A stretch of DNA of 64,000 nt from Nocardia sp. BMG111209 (lineage in GTDB: Bacteria; Actinomycetota; Actinomycetes; Mycobacteriales; Mycobacteriaceae). The notes under the pieces were generated by a model. It made no database searches and was not told the DNA's origin. It saw nothing but the letters and a program-made list of their open reading frames with translations. Location of the stretch: positions 868,001-932,000 of the forward strand of contig NZ_KB907307.1 of the NCBI RefSeq assembly GCF_000381925.1, written 5' to 3'. The position numbers and the translations under genes were made by a program. Shown piece after piece: positions 1 to 64,000 of this stretch. Within the stretch, counting starts at the first letter, position 1. Each line of letters begins with the position of its first letter.

Positions 1-300
1 CGACGGCTGCACCGTGACCGCGACCGTGACGCAGTGGTCGCGGACGATCGGTTTGGTGGCGTTGTACCGGTCGGCGGCGGCCCGTACCTGGGCGGCGATA
101 TCGGGATCGACGGTGACGGGCAGGGACGAGGAGCCCTCCACACAGCCTTCGTGGGAGCTGCTCGCCTGCGAGTCGGCATGCTGCCGCAACCAGAACCAGC
201 CGGTCACCACGGCGGCCAGCAGCACCACCGCGACCACGCCGGTAACCAGTCCCTTGCTCACGCCCCGGGAGCCGGTCACGCGACTGCGATGTGTACCCAC
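1..300 (-). CDS. Membrane-anchored extracellular protein, N-terminal part (window edge)
   Basis: Only the first 100 residues lie in the window; the gene runs off the left edge. A GTG start at 300 is followed by a short basic stretch (residues 2-16), one transmembrane helix (about 17-38, rich in V, L and A), then an outside segment containing two cysteines. The sequence after the helix ([20 protein letters not shown]) resembles the start of the solute-binding domain of actinobacterial proteins that combine a substrate-binding and a von Willebrand A domain. That assignment is an inference from a short piece. The -10-like hexamer TACACT lies about 8 nt upstream of the GTG and no Shine-Dalgarno is visible, so the mRNA may be leaderless. 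Confidence 0.6.
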   Translation of the reverse strand, partial: MGTHRSRVTGSRGVSKGLVTGVVAVVLLAAVVTGWFWLRQHADSQASSSHEGCVEGSSSLPVTVDPDIAAQVRAAADRYNATKPIVRDHCVTVAVTVQPS

Positions 301-308
301 GACGGACC

Positions 309-314
309 AGTGTA
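309..314 (-). promoter_or_regulatory. Candidate -10 box for a leaderless transcript
   Basis: On the minus strand the hexamer TACACT ends 8 nt before the GTG start of the edge gene. That spacing places the predicted transcription start at or next to the start codon. No ribosome-binding site is present between them. No convincing -35 was identified. Confidence 0.4.
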
Positions 315-408
315 GGGCGGTCCGAACTGCGGCGCGTCGCCCGTCCGGTACGGACCCCGGGCACGACGGACGACCGGATGTCCACCCGGGGACATCCGGC
401 CGTCGGGT

Positions 409-669
409 TCAGCGCCGGATCATCCGGCCACGGTCGTATTCGTGGCCGCCCCACACACCGGACTGGCCGGTGTTCGCCGCGAACTCGCCGCACTGGCGGC
501 GGATCGGGCAACCCGCGCAGACCTCGCGCGCGTACGCGAAGTCCTGCGAGGGGTACGGGAACCACGCCTCGTGGTTCGGGTCGCCCTGGCAGGCGGCCTC
601 CGCCCAGCTCTGCGAATCCGAGCGCGGGAGCAGATCCACCAGGGTCAGCTCCTGCAATGTGTCGGTCAT
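409..669 (-). CDS. WhiB-family transcriptional regulator
   Basis: 86-residue iron-sulfur regulator of the actinobacterial WhiB family, acting in the cytoplasm, usually through the primary sigma factor. The four cluster-binding cysteines are at 27, 51, 54 and 60, in the pattern C-x23-CxxC-x5-C, followed by the family turn GVWGG (residues 71-75). The C-terminus ends in basic residues (DRGRMIRR) but lacks the AT-hook typical of WhiB7. I cannot place it in a numbered subgroup. Its ATG at 669 overlaps the stop of the upstream HNH gene by 4 nt (ATGA), so the two are co-transcribed and probably translationally coupled. Confidence 0.9.
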   Translation of the reverse strand: MTDTLQELTLVDLLPRSDSQSWAEAACQGDPNHEAWFPYPSQDFAYAREVCAGCPIRRQCGEFAANTGQSGVWGGHEYDRGRMIRR

Positions 670-1247
670 GTCCGGATCCCTCCTGTCTCGGGAGTGGTGG
701 GGGCGGCGGACAGGTTCTTCCAGATCCGCCGTTGTTTCTTCTCGATGTGGTTGGGCGCCTTGGGCTCCCACAACAGGCGCATACCCGCTTCCTCGGGGGT
801 GCGATCGGCCTTGCGGCTGTTGCAGGGCGCACACGCGGCGATCAGATTGCCCCAGGTGTTGGGGCCACCGCGGCTGCGCGGCCAGATGTGGTCCACGGTC
901 CGGGCCCAGCCGGCGCAGTAACCGCACCGGTTGCGGTCCCGCCGCAGTACTCCCGCCAGCGTCGCGCGGCTCTCGTCGTGGACGAGGACCTGATGCTCGA
1001 GGTGCACGTAGCGCAGCAGCCGGATGGTCTCCGGCAGCGCGAGCTCCAGATGCTTGGAACGGACCGGGAAATACGGCTCCCGGTTCGCGATCGACTCGGC
1101 CGCACCGCTGACCAGCAGCACCACCGCGCGCTCGGCGCCGATCTCGGTGAGCGCCTCGTAGGAGGCGTTCAGGACGAGTACGTCCGTGTGTATCCAGTTG
1201 TCGGGGGTGAGATTCGCCGCAGCGCGCTGCAATGACATGGGTGCCAC
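666..1247 (-). CDS. HNH endonuclease-family protein
   Basis: 193 residues with a C-terminal HNH nuclease fold. CxxC at 108-111 and CxxC at 139-142 form the zinc-binding treble clef; the catalytic His lies in VDHIWPRSRGG (from residue 118), with Asn at 130 and 134. This is the common chromosomal actinobacterial type with an N-terminal domain of about 100 residues; its substrate is unknown. An in-frame ATG at codon 4 (1238) is an alternative start. The stop overlaps the whiB start (ATGA). A 37-codon ORF with a strong ribosome site ends 58 nt upstream. The pairing with WhiB could mean a nucleic-acid-damage or stress role, but that is inference. Confidence 0.88.
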   Translation of the reverse strand: MAPMSLQRAAANLTPDNWIHTDVLVLNASYEALTEIGAERAVVLLVSGAAESIANREPYFPVRSKHLELALPETIRLLRYVHLEHQVLVHDESRATLAGVLRRDRNRCGYCAGWARTVDHIWPRSRGGPNTWGNLIAACAPCNSRKADRTPEEAGMRLLWEPKAPNHIEKKQRRIWKNLSAAPTTPETGGIRT

Positions 1248-1305
1248 CGTGTTTCGTGAAGGGATGAACGCGAGTCGAAGGAAAAGGGAAGGGCGCCGGT
1301 GGAAC

Positions 1306-1419
1306 TCAGGCCCGGATTACGAGGCGGCCGCATACCGGACGATCCGGCAACTGCCGCCGCTGTTCCGGAAGATGCTGTCCGGCAACATCTGTCGTGGTAA
1401 CGGGAAACTTCGAAGGCAT
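1306..1419 (-). CDS. Small ORF upstream of the HNH-WhiB pair (possible leader peptide)
   Basis: 37 codons, beginning MPSKFPVTTTDVAGQ and ending RLVIRA, not recognised. The case for translation is the ribosome site: GGAGG (complement of 1426-1430) lies 6 nt before the ATG at 1419, stronger than that of most genes nearby. It ends 58 nt before the HNH start on the same strand, which fits an upstream ORF in the 5' leader. It could be a translated leader, a small protein gene, or chance. Confidence 0.35.
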   Translation of the reverse strand: MPSKFPVTTTDVAGQHLPEQRRQLPDRPVCGRLVIRA

Positions 1420-1551
1420 CGGCCACCTCCCCTCGGAAACTCGGTGCGCGGCCCTGCCGGGCCGCCTGGTCATCGCCTTCATGGTGGCACAGCGGTACCC
1501 CCGCTGTCGGGTGATTTTTTCCGTCCCGCCGGGGGCCGCACGCACAGATGA

Positions 1552-1582
1552 GCCCCCTCGCCGTGTTGTACAACGAGGGGGC
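1552..1582. terminator. Stem-loop, 9-bp perfect stem
   Basis: GCCCCCTCG at 1552-1560 pairs with CGAGGGGGC at 1574-1582 across a 13-nt loop. It lies downstream of the small ORF at 1655-1756 on the minus strand and upstream of the HNH transcript. No T-run follows, so terminator function is only possible. Confidence 0.4.
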
Positions 1583-1592
1583 CCGGGAATTT

Positions 1593-1613
1593 GTTCCACC
1601 GCACCGGTGGAAC
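1593..1613. terminator. Stem-loop, 9-bp perfect stem with 3-nt loop
   Basis: GTTCCACCG (1593-1601) pairs perfectly with CGGTGGAAC (1605-1613) across CAC. It begins about 42 nt after the stop of the minus-strand small ORF at 1655-1756. Together with the hairpin at 1552-1582 it forms a tandem pair that would separate that ORF from the HNH operon. Confidence 0.5.
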
Positions 1614-1654
1614 CCGATATCAGGGCGACGCGCGCGTCACCGGGACATCGGCTG

Positions 1655-1756
1655 TCACAGGGGCATCGGACCGTACGACCCGGTCGACGCCCACGAGAAC
1701 CAGGTGGCGACGCGCTGCACGATCAGGGCCACGACGTCGATGGCGGTACTGCCCAT
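1655..1756 (-). CDS. Small hydrophobic protein, 33 residues
   Basis: Unrecognised 33-codon ORF with a good ribosome site (GAGGAAATCCG before the ATG at 1756). The peptide begins MGSTAIDVVALIVQRVATWF and continues with a Trp-rich, then Gly/Pro-containing tail. The first half is a hydrophobic, possibly amphipathic helix with a single Arg. A perfect hairpin lies just downstream, and it is the only candidate gene in the stretch between the HNH start and pitA. Very short hydrophobic proteins in mycolic-acid bacteria include PorA/PorH-type channel subunits, but I see no sequence match. Real translation is likely but unproven. Confidence 0.45.
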   Translation of the reverse strand: MGSTAIDVVALIVQRVATWFSWASTGSYGPMPL

Positions 1757-1966
1757 CGGATTTCCTCACATTCGGTTGACTATGAACCCCGGCAGCGTAA
1801 CCGAAACGTTATGGCGTGGACAGTCCGTCCGGGCCTCGGGCGCCCGTCACCGGGGGATATCGGCCGGGTGGCGGCGATGCGACCGGAGGCGTTGTCCCGT
1901 TGAACGTCGTGTGAACTATTGTGCGGCCGGTATGCCGGTGATCGCGAGCAGTACGAAACTGATCGC

Positions 1967-3148
1967 GTGAGCGCAGAATTGCTTGTACTACTCATCGTTA
2001 TAGTCACCGCGCTGGCGTTCGACTTCACGAACGGCTTCCATGACACGGCCAACGCCATGGCGACCTCCATCGCCACCGGGGCGCTGGGTCCGCGCACGGC
2101 GGTGGCGATGTCGGCGGTGCTGAACCTGGTCGGCGCCTTCCTCTCGGTCGAGGTCGCGAAAACGGTGTCCGGCGGATTGCTGAACATCAGCAACGTGCAC
2201 CATATGGCGTTGTTGCACATCGTCTTCGCGGGCCTGGTCGGGGCCATCCTGTGGAATCTGATCACCTGGCTGTTCGGCATCCCGTCGAGTTCGTCGCACG
2301 CCCTGTTCGGTGGCCTGATCGGCGCCGCGATGGCGGCGCTGGGCGCCAGCGGCGTGATCTGGACCGGCGATCAGAAGACCGGCCTGATCAACAAGGTCAT
2401 CCTGCCGGCGCTGCTGGCGCCGTTCGTCGCGGCCCTCGTCGCCGCGCTGGGCACCTACCTCGTCTACCGGCTCACCCGGAATTCGGAGGAAACCAAGGTG
2501 CGCAAGGGTTTCCGGATCGGCCAGATCGGTTCCGCGGCGCTGGTCTCGCTGGCGCACGGCACCAACGACGCACAGAAGACGATGGGCGTCATCTTCATGG
2601 CGCTGGTCGCCCACGGCACCTTCACCAACAAGGACGACATCCCGCTGTGGGTGAAACTGCTGTGCGCGCTGGCGATCGCCTCGGGTACCTACCTGGGCGG
2701 CTGGCGGATCATCCGCACGCTGGGCAAGGGCCTGGTCGAGATCGACTCCCCGCAGGGGTTCGCGGCCGAATCCTCCTCGGCGGCAATCATTCTCACCTCG
2801 GCGCAGTTCGGCCTGCCGCTGTCCACCACGCAGGCGGCCACCGGTTCCATCCTCGGCACCGGCCTCGGTAAGCCGGGTGCGGAGGTGCGCTGGGGCGTGA
2901 TGGGCCGGATGGCGCTGGCCTGGGTCTTCACCCTGCCGCTGGCGGCCGTCGTCGGCGCCCTGTGCTGGTGGCTGGCCGACGCGATCGGCGGCATCGGTGG
3001 CGCGCTGGTCGATCTGGTCATCCTGCTCGTGGCGTCCGGCTACATCTTCCTGCGTTCGCGCAAGAACCCGGTCGACACCAGCAATGTCAACGCCGAATGG
3101 GAGGGCAGCTCGACGCCCGCCGCTCCCGCCACGCCGGCGAACGTCTAG
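1967..3148 (+). CDS. pitA: Inorganic phosphate transporter, PiT family
   Basis: 393-residue integral membrane transporter that moves phosphate (as a metal-phosphate complex) with protons. The PiT signature FDFTNGFHDTANAMATS is at the N-terminus, and the second copy of the family motif, SLAHGTNDAQKTMG, is near the middle. About ten membrane segments are visible. The GTG at 1967 is chosen because it places the first helix where homologs have it; upstream in-frame codons are not family-like. It is followed at short spacing by two small genes. The order pitA, small membrane protein, DUF3349 protein is the one I recall at M. tuberculosis Rv0545c-Rv0543c. Confidence 0.93.
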   Translation: MSAELLVLLIVIVTALAFDFTNGFHDTANAMATSIATGALGPRTAVAMSAVLNLVGAFLSVEVAKTVSGGLLNISNVHHMALLHIVFAGLVGAILWNLITWLFGIPSSSSHALFGGLIGAAMAALGASGVIWTGDQKTGLINKVILPALLAPFVAALVAALGTYLVYRLTRNSEETKVRKGFRIGQIGSAALVSLAHGTNDAQKTMGVIFMALVAHGTFTNKDDIPLWVKLLCALAIASGTYLGGWRIIRTLGKGLVEIDSPQGFAAESSSAAIILTSAQFGLPLSTTQAATGSILGTGLGKPGAEVRWGVMGRMALAWVFTLPLAAVVGALCWWLADAIGGIGGALVDLVILLVASGYIFLRSRKNPVDTSNVNAEWEGSSTPAAPATPANV

Positions 3149-3159
3149 GGGAATCACTG

Positions 3160-3462
3160 ATGCATACCTTCTACGCCATCATCAAGTCCCTGGGCGAGGT
3201 GACCCTCATCGGTCTGCTGCTCGGTGCGGGCATTCCGCTGATCTTCGGTCTGGGAGTGCGCTTCTGGGCGCTGGAGCCGGCCGTCGCGGAGGGCGGCACG
3301 GCCACCGCGCGGCGCGGCAATCCGGCCGCCCAGGCGATCGCCTATATCTGCTTCGCCATCGTGATCATCGCGGTCGTCCTCGGCATCGTGTACGTCGCCA
3401 AGGACTTCATCAGCCACACCTTCGACATCCAGCTGTTCGGCGCCAAGCCCCCCAAGAAGTGA
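3160..3462 (+). CDS. Small two-helix membrane protein linked to PitA
   Basis: 100 residues with two predicted membrane helices, about residues 11-36 and 60-85, joined by a short loop with small residues and a charged ARRGN stretch. The tail is lysine-rich (AKPPKK). AGGGGAA precedes the ATG. It starts 11 nt after pitA and ends 10 nt before the DUF3349 gene, so all three form one operon. Function is unknown. The conserved neighbourhood suggests a partner of the phosphate transporter, by inference only. Confidence 0.8.
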   Translation: MHTFYAIIKSLGEVTLIGLLLGAGIPLIFGLGVRFWALEPAVAEGGTATARRGNPAAQAIAYICFAIVIIAVVLGIVYVAKDFISHTFDIQLFGAKPPKK

Positions 3463-3472
3463 GCTCAATCGC

Positions 3473-3778
3473 ATGACGAAGAACGTTTCCCTGCTGGAAT
3501 CCATCCTGCGGTGGCTGCGGGCGGGCTACCCGCACGGCGTGCCGTCGGAGGACTACGTCGCGCTGTTCGCGATCCTGCACCGCCGCCTCACCGAGGCCGA
3601 GGTGGAGGAGGTCGTCGCGCAGCTGACCGCGGCCGATCCGGAGAAGATCGACGAGGCCGCGATCGGCGCGGCCATCACCGAGCTGGCGCACGAGCAGCCC
3701 GGCGACGACGATGTGGCCCGGGTGGCCTCGAAGCTGGCCGCCGGCGGCTGGCCGCTGGCGCACCCGGAACACCTGTGA
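3473..3778 (+). CDS. DUF3349-family protein
   Basis: 101-residue soluble, all-helical, acidic protein. The opening LLESILRWLRAGYPHGVP and the pattern of an N-terminal helix pair followed by acidic helices match DUF3349, a small mycobacterial/nocardial family with solved structures but no settled function. It is the last gene of the pitA operon and is followed by a strong bidirectional hairpin. Confidence 0.85.
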   Translation: MTKNVSLLESILRWLRAGYPHGVPSEDYVALFAILHRRLTEAEVEEVVAQLTAADPEKIDEAAIGAAITELAHEQPGDDDVARVASKLAAGGWPLAHPEHL

Positions 3779-3823
3779 TCCGATCACCACACTGACCGGG
3801 ACCTCCGGCAGCGTACGAAAACG

Positions 3824-3856
3824 GATGAGCCCCGGCCGATTCGGCCGGGGCTCATC
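3824..3856. terminator. Bidirectional terminator between the pitA operon and glcB
   Basis: A near-perfect palindrome: GATGAGCCCCGGCCGA (3824-3839) against TCGGCCGGGGCTCATC (3841-3856). It would form about 15 bp with a 3-nt loop. It sits between convergent genes, 45 nt after the DUF3349 stop and 18 nt beyond the glcB stop, so it can serve both strands. Confidence 0.85.
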
Positions 3857-3874
3857 GCTTCGGTGGTGCGGGTG

Positions 3875-6058
3875 TCAGTTCTTGGCGGCCAGCGCCTTCG
3901 CCTCGCGGCGGCGACGGTGCAGGATCGGCTCGGTGTAGCCGTTGGGCTGGGTGCCGCCCTCCAGGATCAGTTCCTTCGCGGCCTGGAACGCGACGCTGCC
4001 GGCGAAATCCGGGGCCATCGGCCGGTACTGCGGGTCGCCGGCGTTCTGCCGGTCGACCACCGGGGCCATCCGCTCCAGGCTCGTCACCACCTCGTCGGCG
4101 GTGACGATGTCGTGGCGCAGCCAGTTCGCCATCAGCTGGCTCGAGATGCGCAGTGTCGCACGGTCTTCCATCAACGCGACATCGTGGATGTCGGGCACCT
4201 TGGAGCAGCCGACGCCCTGGTCGATCCAGCGCACCACGTAGCCCAGGATGGACTGCGAATTGTTGTCCAGCTCGGAGCGGATCTCCTCGGCGGACCAGGT
4301 CGGGTCCGCCGCCAGCGGGATCTCCAGGATCTGATCGACGGTGGCGCGCGCGCCGCCGCGGGCGATCTCGGCCTGCCGCGCGAACACGTCCACCAGGTGG
4401 TAGTGGGTGGCGTGCAGGGTGGCGGCGGTCGGCGACGGCACCCACGCGGTGGTGGCGCCGGCGCGCGGGTGGCCGATCTTCTGCTGCAGCATGTCGGCCA
4501 TCAGATCGGGCATGGCCCACATGCCCTTACCGATCTGCGCCTTGTGCGGCAGGCCGGTCGCCAGGCCCGTGTCGACGTTCCAGTCCTCGTAGGAGGTGAT
4601 CCACTGCTGCTTCTTCATATCGGCCTTGCGGACCATCGGCCCGGCCGCCATGGAGGTGTGGATCTCGTCGCCGGTACGGTCCAGGAAGCCGGTGTTGATG
4701 AACACCACGCGGTCGCGCGCGGCGGCGATACACGCCTTCAGGTTGACCGTGGTGCGGCGCTCCTCGTCCATGATGCCGACCTTGAGGGTGTTGCGCGGCA
4801 CGCCGAGCACCTCCTCGATCCGGTCGAACAGGTCGTTCGCGAACGCGACCTCCCGCGGGCCGTGCATCTTCGGCTTCACGATGTACACGCTGCCGGTGCG
4901 GGAGTTGCTGACCCGGGCCGCGCCGCGCAGCGAGTGCACCGCGATCAGCGAGGTGAGCAGGCCGTCGAGGATGCCCTCGGGGATCTCGTTGCCCTCGGGA
5001 TCCAGGATCGCGTCGGAGGTCATGAGGTGGCCCACGTTGCGGACGAACAGCAGCGACCGGCCGTGCAGCGCCAGCTCGGAGCCGTCGAGCGCGGTGTAGA
5101 CCCGGTCCGGATTCATGGTCCGGGTGAAGGTCTTGCCGCCCTTGCTGACCTCCTCGGCCAGGTCGCCCTTCATCAGGCCCAGCCAGTTGTGGTAGCCGAG
5201 CACCTTGTCCTCGGCGTCGACCGCGGCGACCGAATCCTCGAAATCCATGATCGTGGTGACCGCGGACTCCAGCACGACATCCTTGACGCCGGCGGTGTCG
5301 GTCGCGCCGATCGGCGAGGTCGGATCGATCTCGATCTCGATGTGCAGGCCGTTGTGCCGCAGCAGCACGGAACGCGGCGAGGCCGGGTCGCCCAGGTAGC
5401 CGACCAGTGCGGACGCGTCGGCCAGGCCGATATCGGTGCCGTCCTCGAGGGTGACCTCGAGTTCACCGTCGACGATCGTGTACGCCCGCGAGCCGATGTG
5501 CGAGCCGGTGATCAGCGGCACGGCGTCGTCGAGGAAGTTGCGGGCCCATTCGATGACCCGGTCGCCGCGGACCCGGTTGTAGCCGGAGCCCTTCTCGGCG
5601 CCGCCGGTCTCCGGGATGGCGTCGGTGCCGTACAGCGCGTCGTACAGCGAGCCCCAGCGGGCGTTGGCGGCGTTGATCGCGAACCGCGCGTTCATCACCG
5701 GCACCACCAGCTGCGGGCCGGCGGTGGTGGCGATCTCGTCGTCGACGTTCTGCGTGCCGATGGCGAAGTCGGCCGGCTCCTCGGTCAGGTAGCCGATCTC
5801 GACCAGGAATTTCTTGTACGCGGCCTTGTCGTAGCCGGTACCCGGGTTCTCGGCGTGCCAGGCGTCCAGCTTGCCCTGGATCGCGTCGCGCTCGGCGAGC
5901 AGTGCGCGGTTGCGCGGGGCGAGTTCGGTGATGATCGCCTCGGCACCGGCCCAGAACGCGGCGGAATCTACGCCGGTGCCGGGGAGCGCGTGGTTCTCGA
6001 CGAAGTCGTGGAGAACGCTGGCCACCTGAAGCCCGCCGACCTGGATCCGCTCTGTCAT
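3875..6058 (-). CDS. glcB: Malate synthase G
   Basis: 727 residues, the length of the G-type enzyme that condenses glyoxylate with acetyl-CoA to malate in the glyoxylate shunt. Full-length and intact. Cys618 lies in GVGCSKVPD and the catalytic base is Asp632 in ALMEDR, both at the positions expected for MSG. The family segments [12 protein letters not shown] and [16 protein letters not shown] are present. The start at 6058 is preceded by a modest AGGCAG. It is monocistronic on the minus strand, ending at the shared hairpin with the pitA operon. In M. tuberculosis the ortholog (Rv1837c) has the same downstream-strand neighbours as here. Confidence 0.97.
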
Positions 6059-6171
6059 CTACTGCCTCATTTCGAGAAAGCCGGATGGATTTAGTACGCC
6101 TGTCATGTTACCCGGCGGTAGGTGCCGGTCGGCAGGGCCTGTGACCATATGCATTCCCGCGCGCGGGCGGT

Positions 6172-7062
6172 TCATTCCCCGGTGTGCGTCCGGGCCTCGG
6201 CGAGCAGATCCGCCGTCGCGTCGAGCAGCCGCGCGCGCAGTGGAGCGGCGCGATCGGCCAGGCGGGACTGTTCGCGCACGTACTCCGCCCGGCCCGCCGG
6301 CGTCTCGACCGGGACGGGGGCGTAGCCGAGTCCGGACAGATCGTACGGACTGGCGCGCATGTCGAGATCGCGTGCGGCGCAAGCCAGTTCGAAGCAGTCC
6401 AGCAGCAGGTCGGAATCGATCAGCGGGACCAGCTTGAAACCCCACTTGTACAGATCCATGGTCGCGTGCAGGCAGCCCGGCTGCTCGCGGTGGACCTGAT
6501 CTTCGCGGGTCAGCGGCTCGGCGTTGCGCGGCGCGGCGGCCGGGGTGAAGAACCGGTAGGCGTCGAAATGCGTGCAGCGCAACGGCATCGAGTCCACGAC
6601 CGCGTCGGTGCCGTGAGGGCCCAGGCGCAGTGGCAGTTGCCGGTGGCGGACCTCGTCGGTGCGGTACACCATCGCCCACTCGTGCAGGCCGAAACAGGAC
6701 AGCTGCGCGGGCCGGGACGCGGTGGCGCGCAACAGATCCGCGACGAAGGCGACGGTGTCGCGGCGGGCCAGCAGGAACGCCGGATCGGCGGTCCGGGACC
6801 CGCCGTCCGGCCCCTCGTGGTAGCCGCGGGCGCTCGCGAACTCGGCGGCGTTGGCCAGGGCGACGCCGTAGCCGGGATGCCAGCGCCGCAGCTGTGCCGA
6901 TTTGTGGCCGTAGTAGGTGAACAGGAAGTCGATCACCGGATGTTTCGTGCCGGCCGCGCGCCGGTCGAGATACGCGCCGATCAGCGCGTCGACCCGCAAC
7001 CGGTGCGTGGCCGCCCGGGCCCGCCACTCGGGCTCGGGCAGCACCCGCGGGTCGCCGCTCAT
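6172..7062 (-). CDS. Conserved actinobacterial protein, usually labelled 3-methyladenine DNA glycosylase
   Basis: 296 residues, cytoplasmic. The central part contains HPVIDFLFTYYGHKSAQLRR, a Trp/Tyr/His-rich region, and the segment QPGCLHATMDLYKWGFKL. Actinobacterial genomes often call this family 3-methyladenine DNA glycosylase. I see no helix-hairpin-helix or AlkA/Tag signature, so the label may be historical. The ATG at 7062 overlaps the CNNM stop (ATGA), tying it to the two upstream membrane-protein genes. Confidence 0.7.
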   Translation of the reverse strand: MSGDPRVLPEPEWRARAATHRLRVDALIGAYLDRRAAGTKHPVIDFLFTYYGHKSAQLRRWHPGYGVALANAAEFASARGYHEGPDGGSRTADPAFLLARRDTVAFVADLLRATASRPAQLSCFGLHEWAMVYRTDEVRHRQLPLRLGPHGTDAVVDSMPLRCTHFDAYRFFTPAAAPRNAEPLTREDQVHREQPGCLHATMDLYKWGFKLVPLIDSDLLLDCFELACAARDLDMRASPYDLSGLGYAPVPVETPAGRAEYVREQSRLADRAAPLRARLLDATADLLAEARTHTGE

Positions 7063-8123
7063 TCCGCGATCCGATGGGTGGCGTCGCGGACGGTGCCGAC
7101 GAATTCCTCCACCAGATCCTCGAGGGCGACGATGCCGACGGTGTTCCCGCGGGTGTCGACCACGCGGCCGAGGTGGCTGTTGGTGCGGCGCAACCGGGCC
7201 AGCGCCTCGTACAGCGCGGTGCCGGTGCCGACCGTCGGCAGCGGCCGGATATCGGAGCGCGGGATCGGCGTGCCCGGACCCGCGGTATCGTCGGCGACCT
7301 TGTCCAGCACGTCCTTGACGTGCAGATATCCGACCAGTGACCCGTCGTCGGCGCGGACCGGGTAGCGGGAGTAACCGGTCTCGGCGACGGCGGATTCGAT
7401 ATCGCCGAGGGTGGTGCCGTCGCCGCGCAGCGGTACCGACCGGGCCTTGGCCAGCGACACCATCACATCGGCGACGATCCGGTCCGTGGTGCCCAGCGCC
7501 TGGGTGAGGCGGCGGTGCGCCTCCTCGTCGAGCAGGCCCTCGGAGCGGGACTCGCCGATCATCTCGGCCAGCTCCACCGACGACACGGTCGCGTCCAGCT
7601 CGTCCTTCGGTTCGATCCGCAGCGCCCGCAGCGACAGGTTCGCGGCCAGGTTGTAGAGCGTGATCAGCGGGCGGGCGACCCGCAGCCACCCCAGCAGCAC
7701 CGGGACCAGCAGCAACGCGACCCGTTCCGGACCGGCCAGGGCGATGTTCTTCGGGATCATCTCGCCCAGCAGCATGTGCAGGACCACCACGAGGACCAGC
7801 GCCACGGCGAACGAGATCGGATGCTGCACCTGGTCGGGCACGCGCACGAGGTCGAACACCGGATGCAGCAGCCGCCCCGCGGCCGGCTCGCCGATCCGGC
7901 CCAGCAGCAGCGAGCAGATCGTGACGCCGAGCTGCGCCGCGGCCAGCATCATCGACAGATGCTCACCGGCGCGGATGACCGTGGTGGCGCCGCGTTTGCC
8001 CTGGGCGACCAGCGATTCGAGCCGGTCGCGGCGGGCCGAGATCAGTGCGAACTCGGCGCCGACGAACAGCGCGTTGCCGCCGACCAGGATCAGGGTCAGC
8101 AGGACGGGAAATACGTCATTCAT
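7059..8123 (-). CDS. CNNM/CBS-domain membrane protein (short paralog)
   Basis: 354 residues. An N-terminal CNNM (DUF21) transmembrane domain of about 180 residues, with NALFVGAEFALISARRDRLE near the start and GEMIPKN in the loop, is followed by a CBS pair (about 200-345, ending in VEEFVGTVRD). Such proteins are magnesium/cobalt transport or resistance factors in the HlyC/CorC tradition; substrate is not evident here. It lacks the C-terminal CorC_HlyC domain carried by its upstream neighbour. It overlaps that gene by 8 nt and the downstream gene by 4 nt. It corresponds by synteny to Rv1841c. Confidence 0.88.
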   Translation of the reverse strand: MNDVFPVLLTLILVGGNALFVGAEFALISARRDRLESLVAQGKRGATTVIRAGEHLSMMLAAAQLGVTICSLLLGRIGEPAAGRLLHPVFDLVRVPDQVQHPISFAVALVLVVVLHMLLGEMIPKNIALAGPERVALLLVPVLLGWLRVARPLITLYNLAANLSLRALRIEPKDELDATVSSVELAEMIGESRSEGLLDEEAHRRLTQALGTTDRIVADVMVSLAKARSVPLRGDGTTLGDIESAVAETGYSRYPVRADDGSLVGYLHVKDVLDKVADDTAGPGTPIPRSDIRPLPTVGTGTALYEALARLRRTNSHLGRVVDTRGNTVGIVALEDLVEEFVGTVRDATHRIAE

Positions 8124-9501
8124 GGCTGCGCTCCCACAGCGCGACCGCGACGGCGTCGATCGGGGACAGCAGCACCCGGTCGATGCGGCGGCCGTCCATC
8201 CGGTCGACGGTGGCCAGCCAGCCGCCGTCGGTGTGCGGTTCCATCGGCTCGACGCCGGGTTGCGGCAGCAGGACCTCGTCGCCGACCACCGGGATGCGGC
8301 CGAGGCGGGTCAGCACCAGGCCGCCGAGGGTCTCGTACTCGCCCTCGGGCGCGTCGTAGCCGGTGGCGCGGGCCACCTCGTCGATGCGCAGCAGGCCCGA
8401 GCAGTTCCAGCCGGTGCCGGCCCGGCGGACGTCGAGTTCCTCCTCGTCGTGCTCGTCGCGGACGTCGCCGAGGATCTCCTCGATGATGTCCTCCATCGTC
8501 ACCAGGCCCGCGGTGCCGCCGTACTCGTCGACCACGAGGGCGACCTGCATACCGTCGGCGCGCACGCGTTCGAGCACCTCGTCGCCGTCGAGGCTGGCGG
8601 GCACGATCGGCACCGGGCGGGCCAGATTCTGCAGGCGGATGGTGTTGCGCTGCGAGACCGGATAGCGGAAGGCCTGTTTGATGTGCACGATGCCGAGGGT
8701 GTTGTCCAGGTCGCCGTCGACCACCGGGAACCGGGAGTAGCCGGTGCGGGCGGCGGCGGCGATGAGGTCGGTGATGGTGCCGTCGCGTTCCAGCGACTCG
8801 ATCTTCACCCGCGGGGTCATCAGTTCCTCCGCGCTGCGATCGCCGAATTCCAGCGAACGGTCCACGACCTGCGCGGTGCGCTGATCGAGGACGCCGCGCT
8901 GCGCGGAGGTGCGCACCAGCGAACCGAGTTCCTCCGCCGAGCGGGCCGAGCGCAACTCCTCGGCGGGTTCGACGCCCAGCCGGCGGACCGCCCAGTTGGC
9001 GGCGCCGTTGAGCAGTTTGATCAGCCAGGAGAATGTGGTGGAGAACGCGATCATCGGACCGGCGGAGAACCGGGCGGCGCCCAGCGGTGAGGCGATGGCG
9101 ATGTTCTTCGGGACCAGTTCGCCGTAGATCATCGACAGCGAGGTCGCCAGCACGAGGGCCAGTGTGATCGAAATACCGTGTGCTGCACCGGAACCCAGCC
9201 CCAGCGCGGTGCACAGCGGCTCGAACAGCCCGGCCAGCACGGGTTCGGCGATATAGCCGGTGACCAGCGTGGTGATGGTGATGCCGAGCTGTGCGCCGGA
9301 CAGCTGGAAGGAGAGGGTGCGATGCGCGTGGCGGACCCGACGGGCCCGCCGGTCACCGTCCCGGGCATGTGCCTCGACGGTGCTGCGTTCCAGGGTGGTC
9401 AGTGAGAATTCCGCGGTGACGAACAACGCGGTGCCCAGGGTGAGTGCGACGAAACCCACCAGGCTGAGCAGGGTGATCAGAACCGACACGATCAGCACCA
9501 C
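8116..9501 (-). CDS. CNNM/CBS/CorC_HlyC-domain membrane protein (long paralog)
   Basis: 461 residues: CNNM transmembrane domain (about 1-200, with GELVPKN), CBS pair (about 215-340) and a C-terminal CorC_HlyC domain (about 355-440). The family is linked to divalent cation (Mg/Co) efflux or homeostasis. The GTG at 9501 has no clear ribosome site; GTG at 9498 and 9489 are alternatives. The 5' leader contains a strongly structured element (9544-9602). It is translated together with the short paralog; a two-gene CNNM set suggests a hetero-oligomer. Corresponds to Rv1842c. Confidence 0.88.
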   Translation of the reverse strand: MVLIVSVLITLLSLVGFVALTLGTALFVTAEFSLTTLERSTVEAHARDGDRRARRVRHAHRTLSFQLSGAQLGITITTLVTGYIAEPVLAGLFEPLCTALGLGSGAAHGISITLALVLATSLSMIYGELVPKNIAIASPLGAARFSAGPMIAFSTTFSWLIKLLNGAANWAVRRLGVEPAEELRSARSAEELGSLVRTSAQRGVLDQRTAQVVDRSLEFGDRSAEELMTPRVKIESLERDGTITDLIAAAARTGYSRFPVVDGDLDNTLGIVHIKQAFRYPVSQRNTIRLQNLARPVPIVPASLDGDEVLERVRADGMQVALVVDEYGGTAGLVTMEDIIEEILGDVRDEHDEEELDVRRAGTGWNCSGLLRIDEVARATGYDAPEGEYETLGGLVLTRLGRIPVVGDEVLLPQPGVEPMEPHTDGGWLATVDRMDGRRIDRVLLSPIDAVAVALWERSHE

Positions 9502-9543
9502 CGGGGCGGGGGCGAGAACGATGCGGTGACGGGGGCGCCGGGT

Positions 9544-9602
9544 TTGTCACCCGGCTCGGTAGAGGAGCCCTCCTGTGTGGCGCCCTCGGACGCGGGTGAC
9601 AA
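9544..9602 (-). promoter_or_regulatory. Structured leader element upstream of the CNNM operon
   Basis: On the minus strand, TTGTCACCCG (complement of 9593-9602) and CGGGTGACAA (complement of 9544-9553) form a 10-bp perfect stem. The stem encloses 39 nt that can fold further (AGGA/TCCT hairpin). It ends 42 nt before the GTG of a cation-transport-family gene. Placement and shape fit a cis-acting RNA. I do not recognise a known riboswitch class. It could also be a terminator for guaB1, although no T-run follows. Confidence 0.4.
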
Positions 9603-9733
9603 CTGGTTCCTTTCGCGAGCTGAGTTCACGGATGTGCCGGGCGATGAGGAGGATCTCGACCCCCGCGCCCGGCGTCACCCATGTTACCGGCACCGGCCGA
9701 CACCTTCTCGGCCGCCGCGCACCGGTCCCCGGC

Positions 9734-11269
<1,536 letters not shown>

Positions 11270-11419
11270 TCACCGTCCGTGGATCGGCAAACCCGTTGCG
11301 GACACGTCGAATCCGAGCGGATCGGGCAACGGGAATCGAATCGCCCGTACTTGCCGTGCGGCGTGCCCCGGTCCCGCAACCGGCTGTCCAGAACCCGGGA
11401 GCCGTGCGCCGCGGGCGGA

Positions 11420-13048
11420 TCAGCGGCCGGGGCGGGAGCGGCGACGGCCCGGGAAGGTGCGGGCGCCGGGGCGGCGGGGGCGATCGGCCGGTGGGCGGGG
11501 TTCGGTGGTTTCGGGGGCGGTGGGGTCGGGTACCGGTGTGCCGGGTGGGCGGCGGGCGCCGGTCAGCGCCGCCAGTGCGGAATCGCCTGGGCGCGTGGGT
11601 AATTCGTCGTAGGTGACGGCGGCATCCGCGAGCAGGGTTGCGGTGGAGGGCTGTTCGTCGGGTGTCACGAGGGTGGCGACGAGGCCGGTGGCGCCCGCGC
11701 GGGCCGTGCGGCCGGCCCGGTGGATGTAGTCCTTGCTGTCCTGGGGCGGATCCACGTGCAGCACAAGGGATATGTCGTCGACGTGGATCCCGCGCGCGGC
11801 GATGTCGGTGGCGATCAGGACCGAGGTGGTGCCGTCGGCGAAGGCGGTCAGTGCCCGGGTGCGCTGGTTCTGGGTTCGGCCGCCGTGCAGGGTCACCGCC
11901 GGGATGCCCACCTCGCGCAGTTGGCGGGCGAGCTTGTCGACGCCGAATTGGGTGCGCGCGAACAACAGTGTGCGTCCCGGCCGGGCCGCGATCTCGGCGG
12001 TGACGGCCCGCTTGTCGGCTCGGCGTACGAGCAGCAGGTAGTGCGCGGCCGATGCCGGATTCGAGCCGCCCGCAATCGGTTTCGCCGTTCCGGCGTCGCG
12101 AGCAGTGGGTGGATCGGTGCGATCCGGGTTGTCGTCGACGCCGGTCGAATCGGCTTGTGCCGCAGCAGGAATTGCGGTGCCGCCCGTCGGAGCGGGGGTC
12201 TCGGCCGGGAGCGCGTGCGTCCCCGGCAGGGGCGGGTTGTCCCGGTCGGCAGGCATGGTGGCGGTGGTGCCCGAGGTGTCGTCCGCGGGTGTTTCGCCTT
12301 GGCCGGTGCCGGAATTCGATCCCGAGGGTGTGGCCGCGTCGCTCGCGGGTGTTTCGCTGTGGCCGGTACCGGAACTCGAGCCGGTGGGCGGGTGGTACGG
12401 GAGTTGCGCGGGGATTGCGTGGTGGATCGGGGTGCGGAGGTAGCGGTGGGTCAGGGTGTCGACGGCGGCGTCGAGGGTGGCGGAGAAGAGCAGGTGCTGG
12501 GCGTCGGCGGGGATGTGGTCCAGCAGGGTGGTGACCTGGTCGAGGAAGCCGAGTTCGGCCATGTGGTCCGCCTCGTCGACGGTGACCACGCGGATCGCCT
12601 CCAGGCGGACCGCGCCCTGGGCGATCAGGTCGGCGAGGCGGCCGGGGGTGGCGACGAGGACGTCCGCGCCGCGGGCCAGGCGGTCGATCTGGCGTTTGAT
12701 CGGGACGCCGCCGACGGCCGTGGCCAGTCGCAGGCCGAGGGCGAGGGCGGGTTCGTCGAGGGCGCGCTCGATCTGCAGGGCCAGTTCCCGGGTGGGGGCG
12801 AGGATCAGGCCGCGGGGTTTCTTCGGGGCCGACGCGCCCCGGATCAGCCGGACCAGCATCGGCAGGCCGAACGCGAGGGTCTTGCCGGAGCCGGTCGCGG
12901 CCCGGCCGAGGACGTCGTGACCGGCCAGGATGTCGGGGATCACCGCGATCTGGATCGGGAACGCGGTCTCCAGGCCGTCGCGCCGCAGGGCCTGCACCAG
13001 TACCGGCGGCAGGCCGAGGTCGGCGAAGCGGGCCGGGCCCTCAGGCAC
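11420..13048 (-). CDS. DEAD-box RNA helicase with a disordered insertion
   Basis: 542 residues. RecA-like domain 1 carries the Q-motif region, ATGSGKT (51-57), PTRELA, VDEAD (157-161) and SAT (189-191). Domain 2 carries LLFARTQFGVDKLA, ATDIAARGIHV and HRAGRTAR (443-450). Between them, about residues 219-333, lies a low-complexity stretch rich in T, P, A, D, S and G with a degenerate internal repeat (SGTGHSETPA, then SGTGQGETPA); typical linkers there are around ten residues. The tail is Arg/Pro-rich, a likely RNA-binding extension. The GTG start lies 8 nt inside the end of the M56 gene, so the two are coupled. Confidence 0.92.
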   Translation of the reverse strand: MPEGPARFADLGLPPVLVQALRRDGLETAFPIQIAVIPDILAGHDVLGRAATGSGKTLAFGLPMLVRLIRGASAPKKPRGLILAPTRELALQIERALDEPALALGLRLATAVGGVPIKRQIDRLARGADVLVATPGRLADLIAQGAVRLEAIRVVTVDEADHMAELGFLDQVTTLLDHIPADAQHLLFSATLDAAVDTLTHRYLRTPIHHAIPAQLPYHPPTGSSSGTGHSETPASDAATPSGSNSGTGQGETPADDTSGTTATMPADRDNPPLPGTHALPAETPAPTGGTAIPAAAQADSTGVDDNPDRTDPPTARDAGTAKPIAGGSNPASAAHYLLLVRRADKRAVTAEIAARPGRTLLFARTQFGVDKLARQLREVGIPAVTLHGGRTQNQRTRALTAFADGTTSVLIATDIAARGIHVDDISLVLHVDPPQDSKDYIHRAGRTARAGATGLVATLVTPDEQPSTATLLADAAVTYDELPTRPGDSALAALTGARRPPGTPVPDPTAPETTEPRPPADRPRRPGARTFPGRRRSRPGR

Positions 13049-13982
13049 GGAACAACCGGCTCAGCTCGACCAGCCACGGGATCGCCACCGCGAGGGTGGG
13101 TACGACCAGGATCGCGGCGGCCGCCAGATACGCCACCGAGGCGATGCGCGGATCGCCGAGCGGGCCCGCCAGGCGCTGGATGCGGATCAGGGTGGTGGGG
13201 CCGCCGACGGCCAGCGCACCCTGCGGCGCGGTGGAATTCGAGCAGGCGACCAGCGCACGGGCCAGGGGAGTGGGGCCGGTGGCCTTCACCGCCGTATCGT
13301 CGGCCAGCAACTCGATCAGCAGTTTCACCGAATCCAGCGCGGATTTACTGCGGACCACCCGGGGGAACGCCTCGTGCGCGGCGGTGAACGCCTCCAGCAC
13401 CAGATCGTGCCGGGCGCGCAGATGGGAGCGCTCGTGGCTGACGATCGCGGTCAGCTCGGATTCGGTCAGGTTGGTGAAGGTGCCCTGGCTGAGCACGACG
13501 CGGCGGCGCAGGCCGGGCAGGCAGTAGGCGATCGGCTCGGCGGCGGCCAGCACCCGGATGTCGGCGGCGCGATGCTGATCGGCGCTGCCCTGGTCGAGCA
13601 GATCGACCAGCATCCGATGCCGGGCCCGGCGACGGCGGGTGTGCACGGCGACCCGGATCACCGCCCAGATCAGCCGCGCCCCGACCAGCAGGGTCAATGC
13701 GAACACGACGACGTAGATCAGCCACAGCGGCAGGCCGAGCGCGGCGATCTCCCGGGTCGGCGAGGTGGTGGGCCGGCCGTTCGGGCCGGGGACCAGCAGC
13801 AGGCTCGCGATCGCCAGACCGGAACCGAAGGCGCTCAGCACCGCCGCGAGCGCGACGGACTGCCACAACACCAAAGCCGCCCGCGGCGTCCGGTACGGCC
13901 ATGCCGCTCGACCGAGGAGGGCAGGCACCGGTCCCGCGAGCAACAAGGCGAGACCGGCGAAGATCGGCGCGGTTGCGTTCAT
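13041..13982 (-). CDS. M56-family membrane metallopeptidase (BlaR1/MecR1-like)
   Basis: 313 residues with membrane helices at the N-terminus, around 85-110 and at the C-terminus, and a zinc-protease motif HERSH (HExxH, 183-187) in the cytosolic loop. It matches the protease half of BlaR1/MecR1 but has no C-terminal penicillin-binding sensor domain. The ATG at 13982 is used; upstream in-frame codons are not family-like. It lies 53 nt downstream of blaI, in the order known for M. tuberculosis Rv1846c-Rv1845c. In that family the protease inactivates BlaI; what activates it here is unknown. Confidence 0.88.
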   Translation of the reverse strand: MNATAPIFAGLALLLAGPVPALLGRAAWPYRTPRAALVLWQSVALAAVLSAFGSGLAIASLLLVPGPNGRPTTSPTREIAALGLPLWLIYVVVFALTLLVGARLIWAVIRVAVHTRRRRARHRMLVDLLDQGSADQHRAADIRVLAAAEPIAYCLPGLRRRVVLSQGTFTNLTESELTAIVSHERSHLRARHDLVLEAFTAAHEAFPRVVRSKSALDSVKLLIELLADDTAVKATGPTPLARALVACSNSTAPQGALAVGGPTTLIRIQRLAGPLGDPRIASVAYLAAAAILVVPTLAVAIPWLVELSRLFRA

Positions 13983-14035
13983 GCTCAGCTCACTGCGTTG
14001 TGGGGGCTCCTGGCGGCCGAGTTCGCGGGCACACG

Positions 14036-14458
14036 TCACTGCGGCGGGGCGACTCCGGTGTCCTCGTCGTCGGTCGTGCTGCGTGCGTCCTCGGCAGCTT
14101 CGAGCTTAGCGAGTGCCTCGCGCAGCGCGGCAGCCTCGTCCTTGCCGACCTGTTCCACGAAGTGCACGAGCGCCGCGCGGCGGCTGCCCACCTCGTCGGC
14201 CTGCTGCAACGCGTCGACCATGAGGCTGGCGACCAGTTCGTCGCGGGTGTGCACCGGCGCGTACCGATGCGCGCGATCGTCGCGCTGCTGCACGACCAGA
14301 TTCTTCTTGGCCAGGCGCTGCAGCACGGTCATCACCGTGGTGTACGCGAGTTCGCGCCGCGCTGCGAGGGCCTCGTGGACCTGCCGGACCGTCTGCGGTT
14401 CGTCGGCCGACCACAACTGGTCCATGACCGCTTTCTCGAGTTCACCAAGACCTGCCAT
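14036..14458 (-). CDS. blaI: BlaI/MecI-type winged-helix repressor
   Basis: 140 residues. The N-terminal winged helix opens MAGLGELEKAVMDQLW and continues with the recognition-helix region AYTTVMTVLQRL; a C-terminal dimerisation helix region follows, then an acidic tail. BlaI represses its own operon and, in M. tuberculosis (Rv1846c), a beta-lactamase and respiration-linked genes. It is first in the minus-strand set blaI, M56 protease, helicase. A dyad with BlaI-like half sites lies 35-51 nt upstream of the ATG. The usual cleavage site for an M56 partner is not obvious to me by eye. Confidence 0.92.
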   Translation of the reverse strand: MAGLGELEKAVMDQLWSADEPQTVRQVHEALAARRELAYTTVMTVLQRLAKKNLVVQQRDDRAHRYAPVHTRDELVASLMVDALQQADEVGSRRAALVHFVEQVGKDEAAALREALAKLEAAEDARSTTDDEDTGVAPPQ

Positions 14459-14492
14459 TCCACAAGCTTACGGAGGCAACGACGCAAATGCG

Positions 14493-14509
14493 TACTACAG
14501 GCCGTCGTA
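14493..14509. promoter_or_regulatory. Candidate BlaI operator
   Basis: TACTAC and GTCGTA form an imperfect 17-bp dyad (TACNAC-N5-GTNGTA) 35-51 bp upstream of the blaI start codon. The TAC...GTA half sites resemble those of BlaI/MecI operators. Autoregulation is inferred from position. Confidence 0.5.
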
Positions 14510-14535
14510 ACCAGTCGGTAGCCGTGTGGTATTTT

Positions 14536-15438
14536 TCATAGCTCTTCCGGACGCGGAGCGGGTCCGCCGATGGTACCGGTCACATGCCGGGTGCCGATCG
14601 GGATGATCAGCGGCCGCCCGGACACCGGATCCACGTGCACCTCGGCCCGCAGCCCGAACACCTCGAGCAGCAGTTGCTCATCGATCACCACGCCCGGTGC
14701 GCCCTGGGCGACGATCCGCCCGTCGCGCATGACGATCAGCCGGTCGCTGTAGCGGGCGGCCAGGTTGAGGTCGTGCAGCACCATCACCACCGTGCGGCCG
14801 AGATCGGCGTGCAGATGATCGACGAGGTCCAGCACCTCCAGCGAATGCGCGAGGTCGAGGTAGGTGGTCGGCTCGTCGAGCAGCAGGATGTCGGTGCCCT
14901 GGGCCAGCGCCATCGAGATCCAGGCCCGTTGCCGCTGACCGCCGGACAATTCGTCGAGGGTGCGGCCGGCCAGATCGGCGACGCCGGTCCGGGCCAGCGC
15001 GTCGGCCACCTCGTCCCGGTCGTCGGAGGACCACTGTCGCAACCAGGACTGATGCGGATGCCGCCCGCGCGCGACCAGATCGGCGACGGTCAGCCCCTCC
15101 GGAGCGGTCGGCGTCTGCGGCAGCATGCCGACGATCCGGGCCACCTCCCTGGTGCTCAGGGTGGCGATCGCCCGCCCGTCCAGCAGCACCCGTCCGCTCT
15201 TCGGGCGCAGCAGCCGGCCCAGCGTGCGCAGCAGCGTGGACTTGCCGCAGCCGTTGGGACCGATGATCGTGGTGACCAGTCCGGGTTCGATGTCGAGGGT
15301 GAGCCCGTCGATCACCACCCGGCCGCCGTAGCCGACGGTGATGTCGTCGGCCGCCAGCCGGGCCGCTGCGCCGTCGCCGGTCGCCCGCTCGGGGCCGGTG
15401 GTCGCGGAGGTGGCTGCGCTCAGGGAGGTGTCGGTCAT
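14536..15438 (-). CDS. ATP-binding protein of a ferric-siderophore ABC transporter
   Basis: 300 residues of the FepC/FecE type, energising iron-siderophore uptake from the cytoplasmic face. Walker A GPNGCGKST (60-68), signature LSGGQ (164-168), Walker B LLLDEP (185-190) and the switch His in VLHDLN are all present. The ATG at 15438 overlaps the stop of the second permease gene (ATGA). It is the last gene of the permease-permease-ATPase operon. The N-terminal 28 residues are a variable extension. No substrate-binding lipoprotein is encoded in the window. Confidence 0.95.
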   Translation of the reverse strand: MTDTSLSAATSATTGPERATGDGAAARLAADDITVGYGGRVVIDGLTLDIEPGLVTTIIGPNGCGKSTLLRTLGRLLRPKSGRVLLDGRAIATLSTREVARIVGMLPQTPTAPEGLTVADLVARGRHPHQSWLRQWSSDDRDEVADALARTGVADLAGRTLDELSGGQRQRAWISMALAQGTDILLLDEPTTYLDLAHSLEVLDLVDHLHADLGRTVVMVLHDLNLAARYSDRLIVMRDGRIVAQGAPGVVIDEQLLLEVFGLRAEVHVDPVSGRPLIIPIGTRHVTGTIGGPAPRPEEL

Positions 15439-16553
15439 GATCGCGCGGCCTTCCGATTGATGCGAACGAGCAGGAACAGCAGCAGGGGAGCGCCGCAGGC
15501 CGCGGTGACGATGCCGACGGGCAGATCCACCGGTACCACCGTGCGCGCGGCGATATCGGCGGCGAGCACGATCAGCGCCCCGCACAACGCGGATCCGAGC
15601 ACCGGTTCGCCGGGCAGGCGCAGTAGCCGGCGGGCGATCTGGGGTGCGGCCAGGCCGACGAAGGTCAGCGGCCCGACCGCCGCGGTGGCCAGCGCGGCGG
15701 CGATCACGGCGCTGCCGACCAGCAGGGCCTGCGCGGTCTGCACCCGGACGCCGAGGGCCCGCACGGTCTCGTCGCCGAAGCGCAGCGCCGCGAGCGTGCG
15801 CGCCGAGGCGGCCGCGCCGGCCAGCACCACCGCGAGCCCGATCGCGGCCGGGACGGTCCGGGACCAGTCCGCGCCGTCGAGCGATCCGGTCAGCCACAGT
15901 TGCGCGCGGGCCGCGTCGGTCCGGGAGGTCAGGGTGAGCAGCCAGCTCACCCCGGCGGTCAACATCGTGTTGACGCCGATGCCGATGAGTACCAGGCGAA
16001 TTCCGGAGACTCCCGCGGATCCGGCGCCGTCGCGACGCCACGCCAGCAGATAGATGACGGCGGCCGTGAGCAGTCCGCCGCCCAGCGCGGCCAGCGGCAC
16101 CCCGGTCGTGGCGGCGAGCCCGGTGCCCGCGGTGCCGCTGCCGATCACCGCCACCGCCGCGAAACTCGCACCCGTGCCGATACCCAGCACATCCGGACTG
16201 GCCAGCGGATTGCGCAGGATGGACTGACTCACCGCGCCCGCGAGCCCGAGTCCGGCCCCCGCGATCACCGCGGTCACCGCGCGCGGCAGTCGCGACTCCA
16301 GGATGACGAACCGCTGCGCGCGCGTACCCGCGCCGCCGAGCACATCCAGTACCCGGCCCAGCGGAATCTGGAAGGCGCCCACGGAGATATCGATCGCGAA
16401 CAGTACGAACACCGCGATCGCCAGCGCGATCACCGTGAGCAGCACGGAGATTCGCCGCACCGCCGAGAACGGCCCGATCCGGATCGCGGGCCGGACCCGC
16501 GTGAGCGGCACGGCCTCCGCGCGCACCCTCGCCGGATCCGCATCCACTGTCAT
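15435..16553 (-). CDS. FecCD-family iron-siderophore permease, second subunit
   Basis: 372 residues with about nine or ten membrane helices. The BtuC/FecCD coupling region GPLTFVGLAAPQIARRL and the family segment RLPRAVTAVIAGAGLGLAGA are visible. An in-frame GTG at 16625 overlaps the stop of the preceding permease gene (GTGA) and would add 24 Gly/Pro/Ser-rich residues. That start is plausible through translational coupling, but the ATG matches family length better. It is the partner of the permease at 16622-17674. Confidence 0.92.
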   Translation of the reverse strand: MTVDADPARVRAEAVPLTRVRPAIRIGPFSAVRRISVLLTVIALAIAVFVLFAIDISVGAFQIPLGRVLDVLGGAGTRAQRFVILESRLPRAVTAVIAGAGLGLAGAVSQSILRNPLASPDVLGIGTGASFAAVAVIGSGTAGTGLAATTGVPLAALGGGLLTAAVIYLLAWRRDGAGSAGVSGIRLVLIGIGVNTMLTAGVSWLLTLTSRTDAARAQLWLTGSLDGADWSRTVPAAIGLAVVLAGAAASARTLAALRFGDETVRALGVRVQTAQALLVGSAVIAAALATAAVGPLTFVGLAAPQIARRLLRLPGEPVLGSALCGALIVLAADIAARTVVPVDLPVGIVTAACGAPLLLFLLVRINRKAARS

Positions 16554-16621
16554 CGTTGCACCCACTGCCGAATTGCCTTCGCTGCCATGCTCTCCCGGCC
16601 CCGGCCCCGGGTGCGCGGCGC

Positions 16622-17674
16622 TCACAGGTTCACCGTCCGGCGGCGGCGCACCAGGACGACGAAGCAGGGTGCGCCGACCAGCGCCAGTACGACCGCGGCC
16701 TGTACCTCGCCGGGCCGGGCGACGATCCGGCCGGCGATGTCGGCCAGCAGTAGCGCCAGCGCGCCGAGCAGTCCCGAATACGGCAGCAGCCAGCGGTGAT
16801 CCGGTCCGGTGATCATCCGGGCCAGATGCGGGACGACCAGTCCGAGGAAGGCGATCGGTCCCACCGCCGCGGTCGCCGCGCCGCACAGCAGCACCACCGC
16901 GATCAGGCCCAGCGTGCGATTGCGCGCGATGTGCACGCCCAGTCCACGGGCCACGTCGTCGCCGAGGTTGAGCGCGTTCAGGCCGGGGGCGGCCGCCACC
17001 GCCAGCACCGCGCCGAGCGCGATGAACGGCGTCACCTGCCGCAGCACCCCGGCGTCGTGCCCGGCCACCGAGCCGACCACCCAGAACCGGTAGGTGTCCA
17101 GCGCGGTCTGGTCGAGCAGGATCACCGCGTTCGTCAGGGCCTGTAACAGCGCGCTGACCGCGGCGCCGGCGAGCACCAGGCTCAGCGGGCTCGCCAGCGA
17201 GCCGCCGGCCGCCGAGGCCGCGAACACCACGAGCCCGGCCACCAGCGCGCCCGCGAAGGCGAACCAGATGTACTGCCGCGGCTGGGTCAGCGCGAACAGG
17301 TGGATGCCGAGCACCGCCGCGAACGCCGCGCCGGAGTTGAGGCCCAGCAGGCCCGCGTCGGCGAGCGGGTTGCGGGTGTACCCCTGGATCAGCGCACCCG
17401 CGACACCCAGGGCGAGACCGCAGACGATCGCGAGACCGGTTCGGGGCAACCGCAATTCGCGCACGATCCGGTCGGCGGGGGTGCGCGACGGGCAGTGCAG
17501 CGGCCAGTCGCCGGGGCAGGTGAGGGCGTGGTAGACGGCGTCCGGGGACAGCGCCCGCGCCCCCACCGCGATACCCACCGCCGCCGCGCACAGCACGAGC
17601 ACGGTGAGGCCCGCCAATCCGGCGGCCAGGGGCGGTTTTCCGCGCCGCGGCCGGCGGGTGACTACAGCGGTCAC
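16622..17674 (-). CDS. FecCD-family iron-siderophore permease, first subunit
   Basis: 350 residues, multi-spanning. Family segments LRLPRTGLAIVCGLALGVAG and GPIAFLGLVVPHLARMI (the ATPase-coupling loop) are clear. It is the first gene of the uptake operon. AGGAG lies 12 nt before the GTG at 17674, a rather long spacing. Upstream is an IdeR-like box (17718-17736) shared with the divergent FhuF-like gene, so the operon is expected to be induced under iron limitation. Confidence 0.93.
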   Translation of the reverse strand: MTAVVTRRPRRGKPPLAAGLAGLTVLVLCAAAVGIAVGARALSPDAVYHALTCPGDWPLHCPSRTPADRIVRELRLPRTGLAIVCGLALGVAGALIQGYTRNPLADAGLLGLNSGAAFAAVLGIHLFALTQPRQYIWFAFAGALVAGLVVFAASAAGGSLASPLSLVLAGAAVSALLQALTNAVILLDQTALDTYRFWVVGSVAGHDAGVLRQVTPFIALGAVLAVAAAPGLNALNLGDDVARGLGVHIARNRTLGLIAVVLLCGAATAAVGPIAFLGLVVPHLARMITGPDHRWLLPYSGLLGALALLLADIAGRIVARPGEVQAAVVLALVGAPCFVVLVRRRRTVNL

Positions 17675-17717
17675 GGTGACGAATAACTCCTGACGGTTTC
17701 AACCATTGCTCGACAAG

Positions 17718-17736
17718 TCTGGTAAGCCTAACCTAT
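17718..17736. promoter_or_regulatory. IdeR/DtxR iron box in the divergent siderophore promoter
   Basis: TCTGGTAAGCCTAACCTAT matches 14 of 19 positions of the IdeR consensus (TTAGGTTAGGCTAACCTAA), with the right half nearly intact. It lies between the permease operon (minus) and the FhuF-like gene (plus), 44 and 57 bp from their starts. Confidence 0.75.
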
Positions 17737-17793
17737 CTTTCGTTTTCGGCCGTAGCGCCGACTTCGGACGACCCCGCACCTGAAGGAGGTTCG

Positions 17794-18501
17794 ATGTCCG
17801 CACCCATGCCCGTGTGCCCCCCACCGCACCACGAGCCCGCGTTCGGGCAGGTCTGTGCCAGGTTGCGCGCGATGCAGCCGGACCATCCTCGCGTCTACGC
17901 CGTCGCCGGTATGGCCGATCAGGGCCGGCGGCGCTGGTGGCGGCTCGCCGACGGGATCCGGGAGGGCCGGGTCGAACTCATGTACCGGCGGCACGTCGCC
18001 GAGATGACCAGTCCGGAGATCGCCGCCGAGGTGGTGGCGACCGCGCTGATCCACGGCGTGATCGGCCGGGTCACCGCGCTGCTGGTGGCCGACGGCCGGG
18101 CCTGGGACCCGGGCCTCGAGAACCTCTGGATGCACTCCGACAACGACGGCGGCGTGGACTGGGCGGGCCTGGACGACACCACGTTGCGCGTGGTGACGGG
18201 CGATCGGCTCGCCGGTGCGCCGGGTGTGGTCACGCTGCCGTGCGATCGTGCGCTGTACCTGTGGCTCGCGCATCGCTGTGAGCCGGCGCTACGGCTGGTG
18301 CAGCACACCATGTTCCGTTGTGCCGGGCTGGGCCCGCGCCGGTACTGGGCGCTGGTCGGGGAGAGCGTGCTCGGCGCGGCGACCTATGTGCCGGAGCTGG
18401 CGCGCACCTCGTCGGCGGCGGGCAGCGCGCGCGGTCAGGGTTTCGTGGCGGCGCTCGAGGAACGGCGGCTCCCGGTGCGCCGGGCTTGCCTTGTTAGGTA
18501 A
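17794..18501 (+). CDS. FhuF-like siderophore-iron utilisation protein
   Basis: 235 residues, soluble. The segment MTSPEIAAEVVATALIHGVI, followed by a Trp-containing region and a C-terminal HRCEPALRLVQHTMFRCAG, recalls actinobacterial FhuF-like ferric-siderophore reductases. The paired-cysteine iron-sulfur motif typical of FhuF is absent; only scattered Cys are present. The function is therefore uncertain: an iron-release factor or a non-redox accessory. GAAGGAGG gives an excellent ribosome site. It is divergent from the permease operon across an IdeR box, and a second IdeR box overlaps its stop codon. Confidence 0.6.
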   Translation: MSAPMPVCPPPHHEPAFGQVCARLRAMQPDHPRVYAVAGMADQGRRRWWRLADGIREGRVELMYRRHVAEMTSPEIAAEVVATALIHGVIGRVTALLVADGRAWDPGLENLWMHSDNDGGVDWAGLDDTTLRVVTGDRLAGAPGVVTLPCDRALYLWLAHRCEPALRLVQHTMFRCAGLGPRRYWALVGESVLGAATYVPELARTSSAAGSARGQGFVAALEERRLPVRRACLVR

Positions 18502-18515
18502 GGCTGCCCTACAAT
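18486..18515 (+). promoter_or_regulatory. Promoter overlapped by an IdeR box (18494-18512)
   Basis: TTGCCT (18486-18491) and TACAAT (18510-18515) are separated by 18 bp. The segment TTAGGTAAGGCTGCCCTAC at 18494-18512 matches the IdeR consensus at 15 of 19 positions and covers the spacer and part of the -10. Iron-loaded IdeR bound here should block transcription. The transcript would start near 18522. Confidence 0.75.
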
Positions 18516-18521
18516 CGAATT

Positions 18522-18615
18522 CGGCGTACGGATCGAGTGTTAGTCCCGAGGGCTGCGGTCGACTTCCCGATCCCTGCCGCGGCGGGTCCCATCCGGGATG
18601 GGACCCGCCGTTTCG
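18522..18615 (+). ncRNA. mrsI: Candidate iron-regulated small RNA, MrsI-like
   Basis: A promoter with an IdeR box is followed about 60 nt later by a 13-bp perfect hairpin and a T-rich tail, giving a transcript of about 94 nt with no ORF. The only internal fold I see is GCGG (18555-18558) with CCGC (18577-18580), exposing a C-rich loop around TTCCCGATCCCT. In M. tuberculosis the iron-sparing sRNA MrsI (ncRv11846) lies between blaI (Rv1846c) and Rv1847. Here the candidate lies directly before the Rv1847-type thioesterase, on the same side of blaI. Synteny and logic match; I cannot compare the sequence. Confidence 0.65.
18581..18609 (+). terminator. Intrinsic terminator of the candidate sRNA
   Basis: GGCGGGTCCCATC (18581-18593) pairs perfectly with GATGGGACCCGCC (18597-18609) over a CGG loop, followed by GTTTCGCTT. 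It stands between the IdeR-boxed promoter and the thioesterase start, separating the two transcripts. Confidence 0.85.
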
Positions 18616-18644
18616 CTTCGCGGGCTGTGTGTAACGCTGGATTC

Positions 18645-19085
18645 ATGACCGAGCAAGATCCCCCCGCCTCCCTCGCCGGTATGACGCCCGAGCAGCTCAC
18701 CGCGCTCAGCGGCGACTCCTTCAGCGACCTGATCGGGCTGAAGTTCACCGAGCTGAGCCCCGATCGGGTGACCGGCGAACTGGTGGTCACGCCGCGGCTG
18801 CATCAGCCGCACGGGATCGTGCACGGCGGCGTCTACTGCTCGATCATCGAAACGCTCGCGAGTGTGGCCGCGGGGATCTGGTTCGGCGATCGCGGCCGGG
18901 TCGTCGGCGTCAACAACAACACCGACTTCCTGCGCGCGACCCGCGAGGGCACGGTGCACGGGGTCGCGACGCCGATCCACCGCGGACGCTCGCAGCAACT
19001 GTGGCAGGTCGTGATCACCGACGATCAGGAGCGGGTGGTCGCCCGCGGCCAGGTGCGGCTGCAGAACCTCACGAACGAGAGCTGA
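18645..19085 (+). CDS. PaaI-type hotdog-fold thioesterase
   Basis: 146 residues. The hotdog helix segment [18 protein letters not shown] and the strand [17 protein letters not shown] fit small acyl-CoA thioesterases of the PaaI type. It corresponds to Rv1847 in the conserved block just upstream of urease. The acyl substrate is unknown. The ATG at 18645 lies 35 nt after the sRNA terminator, so it probably has its own promoter or depends on read-through; I saw no strong ribosome site. Confidence 0.88.
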
Positions 19086-19164
19086 CCCACCCGGCAATCG
19101 GTCGGCGCGACGCGGTCCCGCGTGCGTGCCACAATGTCGCGCACATACTTCGCGAGGAGCACGC

Positions 19165-19467
19165 ATGCGATTGTCGCCGCACGAGCAGGAACGGCTCATG
19201 CTCAGCTACGCGGCCGAGCTGGCCCGCCGGCGGCAGGCACGCGGGCTGAAGCTCAACTATCCGGAGGCGGTCGCGATCCTCACCGATCATGTCCTCGAGG
19301 GCGCCCGCGACGGCCGCACCGTCGCGGAGCTGATGTCCTCCGGCCGTACGGTCCTCACCCGCGACGACGTCATGGCCGGCGTCCCGGAGATGATCGACGA
19401 CGTCCAGGTGGAGGCCACCTTCCCGGACGGCACCAAACTCGTCACCGTTCACCACCCCATCGGCTAG
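19165..19467 (+). CDS. ureA: Urease subunit gamma
   Basis: 100 residues, the standard length of the gamma subunit of the nickel urease that hydrolyses urea to ammonia and carbamate. [11 protein letters not shown] opens the protein, and the internal segment [21 protein letters not shown] is family-typical. GAGGAG lies 6-7 nt before the ATG. First gene of ureABC; the beta subunit starts 8 nt downstream. Confidence 0.98.
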
Positions 19468-19475
19468 GGCGCGGC

Positions 19476-19823
19476 ATGGCACACGATATTCCGGATCCGG
19501 CGCGATCCGGCCCGATTCCCGGCGAATACCTCTTCGCCGACGGCGATATCGAGATCAACCCGGGCGCCGACCGGCTCGAGCTGGACGTCCTCAACACCGG
19601 CGACCGGCCGGTCCAGGTCGGCAGCCACGTGCATTTCCCGCAGGCCAACAGCGCGCTGCGGTTCGACCGAGAGGCCGCGCACGGCCGCCGTCTCGACATT
19701 CCCGCCGGTACCGCGGTGCGCTTCGAACCCGGTCTGGGACAACGGGTCTCGCTGGTCCCGCTGCGTGGCACCCGCGAGGTCCACGGTATCGATCTGCACG
19801 CTCCCGGAAAGCTGGACCGCTGA
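19476..19823 (+). CDS. ureB: Urease subunit beta
   Basis: 115 residues. The conserved core [20 protein letters not shown] and [14 protein letters not shown] is present. It assembles with the gamma and alpha subunits into the trimeric urease unit. The stop overlaps the ureC start by one nucleotide (TGATG), which favours coupled translation in the needed 1:1:1 ratio. Confidence 0.98.
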
Positions 19824-21544
19824 TGGCATCGATCTCGCGCGCTCGCTATGCGGCACTGTACGGCCCGACCGCCGGGGACCGGATTCGATTGGCCGACACC
19901 GATCTTCTGATCGAGATCACCGAAGACCGCAGCGGCGGACCGGGTTTCGCCGGTGACGAGGCCGTATTCGGTGGCGGCAAGGTGTTGCGCGAATCCATGG
20001 GCCAGGGCCGCGCCACCCGGGCCGAGGGCGCTCCGGACACCGTGATCACCGGTGCGGTGATCGTCGACTACTGGGGAATCATCAAGGCCGACATCGGTAT
20101 TCGCGACGGCCGGATCGTGGGCATCGGCAAGGCCGGTAATCCGGACACCATGGACGGCGTGCATCCGGAACTGGTGGTGGGACCGTCCACGGAGATCGTC
20201 GCCGGCAACGGGAAGATCCTCACCGCCGGCGCGCTGGACACCCACGTGCACTTCATCTGCCCGCAGCTGGTGCCGGAGGCGCTCGGCGCGGGCATCACCA
20301 CGCTGGCCGGCGGCGGCACCGGCCCGGCGGAGGGCAGCAAGGCCACCACGGTCACCCCCGGCGCCTGGCATCTGGGCCGGATGCTCGAGGCGATGGATCC
20401 CTGGCCGGTGAACGTCCTGCTGCTCGGCAAGGGCAACACCGTGCGCCAGGAGGCGCTGTGGGAGCAATTGCGCGGCGGCGCGGGCGGTTTCAAGTTGCAC
20501 GAGGACTGGGGCTCCACCCCGGCGGCGATCGACGCCAGCCTCACCGTCGCCGACGCCTCCGGCGTCCAGGTGGCGCTGCACTCGGACACGCTGAACGAGG
20601 CGGGTTTCGTCGAGGACACCATCGCCGCGATCCGGGGGCGGGCCATCAACGCCTATCACGTCGAGGGCGCCGGCGGCGGGCACGCGCCGGACATCATCAC
20701 CCTCGCCGGGGTCGCGAACGTGCTGCCCGGTTCGACCAATCCGACCCGGCCGCACACCGTCAACACCATCGATGAGCATCTGGACATGCTCATGGTGTGC
20801 CATCACCTGAATCCGGCGGTCCCGGAGGATCTGGCCTTCGCGGAGAGCCGGATCCGGCCGTCCACGATCGCCGCCGAGGATCTGCTGCACGATCTGGGCG
20901 CGATCTCGATGATGAGCTCGGACTCGCAGGCGATGGGCCGGATCGGCGAGGTGGTCATGCGCACCTGGCAGACCGCGCACGTGATGAAGCGCCGCCGCGG
21001 CGCGCTGGCCGGCGACGGCCGGGCCGACAACAACCGGGTGCGGCGCTACATCGCGAAATACACCATCTGCCCGGCGGTCGCACACGGTCTCGACCACGAG
21101 ATCGGCTCGGTGGAGGTCGGCAAGCTGGCCGATCTGGTGCTGTGGGATACCAAGTTCTTCGGGGTGCGGCCGGATCTGGTGTTCAAGGGCGGCACGATCG
21201 CCTGGGCGGCGATGGGCGACGCCAACGCCTCCATCCCCACCCCGCAGCCGGTGCTGCCGCGGCCGATGTTCGGCGCCGCGCCGGCCGTGGTGGCGCAGAC
21301 GTCACTGCATTTCGTCGCCGAGCAGGCGATCGAGGACGGCCTCGCCGATCGGCTGCGGGTGCAGCGCGCTCTCGTCCCGGTCGCGAACGTCCGCGCGCGC
21401 ACGAAGGCCGATATGCCGAACAACGACGCCCTGCCGCGGATCGAGGTGGATCCGGACACCTTCACCGTCCGCATCGACGGTGAGGTGTGGGCGGAGCAGC
21501 CCGCCACGGAACTGCCGATGGCGCAGCGCTACTTCCTGTTCTGA
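19823..21544 (+). CDS. ureC: Urease subunit alpha (catalytic)
   Basis: 573 residues. The di-nickel site is intact: His141 and His143 (THVHF), the carbamylated Lys224 ([10 protein letters not shown]), His253 and His279. The mobile flap carries Cys326-His327 (VCHHL). The 3' end overlaps the convergent TetR gene by 16 nt. The accessory genes do not follow directly as in M. tuberculosis; they resume at ureF 3.2 kb later, after a TetR/MFS/SDR cassette. Confidence 0.99.
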
Positions 21545-22227
21545 GCCGGTTCGGGCCGCGCTGCGGCGGCGGCCTGTACGGCGAATCCGTCGCAGAGCGC
21601 GTCCAGTCCGGCGCGCAGCAGGCGGTACGGATCGAGCAGATCGCCGCGGCCGGAGCCGACCAGCGGTTCCAGCGCGGGCGGCACCGGCCAGCGCGGGTCG
21701 CCGTCGAGCAGCGACGCCAGGCCCGAGGGCTCCTCGTCCTCGTTGTCGTGCTCGGCGAGGAATCCGACGCTGACCTGCTGTACCGCGATACCGGCGAGAT
21801 AACTCCACAGCGACAGCGCCATCCGGGTCGCGACGCGGGGATCGGCGGTGAGTTCGCCGAAGCCGGCGACCAGCCACTCCAGGCAGGCCAGGCTGTGCGG
21901 GCCGAAGTTGTAGCGCGGCACGGCGAAGGTGAACAGCACCCACGGATGTTGCTGGTACAGCTGCCAATCGATCTCGCCGGCCACCCGGACCCGGTCCCGC
22001 CACGTCCAGTCCGGTTCGGGCTCGGGATAGGGGTAGCGACGGGCGACCTCGTCGGTCATCGCGGCCAGTAACGCGTCCTTGTTCGGCACGTGCCGGTACA
22101 GCGACATGGCTCCCACCCCGATGCGCTCGGCGATCCGGCGCATGGACAGCGCGTCCAGTCCGGTCTCGTCGGCCATGGCGACCGCGGCGTCGACGATGGC
22201 GGCGCGGGTGAGCTTGGGCTCGGTCAT
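21529..22227 (-). CDS. TetR-family regulator of the adjacent MFS exporter
   Basis: 232 residues. The N-terminal helix-turn-helix ([20 protein letters not shown], then [20 protein letters not shown]) is followed by a TetR_C-type ligand-binding domain. It is divergent from the MFS gene with 91 bp between starts, containing two copies of a GCGTAC-N3-GTAC dyad. The likely role is ligand-relieved repression of the exporter. Its last 16 nt lie inside ureC on the opposite strand, showing that the cassette abuts ureC very tightly. Confidence 0.93.
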
Positions 22228-22260
22228 GGGATGATTTCACTTTCGTTTCTGGAACCCTTT

Positions 22261-22300
22261 GCGTACACTGTACTCAGTTCTGCCCGCGTACGACGTACGC
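22261..22300. promoter_or_regulatory. Tandem TetR operators between TetR and MFS genes
   Basis: GCGTACACTGTACTC (22261-22275) and GCGTACGACGTACGC (22286-22300) share the dyad GCGTAC-N3-GTACKC. The second is a perfect 6+6 palindrome. Their centres are 25 bp apart. Both lie in the 91-bp divergent intergenic region, just upstream of the MFS ribosome site. Confidence 0.65.
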
Positions 22301-22318
22301 ATCCTCGAAGGAGAGGAC

Positions 22319-23815
22319 ATGACCTCGACCGATATCCGCGTGCCCGACGCGGCCCCGCAGGCGGGGTCACACCGCCGCGCCTGGCTGGGACTGGCCGTCC
22401 TGCTGCTGCCGGTGCTGCTGGTGTCGATGGACGTCTCGGTGCTGTTCCTGGCAATGCCCACCCTGAGCGCCGCGCTGGACCCGTCCGCGATGCAACAGCT
22501 GTGGATCCTCGACGTCTACGGTTTCGTGCTGGCCGGCCTGCTGATCACCATGGGTAATCTCGGCGACCGGTTCGGGCGGCGGCGGATCCTGCTCGGCGGT
22601 GCGACGGTGTTCGGGATCGGCTCGGTCCTGGGTGCGTTCGCCCCCAGCGCCGGGGTGCTGATCGCCGCGCGGGCCCTGATGGGCGCGGGCGGCGCGACCC
22701 TGCTGCCGTCCAGCCTGGCGCTGATCTCGGCCCTGTTCGCCGAGCCGCGGGCCCGTGCCACCGCCATCGGGATCTGGACGGCCTTCTTCGCCGGCGGGTC
22801 CGCCCTCGGGCCGATCATCGGCGGCCTGCTGCTGAACCACTTCTGGTGGGGTTCGGCCTTCCTGGTCAATCTGCCGGTGCTGGTGGTGTTCCTGACCCTG
22901 GGCGCGTGGCTGCTGCCGGAACATCGCGCCGGTCGCGGCCCGCTCGATCCGATCAGCGTGGTGCTGTCCATCGGCGGCATCCTGCCGCTGATCTACGCGG
23001 TGAAGCATGCCGCGGCCGACGGTGTCGCGATCGGCGACGCGATATTCGCGGTGATCGGCGCCGGACTGCTGTGGGCGTTCCTGCGACGGCAGCGCCATCT
23101 CGACGATCCGCTGCTGGACCTGAGCCTGTTCCGGCGGGCGGGCTTCTCCGTCGCCGTCGGCTCCAGCACGGTCGGCATGCTGGCCCTGTCCGGGATCGGC
23201 TATCTGAGCAGTGTCTATCTGCAATCGGTGACCGGCCGGGACCCGCTCGCGGCCGCGGTCCTGAGCATTCCGGCGGCCGCGATGGTCTTCGTCGTGTCCA
23301 TGGGCGGGGCCCGGATCGGCCGCCGGCTCGGCGCGGCCGGCTCGTTCGCGCTGGCCCTGGGCACCGCCGCGATCGGCAACCTGCTGATGCTCGGCATCGG
23401 CGTGGACGGCGGCGTCGGCTGGTATGTGGCCGGCTCCACGATCGCCGGATTCGGGTACGGGCTGTGCTTCACCCTCGTCTCCGACGTCGCGATCTCGGCG
23501 GTGCCGCCGCATCGCGCCGGCGCGGCCGCGGGCATCTCGGAGACCAGCTTCGAACTCGGCAACGGACTCGGCCTGTCCCTGCTGGGCTCCCTGGTCACGC
23601 TCGTATTCCGGTCGAAGGGCGCCTTCGGGTCCACCCTCGGCGAAACCCTCGCCCGTGGTGACGCCGGGCTCGCGCACGCCGCCCGCGCCGCCTACGTCAG
23701 CGGGGTCCACGCCGCGATCATCGTGGCCGCGGGGCTGCTCGCGGCGATGGCGGTCGTGGCGCTGGTGTCGGCCCGGCGCCACAGTCCCGCCGATGCGGCG
23801 CCCGTGCCGCACTGA
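22319..23815 (+). CDS. MFS drug-efflux transporter, DHA2 (QacA/SmvA) type
   Basis: 498 residues, about 14 membrane helices as in the DHA2 drug:H+ antiporters. The loop GNLGDRFGRRRILLGG (motif A) and the helix-5 region with ALGPIIGGLLL (motif C-like) are visible. GAAGGAGAGGAC gives a strong ribosome site for the ATG at 22319. It is controlled in all probability by the divergent TetR gene through the two dyads. The substrate is unknown; the family handles cationic biocides and dyes. Confidence 0.93.
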   Translation: MTSTDIRVPDAAPQAGSHRRAWLGLAVLLLPVLLVSMDVSVLFLAMPTLSAALDPSAMQQLWILDVYGFVLAGLLITMGNLGDRFGRRRILLGGATVFGIGSVLGAFAPSAGVLIAARALMGAGGATLLPSSLALISALFAEPRARATAIGIWTAFFAGGSALGPIIGGLLLNHFWWGSAFLVNLPVLVVFLTLGAWLLPEHRAGRGPLDPISVVLSIGGILPLIYAVKHAAADGVAIGDAIFAVIGAGLLWAFLRRQRHLDDPLLDLSLFRRAGFSVAVGSSTVGMLALSGIGYLSSVYLQSVTGRDPLAAAVLSIPAAAMVFVVSMGGARIGRRLGAAGSFALALGTAAIGNLLMLGIGVDGGVGWYVAGSTIAGFGYGLCFTLVSDVAISAVPPHRAGAAAGISETSFELGNGLGLSLLGSLVTLVFRSKGAFGSTLGETLARGDAGLAHAARAAYVSGVHAAIIVAAGLLAAMAVVALVSARRHSPADAAPVPH

Positions 23816-23844
23816 GCCTCGGCCACGCCTCTAGAGTCACGAGG

Positions 23845-24733
23845 GTGAGCGACCATACGCCCGCGCGGCGGGCCCGCGCGCGAACGGATTGCGACGCGGT
23901 TGTTGTACCCGACGCACAAGCCGCGGGAGGGGGATCTGCGGGCCGCGGTGGCGGGGCGCGTGGTGCTGGTGACCGGGTCCTCGCACGGGATCGGCCGGGC
24001 CGCGGCCCGCAAGGTCGGGGCCGCGGGGGCGACGGTGCTGCTGGTGGCCCGGTCCGAGGACGAATTGCGGGAGGTCGCCGCCGAGATCGCGGCGGCCGGT
24101 GGCGTCGCGCACGTATATCCCGCGGATCTGTCCGAGGCCGACGGGATCGAGCGGCTGGCCGCGGCGGTGCTCGCCGCGCACGGCCGGGTCGATGTGGTGG
24201 TCAACAACGCGGGCCGCTCGATCCGCCGGTCGGTGGCCGAGACCTACGACCGGTTCCACGACGTCACGCGCACGCTGGATGTGAACTATCTCGGCCCGGT
24301 GCGGCTGCTGCTCGCGTTGCTGCCCGGTATGCGGGAACGCCGTACGGGCCAGATCGTCAACATCTCCACGTGGGCGCTGCGGATGCCGCCGAATCCGGGA
24401 TGGTCCGCCTACGCCGGATCCAAGGCCGCGTTCGACACCTGGCTGCGCACGGTCGCGACCGAGGTCGCGGGCGACGAGGTGGCCGTCACCTCGATCTACA
24501 TGCCGCTGGTGCACACCCGGATGAGCGCGCCGACCGACTTCGGCGAGCTGCCCGGCCTCACCGCCGACGAGGCCGCCGATCTGATCTGTCATGCCCTGGT
24601 CGCGCGGCCGGTGGCGATCTCGCCCTGGTGGTCCGGACCGCTGAACGCCTGGGGTGAACTCGCGCGCGGTCCGGCGCATCGGCTCATGGCGCGCACCCTG
24701 CGCCGCTCGCCGAGGTCCCGGCGCGGGAAGTAG
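23845..24733 (+). CDS. Short-chain dehydrogenase/reductase with an apparent N-terminal frameshift
   Basis: The SDR reading frame is open from after 23848 to 24733. It has the Rossmann motif TGSSHGIG, NNAG and the catalytic pattern S...YAGSK (SAYAGSKAAF). Homologs start further upstream with a segment like ERIA..LLYPTHKP; that segment is present in frame (RERIATRLLYPTHKP) but has no start codon. A GTG with a ribosome site at 23845 is in another frame. Restoring one CG unit in the GC run at 23874-23880 would join them. Without that, the first usable start is TTG at 23900, giving 277 residues. Substrate unknown; position between ureC and ureF is accessory. Confidence 0.75.
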
Positions 24734-24797
24734 CGGCTGGTCGGGTCCGGTGACCGGCCTTAGGATCGCGGGGAGGCCGGGTGCGGAGGTGTGGGCG

Positions 24798-25430
24798 ATG
24801 AGTGTGGCGATGGTGATGACGCTGGCGGATTCTCGGCTGCCGATCGGGGGGCATGTGCACTCCGGGGGCGTCGAGGAGGCGGTGGTCTCCGGGCTGGTGC
24901 GGGATGTCGCGTCGGTGGAGGCGTATCTGCGGCGGCGGATCCGGACCTCGGGGCTGGTGGCCGCCGCACTGGCGGCCGCGGTGTGCGCGGGGGAGCTGGA
25001 TCCGGAGCGGGCCGAGGCCGAGGCGGACGCCCGGACGCCGGCGCCGGCGGCGCGGACCGCCTCGCGCGCGCAGGGACGCGGGATGCTGCGCCTGGCGAAA
25101 CAACTGTGGCCCGAACAGGATTGGGCCGCGCTGGGTTCCCGGCCGCATCTGCCGACGGTGTTCGGGGTGGCCGGGATCGCGGCGGGGCTCACCCCCGCGC
25201 AGATCGCCGGGGTCGTCGTCTACACGACCATGACCGGGGCCGCGACCGCCGCGCAGCGGTTGCTGGCGCTGGATCCGGCCGCCGTCGCCGCCTGTACCGT
25301 GCGTCTCACCGCGCTGTGCGATCGGACGGCGGCAGAGGCGGTGACCGGGCTCGCGGCCCTGTCGGATCCGTTGCAGGATGTGCTCGCACAGCGGCATCTG
25401 CTACGGGGGATGCCGCTGTTCGCCTCGTAG
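24798..25430 (+). CDS. ureF: Urease accessory protein UreF
   Basis: 210 residues. The opening LADSRLPIGGHVHSGGVEEAV is the UreF signature, and GVVVYTTMTGAATAAQRLL lies in the C-terminal half. UreF acts with UreD and UreG to load nickel and carbon dioxide into UreC. GGAGG lies 9 nt before the ATG. It starts the second urease block, ureF-ureG-ureD, 65 nt after the SDR gene. Confidence 0.93.
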   Translation: MSVAMVMTLADSRLPIGGHVHSGGVEEAVVSGLVRDVASVEAYLRRRIRTSGLVAAALAAAVCAGELDPERAEAEADARTPAPAARTASRAQGRGMLRLAKQLWPEQDWAALGSRPHLPTVFGVAGIAAGLTPAQIAGVVVYTTMTGAATAAQRLLALDPAAVAACTVRLTALCDRTAAEAVTGLAALSDPLQDVLAQRHLLRGMPLFAS

Positions 25431-25499
25431 TTGCCGAGGCGAGTTACACGCCCTTTACGTGCGTCCGTCAGGATGGGCGCGGAAGCGAAGGAGAGCGAT

Positions 25500-26201
25500 A
25501 TGCCACCACACCTGATCGACGGCGAACCGCACGACCACGGCCACGACCGCCCCCGGCGGGAACGTACCCCGGGGGAGCCGGTGCGGATCGGGATCGGCGG
25601 GCCGGTCGGCTCCGGTAAGACGGCGCTGGTGGCCGCGCTGTGCCGGGAACTGCGGGACGAACTGTCGCTGGCCGTGCTGACCAACGACATCTACACCACC
25701 GAGGACGCGGACTTCCTGCGCCGGCACGCGGTGCTGCCGGACGAGCGGATCGCCGCCGTGCAGACCGGTGGCTGCCCGCACACCGCGATCCGCGACGACA
25801 TCACCGCGAATCTGGACGCGATCGACGATCTGATCGAGTCCAACCCGCCGCTGGACCTGATCCTGGTCGAATCCGGCGGCGACAATCTTACCGCCACTTT
25901 CTCTTCCGGCCTGATCGATGTGCAGATCTTCGTCGTCGACGTGGCCGGCGGCGACAAGGTTCCGCGCAAAGGCGGTCCGGGCGTGACCTTCTCGGATCTG
26001 CTGGTGATCAACAAGACCGATCTGGCGCCGCTGGTCGGCGCGGATCTCGGTGTGATGGACCGGGATTCGACGGCGGTGCGCGAGGGCCGCCCGTTCGTGT
26101 TCACGTCGTTGACCGGCGATCCGGCGGCCACCCCCGTCCTGGACTGGGTGCGGGCACAGGTCCGGGCCGCCGCCGACGCGGACGCCGCGGTTGCGCACTG
26201 A
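25500..26201 (+). CDS. ureG: Urease accessory GTPase UreG
   Basis: 233 residues. P-loop GGPVGSGKT (33-41), metal-binding CPH in [13 protein letters not shown], the switch region [17 protein letters not shown] and the guanine motif NKTD are intact. The N-terminus is His-rich (residues 4-16 contain four His), as often seen where UreE is missing; no ureE is present here. GAAGGAGAGC is a strong ribosome site. The end overlaps ureD by 11 nt. Confidence 0.97.
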
Positions 26202-26895
26202 GCTGCGGATCCTCGCCCGTCCCGGGGCCTGGCCGCACATCCGCGCCACCGGCGCGATGACGGCCCGGGCCACCGCGGCCGATACCGTCCACCTGGTCGG
26301 CACCGCGGCCACCCCGGTCGGCGGCGACGAACTGGATATCGAGATCCGGGTGGCGCCCGGCGCCCGGCTGCGACTGCGCACGGTCGCGGCGACCATCGCG
26401 CTGCCCGGACGGGAAACCCCGCTGTCGGTGGCGTATTGGCGGCTCGCGGTCGGGGCCGGCGCGCACCTGGACTTCGCCCCGGAGCCGACGGTCGTCGCCG
26501 ACGGCGCCGAACACCACGCCGTCACCACCGTGGACCTGGCCGCCGACGCGACCCTCCACCTGGCCGAACACATCCAGATCGGCCGCAGCGGTGAGGATTC
26601 CGGCCGCTGGCGCGGCGACCTGATCGCCGACCGCGCCGGTCTCCCGCTGCTCCGCCACCGCCTCGAGCTCGGTGCGGGCGCCCCGACCGACGACCTGCTC
26701 ACCGCCCCACGGGCATTGGTGAGCATCCTCGCCGTCCCCGACGACACCCTCACCCGCACAACCGGATCGGCCGCCCTGCTACCCCTCGCCGCCGGCGGGA
26801 CATTGTTCACCTGGACCGGTCCCGCCCTGGCCGCCTACCCCGATTCGATTGCGGCGCAACGTGATCCGGCCGTCGCGGCGAGTGTGGCGGACTGA
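26191..26895 (+). CDS. ureD: Urease accessory protein UreD
   Basis: 234 residues, shorter than proteobacterial UreD but like the mycobacterial form. The central region with [19 protein letters not shown] and [19 protein letters not shown] is family-typical. UreD is the scaffold that binds apo-urease and recruits UreF and UreG. It starts at a TTG inside the ureG 3' end (11-nt overlap), so translation is probably coupled. It is the last urease gene; the arrangement ends as in M. tuberculosis (Rv1853). Confidence 0.9.
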
Positions 26896-27046
26896 TTCCG
26901 CGGCACCCGCGAGGGTCCGCCCCGGGCTGCGACGCGGCCGGGATACCAGCGGCTGCCAGTGCCGGTCCGGTCGGTCTGCGCGCGGCCGGGGGTCGGTTTG
27001 TGCGCGGCCGGGGTACCGGTGGTCGCACCCGACGCTCTTTGCAGGA

Positions 27047-27077
27047 GGGGCGGGCGCCGAGTTCCGGCGCCCGCCCC
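27047..27077. terminator. Terminator hairpin downstream of the secreted-protein gene and ureD
   Basis: GGGGCGGGCGCC (27047-27058) pairs perfectly with GGCGCCCGCCCC (27066-27077) over 7 nt. It lies 22 nt past the stop of the minus-strand gene at 27099 and about 150 nt past ureD, so it can end both converging transcripts. The rest of 26896-27098 holds GC-rich near-repeats (GCGCGGCCGGGG) and no gene. Confidence 0.75.
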
Positions 27078-27098
27078 GGTCGAACCTGTGCGGCCGGG

Positions 27099-27875
27099 TC
27101 AGATATCCCCGAGCACGCGGGAGGGTGCGGTGAGTCCACCCACCGCACCCACCGCGGCACCGACTCCGGCGCCGACTGCGGCGGCGGGAATCGTGACCGC
27201 CGCGGCGCCCACCGCCGCACCGAGAATCGGGCCGGCGACGAGGCCGATCGGCAGGAACGGCACGCCCGCGATGAGCCCGCACAACCCGCCCATGGCCGCC
27301 GCACTCAGCGTCAGCGGCAGGGCCGCGCTCGCACCCGCGACCGCGCCCATGGCGGCGGTGCCCAGGGTCTGACCGGCGATCCGATCGGAGCGGCTGCGCT
27401 CCATGCCGATCGAGTCCAGGAAGGTGGCGAGACCGGCCTCGGTCTGGGCCGAGGTGTCGTTGACCGTGATCGCCTGATCGCGGTTGATCCAGTTCGGCGC
27501 GTCGACCTGCACGTCACCGAAGCGGAACTTGCCCGGGGGCGGCGCGATCGGCGGTACCGGGGTCACCGGCACCGGCGTGTGCAGCGTCCCGACCGGGGCC
27601 AGGTAGTGATGGTTCGGCAACGACCGAGCCGACTGGAGCGAGCTCAGCTCGTTGTGCGGAATGTGCAGGCCCTCGTAGGGCTGCTCGTTCGGCGAGCCGG
27701 CTGCCGGCCACTCCTGCATCGCATCATCTTGTTGCGCGATCGGCAGAGTACCGGCTGCTGCGTGTGCAGTGCCGGCTCCGACGACCGCCAGGACTAGTGG
27801 GACGGCACCTGCTGCCACCACTGTGCCCACCCGATTGCGATGCGGGTTGGGCGCCCTGTGTTTACCTGCGGCCAT
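27099..27875 (-). CDS. Secreted glycine/alanine-rich protein, paralog A
   Basis: 258 residues. The Sec signal peptide has hydrophobic core VVAAGAVPLVLAVVGAGTAH and an Ala-rich cleavage region. The middle holds PPPGKFRFGDVQVDAPNWI and SAQTEAGLATFLDSIGMERS. The last 90 residues are a long, small-residue hydrophobic stretch (G, A, V) that could span or insert in membranes. It shares the SRSDRIA-(G/A)-x-TLG core with the adjacent gene, so the two are tandem paralogs. Similar nocardial/rhodococcal proteins are annotated as insoluble-domain proteins; function unknown. AAAGG lies 7 nt before the ATG. Confidence 0.75.
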   Translation of the reverse strand: MAAGKHRAPNPHRNRVGTVVAAGAVPLVLAVVGAGTAHAAAGTLPIAQQDDAMQEWPAAGSPNEQPYEGLHIPHNELSSLQSARSLPNHHYLAPVGTLHTPVPVTPVPPIAPPPGKFRFGDVQVDAPNWINRDQAITVNDTSAQTEAGLATFLDSIGMERSRSDRIAGQTLGTAAMGAVAGASAALPLTLSAAAMGGLCGLIAGVPFLPIGLVAGPILGAAVGAAAVTIPAAAVGAGVGAAVGAVGGLTAPSRVLGDI

Positions 27876-28061
27876 ACACGACCTTTCGTTCGGGGGAATG
27901 TCGACGCTCGACATTCGGACCAGGTCGCCGAGTGGATTGGTGCAGCTCACGACACGCCGCGAGCCGCGCGGTCGGGAGGCGGTCGCCCGGGTGGGCCGGA
28001 ACCGGGGAGGGATGCGCCGATTCCGTACGGACGCATTCGAATTCGGTCCGGGACGGCGAAA

Positions 28062-28089
28062 GGCCGGGATCCCACAGGGGATCCCGGCC
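28062..28089 (-). terminator. Terminator hairpin after paralog B
   Basis: GGCCGGGATCCC (28062-28073) pairs with GGGATCCCGGCC (28078-28089) over a 4-nt loop, 24 nt after the stop of the gene at 28114. It separates the two paralogous transcripts; the remaining bases up to the next start carry the promoter of paralog A. Confidence 0.75.
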
Positions 28090-28113
28090 TCCGGGCCGTA
28101 TCGTGCCCGGCGC

Positions 28114-29007
28114 TCAGGCGTCGGCGGTCGCGGGCGTCTGGGTGGCGGACTCGGCTGTGGCGGGCGAGTCGGCAGCGGACGCGTCGGCGGCCGGGGACTC
28201 CACGGCCGGCTTGTCGACCAGGGGCGGCTCGATCGCCGGCGCGTTGTAGGCATTCACACCGCCGATGACCGCGCCGACGACGGTGCCCACCACCAGGCCG
28301 GGCAGGACGGGCGGCAGGCCCGCGATGGCGCCCACGACGGCGCCGGTCGCGGCGCCGCCCAGGGTGCCGGCGGCGATCCGGTCCGAGCGGCTCGGCGCGA
28401 AACCGGCCGAGTCCAGCGTGCGGGCCAGCTGCGCCTCGGTGCGCGCCGACGCCTCGTTCACCTGACCGGCCTGCACCGGGCCCAGCCACGGCGGGACGTC
28501 GACTTTCGCATCGCCGCAGCGCAGCTTCCCGGCCGGCGCCTGGATCGGCGCCACATCGGGCACGGTCCCGGGATTCGGCAGGTGCAGGCGCTGGGCGTCG
28601 ACCGGGGCCAGGCCGGTGTTCTCCGGCTCGGCCCGCATCCCGGTGCTGGAGTTGCGGCCCACGTACACCTTCGGCGCCGGGACGTCGGCGGCGATCGGCG
28701 CCTGGTCGGCCGCGGCGTCGGCATCCGCCTCGCCCGCGTCCTGCGCCCGCGCGGCCTCCGACACCGGCGGGATCGGGGCGGCCTCCGGATCGGCGGCGCT
28801 GCCGGCCGCGGCCTCGACCTCGCCCGGATCGGCGGAGGTGGCGTCGGCGGGCGTCTCGGCCGACACCGCGGGCGGCGTCCCGGCCGGGGCGTCGGCCACG
28901 GCGTGGCCGCCTCCGAGGCATACGGCGACCGGAATCGTTCCGGCGACGAGGATCGAACCGAGCGGCCGCCGACGCGGCGCCGGATCACCCTGCTGGCTTG
29001 TGCCCAT
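28114..29007 (-). CDS. Secreted alanine/proline/acid-rich protein, paralog B
   Basis: 297 residues. A signal peptide (core LGSILVAGTIPVAVCLGGGH, cleavage after AVA) is followed by about 100 residues of A/P/D/E low complexity. Then comes the core shared with paralog A: APAGKLRCGDAKVDVPPWL, ARTEAQLARTLDSAGFAPS, SRSDRIAAGTLGG. A hydrophobic Gly/Val segment (about 225-255) and an acidic Ala-rich tail end it. Compared with paralog A it has gained acidic flanks and lost half the hydrophobic tail. GAGAAAGG precedes the ATG. Role unknown; extracytoplasmic location is clear. Confidence 0.72.
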   Translation of the reverse strand: MGTSQQGDPAPRRRPLGSILVAGTIPVAVCLGGGHAVADAPAGTPPAVSAETPADATSADPGEVEAAAGSAADPEAAPIPPVSEAARAQDAGEADADAAADQAPIAADVPAPKVYVGRNSSTGMRAEPENTGLAPVDAQRLHLPNPGTVPDVAPIQAPAGKLRCGDAKVDVPPWLGPVQAGQVNEASARTEAQLARTLDSAGFAPSRSDRIAAGTLGGAATGAVVGAIAGLPPVLPGLVVGTVVGAVIGGVNAYNAPAIEPPLVDKPAVESPAADASAADSPATAESATQTPATADA

Positions 29008-29122
29008 GATGACCTTTCTCGTGAATGCGAACGTATTCCGAACATGACATTCGGATCCGTCCGGCGTTCCGGATTGGTGTGGGCGGTGTGGCGCGCCGCG
29101 CCGCGCGGGCGCGGATACGGGA

Positions 29123-30526
29123 TCAGCCGGCGGATTCTTTTCTGTCCGTGCCGATTTCCGTACGGACGTCCCGCGCGTCCTCGTCATTTCCGTTGAGCGC
29201 CTCGAGGGCGAGCCGGGCGAAAACCCATTGCTCGGTGGCGGCCATCTGCCCGCGATTACGTCCGGAGAACGAGACGAACCATTGGAACACGGTGACCACC
29301 CGGCTGCGGTAGCCGATGAGGTAATACAGGTGCAGTGCCAGCCAGGCCAGCCAGGCGAGGAACCCGCCGAACTCCAGTTTGCCGATCTGGCAGACGGCGT
29401 TGAACCGGGAGATGGTCGCCATACTGCCCTTGTTGAGATAGTGGAACGGCTTCCGGTCGGCCGGGGTCTGCTTACCCTTCAGCTCCGCGGTGATCTGCTG
29501 GGCGGCGTAGGTGGCGCCCTGGATCGCGCCCTGGGCCATGCCCGGCACCCCGGGGACGGCCATGAGATCGCCGACGACGAAGACGTTCGGATATCCCTTG
29601 ATCGTCAGATCGGGTTCCACGACCACGCGGCCCGCGCGATCGATCTCGGTGCCCTTGGACCGCTCGGCGAGCATCCGGCCCAGCGGGCTGGCCTGCACAC
29701 CCGCCGACCACACCTTGCACGCGGCCTCGATGCGCCGGATGTCGCCGGTCTGACTGTCCTTGATGGTGACGCCGCGCGCGTCGACACCGGTGACCATCGA
29801 ATTCAGCTGGACCTCGACGCCCATCTTCTCGAGCTGCGCGTGCGCCTTGCCGCCGAGTTTGGGGCCCATCGGGGCGAGGACCGCGTTGGCGCCCTCGACC
29901 AGCACCACCCGGGACTGCCGAGTGTCGATCGCCCGGAACGCCCCGGCCAGGGTGCGATTGGCCAGTTCGGAGATCTGCCCGGCGAGCTCGACGCCCGTGG
30001 GGCCCGCGCCGACCACCACGAAGGTGGTGAACCGGTCCCGCTCCTCCTGGGTGGGGGCCAGTTCGGCCTCCTCGAACGAGCCGAGGATGCGGGCGCGCAG
30101 TTCCAGGGCGTCGTCGATGGTCTTCATGCCCGGCGCGTAGGTGGCGAACTGGTCGTTGCCGAAATACGACTGCTGGGCCCCGGTGGCGACGATGAGGCTG
30201 TCGAAGGTGGTGACGGTGTCCTGGTTCAGCAGCCGGGAGGTGACCGTGCGGTTGACCAGGTCGATGTCGTGCACATCGCCGAGCAACACCCGGGTGTTGG
30301 CGTATTTGCGCACCACCAGGCGGGTGGCGGGCGCGATCTCGCCGGTGGACAGGATGCCGGTGGCGACCTGGTACAGCAGCGGCTGGAACAGGTGGGTGGA
30401 GGTCTTGGAGATCAGCGCCACGTCCACGTCGGTGCGGCGCAGATGCCGGGCGGCGAACAGACCGCCGAACCCCGATCCGATGACCACGACCCGGTGGCGC
30501 CCGCCACCGGCGGTTTCGATACTCAT
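29123..30526 (-). CDS. ndh: Type II NADH dehydrogenase (NDH-2)
   Basis: 467 residues. FAD-binding GSGFGGLFAARHL near the N-terminus, NADH-binding VGAGPTGVELAG in the middle, and the C-terminal FAD contact with FVVGDLMAVPGVPGMAQGAI. A hydrophobic C-terminal segment (FLAWLAWLALHLYYLIGY) anchors the enzyme peripherally to the inner membrane. It passes electrons from NADH to menaquinone without pumping protons. It corresponds to Rv1854c, which also follows the urease genes. Single gene; the region upstream separates it from a co-directional TetR gene. Confidence 0.96.
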   Translation of the reverse strand: MSIETAGGGRHRVVVIGSGFGGLFAARHLRRTDVDVALISKTSTHLFQPLLYQVATGILSTGEIAPATRLVVRKYANTRVLLGDVHDIDLVNRTVTSRLLNQDTVTTFDSLIVATGAQQSYFGNDQFATYAPGMKTIDDALELRARILGSFEEAELAPTQEERDRFTTFVVVGAGPTGVELAGQISELANRTLAGAFRAIDTRQSRVVLVEGANAVLAPMGPKLGGKAHAQLEKMGVEVQLNSMVTGVDARGVTIKDSQTGDIRRIEAACKVWSAGVQASPLGRMLAERSKGTEIDRAGRVVVEPDLTIKGYPNVFVVGDLMAVPGVPGMAQGAIQGATYAAQQITAELKGKQTPADRKPFHYLNKGSMATISRFNAVCQIGKLEFGGFLAWLAWLALHLYYLIGYRSRVVTVFQWFVSFSGRNRGQMAATEQWVFARLALEALNGNDEDARDVRTEIGTDRKESAG

Positions 30527-30629
30527 CTGGCACTCCCTCCAAGCCCGACAATTCGACGCGCGACGGTCACAACCGTAGTCGGCAACCGGCCGGCAGTCAC
30601 GGCGAGCGCGGAGTGTCGGTACAAACGCC

Positions 30630-31340
30630 TCATCGGTCCGGTGCGACGGCGGTGAGTGTGGCCGCCGGCACGATCAGCGGCCCGGTGAACCGGCCCGCAC
30701 CGGCGGATTCCAGCGCCGGCCAGAGGAATGCGGTGAGCCGGTCGACGAACTCGTCCGGTCGCCGGCCCGGATCGCGTCCCCAGTCCTCCGCCGACATCAG
30801 GATCGCGCCGACCGTGGCGGTGGCCCAGACGCGGGCGGGCGCGGGATCGGCGTCGACGGCCCGCAGCAACGCGTCGAAGACCGCGGTGGCCCATTCGGCG
30901 GATCTGGTGAAGAACGGCCGGGCGGCCGGCGGCGGATCGTCGGACTGCATCCGCTGCATCAGCAGGTGGTGCAGGTTCGGGTTGCCGTCGACGAAATCGC
31001 ACATCAACTGGACCAGCGCGCGCAGCAGCCGCTGCCCCGGCAACGGCTGGGCCAGGATGGTGTCCGCGGCCGCGGTCACCCGTTCCATGTGCCGCTCGGC
31101 CAGCGCGTCGACCAGCGCCGGCAGATCCGGGAACACCGCGTACACCGCGGTCCGCGCGTATCCCGCCTCCGCCGCGACCTGGGCGATGGTCACCCCCGCG
31201 CCGTCGCGGGCCACCACCCGCTCGGCGGCGTCGAGCAGTTCCTCCCGCCGGACGGCCGGATCCCGCGGCGGGCCCGGCGGCCGGCCGCGGGTGCGGCTCG
31301 CCACTCGCACGGTGTCCGTCCGGGCCGCGTCTGCGCTCAT
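30630..31340 (-). CDS. TetR-family transcriptional regulator
   Basis: 236 residues from the ATG at 31340 (a TTG at 31349 adds three). The N-terminal extension is basic (TRGRPPGPPRDPAVRREELL), then the helix-turn-helix VTIAQVAAEAGYARTAVYAVF. The C-terminal domain has HHLLMQRMQSD and a Trp-rich helix. It lies upstream of ndh on the same strand and divergent from the repeat-protein cluster; which of these it controls cannot be told. I found no clear dyad that marks an operator. Confidence 0.88.
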   Translation of the reverse strand: MSADAARTDTVRVASRTRGRPPGPPRDPAVRREELLDAAERVVARDGAGVTIAQVAAEAGYARTAVYAVFPDLPALVDALAERHMERVTAAADTILAQPLPGQRLLRALVQLMCDFVDGNPNLHHLLMQRMQSDDPPPAARPFFTRSAEWATAVFDALLRAVDADPAPARVWATATVGAILMSAEDWGRDPGRRPDEFVDRLTAFLWPALESAGAGRFTGPLIVPAATLTAVAPDR

Positions 31341-31757
31341 GGTGGTCAACGGTATCGCGTGCGGCCGGTCGGCCGCCGGGATCGGCCGGCCACCGCAATT
31401 CGTGAGAATTCGATGAGATTTCCGGCCGCCGGCCGGTATTGCGATGCGGAAACGGATTCACCGATGAATTGTCGCCGGTCATACAATGGCGATGAATCGC
31501 GTGACGGCGCTCCCGCCGCTCACGGGCAGAATTCCGATTACCGGCGGCCGCGGACACGGACCCGGCCGCAGTGAATTCCCCGATACCCGAGCCGATTCCG
31601 CCGGGATACCCCGCGAATGTTGTGGGATGAATTCGGGGCCTCGATTGACCGATCGGAGTTTCGGGGTGTAATTGTGGTCTGTTGGTGCACCGCGCAGAAA
31701 TGGAATTCGAAGGCGAACAGTTTTCTCGCGAACCCGATCGTCTCTATGGAGGCACCC
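31341..31757. other. 417-bp divergent intergenic region with promoter candidates
   Basis: No convincing gene. This region is less GC-rich than its surroundings. On the plus strand TTGACC (31645-31650) and TGTAAT (31667-31672) are 16 bp apart and give the best promoter for the repeat protein, leaving a leader of about 80 nt. A TACAAT at about 31482 is a second -10 candidate. A 61-codon open frame starting at 31486 lacks a ribosome site and looks accidental. Confidence 0.5.
31645..31672 (+). promoter_or_regulatory. Candidate promoter of the V/P/E/K-repeat gene cluster
   Basis: TTGACC at 31645-31650 and TGTAAT at 31667-31672 with a 16-bp spacer. It is about 85 bp upstream of the ATG at 31758. 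Confidence 0.45.
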
Positions 31758-33638
31758 ATGCCGAATCCCGAGCACCACGATCCGAAATCCGCACCCTCGC
31801 AGCCGATGCCACCCACGCACATCGCCGACGAGGTCCGCGATCATCCGTTCACCGTGCAGCGGCTGGTGGAACGCCCGGTCGAGACGGTCGTGGACAGGCC
31901 CGTGACCATCGAGCGGGTCGTCGAGCGACTGGTCGTCGACACCGTGGACAAGGTGGTCGACAAGCCCGTCCGGGTGACCCGCACGGTGGAGAGGCCCGAG
32001 GTCACCGTCGTGGACGAGGTGCGGGAGAAGCCCGTGAACATCTCCCGGCTGGTCGAGCGGGCGGACGTGCGGATCACCGACAATGTGGTCGACAAGCCCG
32101 TGACCGTCGAGCGCCGCATCGAGCAGCCGACCGTGACCGTCACCGACAAGGTCGTCGACAAGCCGGTGACCGTCGAGCGGCGGATCGAGCAGCCGATCGT
32201 GAACATCGTCGACAAGGTGCAGAACAAGCCCGTCGAGATCCAGCGATTGGTGGAGAAACTGGTCGTCGCGGTCGTCGACCGGGTCCAGGACAAGCCGACC
32301 CGGGTGCAGCGCCTGGTCGAGAACCTGATCGTGGACATCCACGACAACGTGGTCGACAAGCCGGTGCGGGTGGAACGCCGCATCGAACAGCCCGTGGTCG
32401 AGATCGTCGACAAGGTGGTGGAGGTCCCGGTCCAGCGCATCGTGGAGCGGGTCGTCGAGAAGCCGGTCGAGAAGATCGTCGAGCGGATCGTCGAGAAGCC
32501 GGTGGAGAAGGTGGTCGAGAAGATCATCGAGGTCCCGGTGGAGCGGATCGTCTACCGGACCGTGGAGAAGCCGGTGGAACGGGTCGTCGACCTGGTCGTG
32601 GAGAAGCCGGTGATCCGGACGCGCGAGGTGCCACGGGAACTGGTCGTGGAGAACATCGTCGTCAAGCCGGTGGAGAAGACGGTCGACCGCGTCGTGGAGA
32701 AGGTCGTCGAGAAGCCGAACATCGTCGAGCGGCTGGTGGAGCGGCCCGTCGACCGGCCCGTCGACCGCGTCGTGGAGAAGCCCAACGTCATCGAGAACAT
32801 CGTGGAGCGGCCCGTCGACCATCCGGTGGAGCGGATCGTCGAGGTGCCCAACGTCGTCGAGAAGGTGGTCGAGAAGCCGGTCGAGCGCGTCGTGGAGAAG
32901 GTGGTCGAGAAGCCCGAGATCACCGAGCGGGTCGTCGAGCGGCCGGTGGCGCGGACCGTGGACAAGATCGTCGAGGTCCCGAAGGTCACCGAGAAGGTGG
33001 TCGAGAAGCCGGTCGAGCGGACCGTCGAACTGATCGTGGAGAAGCCGAACATCGTCGAGAACCGCGTCGAGCGGCCGGTGGACAAGGTCGTCGACGCGAT
33101 CGTCGAGATGCCGCAGATCATCGAGAAGGTCGTCGAGAAGCCGGTCGAGAAGGTACTCGAGAAGGTCGTCGAGACCCCGGTCCTGGTCGAGCGGACCGTG
33201 GAGCGCGAGGTCGAGATGGTGCAGGAGCGCATCGTCGAGAAGCCCGTCGAGCGGATCGTGGAGAAGATCGTCGAGCGCCCGGTCTACAAGGAGGTCGAGA
33301 AGGTCGTCGAGGTCGTCGTCGAGAAGCCGGTCTTCGTGCAGCGCGTGGTGGAGAAGCCGGTCGAGCGCGTCGTACGGACGCAGGAGACCATGTCCACCAA
33401 CGTCCGCAGGTTCGCCGGCGAGGCCACCGACATCGAACCGGTGGTGCACGAAAGTGGTTCCGCCGACGTGGAATTCATCGAACGCGCCACGGGCCGGCAC
33501 CCGTTCGACCGGATCGTCGGCAAGGCGTCCGACGTCCTGCCGAACGAGGAACTGACCAATATCGAGTCCCGGGAACCGGAATCCGAACGCGACCGTGACA
33601 AGGACCGCCCGCGCGGGCGGCACTGGTTGCGCCGCTGA
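31758..33638 (+). CDS. V/P/E/K-repeat protein with articulin/alveolin-like periodicity
   Basis: 626 residues, not a family I recognise in bacteria. No signal peptide or membrane helix. After about 30 residues the protein is almost wholly repeats to about residue 540. First come units of 22 (for example VDKPVTVERRIEQPTVTVTD and variants), then units of 12 such as VVEKPVEKIVER and IIEVPVERIVYR. Val/Ile alternate with Glu, Lys and Arg, with Pro once per unit. A unique, charged 86-residue tail (Arg/Asp-rich at the end) follows. Twelve-residue V-P-V repeats with alternating charge are the hallmark of eukaryotic articulins and alveolins. GGAGG precedes the ATG; the LGFP gene follows after 11 nt. 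Confidence 0.85.
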   Translation: MPNPEHHDPKSAPSQPMPPTHIADEVRDHPFTVQRLVERPVETVVDRPVTIERVVERLVVDTVDKVVDKPVRVTRTVERPEVTVVDEVREKPVNISRLVERADVRITDNVVDKPVTVERRIEQPTVTVTDKVVDKPVTVERRIEQPIVNIVDKVQNKPVEIQRLVEKLVVAVVDRVQDKPTRVQRLVENLIVDIHDNVVDKPVRVERRIEQPVVEIVDKVVEVPVQRIVERVVEKPVEKIVERIVEKPVEKVVEKIIEVPVERIVYRTVEKPVERVVDLVVEKPVIRTREVPRELVVENIVVKPVEKTVDRVVEKVVEKPNIVERLVERPVDRPVDRVVEKPNVIENIVERPVDHPVERIVEVPNVVEKVVEKPVERVVEKVVEKPEITERVVERPVARTVDKIVEVPKVTEKVVEKPVERTVELIVEKPNIVENRVERPVDKVVDAIVEMPQIIEKVVEKPVEKVLEKVVETPVLVERTVEREVEMVQERIVEKPVERIVEKIVERPVYKEVEKVVEVVVEKPVFVQRVVEKPVERVVRTQETMSTNVRRFAGEATDIEPVVHESGSADVEFIERATGRHPFDRIVGKASDVLPNEELTNIESREPESERDRDKDRPRGRHWLRR

Positions 33639-33649
33639 GAGGAGTGATG

Positions 33650-34876
33650 ATGTCGTCACTGTCACGAAAGGCGTTGTCCGGCTTCGCCGCCGGCCTGCTG
33701 ACCGCGGGCGTGCTCGGCGGCGCGGCCCTGGCGGAACCGGGCGTGCCGGCACCCGGGCCGCCGCCGGAGGCGACCGGCGCGATCGACTCCCACTACAACG
33801 ACCTCGGCGGCGCCTCGTCGGTCCTGGGTCCGCCGGACGGCGATGCCGCGCAGGTCGCGAACGGCGCGATGCAGAACTACCGGGGCGGCGCCATCTTCTA
33901 CTCACCCGGCACCGGCGCCCAGGCCGTGTACGGCGACATCCTGAACCGGTACCGCGATCTCGGCGGCCCGACCGGTGACCTCGGATTCCCGACCGCCGAC
34001 GAGACCGATGCCGGCGACGGCGTCGGCCGGGTCGAGAATTTCGCGGAAGCCGGTGGCGCCGCGATCTATTGGAGCCCGTCCACCGGCGCGCACCTGATCA
34101 AGGACCGGGTGCTCGGCGCATATCGGTCCAGTGGCTCGGTCACCGGTCCGTTCGGTTATCCGACCACGGACACGACCGACGAGAACGGGGTGCAGGCGAC
34201 GTCGTTCGCCGGCCCCACCGGCACCGAGATCAGGTGGTCGCAGGCCGACGGCATCAGCACGGTGCCCGGTGATCTGGCCGCCTCGCTGACCGCGCAGGCG
34301 CCGCAGCCGCCGGCCGCCGGGGCGACGCCTCCCATCGCCGCGCCGCCCGCGGCCGCGACCGGCACCGGTGATTCGGGTGTCAACCGCTGGTGGGGTCTGC
34401 CGATCGGCCTGGCGATCGCCGCCGTGGTGGGTGCGCTGCTCGGCCTGCTCGGCCGCCGTCCCGCGCCGCGGCCGGAGGAACATCCGCTGCGTACCGCGAT
34501 GGAGCCGACCGTCCGCACCGCCGGACCGCAGGGCCGGCCCTCCGCGTTCGAACAGCCCCGCGCCGCCGCGCCGGGAGTGCGCGCCGGATATCCACCGCGC
34601 AGCGAGTTCGACACGCCGCGAACCGGTTTCGAGACGCCGCGGGTCGGTGCGGCGCCGCCGGCCGGGTCCGCCCCGCGTGGTCCGATGCACCGCGATGTCC
34701 CGGCCTCGCCGCAGACCCGTCGCGGCGCCGCGGAACCGGTGGTACACCAGCGGCCGTCGTCGGAGGTCGGCGGTATCGAGGTGGTGTACGAGAACAACGC
34801 CGTCGGCGCCGGTCAGCGCAGTCATACCGACAAGAGCGATCCGGGTCCCGATGACCCGGGGATGCGGCGCCGGTGA
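33650..34876 (+). CDS. LGFP-repeat envelope protein with membrane anchor and long cytoplasmic tail
   Basis: 408 residues. Signal peptide (1-28), about three LGFP repeats (about 43-200; motifs YNDLGGASSVLGPP, YRDLGGPTGDLGFP and YRSSGSVTGPFGYP), an Ala/Pro linker, one membrane helix (about 247-268), then a Pro/Arg-rich tail of about 140 residues. LGFP repeats occur in mycolate-layer proteins and are thought to bind the arabinogalactan-mycolate wall. GAGAGGAG fits the ATG at 33650 better than those at 33644/33647. It follows the repeat-protein gene by 11 nt, so both are co-expressed. Topology suggests LGFP outside, tail inside. Confidence 0.85.
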   Translation: MSSLSRKALSGFAAGLLTAGVLGGAALAEPGVPAPGPPPEATGAIDSHYNDLGGASSVLGPPDGDAAQVANGAMQNYRGGAIFYSPGTGAQAVYGDILNRYRDLGGPTGDLGFPTADETDAGDGVGRVENFAEAGGAAIYWSPSTGAHLIKDRVLGAYRSSGSVTGPFGYPTTDTTDENGVQATSFAGPTGTEIRWSQADGISTVPGDLAASLTAQAPQPPAAGATPPIAAPPAAATGTGDSGVNRWWGLPIGLAIAAVVGALLGLLGRRPAPRPEEHPLRTAMEPTVRTAGPQGRPSAFEQPRAAAPGVRAGYPPRSEFDTPRTGFETPRVGAAPPAGSAPRGPMHRDVPASPQTRRGAAEPVVHQRPSSEVGGIEVVYENNAVGAGQRSHTDKSDPGPDDPGMRRR

Positions 34877-34945
34877 CCCGCGAGCCCGATTCGATTGCGA
34901 CAGAGTTCGTTCCGTGACGACGTGAGTCGGAAGGAGGGCCGTCAC

Positions 34946-35233
34946 ATGGAGTGGCTGCTCGGATTGCTGGGCGGGCTGGTCGGCGGGAATCTCGCCGGTG
35001 CCCGGACCGGCGTGGGAATCGGCGCCAACAGTGTGGCCGGCGCGGTCGGTGGCGGTGTCACCGGCGCGATCATCCAGGCGGCGACCAGCGGTGGTCTGGA
35101 CTTCGGGCAGATCATCGGCCAGGTCGGCGCCGGTGGTGCGGTCGGCGCGGTGCTGACCGCGCTGATCGGCCTGATGCGGCGCGGCCGCGGGACCACCGTG
35201 CCGCAGGGTCACGGTCGCGCGATGTCGCACTAG
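34946..35233 (+). CDS. Small glycine-rich membrane protein
   Basis: 95 residues. Two hydrophobic Gly/Ala/Val stretches (about 3-50 and 58-77), with MEWLLGLLGGLVGGNLAGAR at the N-terminus and a basic tail beginning MRRGRG. It resembles small Gly-zipper membrane proteins, but I cannot name a family. AAGGAGG is a strong ribosome site. It lies 69 nt after the LGFP gene and before a double hairpin, so it is probably the last gene of the repeat-protein cluster. Confidence 0.75.
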   Translation: MEWLLGLLGGLVGGNLAGARTGVGIGANSVAGAVGGGVTGAIIQAATSGGLDFGQIIGQVGAGGAVGAVLTALIGLMRRGRGTTVPQGHGRAMSH

Positions 35234-35242
35234 CGCGGCCCG

Positions 35243-35321
35243 CGGTGTCACACGATCGGCGCGGCCCGCGCGGTGTGACACCGGATCGGCCCGCTCCCGG
35301 GACGCGGGGGCGGGCCGATCC
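35243..35321 (+). terminator. Two overlapping hairpins ending the repeat-protein cluster
   Basis: CGGTGTCACAC (35243-35253) pairs with GTGTGACACCG (35273-35283). GGATCGGCCCGC (35283-35294) pairs with GCGGGCCGATCC (35310-35321). They touch at 35283. They separate the Gly-rich protein gene from the P450 gene. No T-run is present. Confidence 0.65.
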
Positions 35322-35406
35322 GTGCCGTGACCCGCCGAATCCGTATCCGCGCGGAAGTGATCCGTGCTACCAATGTACGGAGCGTACTTTTTGCGGAGGC
35401 GGAGTC

Positions 35407-36870
35407 ATGGTCGGCATCGACGCGAGCGTGTTGGAGCGCGAGAACACTGCGCTGTTCCGGATTCCGGATCAGCATCCGATCGACCGGCTGTTGCGCCGGC
35501 TACCGACCCGGGAGCGGGTGCTGGCCACCCCGCGCGACGCCGGGCAGGTCCCGGTCCGCGGCGATATCGGGCTGCCGTATCTGGGCCGTGCGTTGCAGTA
35601 TCTGCGCTGGGGCCCCGCAGAGGCGCTGGCCCGCTACGAGCGGTACGGGCCGGTCAGCTACAACCGCTCGCTCGGCGTGGACCGGGTGCTGGTCGGCGGC
35701 CCGGACGCGATCGACGAGGTACTCGGCAAGCGCCGCAACGACTTCGGGCAGGGCTGGGACACCTTCATCGGCCCGTTCTTCGGGCGCGGGCTGCTGTTGC
35801 TGGAATTCTCCGAGCACATGTACCACCGGCGGATCATGCAGCAGGCGTTCACCCGCCCCCGGCTGGAGGCGCATCTGGCCGAGGTCACGCCGGTGGTCGA
35901 CGAGGCCATCGCCCGCTGGGTGCCCGAGGGTCCCGGCGGCGCTCGCGAGGTGAAGCTCTACCCGACGGTGAAGGATCTGACCCTGGAGATCGCCACCGCG
36001 ATCTTCATGGGGGCCGCCGCCGGACCGGAGCGGGAGCGGCTGGGGTCCGCGTTCGTGGACTGCACCCACGCGGCGCTGGCGATCGTGCGGCACGCGGTGC
36101 CCGGCGGCGCCTGGTGGCGCGGCCTGCGGGGCCGGAAGCTGCTGGAGGAGTACTTCTTCCGCATGCTCCCGGAGAAACGCCGTACGGACGCACCGGATTT
36201 CTTCTCCGCGCTGTGCCACGCGAAAACCGAGGACGGCGAACAGTTCTCGGACGAGGACGTGGTGAACCACATGATCTTCCTGATCATGGCCGCGCACGAC
36301 ACCACGACCACCACCGCGACCACGGTCGCGTACTACCTGGGTCATCATCCGGACTGGCAGGAACGGGTGCGGGAGGAGGCGCGGGCCCTGCACGCCGATC
36401 TCGCCGGCCGGCCGCCGACCATCGCCGATCTGGACCGGCTGCACAACCTGGACCTGGTCATCAAGGAGAGCCTGCGGCTGGTGCCGCCGGTACCCGGCCT
36501 GGTGCGGCGCGCGGTACGCGACACCGAGGTCGCCGGTCACTACATCCCGGCCGGCACCAATGTCGACCTCGCGTACATCACCAACCACCTCTCGCCCGAA
36601 TTGTGGACCGACCCACTGCGTTTCGATCCGTCCCGATTCGACGAGCCGCGCCGGGAGGACCGCAGCCACCGGTTGGCGTGGATGCCCTTCGGGGCCGGCG
36701 CGCACAAGTGCATCGGTATGCATTTCGGCGTGTTCGAGGTGAAGGCGCTGATCGCGGCCATGGTGCGCGATCACGAGTGGCGCATCCCGGACGAGTACGT
36801 GATCCCGTGGGGCTTCACCACCATCCCGTTCCCGCGTGACGGTGCGCCGATGCGGTTGCGGCGGTTGTAG
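35407..36870 (+). CDS. Cytochrome P450, CYP136-like
   Basis: 487 residues, soluble. Heme ligand Cys435 in FGAGAHKCIG, I-helix AAHDTTTTTATT with the acid-Thr pair, and ExxR in KESLRLVPP. The segments DTFIGPFFGRGLLLLEFSEH and EHMYHRRIMQQAFTR are strikingly like mycobacterial CYP136, which I recall as Rv3059. The substrate of CYP136 is not established, as far as I know. No ferredoxin or reductase gene is adjacent. GGAGGCGGAGTC before the ATG at 35407 provides a ribosome site. Confidence 0.93.
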   Translation: MVGIDASVLERENTALFRIPDQHPIDRLLRRLPTRERVLATPRDAGQVPVRGDIGLPYLGRALQYLRWGPAEALARYERYGPVSYNRSLGVDRVLVGGPDAIDEVLGKRRNDFGQGWDTFIGPFFGRGLLLLEFSEHMYHRRIMQQAFTRPRLEAHLAEVTPVVDEAIARWVPEGPGGAREVKLYPTVKDLTLEIATAIFMGAAAGPERERLGSAFVDCTHAALAIVRHAVPGGAWWRGLRGRKLLEEYFFRMLPEKRRTDAPDFFSALCHAKTEDGEQFSDEDVVNHMIFLIMAAHDTTTTTATTVAYYLGHHPDWQERVREEARALHADLAGRPPTIADLDRLHNLDLVIKESLRLVPPVPGLVRRAVRDTEVAGHYIPAGTNVDLAYITNHLSPELWTDPLRFDPSRFDEPRREDRSHRLAWMPFGAGAHKCIGMHFGVFEVKALIAAMVRDHEWRIPDEYVIPWGFTTIPFPRDGAPMRLRRL

Positions 36871-36893
36871 ATCCGATCGGCTAGCCTGCGGTG

Positions 36894-37676
36894 GTGTCCG
36901 CCGCCCGCGTGGTCCCCGGTGCACCGCACAGCCCGGTCGTCCTGCACGTCCCGCACGGTTCCCGGCACATCCCGGCGGCGGTGCGGGCCGCGATCGTACT
37001 CACCGACGCCGAACTGGCCGCGGAACTGGACCGGATGACCGACACCGGTACCGATCTGCTGGCCCACCGCGCGGCGCGGCGGGCGGCGGTGACACCGTGG
37101 ATCGTCGAGAACACGCTGTCCCGGCTGGTGATCGATCCGGAACGGTTTCCGGACGAGCGCGAGGAGATGCGCGCGGTCGGCATGGGCGCGGTCTACACCC
37201 GGACCTCGCGCGGTGCGCCGCTGCGACATCCGGCCGCCGCGGCGGAAAAGGCGTTGCTGGACAAGTACTTCCAGCCGTACGCCGATACCGTGGCGCGGGT
37301 CGTGGACGAGCGCCTCGCGGCCACCGGCGCCGCGATCGTGCTGGACGTGCACTCGTATCCGCGCCTGCCGCTGCCGTACGAACTGCACGCCGACGGGCCG
37401 CGCCCCGCGGTGTGCCTGGGCACCGATGCGACACACACCCCGGACTCGCTGCCGGCCACCGCGCGGGCGGCCTTCGCCGCCTGCGGTGAGCTCGCGCTGA
37501 ACACCCCGTTCGCGGGATGCTATGTGCCGCTGCGGCATTACGGTTCGAATCCGGCTGTCGCGGCGCTGATGATCGAGATCCGCCGGGACGTCTACCTCAC
37601 CGAACCGGCCGGGCCGCCGACCGCCGGCCTGGACGGCCTCGTGGCGGCGCTGGCCCGGCTGATCGACGGTTGCTAG
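36894..37676 (+). CDS. N-formylglutamate amidohydrolase-family protein
   Basis: 260 residues from GTG 36894 (a GTG at 36891 is also possible). VVLHVPHGSRHIP is the FGase opening; IVLDVHSYPRLPLPYE supplies further metal/substrate residues. The family hydrolyses N-formylglutamate or related N-acyl amino acids. No histidine-utilisation genes are nearby, so the actual substrate is open. TAGCCT ends 6 nt before GTG 36894, consistent with a leaderless start. Its stop codon overlaps that of the convergent serine-hydrolase gene in the tetramer CTAG. Confidence 0.85.
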   Translation: MSAARVVPGAPHSPVVLHVPHGSRHIPAAVRAAIVLTDAELAAELDRMTDTGTDLLAHRAARRAAVTPWIVENTLSRLVIDPERFPDEREEMRAVGMGAVYTRTSRGAPLRHPAAAAEKALLDKYFQPYADTVARVVDERLAATGAAIVLDVHSYPRLPLPYELHADGPRPAVCLGTDATHTPDSLPATARAAFAACGELALNTPFAGCYVPLRHYGSNPAVAALMIEIRRDVYLTEPAGPPTAGLDGLVAALARLIDGC

Positions 37677-38557
37677 CGCCCGGCCAGCAACAGCTGCGCG
37701 ACGTGGGTGGTGGTCTCCTCACCCTCGGTGTAGCCGCCCTGGTCGCCGAGATCGTTCATGATCGCCAGCGTGTAGCGCTCGCCCGGCCCGGCGAAACCGA
37801 CCGAGTTGACCACCCAGCCGCCCTGCTCGTCGGACCAGCCGTTCTTCAGGCCCGGCCGCATCGAGGCGCCGGCGCCCCAGACACCCCAGTGCTGATTGGT
37901 GTCGACATTGCGCATCCGATCGAGCAGATAGCCCTTGTCGTCCGGATTCATGGTGTCGAGCACGTTGTTCATCAGCCGATCCAGATCGGCGGGGGAGCAC
38001 TGCTGGAAACCCCAGTCCGGGAAGGGATGTCCGCCGGTGGACGGCTTCGGCACCAGCCCGGTCATCCCGTTGGCGCGGAAGGCGTTGTTGTAGGCCATCC
38101 GGTCGGGGCCCGCGTACTTGAACCAGAGCACATCGGCGGCGTTGTCGTTGGAGGTGGCCAGCATCGACTCGAGCAGTGACCGGTCCTCCGGGCTGAGCAC
38201 GATGGCGCCGACCCGGGCCCGGTTGAGCAGATCCTCGGCGATGGCCAGCTTGATGGTGGACGCGGTCCAGAACATGGTGTCCGCGTTGCCGTTTCGGTAC
38301 ACGCCACCGGTGACCCGGTCGCGCAGCACATAACCGACGGCGCCCGGCCGGCTCGCGATGTACGCGTCGGCGGCGGCGATGCGGTTGCCCATGTCACAGT
38401 CGAAACCGTTGGCACACCCCTGCGTGTGCAGCGGCAGTGCGGCGGCCGGAGCGGCGTGCACCGAGGGCGCGCCCGTCACGAGGGCGGCGGCGACGGCGCA
38501 GGCACCGAAGGCCAGCGAGGATCGAGTGGCGCGCGAGGCGGCGCGGGGATAACGCAC
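37673..38557 (-). CDS. Secreted serine hydrolase, class A beta-lactamase-like fold
   Basis: 294 residues with a signal peptide (about 1-36). Penicillin-interacting motifs: nucleophile STIK (Ser100-Lys103 in WTASTIKLAIAEDLL), SND at 136-138, and KNGWSD in place of KTG. The Gly-Trp-rich region between them is longer and the KTG is altered, so hydrolysis of beta-lactams is uncertain; actinobacteria have many such secreted proteins of unknown role. It is not adjacent to the blaI locus (23 kb away). A pair of cysteines (48 and 54) may form a disulfide. GTG start at 38557. Confidence 0.8.
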   Translation of the reverse strand: MRYPRAASRATRSSLAFGACAVAAALVTGAPSVHAAPAAALPLHTQGCANGFDCDMGNRIAAADAYIASRPGAVGYVLRDRVTGGVYRNGNADTMFWTASTIKLAIAEDLLNRARVGAIVLSPEDRSLLESMLATSNDNAADVLWFKYAGPDRMAYNNAFRANGMTGLVPKPSTGGHPFPDWGFQQCSPADLDRLMNNVLDTMNPDDKGYLLDRMRNVDTNQHWGVWGAGASMRPGLKNGWSDEQGGWVVNSVGFAGPGERYTLAIMNDLGDQGGYTEGEETTTHVAQLLLAGR

Positions 38558-38599
38558 GGTGCATCACACTAGACGCGGCGCCCGAAAGCGGCCAACCGG

Positions 38600-38806
38600 T
38601 CAGCGGAAAGCGGCCAACAGGTCCTCCACCTTGCGGCCGTTGAGCCGGTAACAGTGCTCGAACGCCTCGGTGTGCCGGTCGCGTGGCCAGGCGTTCAGGA
38701 TGACCGCACGGCCGTAGTGACGGGAGTTGACGAGTTCCCAGCGTTCGCCGACGCGGCGGACCGTGAACCCGGATCTGGGAAGAAGGGGAATCACCGTCGC
38801 AGACAT
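38600..38806 (-). CDS. Small basic protein of unknown function
   Basis: 68 residues. The sequence MSATVIPLLPRSGFTVRRVG leads into a region with Trp, Tyr and several Arg/His and ends RKVEDLLAAFR. No family recognised; size and composition suggest a compact cytosolic domain. GAAAGG lies 8-9 nt before the ATG at 38806. The open frame extends upstream to 38923 but lacks better starts. It sits upstream of the serine-hydrolase gene on the same strand, 42 nt apart. Confidence 0.6.
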   Translation of the reverse strand: MSATVIPLLPRSGFTVRRVGERWELVNSRHYGRAVILNAWPRDRHTEAFEHCYRLNGRKVEDLLAAFR

Positions 38807-39180
38807 GAACCGAACCAGCCTTTCGAATGCCGCTTGCCCCGTGAACCTCATCCTCCCCGCGGAGCACTGTGGCACATCGCGCCGCGCCGACCGGGGTGAC
38901 ACGCGGCGGTGAATTTCGGCCAACCGGGATTTGTGACGAACGCCACGGAAACCTATGTGTTGCTGGAAATTTGGTTCAACCGGTCATTTCGGAGAAATTG
39001 CAGTCCATGGCTAATGCCAAATGTTTGCCAGCAATATTCCTTTTGGTTTGTTTTTGTATAACCGAGTCGTACCGCGGTGTGGCGTCCGCGAGTTTGTAGG
39101 ATCTTCCGGTCGACAGGCAACCGCGGGGCATCCGGTCCGGCGCGGCCGTCGGCCACACCGCGAACGCAGAGAGGCGGCAG
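38807..39180. other. 374-bp gap with an unusually AT-rich core upstream of recCBD
   Basis: No supported gene. From about 38940 to 39075 the base composition falls far below the window average, with runs such as TTTTGGTTTGTTTTTGTATA. TTGCTGG (38959-38965) recurs inverted as CCAGCAA within TTGCCAGCAATATTCC (39027-39042). A 30-codon frame starting at ATG 39007 (MANAKCLPAIFLLVCFCITE and ten more) has GGAG 12-15 nt upstream and could be a tiny hydrophobic peptide, but I do not call it. This is probably the recC promoter region or a site for a nucleoid protein. Confidence 0.5.
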
Positions 39181-42100
39181 ATGGCGCTGCACATCCACCG
39201 AGCCGAGCGGGCGGACACGCTCGCCGATGTGCTCGCGTCGATGGTCTCGCAGCCGTTGCCCGATCCGTTCGCCGCGGAGGTGGTCGCGGTGCCCGCCAAG
39301 GGTGTCGAACGCTGGCTCACCCAGCGGCTGTCGCGGCAGCTCGGCGCGGCCGGTGGCGACGGCATCAGCGCCAACATCACCTTCCCGACCCCCGCGGCGC
39401 TGGTCACCGGGGTACTGGCCGAGGTCACGGGAATCGCGGTCGCGGACGATCCGTGGGCGCCGGAGCGCGTGGTGTGGGCGGTGTTGCGGGCCCTCGACGC
39501 GGCGCTGGCCGAGCCGTGGTGCGCGGTGCCCGCCCGGCACCTCGGCGCCGGCGATCCGCGCTCGCACCGAGCCGGCCGCCGCTTCGCCACCGCCGCCCGC
39601 ATCGCCGCGCTGTACGAGACCTACGCGAGTCAGCGTCCGGAGTTGTTGCGCGCCTGGGCCTCCGGCGCGCCCGCCACCGAACTGCCCGACGATCTGCGCT
39701 GGCAATGCCTGCTGTGGCAACGCCTGCGGGCCGAACTCGGCACCCCCGGCCCCGCCGAGCGCCTCGCCGGTGCGTGCGACCGGCTGCGTACCGAACCGGA
39801 GGCCGTCGGCCTGCCGCACCGGCTGTCCCTGTTCGGGGTCACCCGGCTCGCCGCCGATCAGCTCGCGGTGCTGTCGGCCCTCGGCGACCACCGCGACGTC
39901 CACCTCTGGCTCACCCATCCGAGCCCCGCGATGTGGGCCGCGCTGCACGCGCTGTCCCCGATCGACGCGGCCGCCGGTGATCCGAATGCGGTGCGGCGCA
40001 ACGGTGTACCCGAGGTCGACGGCAGCCCCCGCCCGGCGGCGGTGCGCGCGACGGACCACAGTGCGCTGGCCGTCGCGCACCCCCTGCTGGCCGCCCTCGG
40101 CCGCGACGTCCGCGAATTGCAACAGCGGCTCGCCGCACTCGGGCCGGTACCGGATACGCATCACGACCCGGCGCACGAAACCCCTTCGCACACCGTGCTT
40201 TCCGCTTTGCAGGCGGGCCTGCGCGAGGACGACCGGCCACCGGCTCGCCGCCCGGCCGGTGACGGCAGCGTGCAGGTGCACTCCTGCCACGGCCCGGCCC
40301 GGCAGGTCGAGGTGTTGCGGGATGTGCTGCTGGGACTGTTCGCCGCCGATCCCACGCTGCAACCGCGCGATGTGGTGGTGCTGTGCCCCGACGTCGACAA
40401 CTATGCGCCGCTGCTGCGCGCCGCGTTCGGGCAGTCCCCGGCCGATGCCGCCGGGGCCGCCGCACATCCCGGACATCTGCTGCGGGTGCGTCCGGCGGAC
40501 CGGTCGCAGGGGTCCGCGAATCCGGTGTTCACGGTGCTCGAACAGGTGCTGGCACTGGCCGACGGCCGGGTCACCGTCACCGAGGTGCTGGATCTCGCCG
40601 CGTCCGAACCTGTTCGGGTGCGCTGCGGATTCGACGACGACGATATCGAGCGGCTGCGCGAATGGGCCGCCGAGACCGGCGCGCGCTGGGGGATCGGGCA
40701 GCGGCAGCGACAGGCGTTCGGCCTGGACGACTTCGCGCAGAACACCCTCAACGCCGCCGTCGACCGGATCCTGCTGGGTGTCGCGGCGGGGGAGTCCTCC
40801 GAGGACTGGCTGGATCTGGCCCTGCCCCTCGACGATGTCGACTCCGGTGACGTGGATCTGGCCGGGCGGTTCGCCGAATTCGTCGACCGGCTCGCGGTGT
40901 GCGTGCGCGATCTGCGCGGGCCGACGCCCGCCGAACCCGCCGGATCCGGGCGCGCGGGCAGCGAATGGCAGCAGGTGCTCACCCGCATCCTGGAACTGCT
41001 GACCGAGGTGCCGCGCGCGCAGGCCTGGCAGGCCGCGGAGGTGCGCCGCGACCTGGTCGCCGTGCTGGAACACGCCGGCGACATCACGCTGCGGCTGCCG
41101 GATATCGCCGCGCTGCTGCGGTTGCGGCTGTCGGCGCGGTCGACGCGGGCCAATTTCCGTACCGGCGAGCTGACCGTCTGTGGCCTGGCGCCGCTGCGCT
41201 CGGTGCCGCACCGCGTGGTGGTCCTGCTCGGCCTCGACGACGACGTGTTCCCGCGCGCCGGCGGTATCGACGGCGACGACCTCCTGGCCCGCGAACCCCG
41301 GATCGGCGACCGCGATGCCCGCAGCGAGGATCGGCAACTGCTGCTGGACGCTCTCACCGCGGCCGAGGAGCGGCTGATCGTGCTCTACACCGGCGCCGAT
41401 CCGGTGACGGGCGCCTACCGGCCACCCGCGGTCCCGCTGGCCGAACTGCTCGACGCGGTACGGGCCCATCTCCCCGAATCCGAGGCCGCCACCCTGGTCA
41501 CCCGGCATCCGTTGCAGGCGTTCGACCGTCGCAACTTCGACGCCGCGCAGCCGATCAGTTTCGACACCGTCGCGCTGGCCGGCGCGCGCGCCGCGGCCCA
41601 TCCGGTCCAACGGCCGCCGGAATTCCTGCCCGGCCCGCTGCCGGCCGCCGCGGTCGCGGATGTCGAACTGGCCGAACTGATCTCGTTCGTGGAACATCCG
41701 GTGCGGGCCTTCCTGTGGCAGCGCCTGGGCATCCGGGTGCCGGAGGAGGACGAGGAGATCGATCAGCGCCTGCCGATCGAGCTGGACGGCCTCACCAAAT
41801 GGAATATGGGCGAACGCATGCTGTCCGCCCGCCTCACCGGCGTCGACCCCGCCACCCTGCGCGCGGCGGAGTGGCGCCGCGGCACCCTGCCGCCGTTCGG
41901 CCTCGGCGCGGCGGTCCTCGACGAGGTGGAGGACACCGTCGACCGCCTGGTCCGGGTGGCGCAGCCGATGCACGAGATTCCGTCCCGGACCATCGACGTG
42001 GCAGTGGATCTCGGCGACGGCCGCCTGCTCTCGGGCACCGTCCCGGACGTCCACGACGACGCCGTGGTGCGCACCACCTTCTCCCGCCTCGCCCCGAAAC

Positions 42101-42597
42101 ATCGCATGGCCGCGTGGGTCCGGGTACTCGCCCTGGCCGCGACCGAACGCAACCGCGGCTGGCGCGCGGTCACGATGGGCCGCGGCCGATTCGGCCGCCC
42201 CGCCTGGCGTTCCACCCTGACGGCCCCCAATGCCGCACTGGCACAACAGATCCTGCGCGACCTCGCCGACCTGCGCGACCTCGGCCTGGCCGGTCCGCTG
42301 CCCGTCGCCCCCACCGCGTCGGCGGTCTACGCCGAACGCCGGGCCCAGGGTGCTACCGTCGACGACGCCCGCCTCGCCGCCGACCAGGAATTCCTCGGCG
42401 GCCCCAACGGCCCTAAGGCCTTCGGCGACCACACCGACCGCTACCTCCGCTACGTCTGGGGCCCTGCCCCCCGCCTGGAGAATATGGAAACCCCGCTGGC
42501 CGAACCGGATCCGCACGGCGAACCCACCACCTTCGCGGCCACCGCGCGCCGCCTCTGGCATCCCCTGCTGGCCTGCGAATCGCAGGGCCAGCCGTGA
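39181..42597 (+). CDS. recC: Exodeoxyribonuclease V subunit gamma (RecC)
   Basis: 1138 residues. RecC is the nuclease/helicase-like scaffold that splits the duplex and reads Chi in RecBCD. MALHIHRAERADTLADVL opens like family members, and the internal VVLCPDVDNYAPLLRAAFG and HRVVVLLGLDDDVFPR fit the inactivated helicase domains. The ATG follows a GAGAGGCGGCAG ribosome site. The stop overlaps the recB GTG (GTGA). Together with recB and recD it forms a compact operon. Confidence 0.95.
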   Translation: MALHIHRAERADTLADVLASMVSQPLPDPFAAEVVAVPAKGVERWLTQRLSRQLGAAGGDGISANITFPTPAALVTGVLAEVTGIAVADDPWAPERVVWAVLRALDAALAEPWCAVPARHLGAGDPRSHRAGRRFATAARIAALYETYASQRPELLRAWASGAPATELPDDLRWQCLLWQRLRAELGTPGPAERLAGACDRLRTEPEAVGLPHRLSLFGVTRLAADQLAVLSALGDHRDVHLWLTHPSPAMWAALHALSPIDAAAGDPNAVRRNGVPEVDGSPRPAAVRATDHSALAVAHPLLAALGRDVRELQQRLAALGPVPDTHHDPAHETPSHTVLSALQAGLREDDRPPARRPAGDGSVQVHSCHGPARQVEVLRDVLLGLFAADPTLQPRDVVVLCPDVDNYAPLLRAAFGQSPADAAGAAAHPGHLLRVRPADRSQGSANPVFTVLEQVLALADGRVTVTEVLDLAASEPVRVRCGFDDDDIERLREWAAETGARWGIGQRQRQAFGLDDFAQNTLNAAVDRILLGVAAGESSEDWLDLALPLDDVDSGDVDLAGRFAEFVDRLAVCVRDLRGPTPAEPAGSGRAGSEWQQVLTRILELLTEVPRAQAWQAAEVRRDLVAVLEHAGDITLRLPDIAALLRLRLSARSTRANFRTGELTVCGLAPLRSVPHRVVVLLGLDDDVFPRAGGIDGDDLLAREPRIGDRDARSEDRQLLLDALTAAEERLIVLYTGADPVTGAYRPPAVPLAELLDAVRAHLPESEAATLVTRHPLQAFDRRNFDAAQPISFDTVALAGARAAAHPVQRPPEFLPGPLPAAAVADVELAELISFVEHPVRAFLWQRLGIRVPEEDEEIDQRLPIELDGLTKWNMGERMLSARLTGVDPATLRAAEWRRGTLPPFGLGAAVLDEVEDTVDRLVRVAQPMHEIPSRTIDVAVDLGDGRLLSGTVPDVHDDAVVRTTFSRLAPKHRMAAWVRVLALAATERNRGWRAVTMGRGRFGRPAWRSTLTAPNAALAQQILRDLADLRDLGLAGPLPVAPTASAVYAERRAQGATVDDARLAADQEFLGGPNGPKAFGDHTDRYLRYVWGPAPRLENMETPLAEPDPHGEPTTFAATARRLWHPLLACESQGQP

Positions 42598-45500
42598 CCG
42601 ACGAACTCTTCTCGCTCACCGACCTGGACCCGGCCCCGCACCCCGCGCGCCGGCGCCGCGCCACCCAGCACGCGCACCACCTCGAGGACCCGGCCCCCAC
42701 CCCCGACCTCTTCACCCTCACCGGCCTGCTCCCTGCGCCGGCGGCGGACGGAACAGCCACGCCCCCGGAACAATTCGACGCGATCACCGGCGGGCCGTCC
42801 GAAACCGAGACGGCCGCAACGGTTGCCGAGACGGACTTTCCGCACGATCCGCAGGGGCCCACCGGTCGGTCGTTCGAGTTGTGCGGTGCGCTCCCGGCCG
42901 GGACGACCGTGCTGGAAGCCAGTGCGGGAACCGGGAAGACGTATGCGATCGTCGGGCTCGCGGTGCGGTTCGTGGCCGAGGCCGGGGTGGACGTCTCGCA
43001 GTTGCTGCTGGTCACCTTCAGTCGCGCGGCGACCCAGGAGTTGCGGGAGCGGACCCGGGATCGGTTCGTGGCGGTGGCGGCCGGACTGGCGGATCCGGCG
43101 GCCGCGCGCGACAGCGACGACGAGCTGATTCGCCATCTCGTACAAGCGGATCCGGCGGAGGTGCGGCGGCGGCGGGCCCGGGTCCTGGCGGCGCTGTCCG
43201 ATTTCGACGCGGGCACCATCGCGACCACGCACAGCTTCTGTCAGCGCATGCTCGACGAACTCGGGCTGGCGGGGGAGCGGGATCCCGGGGCGCGGCTGGT
43301 CGACAACGTCGACGATCTGGTCGTGACCGTGGCCGACGACCTCTACCTGTCGCGGTACGCGCGCGGCGGCGCGCCGTTCCCGGTGAAGGAGGCGTACACG
43401 CTGGCGCGGGCCGCCGTGCAGGATCGGCACGCGCGGCTGGCGCCGGGCCCGGAGATCGGTGATCATCCGGCCGCGGACCGGGTCGGCTTCGCCGCCGCGG
43501 TGCGGACGGAAGTACAACGGCGCAAACAGCTCTCGGGGCTGCGCGACTTCGACGATCTGCTGGTGCTGCTGCACGAGGTGCTGTCCGATCCGGCGCACGG
43601 CGAGCGGGCCTGCCGCCGCATCCGGGACCGGTACCGGGTGGTGCTGGTCGACGAGTTCCAGGACACCGACCCGTTGCAGTGGGACATCCTGCGCCGCTGC
43701 TTCCACGGCCACGCGGCACTGGTCCTGGTCGGGGATCCGAAGCAGGCCATCTACGCCTTCCGCGGCGCGGAGGTGCTGAGCTATCTCGACGCGGTCGCGC
43801 ACGCCGACGGCCGGCGCGAGCTCACCACCAACCGGCGCAGCGATGCCGGACTGCTGAGCGCGCTGGCCCACCTCATGGGCGGTGCGGCCCTGGGGCACAA
43901 CGATATCGCGGTCCATCCGGTCTCGGCGGTGCGGCCGCGGACCCGGCTCGAGGGTGCGGCCACGGCCCCGCTGCGGGTGCGGTACTTCACCCGCGACGGC
44001 GCGGGCCCGAAGAACAAGTCCGGTTTCCCGGCGGTCGGCCGGCAGCGTTCCCGGGTGGCCGACGATCTGGCCGCGGATGTGGTGGCGCTGCTCGACTCCG
44101 GGGTCCGGCTCGGCGACCGGCCGGTCGGGCCGGGCGATATCGCCGTCCTGGTCCGTACCCGCGCGCAGATCGACCTGATCCGCGCCGCGCTCGACGAGGT
44201 GGGTGTGGCGTCGGTACTGACCGGCGGCGCAAGCGTTTTCGGCACCGAGGCCGCGACCGACTGGCTGTGGTTGCTGCGCGCCCTGGAACAGCCGCACCGC
44301 GGCGACCGGGTCCGGCTCGCGGCCGGCACCCCGCTGCTGGGGCTGACCGCGGCCGAGATCGACGCGGGCGGTGCGGATCTGGTGGGCCGGGTGTCCACCC
44401 AGCTCCGCGAGGGCGCGCGGCTGTTCGGCCGCGCCGGATTCGCCGCGGTCTTCGAGAAACTCGCGGCCGAGACCCGCCTCGCGCCCCGGCTGCTGGCGGT
44501 CGCGGGCGGGGAGCGGCAGCTCACCGACCTCCGGCACATCGCGCAACTGCTGGACCAGGCCGCGCTGCGGGAGTCGCTCGGGCTCACCGCGCTGACTCGC
44601 TGGCTGGCCGACCGGGTCCGCGATCCCGCCTCGGGCGCGGTGTCCGACCGCAGCCGCCGCCTCGACCGCGACGACGCGGCCGTGCAGATCGCCACCGTGC
44701 ACGCCAGCAAGGGCCTGGAATTCCCCGTCGTCTACCTGCCGTTCGCCTGGGACAGCGCGAAGAATCCGAATCCGGTGACCCTGCTGTTCCACGAGGACGG
44801 CGACCGCGTGCTGGACGTCGGCGGCCCCGAGGCCCCCGGATACACCGAGCGCAAGAAGCGCGCCGAGGCCGAGGAGTCCGGCGAGGAGCTGCGCCTGCTC
44901 TACGTGGCGCTCACCCGGGCGCAATGCCAGGTGGTGGCGTGGTGGGCCCCCGCCTACGGCACGACCTTCGCCCCGCTGCACCGGATGATCTTCGGCCGCG
45001 GTCCCGGCACCCCCGAGGTCGCCGCCCGCGCCGAGGTGCCGCCGGATCAGGTGTGCGCCGAACAACTGCCGCAGTGGGCCGCCGATGCCGGTCCGGGCCT
45101 GATCGACGCGGAACGGGTCACGACGGTCGCGAAGGCGCGGCCGCGCTGGGAGCGAGCCGAAGCCGCGACCGGTGAGCTGGCCGCCGCCGTCTTCGACCGC
45201 GACATCGACCACGACTGGCGGCGCACCTCGTACTCCGCCCTCACCGCCGGTGCGCACGACACGCATGTGCCGCCGGACGAGGCGCCCGGCGTCTCCGACG
45301 AACCCGAGACCCCGGTGGACCTGGCCGGTACCCCCGAATCACCTTCCGCCGCAGCCTCTCTGATGAACGACCTGCCCTACGGCGCGGAATTCGGCGTCCT
45401 GGTCCACGGCGTCCTGGAACTGGTCGACACCGACGCCCCCGACCTCGCCGCCGAGGTCCGCCGCCGCAGCGCCGACGCCGTCACGGAACTGATGGCCGAC

Positions 45501-46172
45501 ATCGACATCGCCGCCCTGTCCACCGCCCTGCTCGCGGTCCTGCACACGCCGATGGGCGGGCCCTCGGCGAGCTCGCGGACCGGGACGCCGATGGGTTCGC
45601 TGGCGGCGGTCGCGTCCCGGGATCGCCTGAACGAGTTGGCCTTCGAGCTGCCGCTGGCCGGTGGCGAGAATCCGGCCGCCGAGTACGCGACCCTGCATCG
45701 GATCGCCGCCCTGCTGCGGCGGCATCTGCCCGCGGGCGATCCGTTCGAGAGCTATCCGGATCAGCTCGACGTGCTCGACGACACACCCCTGCGCGGCTAT
45801 CTGACCGGCAGTATCGACGCGGTGCTGCGGTTGCCCGGCCCGCGTTTCGTGGTGGTCGACTACAAGACCAACCGGCTCGGCACCGGCGACCTGACCGTCG
45901 ACCACTACACCCCGGACCGGATGGCCGTGGAGATGATGCGCTCCCACTATCCGTTGCAGGCGATCCTGTATTCGGTTGCGCTGCACCGGTATCTGCGCTG
46001 GCGGCTGCCCGGCTACCGGCCGGAGGAGCATCTCGGCGGCATCCGGTACCTGTTCGTGCGCGGCATGATCGGACCCGAAACCCCGCCCGGCTGCGGCGTT
46101 TCCGAATGGGATCCCCCCGCGGCACTGATCATCGAACTGTCGGAACTGCTCGCCGGCGAGGTACCGCGATGA
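42594..46172 (+). CDS. recB: Exodeoxyribonuclease V subunit beta (RecB)
   Basis: 1192 residues. N-terminal helicase: Walker A EASAGTGKTYAIVG (about 108-121), Walker B VVLVDEFQDTDPLQW, and motif VQIATVHASKGLEFPVVYLP. The C-terminal nuclease domain has VVDYKTNRLG. A Pro/Thr-rich N-terminal extension of about 90 residues precedes the helicase. RecB is the 3'-5' motor and the nuclease of the complex. GTG start overlapping recC; the stop overlaps the recD ATG (ATGA). Confidence 0.96.
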   Translation: MTDELFSLTDLDPAPHPARRRRATQHAHHLEDPAPTPDLFTLTGLLPAPAADGTATPPEQFDAITGGPSETETAATVAETDFPHDPQGPTGRSFELCGALPAGTTVLEASAGTGKTYAIVGLAVRFVAEAGVDVSQLLLVTFSRAATQELRERTRDRFVAVAAGLADPAAARDSDDELIRHLVQADPAEVRRRRARVLAALSDFDAGTIATTHSFCQRMLDELGLAGERDPGARLVDNVDDLVVTVADDLYLSRYARGGAPFPVKEAYTLARAAVQDRHARLAPGPEIGDHPAADRVGFAAAVRTEVQRRKQLSGLRDFDDLLVLLHEVLSDPAHGERACRRIRDRYRVVLVDEFQDTDPLQWDILRRCFHGHAALVLVGDPKQAIYAFRGAEVLSYLDAVAHADGRRELTTNRRSDAGLLSALAHLMGGAALGHNDIAVHPVSAVRPRTRLEGAATAPLRVRYFTRDGAGPKNKSGFPAVGRQRSRVADDLAADVVALLDSGVRLGDRPVGPGDIAVLVRTRAQIDLIRAALDEVGVASVLTGGASVFGTEAATDWLWLLRALEQPHRGDRVRLAAGTPLLGLTAAEIDAGGADLVGRVSTQLREGARLFGRAGFAAVFEKLAAETRLAPRLLAVAGGERQLTDLRHIAQLLDQAALRESLGLTALTRWLADRVRDPASGAVSDRSRRLDRDDAAVQIATVHASKGLEFPVVYLPFAWDSAKNPNPVTLLFHEDGDRVLDVGGPEAPGYTERKKRAEAEESGEELRLLYVALTRAQCQVVAWWAPAYGTTFAPLHRMIFGRGPGTPEVAARAEVPPDQVCAEQLPQWAADAGPGLIDAERVTTVAKARPRWERAEAATGELAAAVFDRDIDHDWRRTSYSALTAGAHDTHVPPDEAPGVSDEPETPVDLAGTPESPSAAASLMNDLPYGAEFGVLVHGVLELVDTDAPDLAAEVRRRSADAVTELMADIDIAALSTALLAVLHTPMGGPSASSRTGTPMGSLAAVASRDRLNELAFELPLAGGENPAAEYATLHRIAALLRRHLPAGDPFESYPDQLDVLDDTPLRGYLTGSIDAVLRLPGPRFVVVDYKTNRLGTGDLTVDHYTPDRMAVEMMRSHYPLQAILYSVALHRYLRWRLPGYRPEEHLGGIRYLFVRGMIGPETPPGCGVSEWDPPAALIIELSELLAGEVPR

Positions 46173-48052
46173 CGGCCATCCAGCTGGCGCAGCGCGCCAC
46201 CGGCCTGCTGCGCGTCTTCAACACCGCCGGGGTGCTGTCGGCCGCCGATGTCCATGTCGCGCTGCGGCTGGGCCGGTTGGGCCGCGAGTCCGCCGAGCCG
46301 GTGCTGCTGGCCGCGGCGCTGGCGGTGCGCGCGGTGCGGTCGGGCTCGGTCTGCCTGGAGCTCGCGCGGATGCACGAGATCGGTATCGACGGTGAGGGTT
46401 TCGACGCCGGCGCCGATCCGGACGCGATCGATCCGGCCACCCTGCCCTGGCCCGCGGCCGACGCCGTGGTGGCGGCGCTGCGGATCAGTCCGCTGGTGTG
46501 CGGCAGCGACGCCGGTCCGCTGCGCCCGCTGCGGCTGGTCGACCACGAATCCGGCCCGCTGCTCTACCTGGACCGATACTTCCGGCAGGAGCAGACCATC
46601 CGGGCGGCGCTGACCGACCGGTCCGGCACCCATCCGCTGGTGGATCCGGAAACCGTTCGGCGGCAACTGGATCGGCTGTTCCCGGACAGCGCCGGGCCGG
46701 GCGATCCGCCGGACCGGCAGCGGGTGGCCGCCGCGCTGGCCGCGACGCACTGGACGACCGTCGTCGCCGGTGGTCCCGGCACCGGCAAGACCCACACCAT
46801 CGCCCGCATCCTGGCGCTGCTGACCGCGCATCAGGCGGCGATCCCGGGCGCCCCCGCGCTGCGGATCGCCCTGGCCGCCCCGACCGGCAAGGCCGCCGCC
46901 CGGCTGCAGGAATCGGTGCGGGAGCAGGCCGAGGGCCTCGACCTGCCGGAGCTGACCGCCGCGACCCTGCACCGGCTGCTGGGCTGGCAGCGCGGCGGCG
47001 CCACCCGCTTCCGCCACCACGCGCACAACCGGCTGCCCTACGACGTGATCATCGTCGACGAGACCTCGATGGTGTCGCTGACCATGATGAGCTGCCTGCT
47101 GCCCGCGGTCCGCCCGGACGCCCGCCTGGTCCTCGTCGGTGACCCGGACCAGCTGGCCTCCGTCGACGCCGGCGCCGTACTCGCCGACCTCGTCGCCGGA
47201 CCCGTTGCGGCGCAGCCGAATCCGGTCCTCGATCAGATCCTGGGCGACGACGCCGCCCCGGCCGCGCATCCGGATGCGCTGAGCCCGCGGGAGCGGGATC
47301 GGTTGCGCGGCGGTATCGTCCGGCTGACCCGGGGCCGCCGGTTCGGCGGCCGCATCGCCGAACTGGCGGTGGCCGTGCGCGCGGGCGCCGCCGACGACGC
47401 GCTGGCGCTGCTGGCCGCCGGTGGTGACGAGATCTCGCTGTGCGCACCGGATATCGTCACCGACGTGCGGGCCGACGTGGTCCGGGCCGCCCGCGAGGCC
47501 ACCGCCGCCGCCGAACACGGCGATGCCGCAACGGCTCTCGCGGCGATGGAATCGCACCGCCTGCTGTGCGCGCACCGGCAGGGCCGCTTCGGCGTCGAAC
47601 AATGGGACCGGCTGGCCGCGGGCTGGGTGGCCGCCGCCGGCCTCGGCGCGGAACACGGTGGCGGGCACTGGTTTCCGGGTCAGCCGTTGCTGGTCACCGC
47701 CAACGATCACGAGGCCCGCATCTACAACGGCGATACCGGGGTGATCGTCCGGGCCGCCGACGGCGGTCTGCGCGCGGCGCTGCAGCGCGGCAACGAGCCG
47801 TATCTCGTGCACCCCACCCAATTTCCGGGTGTGACCACGGTGTACGCCATGACGATCCATCGCAGTCAGGGCAGTCAGTACGGCACCGTCTCGGTGGTGC
47901 TGCCCGGTCCCGAGTCGACGCTGCTCACCCGGGAACTGTTGTACACGGCCATCACCCGGGCCCGCACCCACGTCCGGATCATCGGCACCGAGGAGGCGGT
48001 CCGCGCCGGTATCGGCCGCCGGGTGTTGCGCGCCAGCGGATTACGCGGCTGA
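46169..48052 (+). CDS. recD: Exodeoxyribonuclease V subunit alpha (RecD)
   Basis: 627 residues. Walker A GGPGTGKTHT (from 201), Walker B VIIVDETSMV, and the C-terminal motifs YAMTIHRSQGSQY and YTAITRARTHVRIIG define the 5'-3' helicase. The N-terminal domain that docks to RecC is present. It starts inside the recB stop (ATGA), and its last 12 nt overlap the convergent TetR gene. With recB and recC complete, the cell has a full RecBCD in addition to whatever AdnAB it may carry elsewhere. Confidence 0.96.
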   Translation: MTAIQLAQRATGLLRVFNTAGVLSAADVHVALRLGRLGRESAEPVLLAAALAVRAVRSGSVCLELARMHEIGIDGEGFDAGADPDAIDPATLPWPAADAVVAALRISPLVCGSDAGPLRPLRLVDHESGPLLYLDRYFRQEQTIRAALTDRSGTHPLVDPETVRRQLDRLFPDSAGPGDPPDRQRVAAALAATHWTTVVAGGPGTGKTHTIARILALLTAHQAAIPGAPALRIALAAPTGKAAARLQESVREQAEGLDLPELTAATLHRLLGWQRGGATRFRHHAHNRLPYDVIIVDETSMVSLTMMSCLLPAVRPDARLVLVGDPDQLASVDAGAVLADLVAGPVAAQPNPVLDQILGDDAAPAAHPDALSPRERDRLRGGIVRLTRGRRFGGRIAELAVAVRAGAADDALALLAAGGDEISLCAPDIVTDVRADVVRAAREATAAAEHGDAATALAAMESHRLLCAHRQGRFGVEQWDRLAAGWVAAAGLGAEHGGGHWFPGQPLLVTANDHEARIYNGDTGVIVRAADGGLRAALQRGNEPYLVHPTQFPGVTTVYAMTIHRSQGSQYGTVSVVLPGPESTLLTRELLYTAITRARTHVRIIGTEEAVRAGIGRRVLRASGLRG

Positions 48053-48739
48053 CGGATCGTCGCCCGGATCCGGCTCGAACAACCCGGGCAGGGTGAGGGC
48101 GAATTCGAGGTCGGCGCGGCTGCCGAGGGTGACCAGGACGCTGCGGATCATGGTGATCCGCGCGGCGGCCAGCGCGGCCGGATCCGGCGGCGCGGTCGAC
48201 AGCCGGTACACCACGAATTCGCAGACCTGCAGGGCGGTGTCGAGCTCCAGCGGACCGGGCGGGCGGCGGCCCAGCGCCGCGAATTTGGCGCGGACCAGCC
48301 CCCGGATGTCGTCGAAGGCGTCCTCGCGGTATCCGGAGACCGGGGAGCCCGGATCGTGCAGTTCGGCGAAGACCGGCCGCAGCATCGGGCCGTGCCCCGC
48401 CGCCCATTCCAGATAGGCGTCGATGAGGGCGACACCCAGCTCGACCGGTTCGGTGGACTGCGCGAGCGCGTCCCGGATACCGCCGACCAGGCCGTCGTTG
48501 GAGGCGGCGAGCAGGACGTGCAGCGGCTGTTCGGCATTGCCGAAATAGCGGTAGAAGGTGGGCCGCGAGATACCGGCCCCCTCGATGATGCGGGCGACGT
48601 GCAGGCCGCGCGACCCGTGCTCGGTGAACACCGCGGCGGTGGCGGCGACGATGCGGGCGCGCACCTCGTCGGCCTGTTCCGCGGTCTGCGGCGGCCGGCC
48701 GCGCCGGGTGCCGGACGCGGTCACTGCATCGCTCGTCAT
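48041..48739 (-). CDS. TetR-family regulator of the ALDH-SDR operon
   Basis: 232 residues. A basic N-terminal arm (TRRGRPPQTAEQADEVRARI) precedes the helix-turn-helix VARIIEGAGISRPTFYRYFG. The C-terminal domain is generic. It diverges from the ALDH gene; the 131-bp gap carries a strong promoter and two TAACA-N4-TGTT dyads. It probably represses that operon until an aldehyde-related ligand binds. Its 3' end overlaps recD by 12 nt. Confidence 0.92.
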   Translation of the reverse strand: MTSDAVTASGTRRGRPPQTAEQADEVRARIVAATAAVFTEHGSRGLHVARIIEGAGISRPTFYRYFGNAEQPLHVLLAASNDGLVGGIRDALAQSTEPVELGVALIDAYLEWAAGHGPMLRPVFAELHDPGSPVSGYREDAFDDIRGLVRAKFAALGRRPPGPLELDTALQVCEFVVYRLSTAPPDPAALAAARITMIRSVLVTLGSRADLEFALTLPGLFEPDPGDDPSAA

Positions 48740-48770
48740 GTCCGCAATCCTTTCAAACCGGGGTACGGGG

Positions 48771-48798
48771 TTGACAACGTCGCCGGGCCGCGTATTAA
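48771..48798 (+). promoter_or_regulatory. Strong promoter of the ALDH-SDR operon
   Basis: Consensus TTGACA (48771-48776) and TATTAA (48793-48798) with a 16-bp spacer, just upstream of the tandem operators. The transcript would start near 48805, inside the first operator. Confidence 0.7.
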
Positions 48799-48800
48799 TC

Positions 48801-48831
48801 TAACATCACTGTTAACGTAACATGCGTGTTC
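48801..48831. promoter_or_regulatory. Tandem TetR operators at the ALDH promoter
   Basis: TAACATCACTGTTA (48801-48814) and TAACATGCGTGTTC (48818-48831) share TAACA-N4-TGTT with centres 17 bp apart. They cover the expected transcription start, ideal for repression by the divergent TetR protein. Confidence 0.7.
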
Positions 48832-48870
48832 AGATAATTACTGCGCGCTGTCCGACCGAGAGGGCCGACC

Positions 48871-50439
48871 ATGCCGACCGCCCCGCCGACCGTCGCCGCG
48901 GCGCTGCCGCCTCCGCTGGTGCGCCGCCTGCTCGCGCACGCCGTGGCCGGGGGCGCCGGCACGGTCCCGGTGTTCGCACCGGCCACCGGGCAGCCGATCG
49001 CCGACCTGCCGCAGTCCTCGGCCGCCGATCTCGACCGGGCCTTCGCGGTGGCCCGGCAGGCGCAGCGCGACTGGGTGGAAGTGCCGGTGCGGGAGCGGGT
49101 TTCGATCCTGCGCCGCTTCCACGACCTGGTGCTGTCCGAACAGGACACCGTGCTCGACCTGATCCAGCTGGAGAGCGGCAAGTCGCGGGTGCACGCCTTC
49201 GACGAGGTCGCCGACGTGGCCGTCAACGCCCGCTACTACGCCGCCCGCGCCGCGCGGCTGCTGGCGCCGCGCACCCCGCGCGGCGTGCTGCCGCTGCTCA
49301 CCCGGGTCGAGGTGCACTACCGGCCGAAGGGCGTGGTGGCGGTCATCTCGCCGTGGAACTATCCGCTCGCGCTGGCCGCCTCCGACGCGCTGCCGGCTCT
49401 GGTGGCGGGCAACGCCGTGATCGCCCGCCCGGACAATCAGACCGCGCTGACCGCGCTGTGGGCCGTCGACGCCGCCCGGCGCGCGGGCCTGCCGGAGGGT
49501 CTGTGGCAGGCGGTCCTGGGCCGTGGCGCGGATATCGGCAGCGAGGTGATCGCCCGCGCCGACTACGTCGACTACACCGGATCCAGCGCTACCGGCCGCA
49601 TCATCGCCCGGCAGGCCGGCGAGCGCCTCATCGGCTGCTCGCTCGAACTGGGCGGGAAGAATCCGATGCTGGTGCTGGCCGATGCCGATCCGCGCGCGGC
49701 CGCGCGGATCGCGGTGCGGGCCTGCTTCGCCTCCGCGGGCCAGTTGTGCGAATCGATCGAGCGGATCTACGTGCACGACAGCGGGTACGACCGGTTCGTC
49801 GCCGAATTCACCACGCGCACCGAGGCACTCACGCTCGGCTCGGCCCTCGACTATTCGTACGAGCTGGGTTCACTGACCTTCCGGCGGCAGCTGGACACGG
49901 TCACCGCGCACGTCGGCGACGCGGTCGCGAAGGGGGCGACCGTACTCGCCGGCGGGCGGGCCCGGCCGGAACTGAGCCCGTACTTCCACGAGCCCACCGT
50001 CCTCACCGGTGTCACGCCGGGGATGACGGTGTACCGGGAGGAGACCTTCGGCCCGGTGGTGTCGATCTACCGCGTGAGCAGCGACGACGAGGCCGTCGAA
50101 CAGGCCAACGACACCGCCTACGGGCTCAACGCGAGCGTGTGCGGCCGCGACGTCGCGCACGCCCGCGCGGTCGCCGCGCGGGTGCGGGCCGGTTCGGTCA
50201 ACGTGAACGAGGGTTACCTCGCCGCGTGGGGGAGTGTCGCCGCGCCCTCGGGCGGACTGGGCGATTCGGGCAGCGGCCGCCGGCACGGGCCGGAAGGCCT
50301 GCGGAAGTACGTCGACACCCAAACGGTCGCCACCCAGCGGGCGCTGCCGATCGCGCCGCTGCCGGGCATGTCGGAGGCGGTGTGGGCGAAGACCCTGACC
50401 CGGTACTTCGGCCTCATGAAAGCGCTGCGGCAGCAGTGA
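48871..50439 (+). CDS. Aldehyde dehydrogenase, succinate-semialdehyde dehydrogenase type
   Basis: 522 residues. Catalytic Cys293 (SAGQLCESIER), general base Glu259 (LELGGKNPM) and ISPWNYPLALA are intact. Overall it looks like the mycobacterial GabD2-type succinate-semialdehyde dehydrogenase, but pairing with an SDR suggests an alcohol-to-aldehyde-to-acid route on another substrate. Oddity: the cofactor segment reads ARPDNQT (Arg186) where most relatives have Lys, which may change NAD(P) choice. The start at 48871 follows a GAGAGGGCC ribosome site. Repressed in all likelihood by the divergent TetR. Confidence 0.92.
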   Translation: MPTAPPTVAAALPPPLVRRLLAHAVAGGAGTVPVFAPATGQPIADLPQSSAADLDRAFAVARQAQRDWVEVPVRERVSILRRFHDLVLSEQDTVLDLIQLESGKSRVHAFDEVADVAVNARYYAARAARLLAPRTPRGVLPLLTRVEVHYRPKGVVAVISPWNYPLALAASDALPALVAGNAVIARPDNQTALTALWAVDAARRAGLPEGLWQAVLGRGADIGSEVIARADYVDYTGSSATGRIIARQAGERLIGCSLELGGKNPMLVLADADPRAAARIAVRACFASAGQLCESIERIYVHDSGYDRFVAEFTTRTEALTLGSALDYSYELGSLTFRRQLDTVTAHVGDAVAKGATVLAGGRARPELSPYFHEPTVLTGVTPGMTVYREETFGPVVSIYRVSSDDEAVEQANDTAYGLNASVCGRDVAHARAVAARVRAGSVNVNEGYLAAWGSVAAPSGGLGDSGSGRRHGPEGLRKYVDTQTVATQRALPIAPLPGMSEAVWAKTLTRYFGLMKALRQQ

Positions 50440-50465
50440 ATTCGCGCAACGAACGGAGCGAGGGC

Positions 50466-51293
50466 ATGGATACGGTGGCCGGGGCGACGGTGCTGATCAC
50501 CGGCGCCGCACGGGGGTTGGGCAGATCGTTCGCGCAGCGCGCGGTGCGCGAGCGGGCCGCGCACGTGGTGCTGTGGGATATCGACGCGGCGGCCCTGGCC
50601 GACACCGCCGCCGAACTGACCGCGGCGGGCGTCAGCCGGATCCACCGATACGTCGTGGACCTGTCCGATCGGCAGGCGATCGCGGCGGCGGCCGACCGCG
50701 TGCACCGCGAAATCGGCACCGTCGACATTCTGGTCAACAATGCCGGTGTGGTGCACGGTAATCGGTACTTCTGGGAAACCGCGGACCGCACCGAGATCGA
50801 ACGGACCATGGCGATCAATGCCCTCGCGCCGATGCATGTGGCACTGGAATTCCTGCCCGCGATGGTCGCCGGCGGCCGCCCGGCCCGGCTGCTCACCGTC
50901 GCCTCGTCGGCGGCCCTGGTGTCCAATCCGCGGATGAGCGTGTACGCCGCGTCGAAATGGGCGGCGCTGGGCTGGTCCGATTCGGTCCGGTTGGAACTGG
51001 AGCAGTCCGGCAACGGCCACGTCCGCGTCACGACGGTCTGCCCCACCTATGTCGACACCGGAATGTTCGCGGGCGCCAAGGGTTTCCTGTTCACCCCGGT
51101 CCTACGGCAGGAGGAGGTGACCGATACCGCGTGGCGGGAGATGAAGAGGGGCGCCCCGTTGGTGGTGCTGCCGTGGACCTCCCGGCTCAATCGGGCAATC
51201 TCCGGGCTGTTGCCGGTGAAGGTGCGCGACCGGTATCTGAACGCGGTCCGTGTCTACCACTCGATGGACGAATTCACCGGCCGTGCGGTGTAA
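50466..51293 (+). CDS. Short-chain dehydrogenase/reductase (ALDH partner)
   Basis: 275 residues. Cofactor motif TGAARGLG, NNAG, and the catalytic Ser...YAASK pattern (VYAASKWAALG). The ATG at 50466 has GGAGCGAGGG upstream; an in-frame GTG at 50436 overlaps the ALDH stop and is an alternative. Probably oxidises an alcohol that the upstream ALDH then converts to the acid; substrate unknown. A hydrophobic LPWTSRLNRAISGLLPVK tail suggests a membrane-near lipid substrate, by inference. Confidence 0.92.
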   Translation: MDTVAGATVLITGAARGLGRSFAQRAVRERAAHVVLWDIDAAALADTAAELTAAGVSRIHRYVVDLSDRQAIAAAADRVHREIGTVDILVNNAGVVHGNRYFWETADRTEIERTMAINALAPMHVALEFLPAMVAGGRPARLLTVASSAALVSNPRMSVYAASKWAALGWSDSVRLELEQSGNGHVRVTTVCPTYVDTGMFAGAKGFLFTPVLRQEEVTDTAWREMKRGAPLVVLPWTSRLNRAISGLLPVKVRDRYLNAVRVYHSMDEFTGRAV

Positions 51294-51377
51294 TCCTTCC
51301 GGGTATTAACGCGCCGCGCCGAACAGCCGATACGCTGAGCGGACGGGCGCGGCCCGATCGGAGGGAGACGAGGGACC

Positions 51378-52547
51378 ATGGGCCTCAGGGACATGATTCG
51401 CGGCGAGTTCATCGATCTCATCGAATGGCTCGATGACGGTAACTCGACGCTGGCGTGGCGATTTCCGCGCTACGACAACGAGATCAAGAACGGCGCGCAG
51501 CTGATCGTGCGCGAGGGCCAGCAGGCCCTGTTCGTCTACCGGGGGCAGCTCGCCGACCGGTACGTACCCGGCCACTACACCCTCACCAGCGAGAACATGC
51601 CCATCATGTCGACGCTGCAGGGCTGGAAGTACGGCTTCAACAGCCCGTTCCGGTCGGAGGTGTACTACATCAACACCCGCCCGATGACCGACTTCCGCTG
51701 GGGGACACCGCAGCCGGTGACCGTCCGCGACCCCGACTTCCGGATGGTGCAGGTCCGTGCCAACGGCACCAGCACGGTGAAGGTGACCGATGCCGAGGTG
51801 TTCCTGCGCCAGGTGATCGGCACCGAGAGCGTCGTCGACACCGAGCAGATCGTGGACCTGTTGCGCCGCAACATCTCCCTGGCCTTCTCCGACATGGTGT
51901 TGCAGACCGGCCTGGGCGCCATCGATCTGCAGGGCCGCCAGGTCGAATTGTCCGACAAGCTGCGGGAATTCGTGGCGCAGCGGATGCAGCCGTTCGGCCT
52001 GGGCGTCGACCAGGTCACCATGATCATCTCGCTGCCGGAGGAGATCCAGCAGGCCATGACCCGCGGCGTCGCCCGCGGTGTCGAGGCCAGCGGCTTCCTG
52101 AGCAACGTCGATCTGAACCGCTACCAGCAGGCCCAGGCCGCCGACGCGATGCTCGCGGCCGCCGAGAACCCCAGCGGCGGTGGCGCGATGGGCGCCGCCA
52201 TGCAGGCCGGTATGGGTGTCGTGCTGGGCGGCCAGATGGCCGGCGCCATGCAGGGCGGTTTCGCCCAGCCGCAACCGCAGCAACAGCAGCCGCAGCCCGG
52301 CTACGCCCCGCCGCCGCTACCCGGCCAGCAGGCGTTCCACATCGAGCTGAACGGTCAGGCCGCGGGCCCGTACCCGCAGGATCAACTGCGCCAGTTCGTG
52401 GCCTCGGGTCAGCTCACCCCGCAGACCAACGTGTGGACCACCGGCATGGCCGCATGGGCCGCCGCCCAGACGGTCCCGGCCCTGCAGCCGCTGTTCGCCG
52501 CGCCGCCCCCGCTGCCCGGCACCCCGCCGCCGCTGCCCCCGCAGTAG
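51378..52547 (+). CDS. SPFH-domain protein with C-terminal GYF domain
   Basis: 389 residues. The N-terminal 250 residues are an SPFH/band-7 domain of the YdjI (virion-core-like) type: MGLRDMIRGEFIDLIEWLDD, then GQQALFVYRGQLADRYVPG. A Met/Gly/Gln hinge follows. Residues about 318-375 are a GYF_2 domain (FHIELNGQAAGPYPQDQLRQ ... VWTTGMAAWAAA). Two PPPLPG motifs flank the GYF domain. SPFH proteins organise membrane microdomains; in B. subtilis YdjI sits with YdjG, YdjH and PspA. GYF domains bind proline-rich peptides, and the next gene encodes many. Confidence 0.92.
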   Translation: MGLRDMIRGEFIDLIEWLDDGNSTLAWRFPRYDNEIKNGAQLIVREGQQALFVYRGQLADRYVPGHYTLTSENMPIMSTLQGWKYGFNSPFRSEVYYINTRPMTDFRWGTPQPVTVRDPDFRMVQVRANGTSTVKVTDAEVFLRQVIGTESVVDTEQIVDLLRRNISLAFSDMVLQTGLGAIDLQGRQVELSDKLREFVAQRMQPFGLGVDQVTMIISLPEEIQQAMTRGVARGVEASGFLSNVDLNRYQQAQAADAMLAAAENPSGGGAMGAAMQAGMGVVLGGQMAGAMQGGFAQPQPQQQQPQPGYAPPPLPGQQAFHIELNGQAAGPYPQDQLRQFVASGQLTPQTNVWTTGMAAWAAAQTVPALQPLFAAPPPLPGTPPPLPPQ

Positions 52548-52554
52548 CAATTCG

Positions 52555-52609
52555 GTCGCCGCGCGCCGCGGCGACACCACCTGCGCGCCGGCGGCCGTGT
52601 GCCGGCGCG
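52555..52609 (+). terminator. Two tandem hairpins between the SPFH and zinc-ribbon genes
   Basis: GTCGCCGCG/CGCGGCGAC (52555-52563 with 52567-52575, 3-nt loop) and CGCGCCGGC/GCCGGCGCG (52584-52592 with 52601-52609, 8-nt loop). They may end or attenuate the SPFH transcript so that the downstream gene is made at a different level. No T-run. Confidence 0.55.
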
Positions 52610-52649
52610 GCGACCCGGCACACATACACCGAGACTTTCGGGGCCATCC

Positions 52650-55600
52650 GTGAATCAGCAAGACCACCCCAACCCCGCCGCGCCGCCACCCGGCGACAAC
52701 GCCGACCCGGGCGCCCACACCGCCCGCCCACCCGCACCCGAAACGGTGAAATACGGTGCCGCCCACCAGGACACCGCCCCACCCGCACCGGACCGCCCCA
52801 CCTTCCCGACCCCCGGCGACCTGTCCCAGGGCCCACCCACCCCACCCCCTTTCCCACCCGGCCCCGGCGGCAACCGCCCCCCACAGCCCCCGGGCCCCCC
52901 GCCGTATTCGAACCCGGCCGCACCTGCGCCGAACCACCCCGGTCAGTACCCGCCGGGTCCCGGCGGTAACCGCCCTCCGCTCTCTCCGGGCGCCCCGCCG
53001 CCTTCGAATCCGGGTGCCCCCGCGCCGAATCACCCCGGTCAGTACCCGCCGGGTCCCGGTGGTTACCGCGCTCCGTTGCCTCCGGGTGCCCCGCCGCCTT
53101 CGAACCCGGCTGCCCCCGGGCCGAACCACCCTGGTCAGTACCCGCCGCCCAGTGCCGTTCCGCCTCGTCCGTTCGGCGCGGGACCTGTTCCGCCCCAGTC
53201 CTTCCCGGGCGGCAACCCGGGTTACCCGCCACCGCCGCACGGTGCACCGGGGATGCCGTACCCGCCCCAGGGCGGCCCTGTTCCGCCCCGCCCGTTTTCC
53301 GGTGGCCCCGGTTACCCGCCTCCGCCGGGCGGCCCCGGCATGGTGCCGCCACCACACCCCGGCGGTCCCGCCCCGTCCCAGTACCGGCCCGGCGCGGGTC
53401 CCGTTCCGCCCCAGCCCTTTCCGGGCGGCTACCCCAACCAGCCGCCGCCAGGACCTCCCGGCGCACCCCCGCATCCGGGCTACGCCGCGCCGCCGCAGTA
53501 TCGCCCCGGCGCGGGACCTGTTCCGCCCCAGCCCTTCCCGGGTGGGAACCCTGGCTACCCGCCACCCCCGCCCGGCAGCGCCGGGCCGGGCATGATGCCG
53601 CCACCCCCATCCGGTGGAGCCGGACCGAATGCGATGCAGCCGCCGGGGCCTGCCGGCGCTGGACCGGGTTCGGTGCCGCCCCTACCGGGTGGCGCTGGAC
53701 CGGGTGCGGTGCCGCCGTCCCCGCTGGGTGGTACTGGCTCGGATTCGGCGTCACTGCCTGGTAGCGCTGGGTCGGGATCCGTGCCGCCGCCACTCCTCGG
53801 TGGTGCTGGGTCGGGTTCTGTGCCGCCGCCGCTGCCTGGTGGCGTTGGGCCGGATTCGGCGTCGTCGACCTCGCCGGGTGGCGCTGGGTCGGACTCGACG
53901 CCTCCGCCGCTGCCCACTGGTGCTGGACAGGGTTCGGTGCCCCCGCCGCTGCCCGGTAGTGCAGGGCTGGGTTCTGCGCCTGCATCCGAGAGCACCCGCT
54001 CGGGATCCGTGCCGCCATCCGCACCCGGTAGCGCTGCACCGAGTTCCTCGCTCTCGCTCGGCAATGTCGAGTCGGGTTCGGCACTGCCGCTGCCTGGTCG
54101 TGCTGAGCGGGGATCGCCACTGCCGCAAGGTAGTTCGAACTCCGAGCCGCCGCCGCTGCCGGGTAATGCCGGGTCGGGATCGGTCCCGCCTCCGCTGCCC
54201 GGTGGTGGCCAGGCGCCGCCGCCGCTGCCCGGTGGTGCCGGTGCCGTGCCGCCGCCGCTGCCCGGTCGTGCTGTGTCGGGATCGCCACTGCCACAAGGTA
54301 GTTCGAACTCCGAGCCGCCGCCGCTGCCGGGTAATGCCGGGTCGGGATCGCTCCCGCCCCCGCTGCCCGGTGGTGGGCAGGGGCCGCCGCCGCTTCCCGG
54401 TGGTGCCGGTGCGGTCCCGCCTCCGCTGCCCGGTGGTGGGCAGATGCCGCCGCCGCTGCCCGGTGGTGGCGGGCAGCTGCCGCCTCCGTTGCCGGGTGGT
54501 GGAGTCGGTGTGGCGCAGCAGGTTCCGGGTGGGATGGTTCCGCCGCCGCTGCCGGGGTCCGGGGGCGCGATGATGCCGCCGGTGTTCGGGGGTGTCGGTG
54601 TGGCGATCGGCGTGCCCGTGCCGGTGAACGAGCCGGAGCCCGAGGCGCCGGTGGAGTCGGCGCCGGCGCGGCCGGATCGGGCCATGTTGCACAGCACCGA
54701 GGCCACGCGGACCTATCCGTGTTCGGCGTGCGGTGGGCAGTTGATCTTCGACATCGACAGTCAGAAGTTGCGGTGCCCGAGTTGCGGTAACTACAACGAG
54801 ATCACCGCGCCGCGGGAACCCGTGGTGGCCCGGGATCTACACGAGGCGATGGTGGAGCTGCGGGAGTCGCAGGCCACCACCGAGGGGCCGCAGGTCACCG
54901 GCGAGCGCGAGGTGAAGTGTCAGAGTTGCGGTGGCACAACCACATTCGTCGGCAGCCTCACCGCGACCCGATGCCCCTACTGCGCCACGCCGATTCAGCG
55001 CGACGATGTGCACGATGCGCCCGCGCGGCTGCCCGTGGACGGTGTCGTCCCGTTCCGGGTGAACGAGAAGTATGCGCGGGAGCTGGTCGAGAAGTGGGTG
55101 GCGAAGCGGTGGTTCGCGCCGTCGGCGTTCAAGAAGTACCGGCGGCTGGGGTCGCTGGCCAGCGTCTACCACGCGTATTTCACCTACGACGCGGACACCT
55201 ACAGCTGGTACACCGGTGAACGCGGTGTCGACTATGTCGTCGAATATCGCGACAGTGACGGCGATCTGCAGACCGAGACCCGCACCGAGTGGTATCCGGT
55301 GTCCGGTGAGCTGGGCAACCAGTTCGCCGACATGCCGGCCCTGGCCAACGAGGATCTCGACCACGGCAAGGTGAAGGCGCTGGAGCCGTGGCCGATCCAC
55401 GAGGCGACCGGTTATTCGCCGGAATATCTCGCGGGCCATCTGGCCCGCACCTACGACCGGGACGCCGAGGAGACGTTCCCGGAGGTGAAGGCCGAGATGG
55501 AGGGAATGATCGAGAGTTCCGTCCGCTCGCAGATCGGCGGCGACCGCCAGCGCATCCATTCGCTCCAGTCCAACTGGAACGCGCTGGCGTACAAGCACAT

Positions 55601-55835
55601 TCTGCTGCCGATCTGGCTGCTGACGGTGGTGTACTCGAATCAGCCGTTCCGCGTGTACATCAACGGCCTGACCGGTGAGGTGCAGGGACAGCGGCCGTGG
55701 AGCAAGGTGAAGATCGCGGTCGCGATCGTCGTCGCGGTGCTCGTCGTGGTGCTGGTGCTCGTGGTGTATGCGAAACTGCACGCACACGGCGGCCACCACG
55801 TCAGCCATCCGGTTCGTCCGACCACCAGGCGGTAA
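52650..55835 (+). CDS. Proline-rich membrane protein with twin zinc ribbons (YdjG-like)
   Basis: 1061 residues. Residues 1 to about 670 are low complexity: first Pro/Gly/Tyr repeats (NHPGQYPPGPGG, FPGGNPGYPPPP), then Gly/Ser/Pro repeats with about thirteen exact PPPLPG motifs. Two zinc ribbons follow: CSACGG...CPSCGN from Cys691, and CQSCGG...CPYCAT. A mixed domain of about 250 residues and one C-terminal membrane helix (VAIVVAVLVVVLVLVVYAKL) follow, then a His-rich end. The C-terminal half resembles zinc-ribbon partners of SPFH proteins (B. subtilis YdjG type). GTG start at 52650 has a weak ribosome site. A 168-bp duplication lies inside. Confidence 0.85.
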   Translation: MNQQDHPNPAAPPPGDNADPGAHTARPPAPETVKYGAAHQDTAPPAPDRPTFPTPGDLSQGPPTPPPFPPGPGGNRPPQPPGPPPYSNPAAPAPNHPGQYPPGPGGNRPPLSPGAPPPSNPGAPAPNHPGQYPPGPGGYRAPLPPGAPPPSNPAAPGPNHPGQYPPPSAVPPRPFGAGPVPPQSFPGGNPGYPPPPHGAPGMPYPPQGGPVPPRPFSGGPGYPPPPGGPGMVPPPHPGGPAPSQYRPGAGPVPPQPFPGGYPNQPPPGPPGAPPHPGYAAPPQYRPGAGPVPPQPFPGGNPGYPPPPPGSAGPGMMPPPPSGGAGPNAMQPPGPAGAGPGSVPPLPGGAGPGAVPPSPLGGTGSDSASLPGSAGSGSVPPPLLGGAGSGSVPPPLPGGVGPDSASSTSPGGAGSDSTPPPLPTGAGQGSVPPPLPGSAGLGSAPASESTRSGSVPPSAPGSAAPSSSLSLGNVESGSALPLPGRAERGSPLPQGSSNSEPPPLPGNAGSGSVPPPLPGGGQAPPPLPGGAGAVPPPLPGRAVSGSPLPQGSSNSEPPPLPGNAGSGSLPPPLPGGGQGPPPLPGGAGAVPPPLPGGGQMPPPLPGGGGQLPPPLPGGGVGVAQQVPGGMVPPPLPGSGGAMMPPVFGGVGVAIGVPVPVNEPEPEAPVESAPARPDRAMLHSTEATRTYPCSACGGQLIFDIDSQKLRCPSCGNYNEITAPREPVVARDLHEAMVELRESQATTEGPQVTGEREVKCQSCGGTTTFVGSLTATRCPYCATPIQRDDVHDAPARLPVDGVVPFRVNEKYARELVEKWVAKRWFAPSAFKKYRRLGSLASVYHAYFTYDADTYSWYTGERGVDYVVEYRDSDGDLQTETRTEWYPVSGELGNQFADMPALANEDLDHGKVKALEPWPIHEATGYSPEYLAGHLARTYDRDAEETFPEVKAEMEGMIESSVRSQIGGDRQRIHSLQSNWNALAYKHILLPIWLLTVVYSNQPFRVYINGLTGEVQGQRPWSKVKIAVAIVVAVLVVVLVLVVYAKLHAHGGHHVSHPVRPTTRR
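54121..54457 (+). repeat. 168-bp tandem duplication in the proline-rich region
   Basis: TAGTTCGAAC at 54131 and again at 54299 marks two near-identical units with a 168-bp (56-codon) period. Each encodes SPLPQGSSNSEPPPLPGNAG and the following PPPLPG units. The few differences are mostly synonymous, so the duplication is recent and in frame. Confidence 0.8.
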
Positions 55836-55838
55836 TCC

Positions 55839-56345
55839 ATGATCTTCCTGCTGATCCTGCTCGCACTGGTGGTGATCGTCGGCGGTGTGATCGCGATCCT
55901 GGCGGTGGTCACCGCCGGCCAGCGGCGCGCGATGGCCGACGAGAACGAGGTGATCCCGGGCACTCCCACCCGGGCGCCGGCCTCGTGGGCCCGGTCGCAC
56001 GATACGGAGGCCAAACTGCATCGCCGCCTGCGCGACGCCATGTCGGCCCTGCACGCCGTCGCCGCCTACGACACGGCGGCGAGCCTGTCGATGCGCTCGG
56101 GCCTGGAACAGTCGGCACTGGCGGTGGACCATCACCTGGTCGCGGTGGCCGCCCTGCCGCGGCCGCACCGCGAGTGTCAGCTCCCGGAGGTCACCCGCGC
56201 GGTGGAGACGATCGAGGCCGGTGTCGCCGACTACACCACGGCCACAACCAAACCCGATCTCAGCGCCCTCGAGGCGGACCTGAGCGCCGTCCAGTCCCGC
56301 CTGGACGCGGTCACCCAGATCCGCCGCACCCTCGACGCGAACTGA
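55839..56345 (+). CDS. Small membrane-anchored helical protein
   Basis: 168 residues. N-terminal membrane helix (IFLLILLALVVIVGGVIAIL), then a soluble domain that looks all-helical: EAKLHRRLRDAMSALHAVAA and LEADLSAVQSRLDAVTQIRR. The size and topology recall LemA-like or PspA-associated proteins, but I see no family match. It begins 3 nt after the zinc-ribbon gene and is certainly co-translated with it; a terminator hairpin follows immediately. Probably the third component of the SPFH/zinc-ribbon complex. Confidence 0.78.
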   Translation: MIFLLILLALVVIVGGVIAILAVVTAGQRRAMADENEVIPGTPTRAPASWARSHDTEAKLHRRLRDAMSALHAVAAYDTAASLSMRSGLEQSALAVDHHLVAVAALPRPHRECQLPEVTRAVETIEAGVADYTTATTKPDLSALEADLSAVQSRLDAVTQIRRTLDAN

Positions 56346-56346
56346 A

Positions 56347-56381
56347 CCGCGGGCGCACCGGTATCCCCGGTGCGCCTGCGG
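56347..56381 (+). terminator. Terminator of the SPFH/zinc-ribbon cluster
   Basis: CCGCGGGCGCACCGG (56347-56361) pairs with CCGGTGCGCCTGCGG (56367-56381) with one mismatch and a 5-nt loop, followed by GTTTC. It starts 2 nt after the stop codon at 56345. The rest of the 56382-56568 gap holds no gene. Confidence 0.8.
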
Positions 56382-56568
56382 GTTTCGAATCGAACACCGC
56401 TCACCGAATCCCGGACTGCCAGGCAGTGCCGGGTATTCGGCTGCGTCCCCTGCGTAAGGCATCGTGAGATTCTCGGAAACCTGTATGCCATCCAGATACC
56501 AACAAGTATCTTGAGGGGGATTCGGTCGCCGATGCGGGTGCGGACCGGCGGAGTAGGAGGGCGGCGTC

Positions 56569-57756
56569 ATGAGCGACCTGTCGGAACAGCAGGAAGCCGG
56601 CCGGTCCGCGACCGGCACGGTTGCCGCGCCGGCCGGACCGGATGATTCGGCGGTCCGGCCGGTCAGGGTGTGGGCGGTCATCGGCGGTGTGCTGCTGGCG
56701 TTCCAGCTGTACGTCTGGATCCGCTGGCTGACCGGCCCGTATTTCCACTCGGCGCCCTCGGGGCCGGACGATCCGCCGCTGTACATGAAGGTGCCGCTGG
56801 TGGCGAACGCGGTCCTCGCCTGGATCGGACTGCCGTTCGCCGTGTGGTGGTTCATCATCCGGCCGTGGCGGCGTGAGCGGCGGATCACGCTCGACGGCAT
56901 GATCATGGTGTCGCTGGGCCTGATGTTCTTCCAGGACCCGCTGCTCAACTATCTGAACACCTGGTGCACCTACAACACGTGGATGCCGAACCGGGGTTCG
57001 TGGTCGTCGAACATCCCCGGGTGGGTGTCGCCGGAAGTGCCGGGCCATCAGGTCGTGGAACCGCTGCTGACCAATGTGCCTGGCTACTCGTTCGGCAATC
57101 TGCTGTTCGTCATGGTCGGCTGCGCGGTGATGCGCGCGGTCAAATCACGCCGGCCCGGTCTGAGCAATGCCCGATTGATCGGTGTGATCTTCGTTTTCAA
57201 TTTCCTGATCGACTTCGTGCTGGAGGGCCTGATCTATCTGCCGACCGGGTTCTACATCTATCCCGGGGCCATCCGCGCGCTGTCGGTGAACGCCGGCACC
57301 TATTACCAGTGGCCGGTCTACGAGGGCGTGATGTGGGGCGGGGTGCTCACGGCGCTGTGCTGTCTGCGCTATTTCACCGACGACCGGGGCCGCACCATCG
57401 CCGAACGCGGCCTCGACCACGTCCGGGGCGGATTCGCCAAGGTGCAGGCGACGCGCTTCCTGGCGATCTTCGCCGCGGTGAGCGCCTGCTTCTTCTGCTG
57501 CTACAACCTTCCCGCGCAATGGTTCGCGATGCATGCCGATCCGTGGCCGGCCGATGTCCGGCAGCGGTCCTATTTCACCGGCGGCATCTGCGGCGACGGA
57601 ACCGATCAACCCTGTCCCGATCCGATTCTGCCGATGCCCACGAAACGCTCCGGCCATATCGATACCGACGGCCGGCTGGTCCTGCCCGCCGGGGCGGAAC
57701 TGCCGAGAACGGTTCCCACGGCACCGCAATCCGGCCGGGATCCGGGAAGTCGGTGA
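56569..57756 (+). CDS. AveC-like integral membrane protein
   Basis: 395 residues with about seven membrane helices. Features: WIRWLTGPYFHSAPSGPDDP, the loop FQDPLLNYLNTWCTYN, and IDFVLEGLIYLPTGFYIYPG. This matches the family annotated as spirocyclase AveC after the avermectin protein. Mycobacteria and nocardiae carry several such genes outside any polyketide cluster, and none is near here, so the activity is unknown. Acidic and Tyr/Trp-rich loops conserved in the family may form the active site. GTAGGAGGGCGGC before the ATG gives a good ribosome site. Confidence 0.85.
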   Translation: MSDLSEQQEAGRSATGTVAAPAGPDDSAVRPVRVWAVIGGVLLAFQLYVWIRWLTGPYFHSAPSGPDDPPLYMKVPLVANAVLAWIGLPFAVWWFIIRPWRRERRITLDGMIMVSLGLMFFQDPLLNYLNTWCTYNTWMPNRGSWSSNIPGWVSPEVPGHQVVEPLLTNVPGYSFGNLLFVMVGCAVMRAVKSRRPGLSNARLIGVIFVFNFLIDFVLEGLIYLPTGFYIYPGAIRALSVNAGTYYQWPVYEGVMWGGVLTALCCLRYFTDDRGRTIAERGLDHVRGGFAKVQATRFLAIFAAVSACFFCCYNLPAQWFAMHADPWPADVRQRSYFTGGICGDGTDQPCPDPILPMPTKRSGHIDTDGRLVLPAGAELPRTVPTAPQSGRDPGSR

Positions 57757-57823
57757 GTACGAGGGCAATTCACCGTCCCGCCGATTACCGTCCCGCCGAT
57801 TCCGGAACGCCGTCCGCTCCGGC

Positions 57824-58636
57824 TCAGGGCCGCACGCCGCACACGACGGTCGCCCCGAGTTCCTCGGACTCCAGCACATTCGGCGTAAGTCCGTGACCCG
57901 CAAAGATTTCCACCGCGACCGCGGCCTGCTCCTCGCCGGTCTCGACGAAGACACCTCCGCCGGGCGCCAGCCAGTCGCCCGCCGCGGCGGCCACCCGGCG
58001 GATCACGTCCAGCCCGTCGGCGCCGCCGTCGAGCGCGGTGCGGGGCTCGTGGTCGCGGGCCTCCGGCGGCATGTGCGCGATCGCCTCCGTCGGCACATAG
58101 GGCGTGTTGGCCAGCAACAGCTCGACCCGCCCGGCGAGCCCGGCCGGTAGCGGTGCGAACAGGTCGCCGCAGCACACCTCCGCACCGAACGGGGCGAGAT
58201 TGGTGCGCGCGCAGGCCGCCGCGGCCGGTTCGAGATCGGTGGCGGTGAGCGCCACGCCGATGCCCGCGGCCCGCAGTTCGGTACCCACCGCGAGCCCGAG
58301 AGCGCCACAGCCGCAACACATGTCGAGCACCACACAGTCGCGCGGCGACCCGGTGCGCCGGTGCGCGAGGGCCAGCGCGACGGCCTGCTCGACCAGATAT
58401 CCGGTGCGCTGGCGCGGCACGAACACCCCCGGCGTCACCGCGACCCGCAACCCGCGGAACTCCGTCCAGCCCAGCAGATGTTCCAGTGGCTGCCCGGAAA
58501 CCCGTTGCGCCACAATCGATTCCAACTCATCGGCGGAGGCGGCCGCCGCGGTCAGCAGGGCCGCCTCCTCCTCGGCGAAGACACAGCCCGCCGCGCGCAG
58601 CCGCGCGACGAGCAGCTGTGGATCCGTTGCTGTCAC
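57824..58636 (-). CDS. Putative protein N5-glutamine methyltransferase (PrmC/HemK-like)
   Basis: 270 residues. SAM-binding VVLDMCCGCGALGLAVG and the substrate motif NTPYVP (177-182), a variant of the canonical NPPY. N-terminal segment SGQPLEHLLGWTEFRGLRV and VPRQRT (73-78) match PrmC. It is shorter than true PrmC, and the NTPY substitution suggests a paralog methylating a Gln in another protein rather than release factors. Cys-rich near the SAM site (C107, C108, C110). Its start codon is followed on the minus strand by a short gap to the YdcF gene. Confidence 0.85.
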   Translation of the reverse strand: MTATDPQLLVARLRAAGCVFAEEEAALLTAAAASADELESIVAQRVSGQPLEHLLGWTEFRGLRVAVTPGVFVPRQRTGYLVEQAVALALAHRRTGSPRDCVVLDMCCGCGALGLAVGTELRAAGIGVALTATDLEPAAAACARTNLAPFGAEVCCGDLFAPLPAGLAGRVELLLANTPYVPTEAIAHMPPEARDHEPRTALDGGADGLDVIRRVAAAAGDWLAPGGGVFVETGEEQAAVAVEIFAGHGLTPNVLESEELGATVVCGVRP

Positions 58637-58667
58637 CCGCCCATTGTCGACGGGCGTGACCGGTGGC

Positions 58668-59549
58668 CTACCGGCCGGGGGGCAACATCATGACCCGGCT
58701 GGCATCGATGTAGATGCCGCGCTGGGCCGGCCGGGGCGGGGGCATCAGCTGGTTCACCCACTGATCGGTCGAGGTCATCGCCCCGACCACGTGCATACCG
58801 GCGGTGATGAAATCGGCCACCGCGCGGCGGATGTGGTTGGGGGAGGTCACCAGCACCGCGTTGTCGGCCCCGGCGCCGTGCAGCAACTGGGTGCTGAACA
58901 GCGCGTTCTGCACCGTCGATCCGGCGCGGTCCTCGACCAGCACCCGCTCGGCGGGCAGGCCGTGGCCGATCAACCAGCCGGCCATGGCCGCGGCCTCCGG
59001 GACGCCGTTCTGCGGATTACCGCCCGTCACCACGACCGGCGCCCAGGGTGCGGCGATCGCCTGCAACCAGGCCGCCTCCAGCCGGTCCACGAGTTCGTCG
59101 CGCAGACTGCCGTCGGGGAGCAGCCCGTAGCCGAGCACCACGATTCCGGTGCGGTCGCCGACCAGCGCCGGCAGCGGCATCGGCACGGTCGCGACCGCGG
59201 CGACGACGGCGCCGAGCATATTGCGCGTCCCCGCGGCGGTGCCGGGATCGACGGCGTCGAGCCGGTGCAGGGCGACCTCGCGGGTGATCATGTCGCCGGT
59301 GTAGTCGGACCAGATCGCCTGCAGGGCCAGCGCCTGCGCGTCGTCGGGCGATTCGTCGAGCAGCCGGCGTAGATCGTCGAGGCCGGCGCCGTCCTGGCCG
59401 TTCATGAAGTGGGATTGCGCGGAGTTGTAGAGATCCGCCGGGTCCGCGGCGGCGACCGCGGTGCCGAATACGGCCGGGCCGGTCGCCGCGAGGGCGAGGG
59501 TGGCGAAGGTCATCGCGGCCAGATTCTTGACGCGCGTTGCGAGAGTCAC
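58668..59549 (-). CDS. YdcF-family (DUF218) secreted or anchored protein
   Basis: 293 residues from GTG 59549. N-terminal signal peptide (core MTFATLALAATGPAVFGTAV), a short TPR-like region (LYNSAQSHFMNGQDGAGLDDL), then the DUF218 domain: IVVLGYGLLPDGSLRDELVD, VVVTGGNPQNG, ERVLVEDRAGSTVQNA and VLVTSPNHIRRA. DUF218 proteins include SanA and YdcF, with roles in envelope integrity. The Glu/Asp and Asn residues of the fold are conserved. AAAGAGG precedes the start. Confidence 0.85.
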   Translation of the reverse strand: MTLATRVKNLAAMTFATLALAATGPAVFGTAVAAADPADLYNSAQSHFMNGQDGAGLDDLRRLLDESPDDAQALALQAIWSDYTGDMITREVALHRLDAVDPGTAAGTRNMLGAVVAAVATVPMPLPALVGDRTGIVVLGYGLLPDGSLRDELVDRLEAAWLQAIAAPWAPVVVTGGNPQNGVPEAAAMAGWLIGHGLPAERVLVEDRAGSTVQNALFSTQLLHGAGADNAVLVTSPNHIRRAVADFITAGMHVVGAMTSTDQWVNQLMPPPRPAQRGIYIDASRVMMLPPGR

Positions 59550-59734
59550 AGGTCGACCTCTTTCTGACGAATGGGTCACGCCATGTGTTGCTGTCGGTTG
59601 TCTGCCGGACCGACCGAACCACGATACGGCCCAGATACCGGGCCGTCCGGCATTCCGCCACGGAGATTCACTGCAAACTTGCACTCGATGCGCACATCCG
59701 GTGCGCTGCGCGCGGACCGCGGGGCCGCGCCCGA

Positions 59735-59740
59735 TAGGGT
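59735..59740 (+). promoter_or_regulatory. Candidate -10 box for leaderless folD
   Basis: TAGGGT ends 7 nt before the GTG start of folD; no ribosome site lies between. The transcript would start at or next to the GTG. Confidence 0.4.
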
Positions 59741-59747
59741 TTCGGAC

Positions 59748-60620
59748 GTGGACACGACTTCGCTATCCGGTAAGGAACTCGCCGCCGCCGTCAACGCCGA
59801 TACCAAGGAGCGCGCCGCCGCCCTCGCCGCGCGGGGCGCCGCGCCGCGGCTGGCGCTGGTGGTGGCCAACGACGACCCGGCCAGCGGCTGGTATGTGAAA
59901 TCGCTGGAGCGCGCCGCCGCGCGGCTCGGAATCGAAAGCACCACAACGAATCTCAGCGTCACCGCGAGCGCCGAGGAGATCAAGGCGGCGCTGCGCGCGC
60001 TCGGCGCCGACCCCGCGGTCGACGCGGTCATGTTGCAGACCCCGCTGCCGCCCGGGGTGACCCTGGCCGCGGTGAGCTCCGAGATCCCCGCGGTCAAGGA
60101 CGTCGACGGGGTGAGCCCACTGTCGCTGGGCCTGCTGGCCACCGGCCTGCCCGGTTTCCCGCCGGCGACCGCGGAGGCGGTGGTGGAACTGGCGAAGTTC
60201 CACGACATTCCGCTCGCCGGAAGGCATGTCGCGGTCGTGGGCCGCTCCAACGTGGTGGGCAAGCCGCTGGCGCAGTTGTTGCTGGCCGAGAACGCGACCG
60301 TGACCGTCTGTCACTCCCGCACCACCGACCTGCCGGCGGTGACCTCCGCCGCCGATGTCGTGGTGGCCGCGGTCGGCCGGGCCGGCCTGATCACGGGCGC
60401 GCACGTGCGCGAGGGTGCGGTCGTCATCGACGTCGGCACCAACGAGGGCCCCGACGGCAGCATCGTCGGCGATGTCGACGCGGATTCGGTGCGCGGCCGG
60501 GCCGCGGCGCTGAGCCCGGTGCCCGGCGGGGTCGGCCCGGTCACCACCGCGCTGCTGATGCGGCACGTGGCCGAGGCCGCCGAGCACGCCCGGCACGACA
60601 AGGCGAACGGCCGGGGCTGA
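59748..60620 (+). CDS. folD: Methylenetetrahydrofolate dehydrogenase/cyclohydrolase
   Basis: 290 residues. Bifunctional one-carbon enzyme interconverting methylene-, methenyl- and formyl-tetrahydrofolate. Signatures: GWYVKSLERAAARLGIES (with the substrate Tyr/Lys pair), VDGVSPLSLGLL, VVGRSNVVGKPLAQLLL (Rossmann) and PVPGGVGPVTTALLM. The GTG start at 59748 gives the family length and lies 7 nt after a -10-like box. FolD and the cyclodeaminase gene 1.2 kb away both act on methenyl-tetrahydrofolate. Confidence 0.95.
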   Translation: MDTTSLSGKELAAAVNADTKERAAALAARGAAPRLALVVANDDPASGWYVKSLERAAARLGIESTTTNLSVTASAEEIKAALRALGADPAVDAVMLQTPLPPGVTLAAVSSEIPAVKDVDGVSPLSLGLLATGLPGFPPATAEAVVELAKFHDIPLAGRHVAVVGRSNVVGKPLAQLLLAENATVTVCHSRTTDLPAVTSAADVVVAAVGRAGLITGAHVREGAVVIDVGTNEGPDGSIVGDVDADSVRGRAAALSPVPGGVGPVTTALLMRHVAEAAEHARHDKANGRG

Positions 60621-60677
60621 TCGAACCGGCGGCCCGGGGTCGATCATGCGAACGGTTCGAGGCCGACCACGCGAAAA

Positions 60678-60703
60678 GCCCGGCGGCCGTAGGGCATCCG
60701 GGC
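60678..60703 (-). terminator. Terminator of the L,D-transpeptidase gene
   Basis: On the minus strand GCCCGG (complement of 60698-60703) pairs with CCGGGC (complement of 60678-60683) over 14 nt, followed by TTTT. It lies 20 nt past the stop of the gene at 60723. The stem is short (6 bp). Confidence 0.5.
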
Positions 60704-60722
60704 CTTGCGTGGTGCGCCGCAC

Positions 60723-61646
60723 TCACCAGTGCGAGCTCACTACATCGCCGACGTTGACGTTGTCGTAGTACCACGCGGCATCGTCGGGGGCGAGGTTGAT
60801 GCAGCCGTGGCTGACGTTCTGGTTGCCCTGCTCGTCCACCGACCACGGCGCCGAGTGGACGAAGACGCCGTCCCAGGTCAACCGCACGGCGTATTCACCG
60901 GTGATCAGGTAGCCGTCCGGGTCGTCGAGCGGGATGCCGATGGTCCGGGAGTCGAATTGTATGGTGCGGAACTTCTCCAGCACCGGGAAGATCCCGTCCG
61001 GCGTCTCCCGGCCCGGCCGCCCCATCGAGGCGGGCATCACCCGCGGCGGTTCGCCCGGCAGATTCACCGTGAAGGTGTGTGCGGACATGTTCGCGTCGGC
61101 GCTGATCCCGCCGTCGGTCGCGAACTGGGTGTGCGTGGTGCCCGCGTCGACGGTGATCCGGCTGGCGATCGGTAGCCCGCCACGCGGATTCCAGACCACC
61201 TCGCGATCGCTGTTCCAGCTGAACGTGCCGTTCAGGGTGTCGACCGCGGTCAGGGTGTCGACCGCGGTGGCGCCGGTGGCGGTCACGGCGACGGATCGCT
61301 GCGCCCGGCCCCGATCACCGACCGGCTCGGCGAACCGGATCGTCACCGGCGCGGCGACGCCGACGGTACTGCCGGCGGCGGGTGACACCGAGGCCACGCG
61401 ATCCACCGCCGACGATGCGGCGGACGCCGGATTCAGCGGCGACGCCGCCGACGCCGGCGTCACGAGCGACGCGACCGGCACCCGGGTCGCCGCCGCCGGG
61501 ACCACCGCCGGCCTCGCATAGACCACCGGCAGGTTCGCCACGGCGGTCGCCGACGGTGCGGCGGCCGCAGTCGCGTTGCCGGGCAAGATGATTGCGAACG
61601 CTGTGATCGCGGTCGCCAGGAACAGATTCCGCATCGTGTCCGGCAT
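60723..61646 (-). CDS. L,D-transpeptidase (YkuD domain) with Ig-like domain
   Basis: 307 residues. Signal peptide (about 1-30), an Ala/Pro/Val linker, an Ig-like domain (about 85-180; PVTIRFAEPVGDRGRAQRSV) and the YkuD catalytic domain with the nucleophile in SHGCINLAPDD and the upstream His in VFVHSAPWS. It makes 3-3 crosslinks in peptidoglycan or attaches wall partners, outside the membrane. The mycobacterial LdtMt enzymes share this build. GGAGGAG precedes the ATG at 61646 (a GTG at 61655 is an alternative). A perfect 18-bp tandem repeat lies in the Ig-like domain. Confidence 0.92.
   Translation of the reverse strand: MPDTMRNLFLATAITAFAIILPGNATAAAAPSATAVANLPVVYARPAVVPAAATRVPVASLVTPASAASPLNPASAASSAVDRVASVSPAAGSTVGVAAPVTIRFAEPVGDRGRAQRSVAVTATGATAVDTLTAVDTLNGTFSWNSDREVVWNPRGGLPIASRITVDAGTTHTQFATDGGISADANMSAHTFTVNLPGEPPRVMPASMGRPGRETPDGIFPVLEKFRTIQFDSRTIGIPLDDPDGYLITGEYAVRLTWDGVFVHSAPWSVDEQGNQNVSHGCINLAPDDAAWYYDNVNVGDVVSSHW
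61233..61268. repeat. 18-bp perfect tandem repeat inside the L,D-transpeptidase gene
   Basis: CAGGGTGTCGACCGCGGT occurs twice in direct succession (61233-61250, 61251-61268). It encodes a duplicated TAVDTL hexapeptide in the Ig-like domain, in frame. Confidence 0.85.
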
Positions 61647-61796
61647 GGCTTCCACTCCTCCGAGGGGCTTGATTATCAGACGCTCAATTTAAAGTCCGAT
61701 GATCGTGCCGCGTCCCTCGTCAGGTGCTGTTCGTGACCGAAATGCCGCTTTCGCAAGCACTTTCGTCGCAATCGGCGATGCGGGGATGCCCTCCGG

Positions 61797-62456
61797 TTAC
61801 CGCGTCGTAACCGCGGTGACGACATCGGTGTGCAGCGCATCGGCGCGCGCGACGATTTCCTCGATCGTCCGCAACGCTCCGGCGAACTCGGCGCCCTCAC
61901 CGTCGGCCAGCGAGGCCACATTGATCGCGATGTTGAGTTGCGAGCTGGTCGCTGCGGCGCGGGCCGCGTCGGCCGCGGCGCCGATATCGGTGATCACGTT
62001 CGGGTTGCCGATGGGGAGCAGATCGGCGGCGAGGCTGAGTACCTCGTCGGCCTCGGCGACGACCGCGGCGGGTACCCGCGCGGCCTCGAGCAGCGCGGCG
62101 GTCACGGCGGCGGTGCGGGCGGCGGCCTGCTCGTCGGTGTCCTTCGGCAGTTTGTAGGCCGCGCCGACCGCGGTGAAGGCGGCGGCATCGGCGTCGGCCA
62201 GCGCCAGCGACCTGGTCCGGGCGGCGTCGGCGGCGGCGATGATGCGGTCGACGACCTCGCGATGCGCGACATCCTTGGCCCGGGTGGTGTACCGGGCGAC
62301 CATCGCGACCAGCGCGGCGCCCTGCGCGGCGTGCAGGGCGGCGACCGCGCCGCCGCCGGGTGCGGGGATCTTGGCCGCGAGATCGTCCAGATAGCCACCC
62401 ACCGACGCTCCCGCGAATGTCGAAATCGACTGCGGCGACGTGGTTTCGGTAGACAT
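61797..62456 (-). CDS. Formiminotetrahydrofolate cyclodeaminase-like protein
   Basis: 219 residues, the FTCD_C/FchA fold. The helix segment LDDLAAKIPAPGGGAVAALH with PAPGGG is the family signature, then AALVAMVARYTTRAK and IGNPNVITDIGAAADAARAA. The family releases ammonia from formimino-tetrahydrofolate or acts as a methenyl-THF cyclohydrolase. With folD close by, a role in one-carbon balance is reasonable. GGAGGGCCGTCC upstream of the ATG at 62456 supplies the ribosome site. Confidence 0.88.
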   Translation of the reverse strand: MSTETTSPQSISTFAGASVGGYLDDLAAKIPAPGGGAVAALHAAQGAALVAMVARYTTRAKDVAHREVVDRIIAAADAARTRSLALADADAAAFTAVGAAYKLPKDTDEQAAARTAAVTAALLEAARVPAAVVAEADEVLSLAADLLPIGNPNVITDIGAAADAARAAATSSQLNIAINVASLADGEGAEFAGALRTIEEIVARADALHTDVVTAVTTR

Positions 62457-62627
62457 GGACGGCCCTCCTGGACGAACGGTCGGTGCGCACCGGATGATGC
62501 GCGTCCGAGCACTACGGTACCGGGTGCCGGGCGGCTGCCCGCGACCACCCGAACCGGGCGCGCGGGCGCGACTCGAGGTTCACCTCGAGTGCGCGGGGGT
62601 TGTCCGAGACCTGCGACGCAGCGTGGG

Positions 62628-62633
62628 TATGGT
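62628..62633 (+). promoter_or_regulatory. Candidate -10 box for a leaderless LLM gene
   Basis: TATGGT ends 6 nt before the ATG at 62640, and no ribosome-binding site is visible. Confidence 0.4.
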
Positions 62634-62639
62634 CGGGTC

Positions 62640-63677
62640 ATGCGTATCGGATTGGGCATCAACTATGCGGGCGGTTTCAAGGAAGTGGCCGCCGAGGTCG
62701 CAGACCTGGAACGGGCCGGTCTGGACATCGTCTTCGTGCCCGAGGCGTACTCTTTCGACGCAGTGAGCGCGCTCGGCTACCTCGCCGCCCGGACCGATCG
62801 GGTGCAGCTGGCGTCGGGCATCCTGCAGCTCTACACCCGCACCCCCACGCTCACGGCCATGTCGGCCGCCGGGCTGGACTACGTCTCCGACGGGCGCTTC
62901 ATCCTCGGCCTCGGCGCGTCCGGCCCGCAGGTGATCGAGGGTTTCCACGGCGTGCCCTACGACGCGCCGATCGGCCGCACCCGCGAGGTCGTCGAGATCT
63001 GCCGCCGGGTGTGGCGCCGCGAGCGGCTGGAGTTCGAGGGCAAGTACTACCGGGTGCCGCTGCCCGCCGAGCGCGGCACCGGGCTGGGCAAACCGTTGAA
63101 GCTGATCAATCATCCGGTGCGCGAACGCATTCCGGTGCTGCTGGCCGCCCTCGGCCCGAAGAACGTGGAGCTGGCCGCGGAGATCGCCGAGGGCTGGCAG
63201 CCGATCTTCTTCCTTCCCGAACGCGCACAGGATGTCTGGGGCGACGCGCTGGCGGCCGGCCGGGCCCGCCGCGATCCGGCGCTCGGTGAGCTGGAGGTGT
63301 TCGCCGGCCCCGCCCTCGCCATCGGCGAGGACGTGGCACCGCTGCTCGAGTTCGTGAAACCCCATCTGGCGCTGTACATCGGCGGTATGGGCGCCAAGGG
63401 CAAGAACTTCTACCACTCCCTGGCCACCAAGTACGGCTACGGCGCCGAGGCGGACCGGATCCAGGAGCTGTACCTGGACGGCAAGAAGGAGGAGGCCGCG
63501 AAGGTGGTGCCGGACGACCTGGTCCGCGACGTCTCGCTGATCGGCCCGGCCGGATTCGTGAAGGAACGGGTGGCGGCGTTCGCGGCGGCCGGTGTCACCG
63601 TGCTGAACGTGGTGCCGATGGCCGCCACTCCCGCCGACCGGGTGAAACTCATCGAGCAGTTGCGCGAACTGGTCTGA
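62640..63677 (+). CDS. F420-dependent LLM-class oxidoreductase
   Basis: 345 residues. The luciferase-like fold opens MRIGLGINYAGGFKEVAAEV, with VPEAYSFDAVSALGYLAART and the glycine-rich FILGLGASGPQVIEGFHG. This LLM type in mycobacteria/nocardiae uses coenzyme F420; the substrate is unknown. Leaderless start likely (TATGGT 6 nt upstream). The 33 nt to the convergent STAS gene hold no clear terminator. Confidence 0.9.
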   Translation: MRIGLGINYAGGFKEVAAEVADLERAGLDIVFVPEAYSFDAVSALGYLAARTDRVQLASGILQLYTRTPTLTAMSAAGLDYVSDGRFILGLGASGPQVIEGFHGVPYDAPIGRTREVVEICRRVWRRERLEFEGKYYRVPLPAERGTGLGKPLKLINHPVRERIPVLLAALGPKNVELAAEIAEGWQPIFFLPERAQDVWGDALAAGRARRDPALGELEVFAGPALAIGEDVAPLLEFVKPHLALYIGGMGAKGKNFYHSLATKYGYGAEADRIQELYLDGKKEEAAKVVPDDLVRDVSLIGPAGFVKERVAAFAAAGVTVLNVVPMAATPADRVKLIEQLRELV

Positions 63678-63710
63678 GCCACGGGCGGTTCGGCGGGCGC
63701 GGCGGCGAAT

Positions 63711-64000
63711 TCAGTTGCCGCGCAACGCGCCGAGCGCCTCGTCCAGCGTGCGGTGCACGGCGAAAACCTGATCCAGATTGGTCATCTTCAGCTGGCGGCC
63801 GGTCGCCGGTCCGTCGGCGACCACCACGATGCGGGTCGAGCCGGCCCGCTGGTGCGCGGCGACGAGGGCGGCCATACCGGCCGAGGCCAGGAAGCTCACC
63901 TGCGACAGGTCGATGATCAGCGCCGCGGGAGCGCCGCCGAGCGTGGTCTCGATCGCCGTCTCCAGTGCGGGAGCGGTTGCCAGGTCGACCTCGCCGGCGA
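63711..64000 (-). CDS. STAS-domain anti-sigma factor antagonist, 3' part (window edge)
   Basis: The last 96 codons of a STAS-domain protein; the start lies beyond the window. AGEVDLATAPALETAIETTL and the core strand LIIDLSQVSFLASAGMAALV contain the phosphorylatable serine position of SpoIIAA-type antagonists (Ser in FLASAG). Such proteins sequester anti-sigma kinases until phosphorylated. Partner genes are outside the window. Confidence 0.88.
   Translation of the reverse strand, partial: AGEVDLATAPALETAIETTLGGAPAALIIDLSQVSFLASAGMAALVAAHQRAGSTRIVVVADGPATGRQLKMTNLDQVFAVHRTLDEALGALRGN

What the first reader, a model, noticed from the sequence alone, without database searches (positions are those of the whole stretch)
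18486..18615. IdeR-boxed promoter and terminator: probable Nocardia ortholog of the iron-sparing sRNA MrsI
Seen: TTGCCT-18-TACAAT promoter, a 15/19 IdeR box covering its spacer and -10, and a perfect 13-bp terminator about 60 nt further, before the next gene. No ORF lies between. Known: M. tuberculosis MrsI (ncRv11846) lies between Rv1846c (blaI) and Rv1847 (thioesterase); here the element is on the same side of the Rv1847-type gene. Inference: conserved iron-starvation sRNA retained despite a 3.9-kb siderophore insertion between it and blaI.
Basis: partly seen in the sequence, partly recalled or inferred. Interest (0 to 1): 0.75.

Follow-up and report, generated by a model that had tools for sequence, protein, structure and literature searches.

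The report
MrsI-type iron-starvation small RNA
This stretch encodes a short regulatory RNA that should be switched on when iron runs out; it belongs to the same family as the mycobacterial iron-sparing RNA MrsI, and its unchanging loop matches a hairpin on the aconitase messenger RNA in most of the carrier genomes that were examined.

Summary
A covariance model built only from 27 same-genus copies finds the element in 48 of 70 other-genus genomes of the family at E<=0.01 and in 332 of 396 Mycobacterium-like genomes at E<=0.1. In 25 of 27 loci checked it lies upstream of an Rv1847-type thioesterase. An IdeR-like box of 13-16/19 precedes 82 of 83 copies, and the fold covaries strongly. This matches published MrsI: IdeR site, about 100 nt, 7-nt seed loop, between blaI and rv1847. 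M. tuberculosis MrsI itself could not be compared.

New here: the loop complements CAGCCC, usually in the apical loop of a covarying hairpin, in the aconitase (acn) mRNA leader, this genome's included. The motif tracks the sRNA: 49 of 52 genomes with it, 2 of 35 without; 19/20 versus 0/8 in genomes read after the idea was formed. I propose loop-loop (kissing) repression of acn as the conserved core of the MrsI regulon. Own-genus bfr lacks the bfrA-type site. Transcription and repression are not shown.

The parts
18486..18491 (+). -35 hexamer TTGCCT of the sRNA promoter
   Evidence: sequence; TTGC conserved in most aligned copies
18494..18512 (+). IdeR/DtxR-type box covering spacer and -10 (15/19)
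   Evidence: 13-16/19 in 82 of 83 homologous copies
18510..18515 (+). -10 hexamer TACAAT
   Evidence: TATACT/TACACT-type in most relatives
18522..18613 (+). MrsI-type sRNA, about 92 nt (predicted transcript; 5' end set by conservation and distance from -10)
   Evidence: fold z -3.7
18523..18578 (+). basal stem GGCG/TGCC enclosing the seed hairpin
   Evidence: helix 1 of A3, 84.8% of cells paired, 4 of 4 pairs with changes on both sides
18530..18573 (+). seed hairpin: GGATCG/CGATCC, then GTC/GAC and CCG/CGG
   Evidence: helices 2 and 3 of A3, 98.8% and 99.6% of cells paired
18549..18555 (+). 7-nt apical loop AGGGCTG, seed; its GGGCTG complements CAGCCC in the acn leader
   Evidence: present once in 83 of 83 rows of A3; acn leaders
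18580..18610 (+). terminator stem-loop, 13 bp, loop CCGGG, weak T tract
   Evidence: covarying helix 4 of A3, 97.3% of cells paired
18645..19085 (+). 4HBT/hotdog thioesterase (Rv1847-type synteny marker)
   Evidence: Pfam PF03061 E 1.2e-15; TIGR00369
19126..19467 (+). urease gamma subunit ureA (synteny marker)
   Evidence: PF00547 E 2.9e-47
17794..18501 (+). FhuF-like (siderophore reductase-like) gene whose stop codon lies in the IdeR box
   Evidence: PF06276 only below cut-off, E 0.008; tblastn homologues upstream of the element in 14 of 27 loci
14036..14458 (-). BlaI-type repressor (synteny marker)
   Evidence: PF03965 E 2e-28

Best explanation
The element is the MrsI gene of this genome. 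In iron-replete cells Fe-IdeR would bind 18494-18512 and block the promoter; in iron starvation a ~92-nt RNA starting near 18522 would be made and end at the 13-bp terminator before the thioesterase gene (inferred). The RNA presents an unchanging 7-nt loop, AGGGCUG, on a covarying hairpin (shown by comparison). Its GGGCUG core would pair with CAGCCC in target leaders. The best conserved target found is acn mRNA (aconitase, a large Fe-S enzyme), whose leader usually displays CAGCCC in the apical loop of its own hairpin, mostly 34-46 nt before the start codon, allowing a loop-loop (kissing) contact that represses translation or destabilises the mRNA (inferred). Iron is thereby spared. In Mycobacterium-like genomes most bfrA leaders read carry the same site; in the window's genus the bfd-bfr leaders read carry IdeR-like boxes (by eye) and no such site, so the regulon seems rewired around a constant seed.
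For: Homology: R1, trained on 27 same-genus copies only, hits 48 of 70 other-genus genomes of the family at E<=0.01 (54 at E<=0.1; best 2.2e-7) and 332 of 396 Mycobacterium-like genomes at E<=0.1. Synteny: thioesterase downstream in 25 of 27 loci, blaI upstream within the stretch in 19 of 27. IdeR box in 82 of 83 copies; shuffled upstreams reach 13 or more in 1 of 1660. Fold: 96.6% of cells paired, 27 of 31 pairs with changes on both sides, covariation 0.423 against 0.163 shuffled and at most 0.101 slid. Loop AGGGCTG in 83 of 83. MrsI as reviewed: IdeR site, ~100 nt, terminator, seed in a 7-nt apical loop, bfrA 5' UTR. bfrA leaders: CAGCCC within about 65 nt of the start in 7 of 10 Mycobacterium-like genomes, three of them CAGCCCTCA, a 9-nt match. 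acn leaders: CAGCCC scored present in 28 of 30 genomes; hairpin 95% paired, 7 of 9 pairs changed on both sides (28 leaders). Co-occurrence 49 of 52 versus 2 of 35; genomes read after the idea was formed 19 of 20 versus 0 of 8.
Against: No expression data for this genome. M. tuberculosis MrsI could not be fetched, so direct alignment is missing. hypF, a reported MrsI target, has no CAGCCC within 90 nt upstream in 18 of 18 loci read (one at -110). Own-genus bfr leaders lack the site (4 of 4 found among 14 same-genus genomes). Three genomes with the sRNA were scored as lacking the acn motif: G012, G429, and G518, whose hairpin loop reads CGGCCC with a CAGCCC 59 nt before the start outside it. Two genomes without a detected sRNA have the motif (G808, G386). 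In single-sequence folding of the window RNA six of the seven loop bases pair with probability about 0.8 in competing structures, although the minimum-energy fold shows the loop open. One of 83 copies (L085) lacks the IdeR box. One R1 hit (G299, E 0.06) was not confirmed by R3. Genomes in the co-occurrence table are related, so the Fisher p-values overstate the evidence, and scans can miss diverged copies, as they did in G805 and G793.
Confidence: 0.9

Rival explanations
1. The element is a cis-acting leader or attenuator of the downstream thioesterase(-urease) mRNA rather than a free sRNA.
For: It lies upstream of and co-oriented with the thioesterase in 25 of 27 loci, and a terminator precedes the gene.
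Against: Spacing to the thioesterase varies by hundreds of bases (match starts 1620-2079 for elements at 1501), and two same-genus loci (L038, L039) have no thioesterase match in the fetched stretch. What does not change is a hairpin loop complementary to other genes, and its presence tracks the acn leader motif. A free ~100-nt transcript is reported at this place in M. tuberculosis.
Confidence: 0.05
2. The element is a real IdeR-repressed sRNA that arose independently of MrsI at the same locus.
For: M. tuberculosis MrsI itself was not aligned; the published target hypF shows no seed site just upstream.
Against: The model trained on the window's genus finds the RNA by sequence and structure in Mycobacterium-like genomes, at the blaI/thioesterase locus where read, with the same loop; independent origin would not give this.
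Confidence: 0.03
3. The acn leader hairpin is a separate regulatory element (a protein site or a transcription feature) and its match to the sRNA loop is coincidental.
For: It lies upstream of the ribosome site rather than on it; hairpin-like remnants persist in some genomes without the sRNA (g95, and the g23 clade of G259; read by eye).
Against: The CAGCCC core, not the stem, is the constant part, and in sRNA-less genomes the loop reads otherwise while stem bases remain (CGGACCC, CAGTCCC, GAGACCC). Genomes read later 19/20 versus 0/8. Other iron-gene leaders read lack it: hypF 0 of 18 within 90 nt, ferritin-like 0 of 12 (L120 left out because its start was not found).
Confidence: 0.22

Closest known systems
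MrsI (ncRv11846) of Mycobacterium tuberculosis and M. smegmatis
   Same: Locus between blaI and an Rv1847-type thioesterase; IdeR-type box at the promoter; about 100 nt; terminator stem; 7-nt apical loop holding the seed; seed match in the bfrA leader of 7 of 10 Mycobacterium-like genomes.
   Different: Different genus; FecCDE-type importer and FhuF-like gene between it and blaI; the own-genus bfr leaders read have no site; acn appears as the shared target, which the papers seen do not list.
RyhB (Escherichia coli), PrrF (Pseudomonas), FsrA (Bacillus subtilis), IsrR (Staphylococcus aureus)
   Same: Works like them: metal-repressor-controlled sRNA lowering iron-using proteins; aconitase is named as a RyhB-regulated enzyme (PMC7308464 passage).
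   Different: No homology or synteny among them (PMC9410917 passage); IdeR/DtxR rather than Fur control is predicted; loop-to-loop pairing upstream of the ribosome site is predicted rather than the Hfq or Fbp help and C-rich motif described for some of these.
Rfam release 15
   Same: none
   Different: Neither the element (best 19.1 bits, below cut-off) nor the loci L135, L123, L133, L141 (acn) and L092, L048 (sRNA) match any family at gathering score.

Membership tests
MrsI | gene between blaI and the Rv1847-type thioesterase, same strand as the thioesterase | tested here: met
   blaI 14036-14458(-), thioesterase 18645-19085(+), ureA 19126-19467(+); published place blaI-rv1847, + strand. Here about 4 kb of siderophore genes lie between blaI and the element
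MrsI | IdeR box at the promoter | tested here: met
   IdeR binding itself not tested
MrsI | homologous sequence and fold in Mycobacterium-like copies at that locus | tested here: met
MrsI | alignment to M. tuberculosis MrsI (2096766-2096867) itself | not testable with these tools
MrsI | 6-8 nt seed in a 7-nt apical loop | tested here: met
   AGGGCUG loop closed by covarying pairs; feature as reviewed in PMC11188477 (passages)
MrsI | about 100 nt with intrinsic terminator | tested here: met
   predicted 92 nt, 13-bp stem; weak T tract; actual ends not measured
MrsI | targets bfrA 5' UTR | tested here: not met
   for the window's genus: 4 of 4 bfr leaders found lack CAGCCC; met in 7 of 10 Mycobacterium-like genomes. 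A regulon feature, not one that defines descent
MrsI | targets hypF | tested here: not met
   0 of 18 loci with CAGCCC within 90 nt upstream; sites inside the gene were not searched
MrsI | induced by iron starvation | not testable with these tools
   no transcriptome of this organism

The most novel reading that the evidence does not exclude
MrsI is a family-wide iron-sparing RNA (21 of 31 genera by scan, 23 with two diverged copies found at the locus) whose ancestral core target is aconitase: the acn mRNA carries a dedicated hairpin that displays CAGCCC to the sRNA's AGGGCUG loop, a conserved kissing-loop switch kept or lost together with the sRNA, while bfrA and other targets were gained or lost by lineage.
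Probability: 0.7. Interest if true: 0.78.

Novelty: new member of a known kind. Interest (0 to 1): 0.7.

Why it matters
MrsI is one of few mycobacterial sRNAs with a known role, and the papers seen describe it only in mycobacteria. Placing it across much of a family turns one example into an evolving system: a constant seed, compensated stems, losses and changing targets. It also yields a directly testable prediction, that aconitase mRNA carries a hairpin receiver for MrsI. This would explain how iron scarcity restrains the TCA cycle in bacteria such as mycobacteria, where no Hfq or ProQ is described (PMC7308464 passage), and how an sRNA can work by loop-loop contact away from the ribosome site.

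Tried and rejected
Rejected: chance promoter and box; coding ORF (the alignment shows gaps out of frame and compensated stems); Rfam family; phage origin (no match). hypF as a target: no site within 90 nt upstream. Ferritin-like gene as a target in the own genus: no CAGCCC in 9 loci. RNAalifold's first inner stem with a 3-nt loop was replaced by the 7-nt-loop stem; the model with it (R2) scored held-out copies higher, e.g. L061 78.8 against 74.8 bits with R1.

Hits of R1 in other families of the order (14 genomes, E 0.003-0.1) were not inspected and are treated as chance. Rows dropped before modelling: L015 and L024 (contig ends) and L025 (diverged terminator), out of 30.

Co-occurrence table: dropped were G493 (decayed locus), G812 (motif present, sRNA unresolved) and G811 (no full acn). 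'With sRNA' includes G805 and G793, whose diverged copies were missed by the strict genome scan and found at the thioesterase locus; scored by the scan alone the table reads 47 of 50 versus 4 of 37. The first 27 negatives rest and, for 15 of them, also on the thioesterase locus; the weak hits in G808, G386, G303 (best one), G050, G038 and G039 have no good IdeR box. Of the 8 later negatives only G815 and G810 were in those closer checks; the others rest or 49, and 7 of the 8 come from genera already seen. Stretches read upstream of negative acn genes were about 80-170 nt or more. Only one acn paralogue was read in several genomes; in G671 and G445 the first locus fetched was the other paralogue, without the motif, and the main acn was then fetched. 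Second paralogues of G796, G798 and G817 were not read.

Errors of form. Not held: (Gerrick 2018). Machine busy, same request repeated.

Full report
What was checked. The promoter, box and inverted repeat are at the stated places. The promoter-like site is the only one in 1.2 kb (0.1 expected). IdeR-like boxes are enriched in the window (6 matches against 0.93 expected, with a pattern written after seeing this site). The 171-bp stretch is conserved in 34 of 36 genomes of the same genus (own included) and absent by plain DNA from 24 of 24 genomes of other genera. Thirty copies align from the -35 through the terminator.

Structure. From 27 of the 30 copies (three dropped: two contig ends, one diverged terminator) I built covariance models. 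Over 83 homologous copies from the window's genus, Mycobacterium-like genomes and other genera, 96.6% of pair cells are standard pairs and 27 of 31 pairs have changes on both sides; the covariation score is 0.423 against 0.163 in shuffles and at most 0.101 when slid. That alignment was fitted to the model, which favours the structure; the same stems are visible in the plain MAFFT alignment of the same-genus copies. The seed hairpin ends in AGGGCUG in 83 of 83 copies, closed by CCG/CGG, CUG/CAG or CGG/CCG.

Distribution. The model trained on one genus hits 48 of 70 other-genus genomes of the family at E<=0.01 (54 at E<=0.1, one of them, G299, not confirmed by R3) and 332 of 396 Mycobacterium-like genomes at E<=0.1. 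The broader model R3 hits 305 of 401 family genomes, 21 of 31 genera, at E<=0.01; much of that set resembles its training rows. No match was reported for 10 genera, among them g27 (small genomes, which I guess to be Corynebacterium). Two of the ten (g102 G805, g90 G793) do have diverged copies with IdeR boxes at the locus, so the counts are lower bounds. One named record, Rhodococcoides corynebacterioides NBRC 14404, has the element between a FhuF-like gene and the thioesterase.

Locus. Of 27 loci read, 25 have the thioesterase downstream, 19 have blaI upstream within the stretch, and 14 have a FhuF-like gene upstream. The FecCD-type permease of the window has a homologue beyond the FhuF-like gene in the Rhodococcoides record, whose stretch is 8 kb; the 1.5-kb flanks of the other loci were too short to tell. 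In a clade of eight Mycobacterium-like genomes (G259, G487, G306, G156, G181, G491, G442, G228) blaI and the thioesterase are adjacent (tblastn) with no sRNA found and no good IdeR box between (best 10-11/19). In a 3.3-Mb reduced genome (G493) the hairpin core survives between blaI and a fragmented thioesterase, with the box degraded and the terminator not seen.

Link to MrsI. PMC8628891 (passages) places MrsI at 2096766-2096867 (+), blaI-rv1847, with an IdeR box. PMC11188477 (passages) gives ~100 nt, an IdeR site near the start in M. tuberculosis and M. smegmatis, a terminator, and a 6-8 nt seed with a 7-nt apical loop, with bfrA, fprA and hypF as targets. PMC7029489 (passages) reports induction in low iron. 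The primary paper (Gerrick 2018) was not held. Most features testable here match; the exceptions are the bfrA site in the own genus and the hypF site. The M. tuberculosis sequence itself was not available.

Targets. Mycobacterium-like bfrA leaders hold CAGCCC within about 65 nt of the start in 7 of 10 genomes; in three it is CAGCCCTCA, complementary to UGAGGGCUG. In the window's genus 4 of 4 bfr leaders found (of 14 genomes searched) lack it; there bfr follows bfd, whose leader carries IdeR-box-like repeats (read by eye). hypF has none within 90 nt upstream in 18 loci, one at -110; ferritin-like genes have none in 12. fprA, another reported target, was not tested. Aconitase was then tried as a classical iron-sparing target: 28 of 30 genomes have CAGCCC in the leader, usually in the apical loop of a hairpin and mostly 34-46 nt before the start (73 in G002). 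The hairpin covaries (95% of cells paired, 7 of 9 pairs with changes on both sides, on 28 leaders). The own genome has it upstream of acn at G000:C1:1989980 (locus L135), with one extra loop base. One exception, G518, has CGGCCC in the loop, which could still pair through a G-U; it was scored as lacking the motif, although a CAGCCC lies outside its hairpin.

Co-occurrence. In the first set CAGCCC is in the acn leader of 30 of 32 genomes with the sRNA and 2 of 27 without. I then read 28 further genomes: 19 of 20 with the sRNA (16 of the 20 from genera not read before) and 0 of 8 without (7 of the 8 from genera already seen). Scored by genome scan alone, without the two diverged copies found later, the totals are 47 of 50 and 4 of 37 instead of 49 of 52 and 2 of 35. 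In some sRNA-less genomes the stem is still recognisable by eye but the loop reads CGGACCC, CAGTCCC or GAGACCC. Exceptions: G012, G518, G429 on one side; G808, G386 on the other. The genomes are not independent, so the Fisher values are only a guide.

Mechanism: shown and inferred. Shown by comparison: conserved promoter, box, hairpin, unchanging loop, terminator stem, conserved acn hairpin with the complementary loop, and their joint presence and absence. Inferred: IdeR repression, transcription in low iron, pairing, and repression of acn. The site lies upstream of the ribosome site, so mRNA destabilisation or interference with ribosome entry is likelier than direct occlusion.

Novelty. Searches for MrsI with Rhodococcus, Nocardia with IdeR, siderophore or small RNA, MrsI or ncRv11846 in general, iron-sparing sRNAs in Actinobacteria, and MrsI with aconitase (passages) showed, in the listings and passages seen, no report of MrsI outside mycobacteria or of an acn link. 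The library lacks most subscription papers, so this is weak evidence of absence.

Counts, the distance for bfrA, the ferritin count, the importer statement, the bias of the pattern and the make-up of the later co-occurrence set were corrected against the calls, and one search was added.

Noticed in passing
window 19990-20275 (-): Rfam RF02514 (5'_ureB_sRNA) matches at 73.5 bits antisense within the ureC reading frame; probably conserved urease coding sequence rather than an antisense RNA.
   Followed up: no
window 17718-17736: Second IdeR-like box between the divergent FecCD-type permease (16622-17674, -) and the FhuF-like gene (17794-18501, +); it fits iron control of this importer/reductase cluster.
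   Followed up: partly
L255 (genome G493, 3.3 Mb): Decayed copy of the locus in a reduced Mycobacterium-like genome: blaI still matched, sRNA hairpin core kept, box degraded, terminator not seen, thioesterase in fragments; its acn leader loop reads CGGCCC.
   Followed up: partly
L217 and L193 (genome G808): acn leader with a CAGCCC hairpin but no sRNA found at the locus or in the genome scan; either a diverged or moved MrsI or a recent loss.
   Followed up: partly
L106, L107, L109, L104 (same-genus bfd-bfr): bfd leaders carry tandem IdeR-box-like repeats (read by eye), suggesting that bacterioferritin release or storage is IdeR-controlled differently from mycobacterial bfrA.
   Followed up: no
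L111-L119 (same-genus ferritin-like genes): Unusually conserved leader with TTAGGNAANACTANCCTCAATAAGG-type repeats and a TGACCAGC stretch in most, before the ferritin-like gene (read by eye); unexplained.
   Followed up: no
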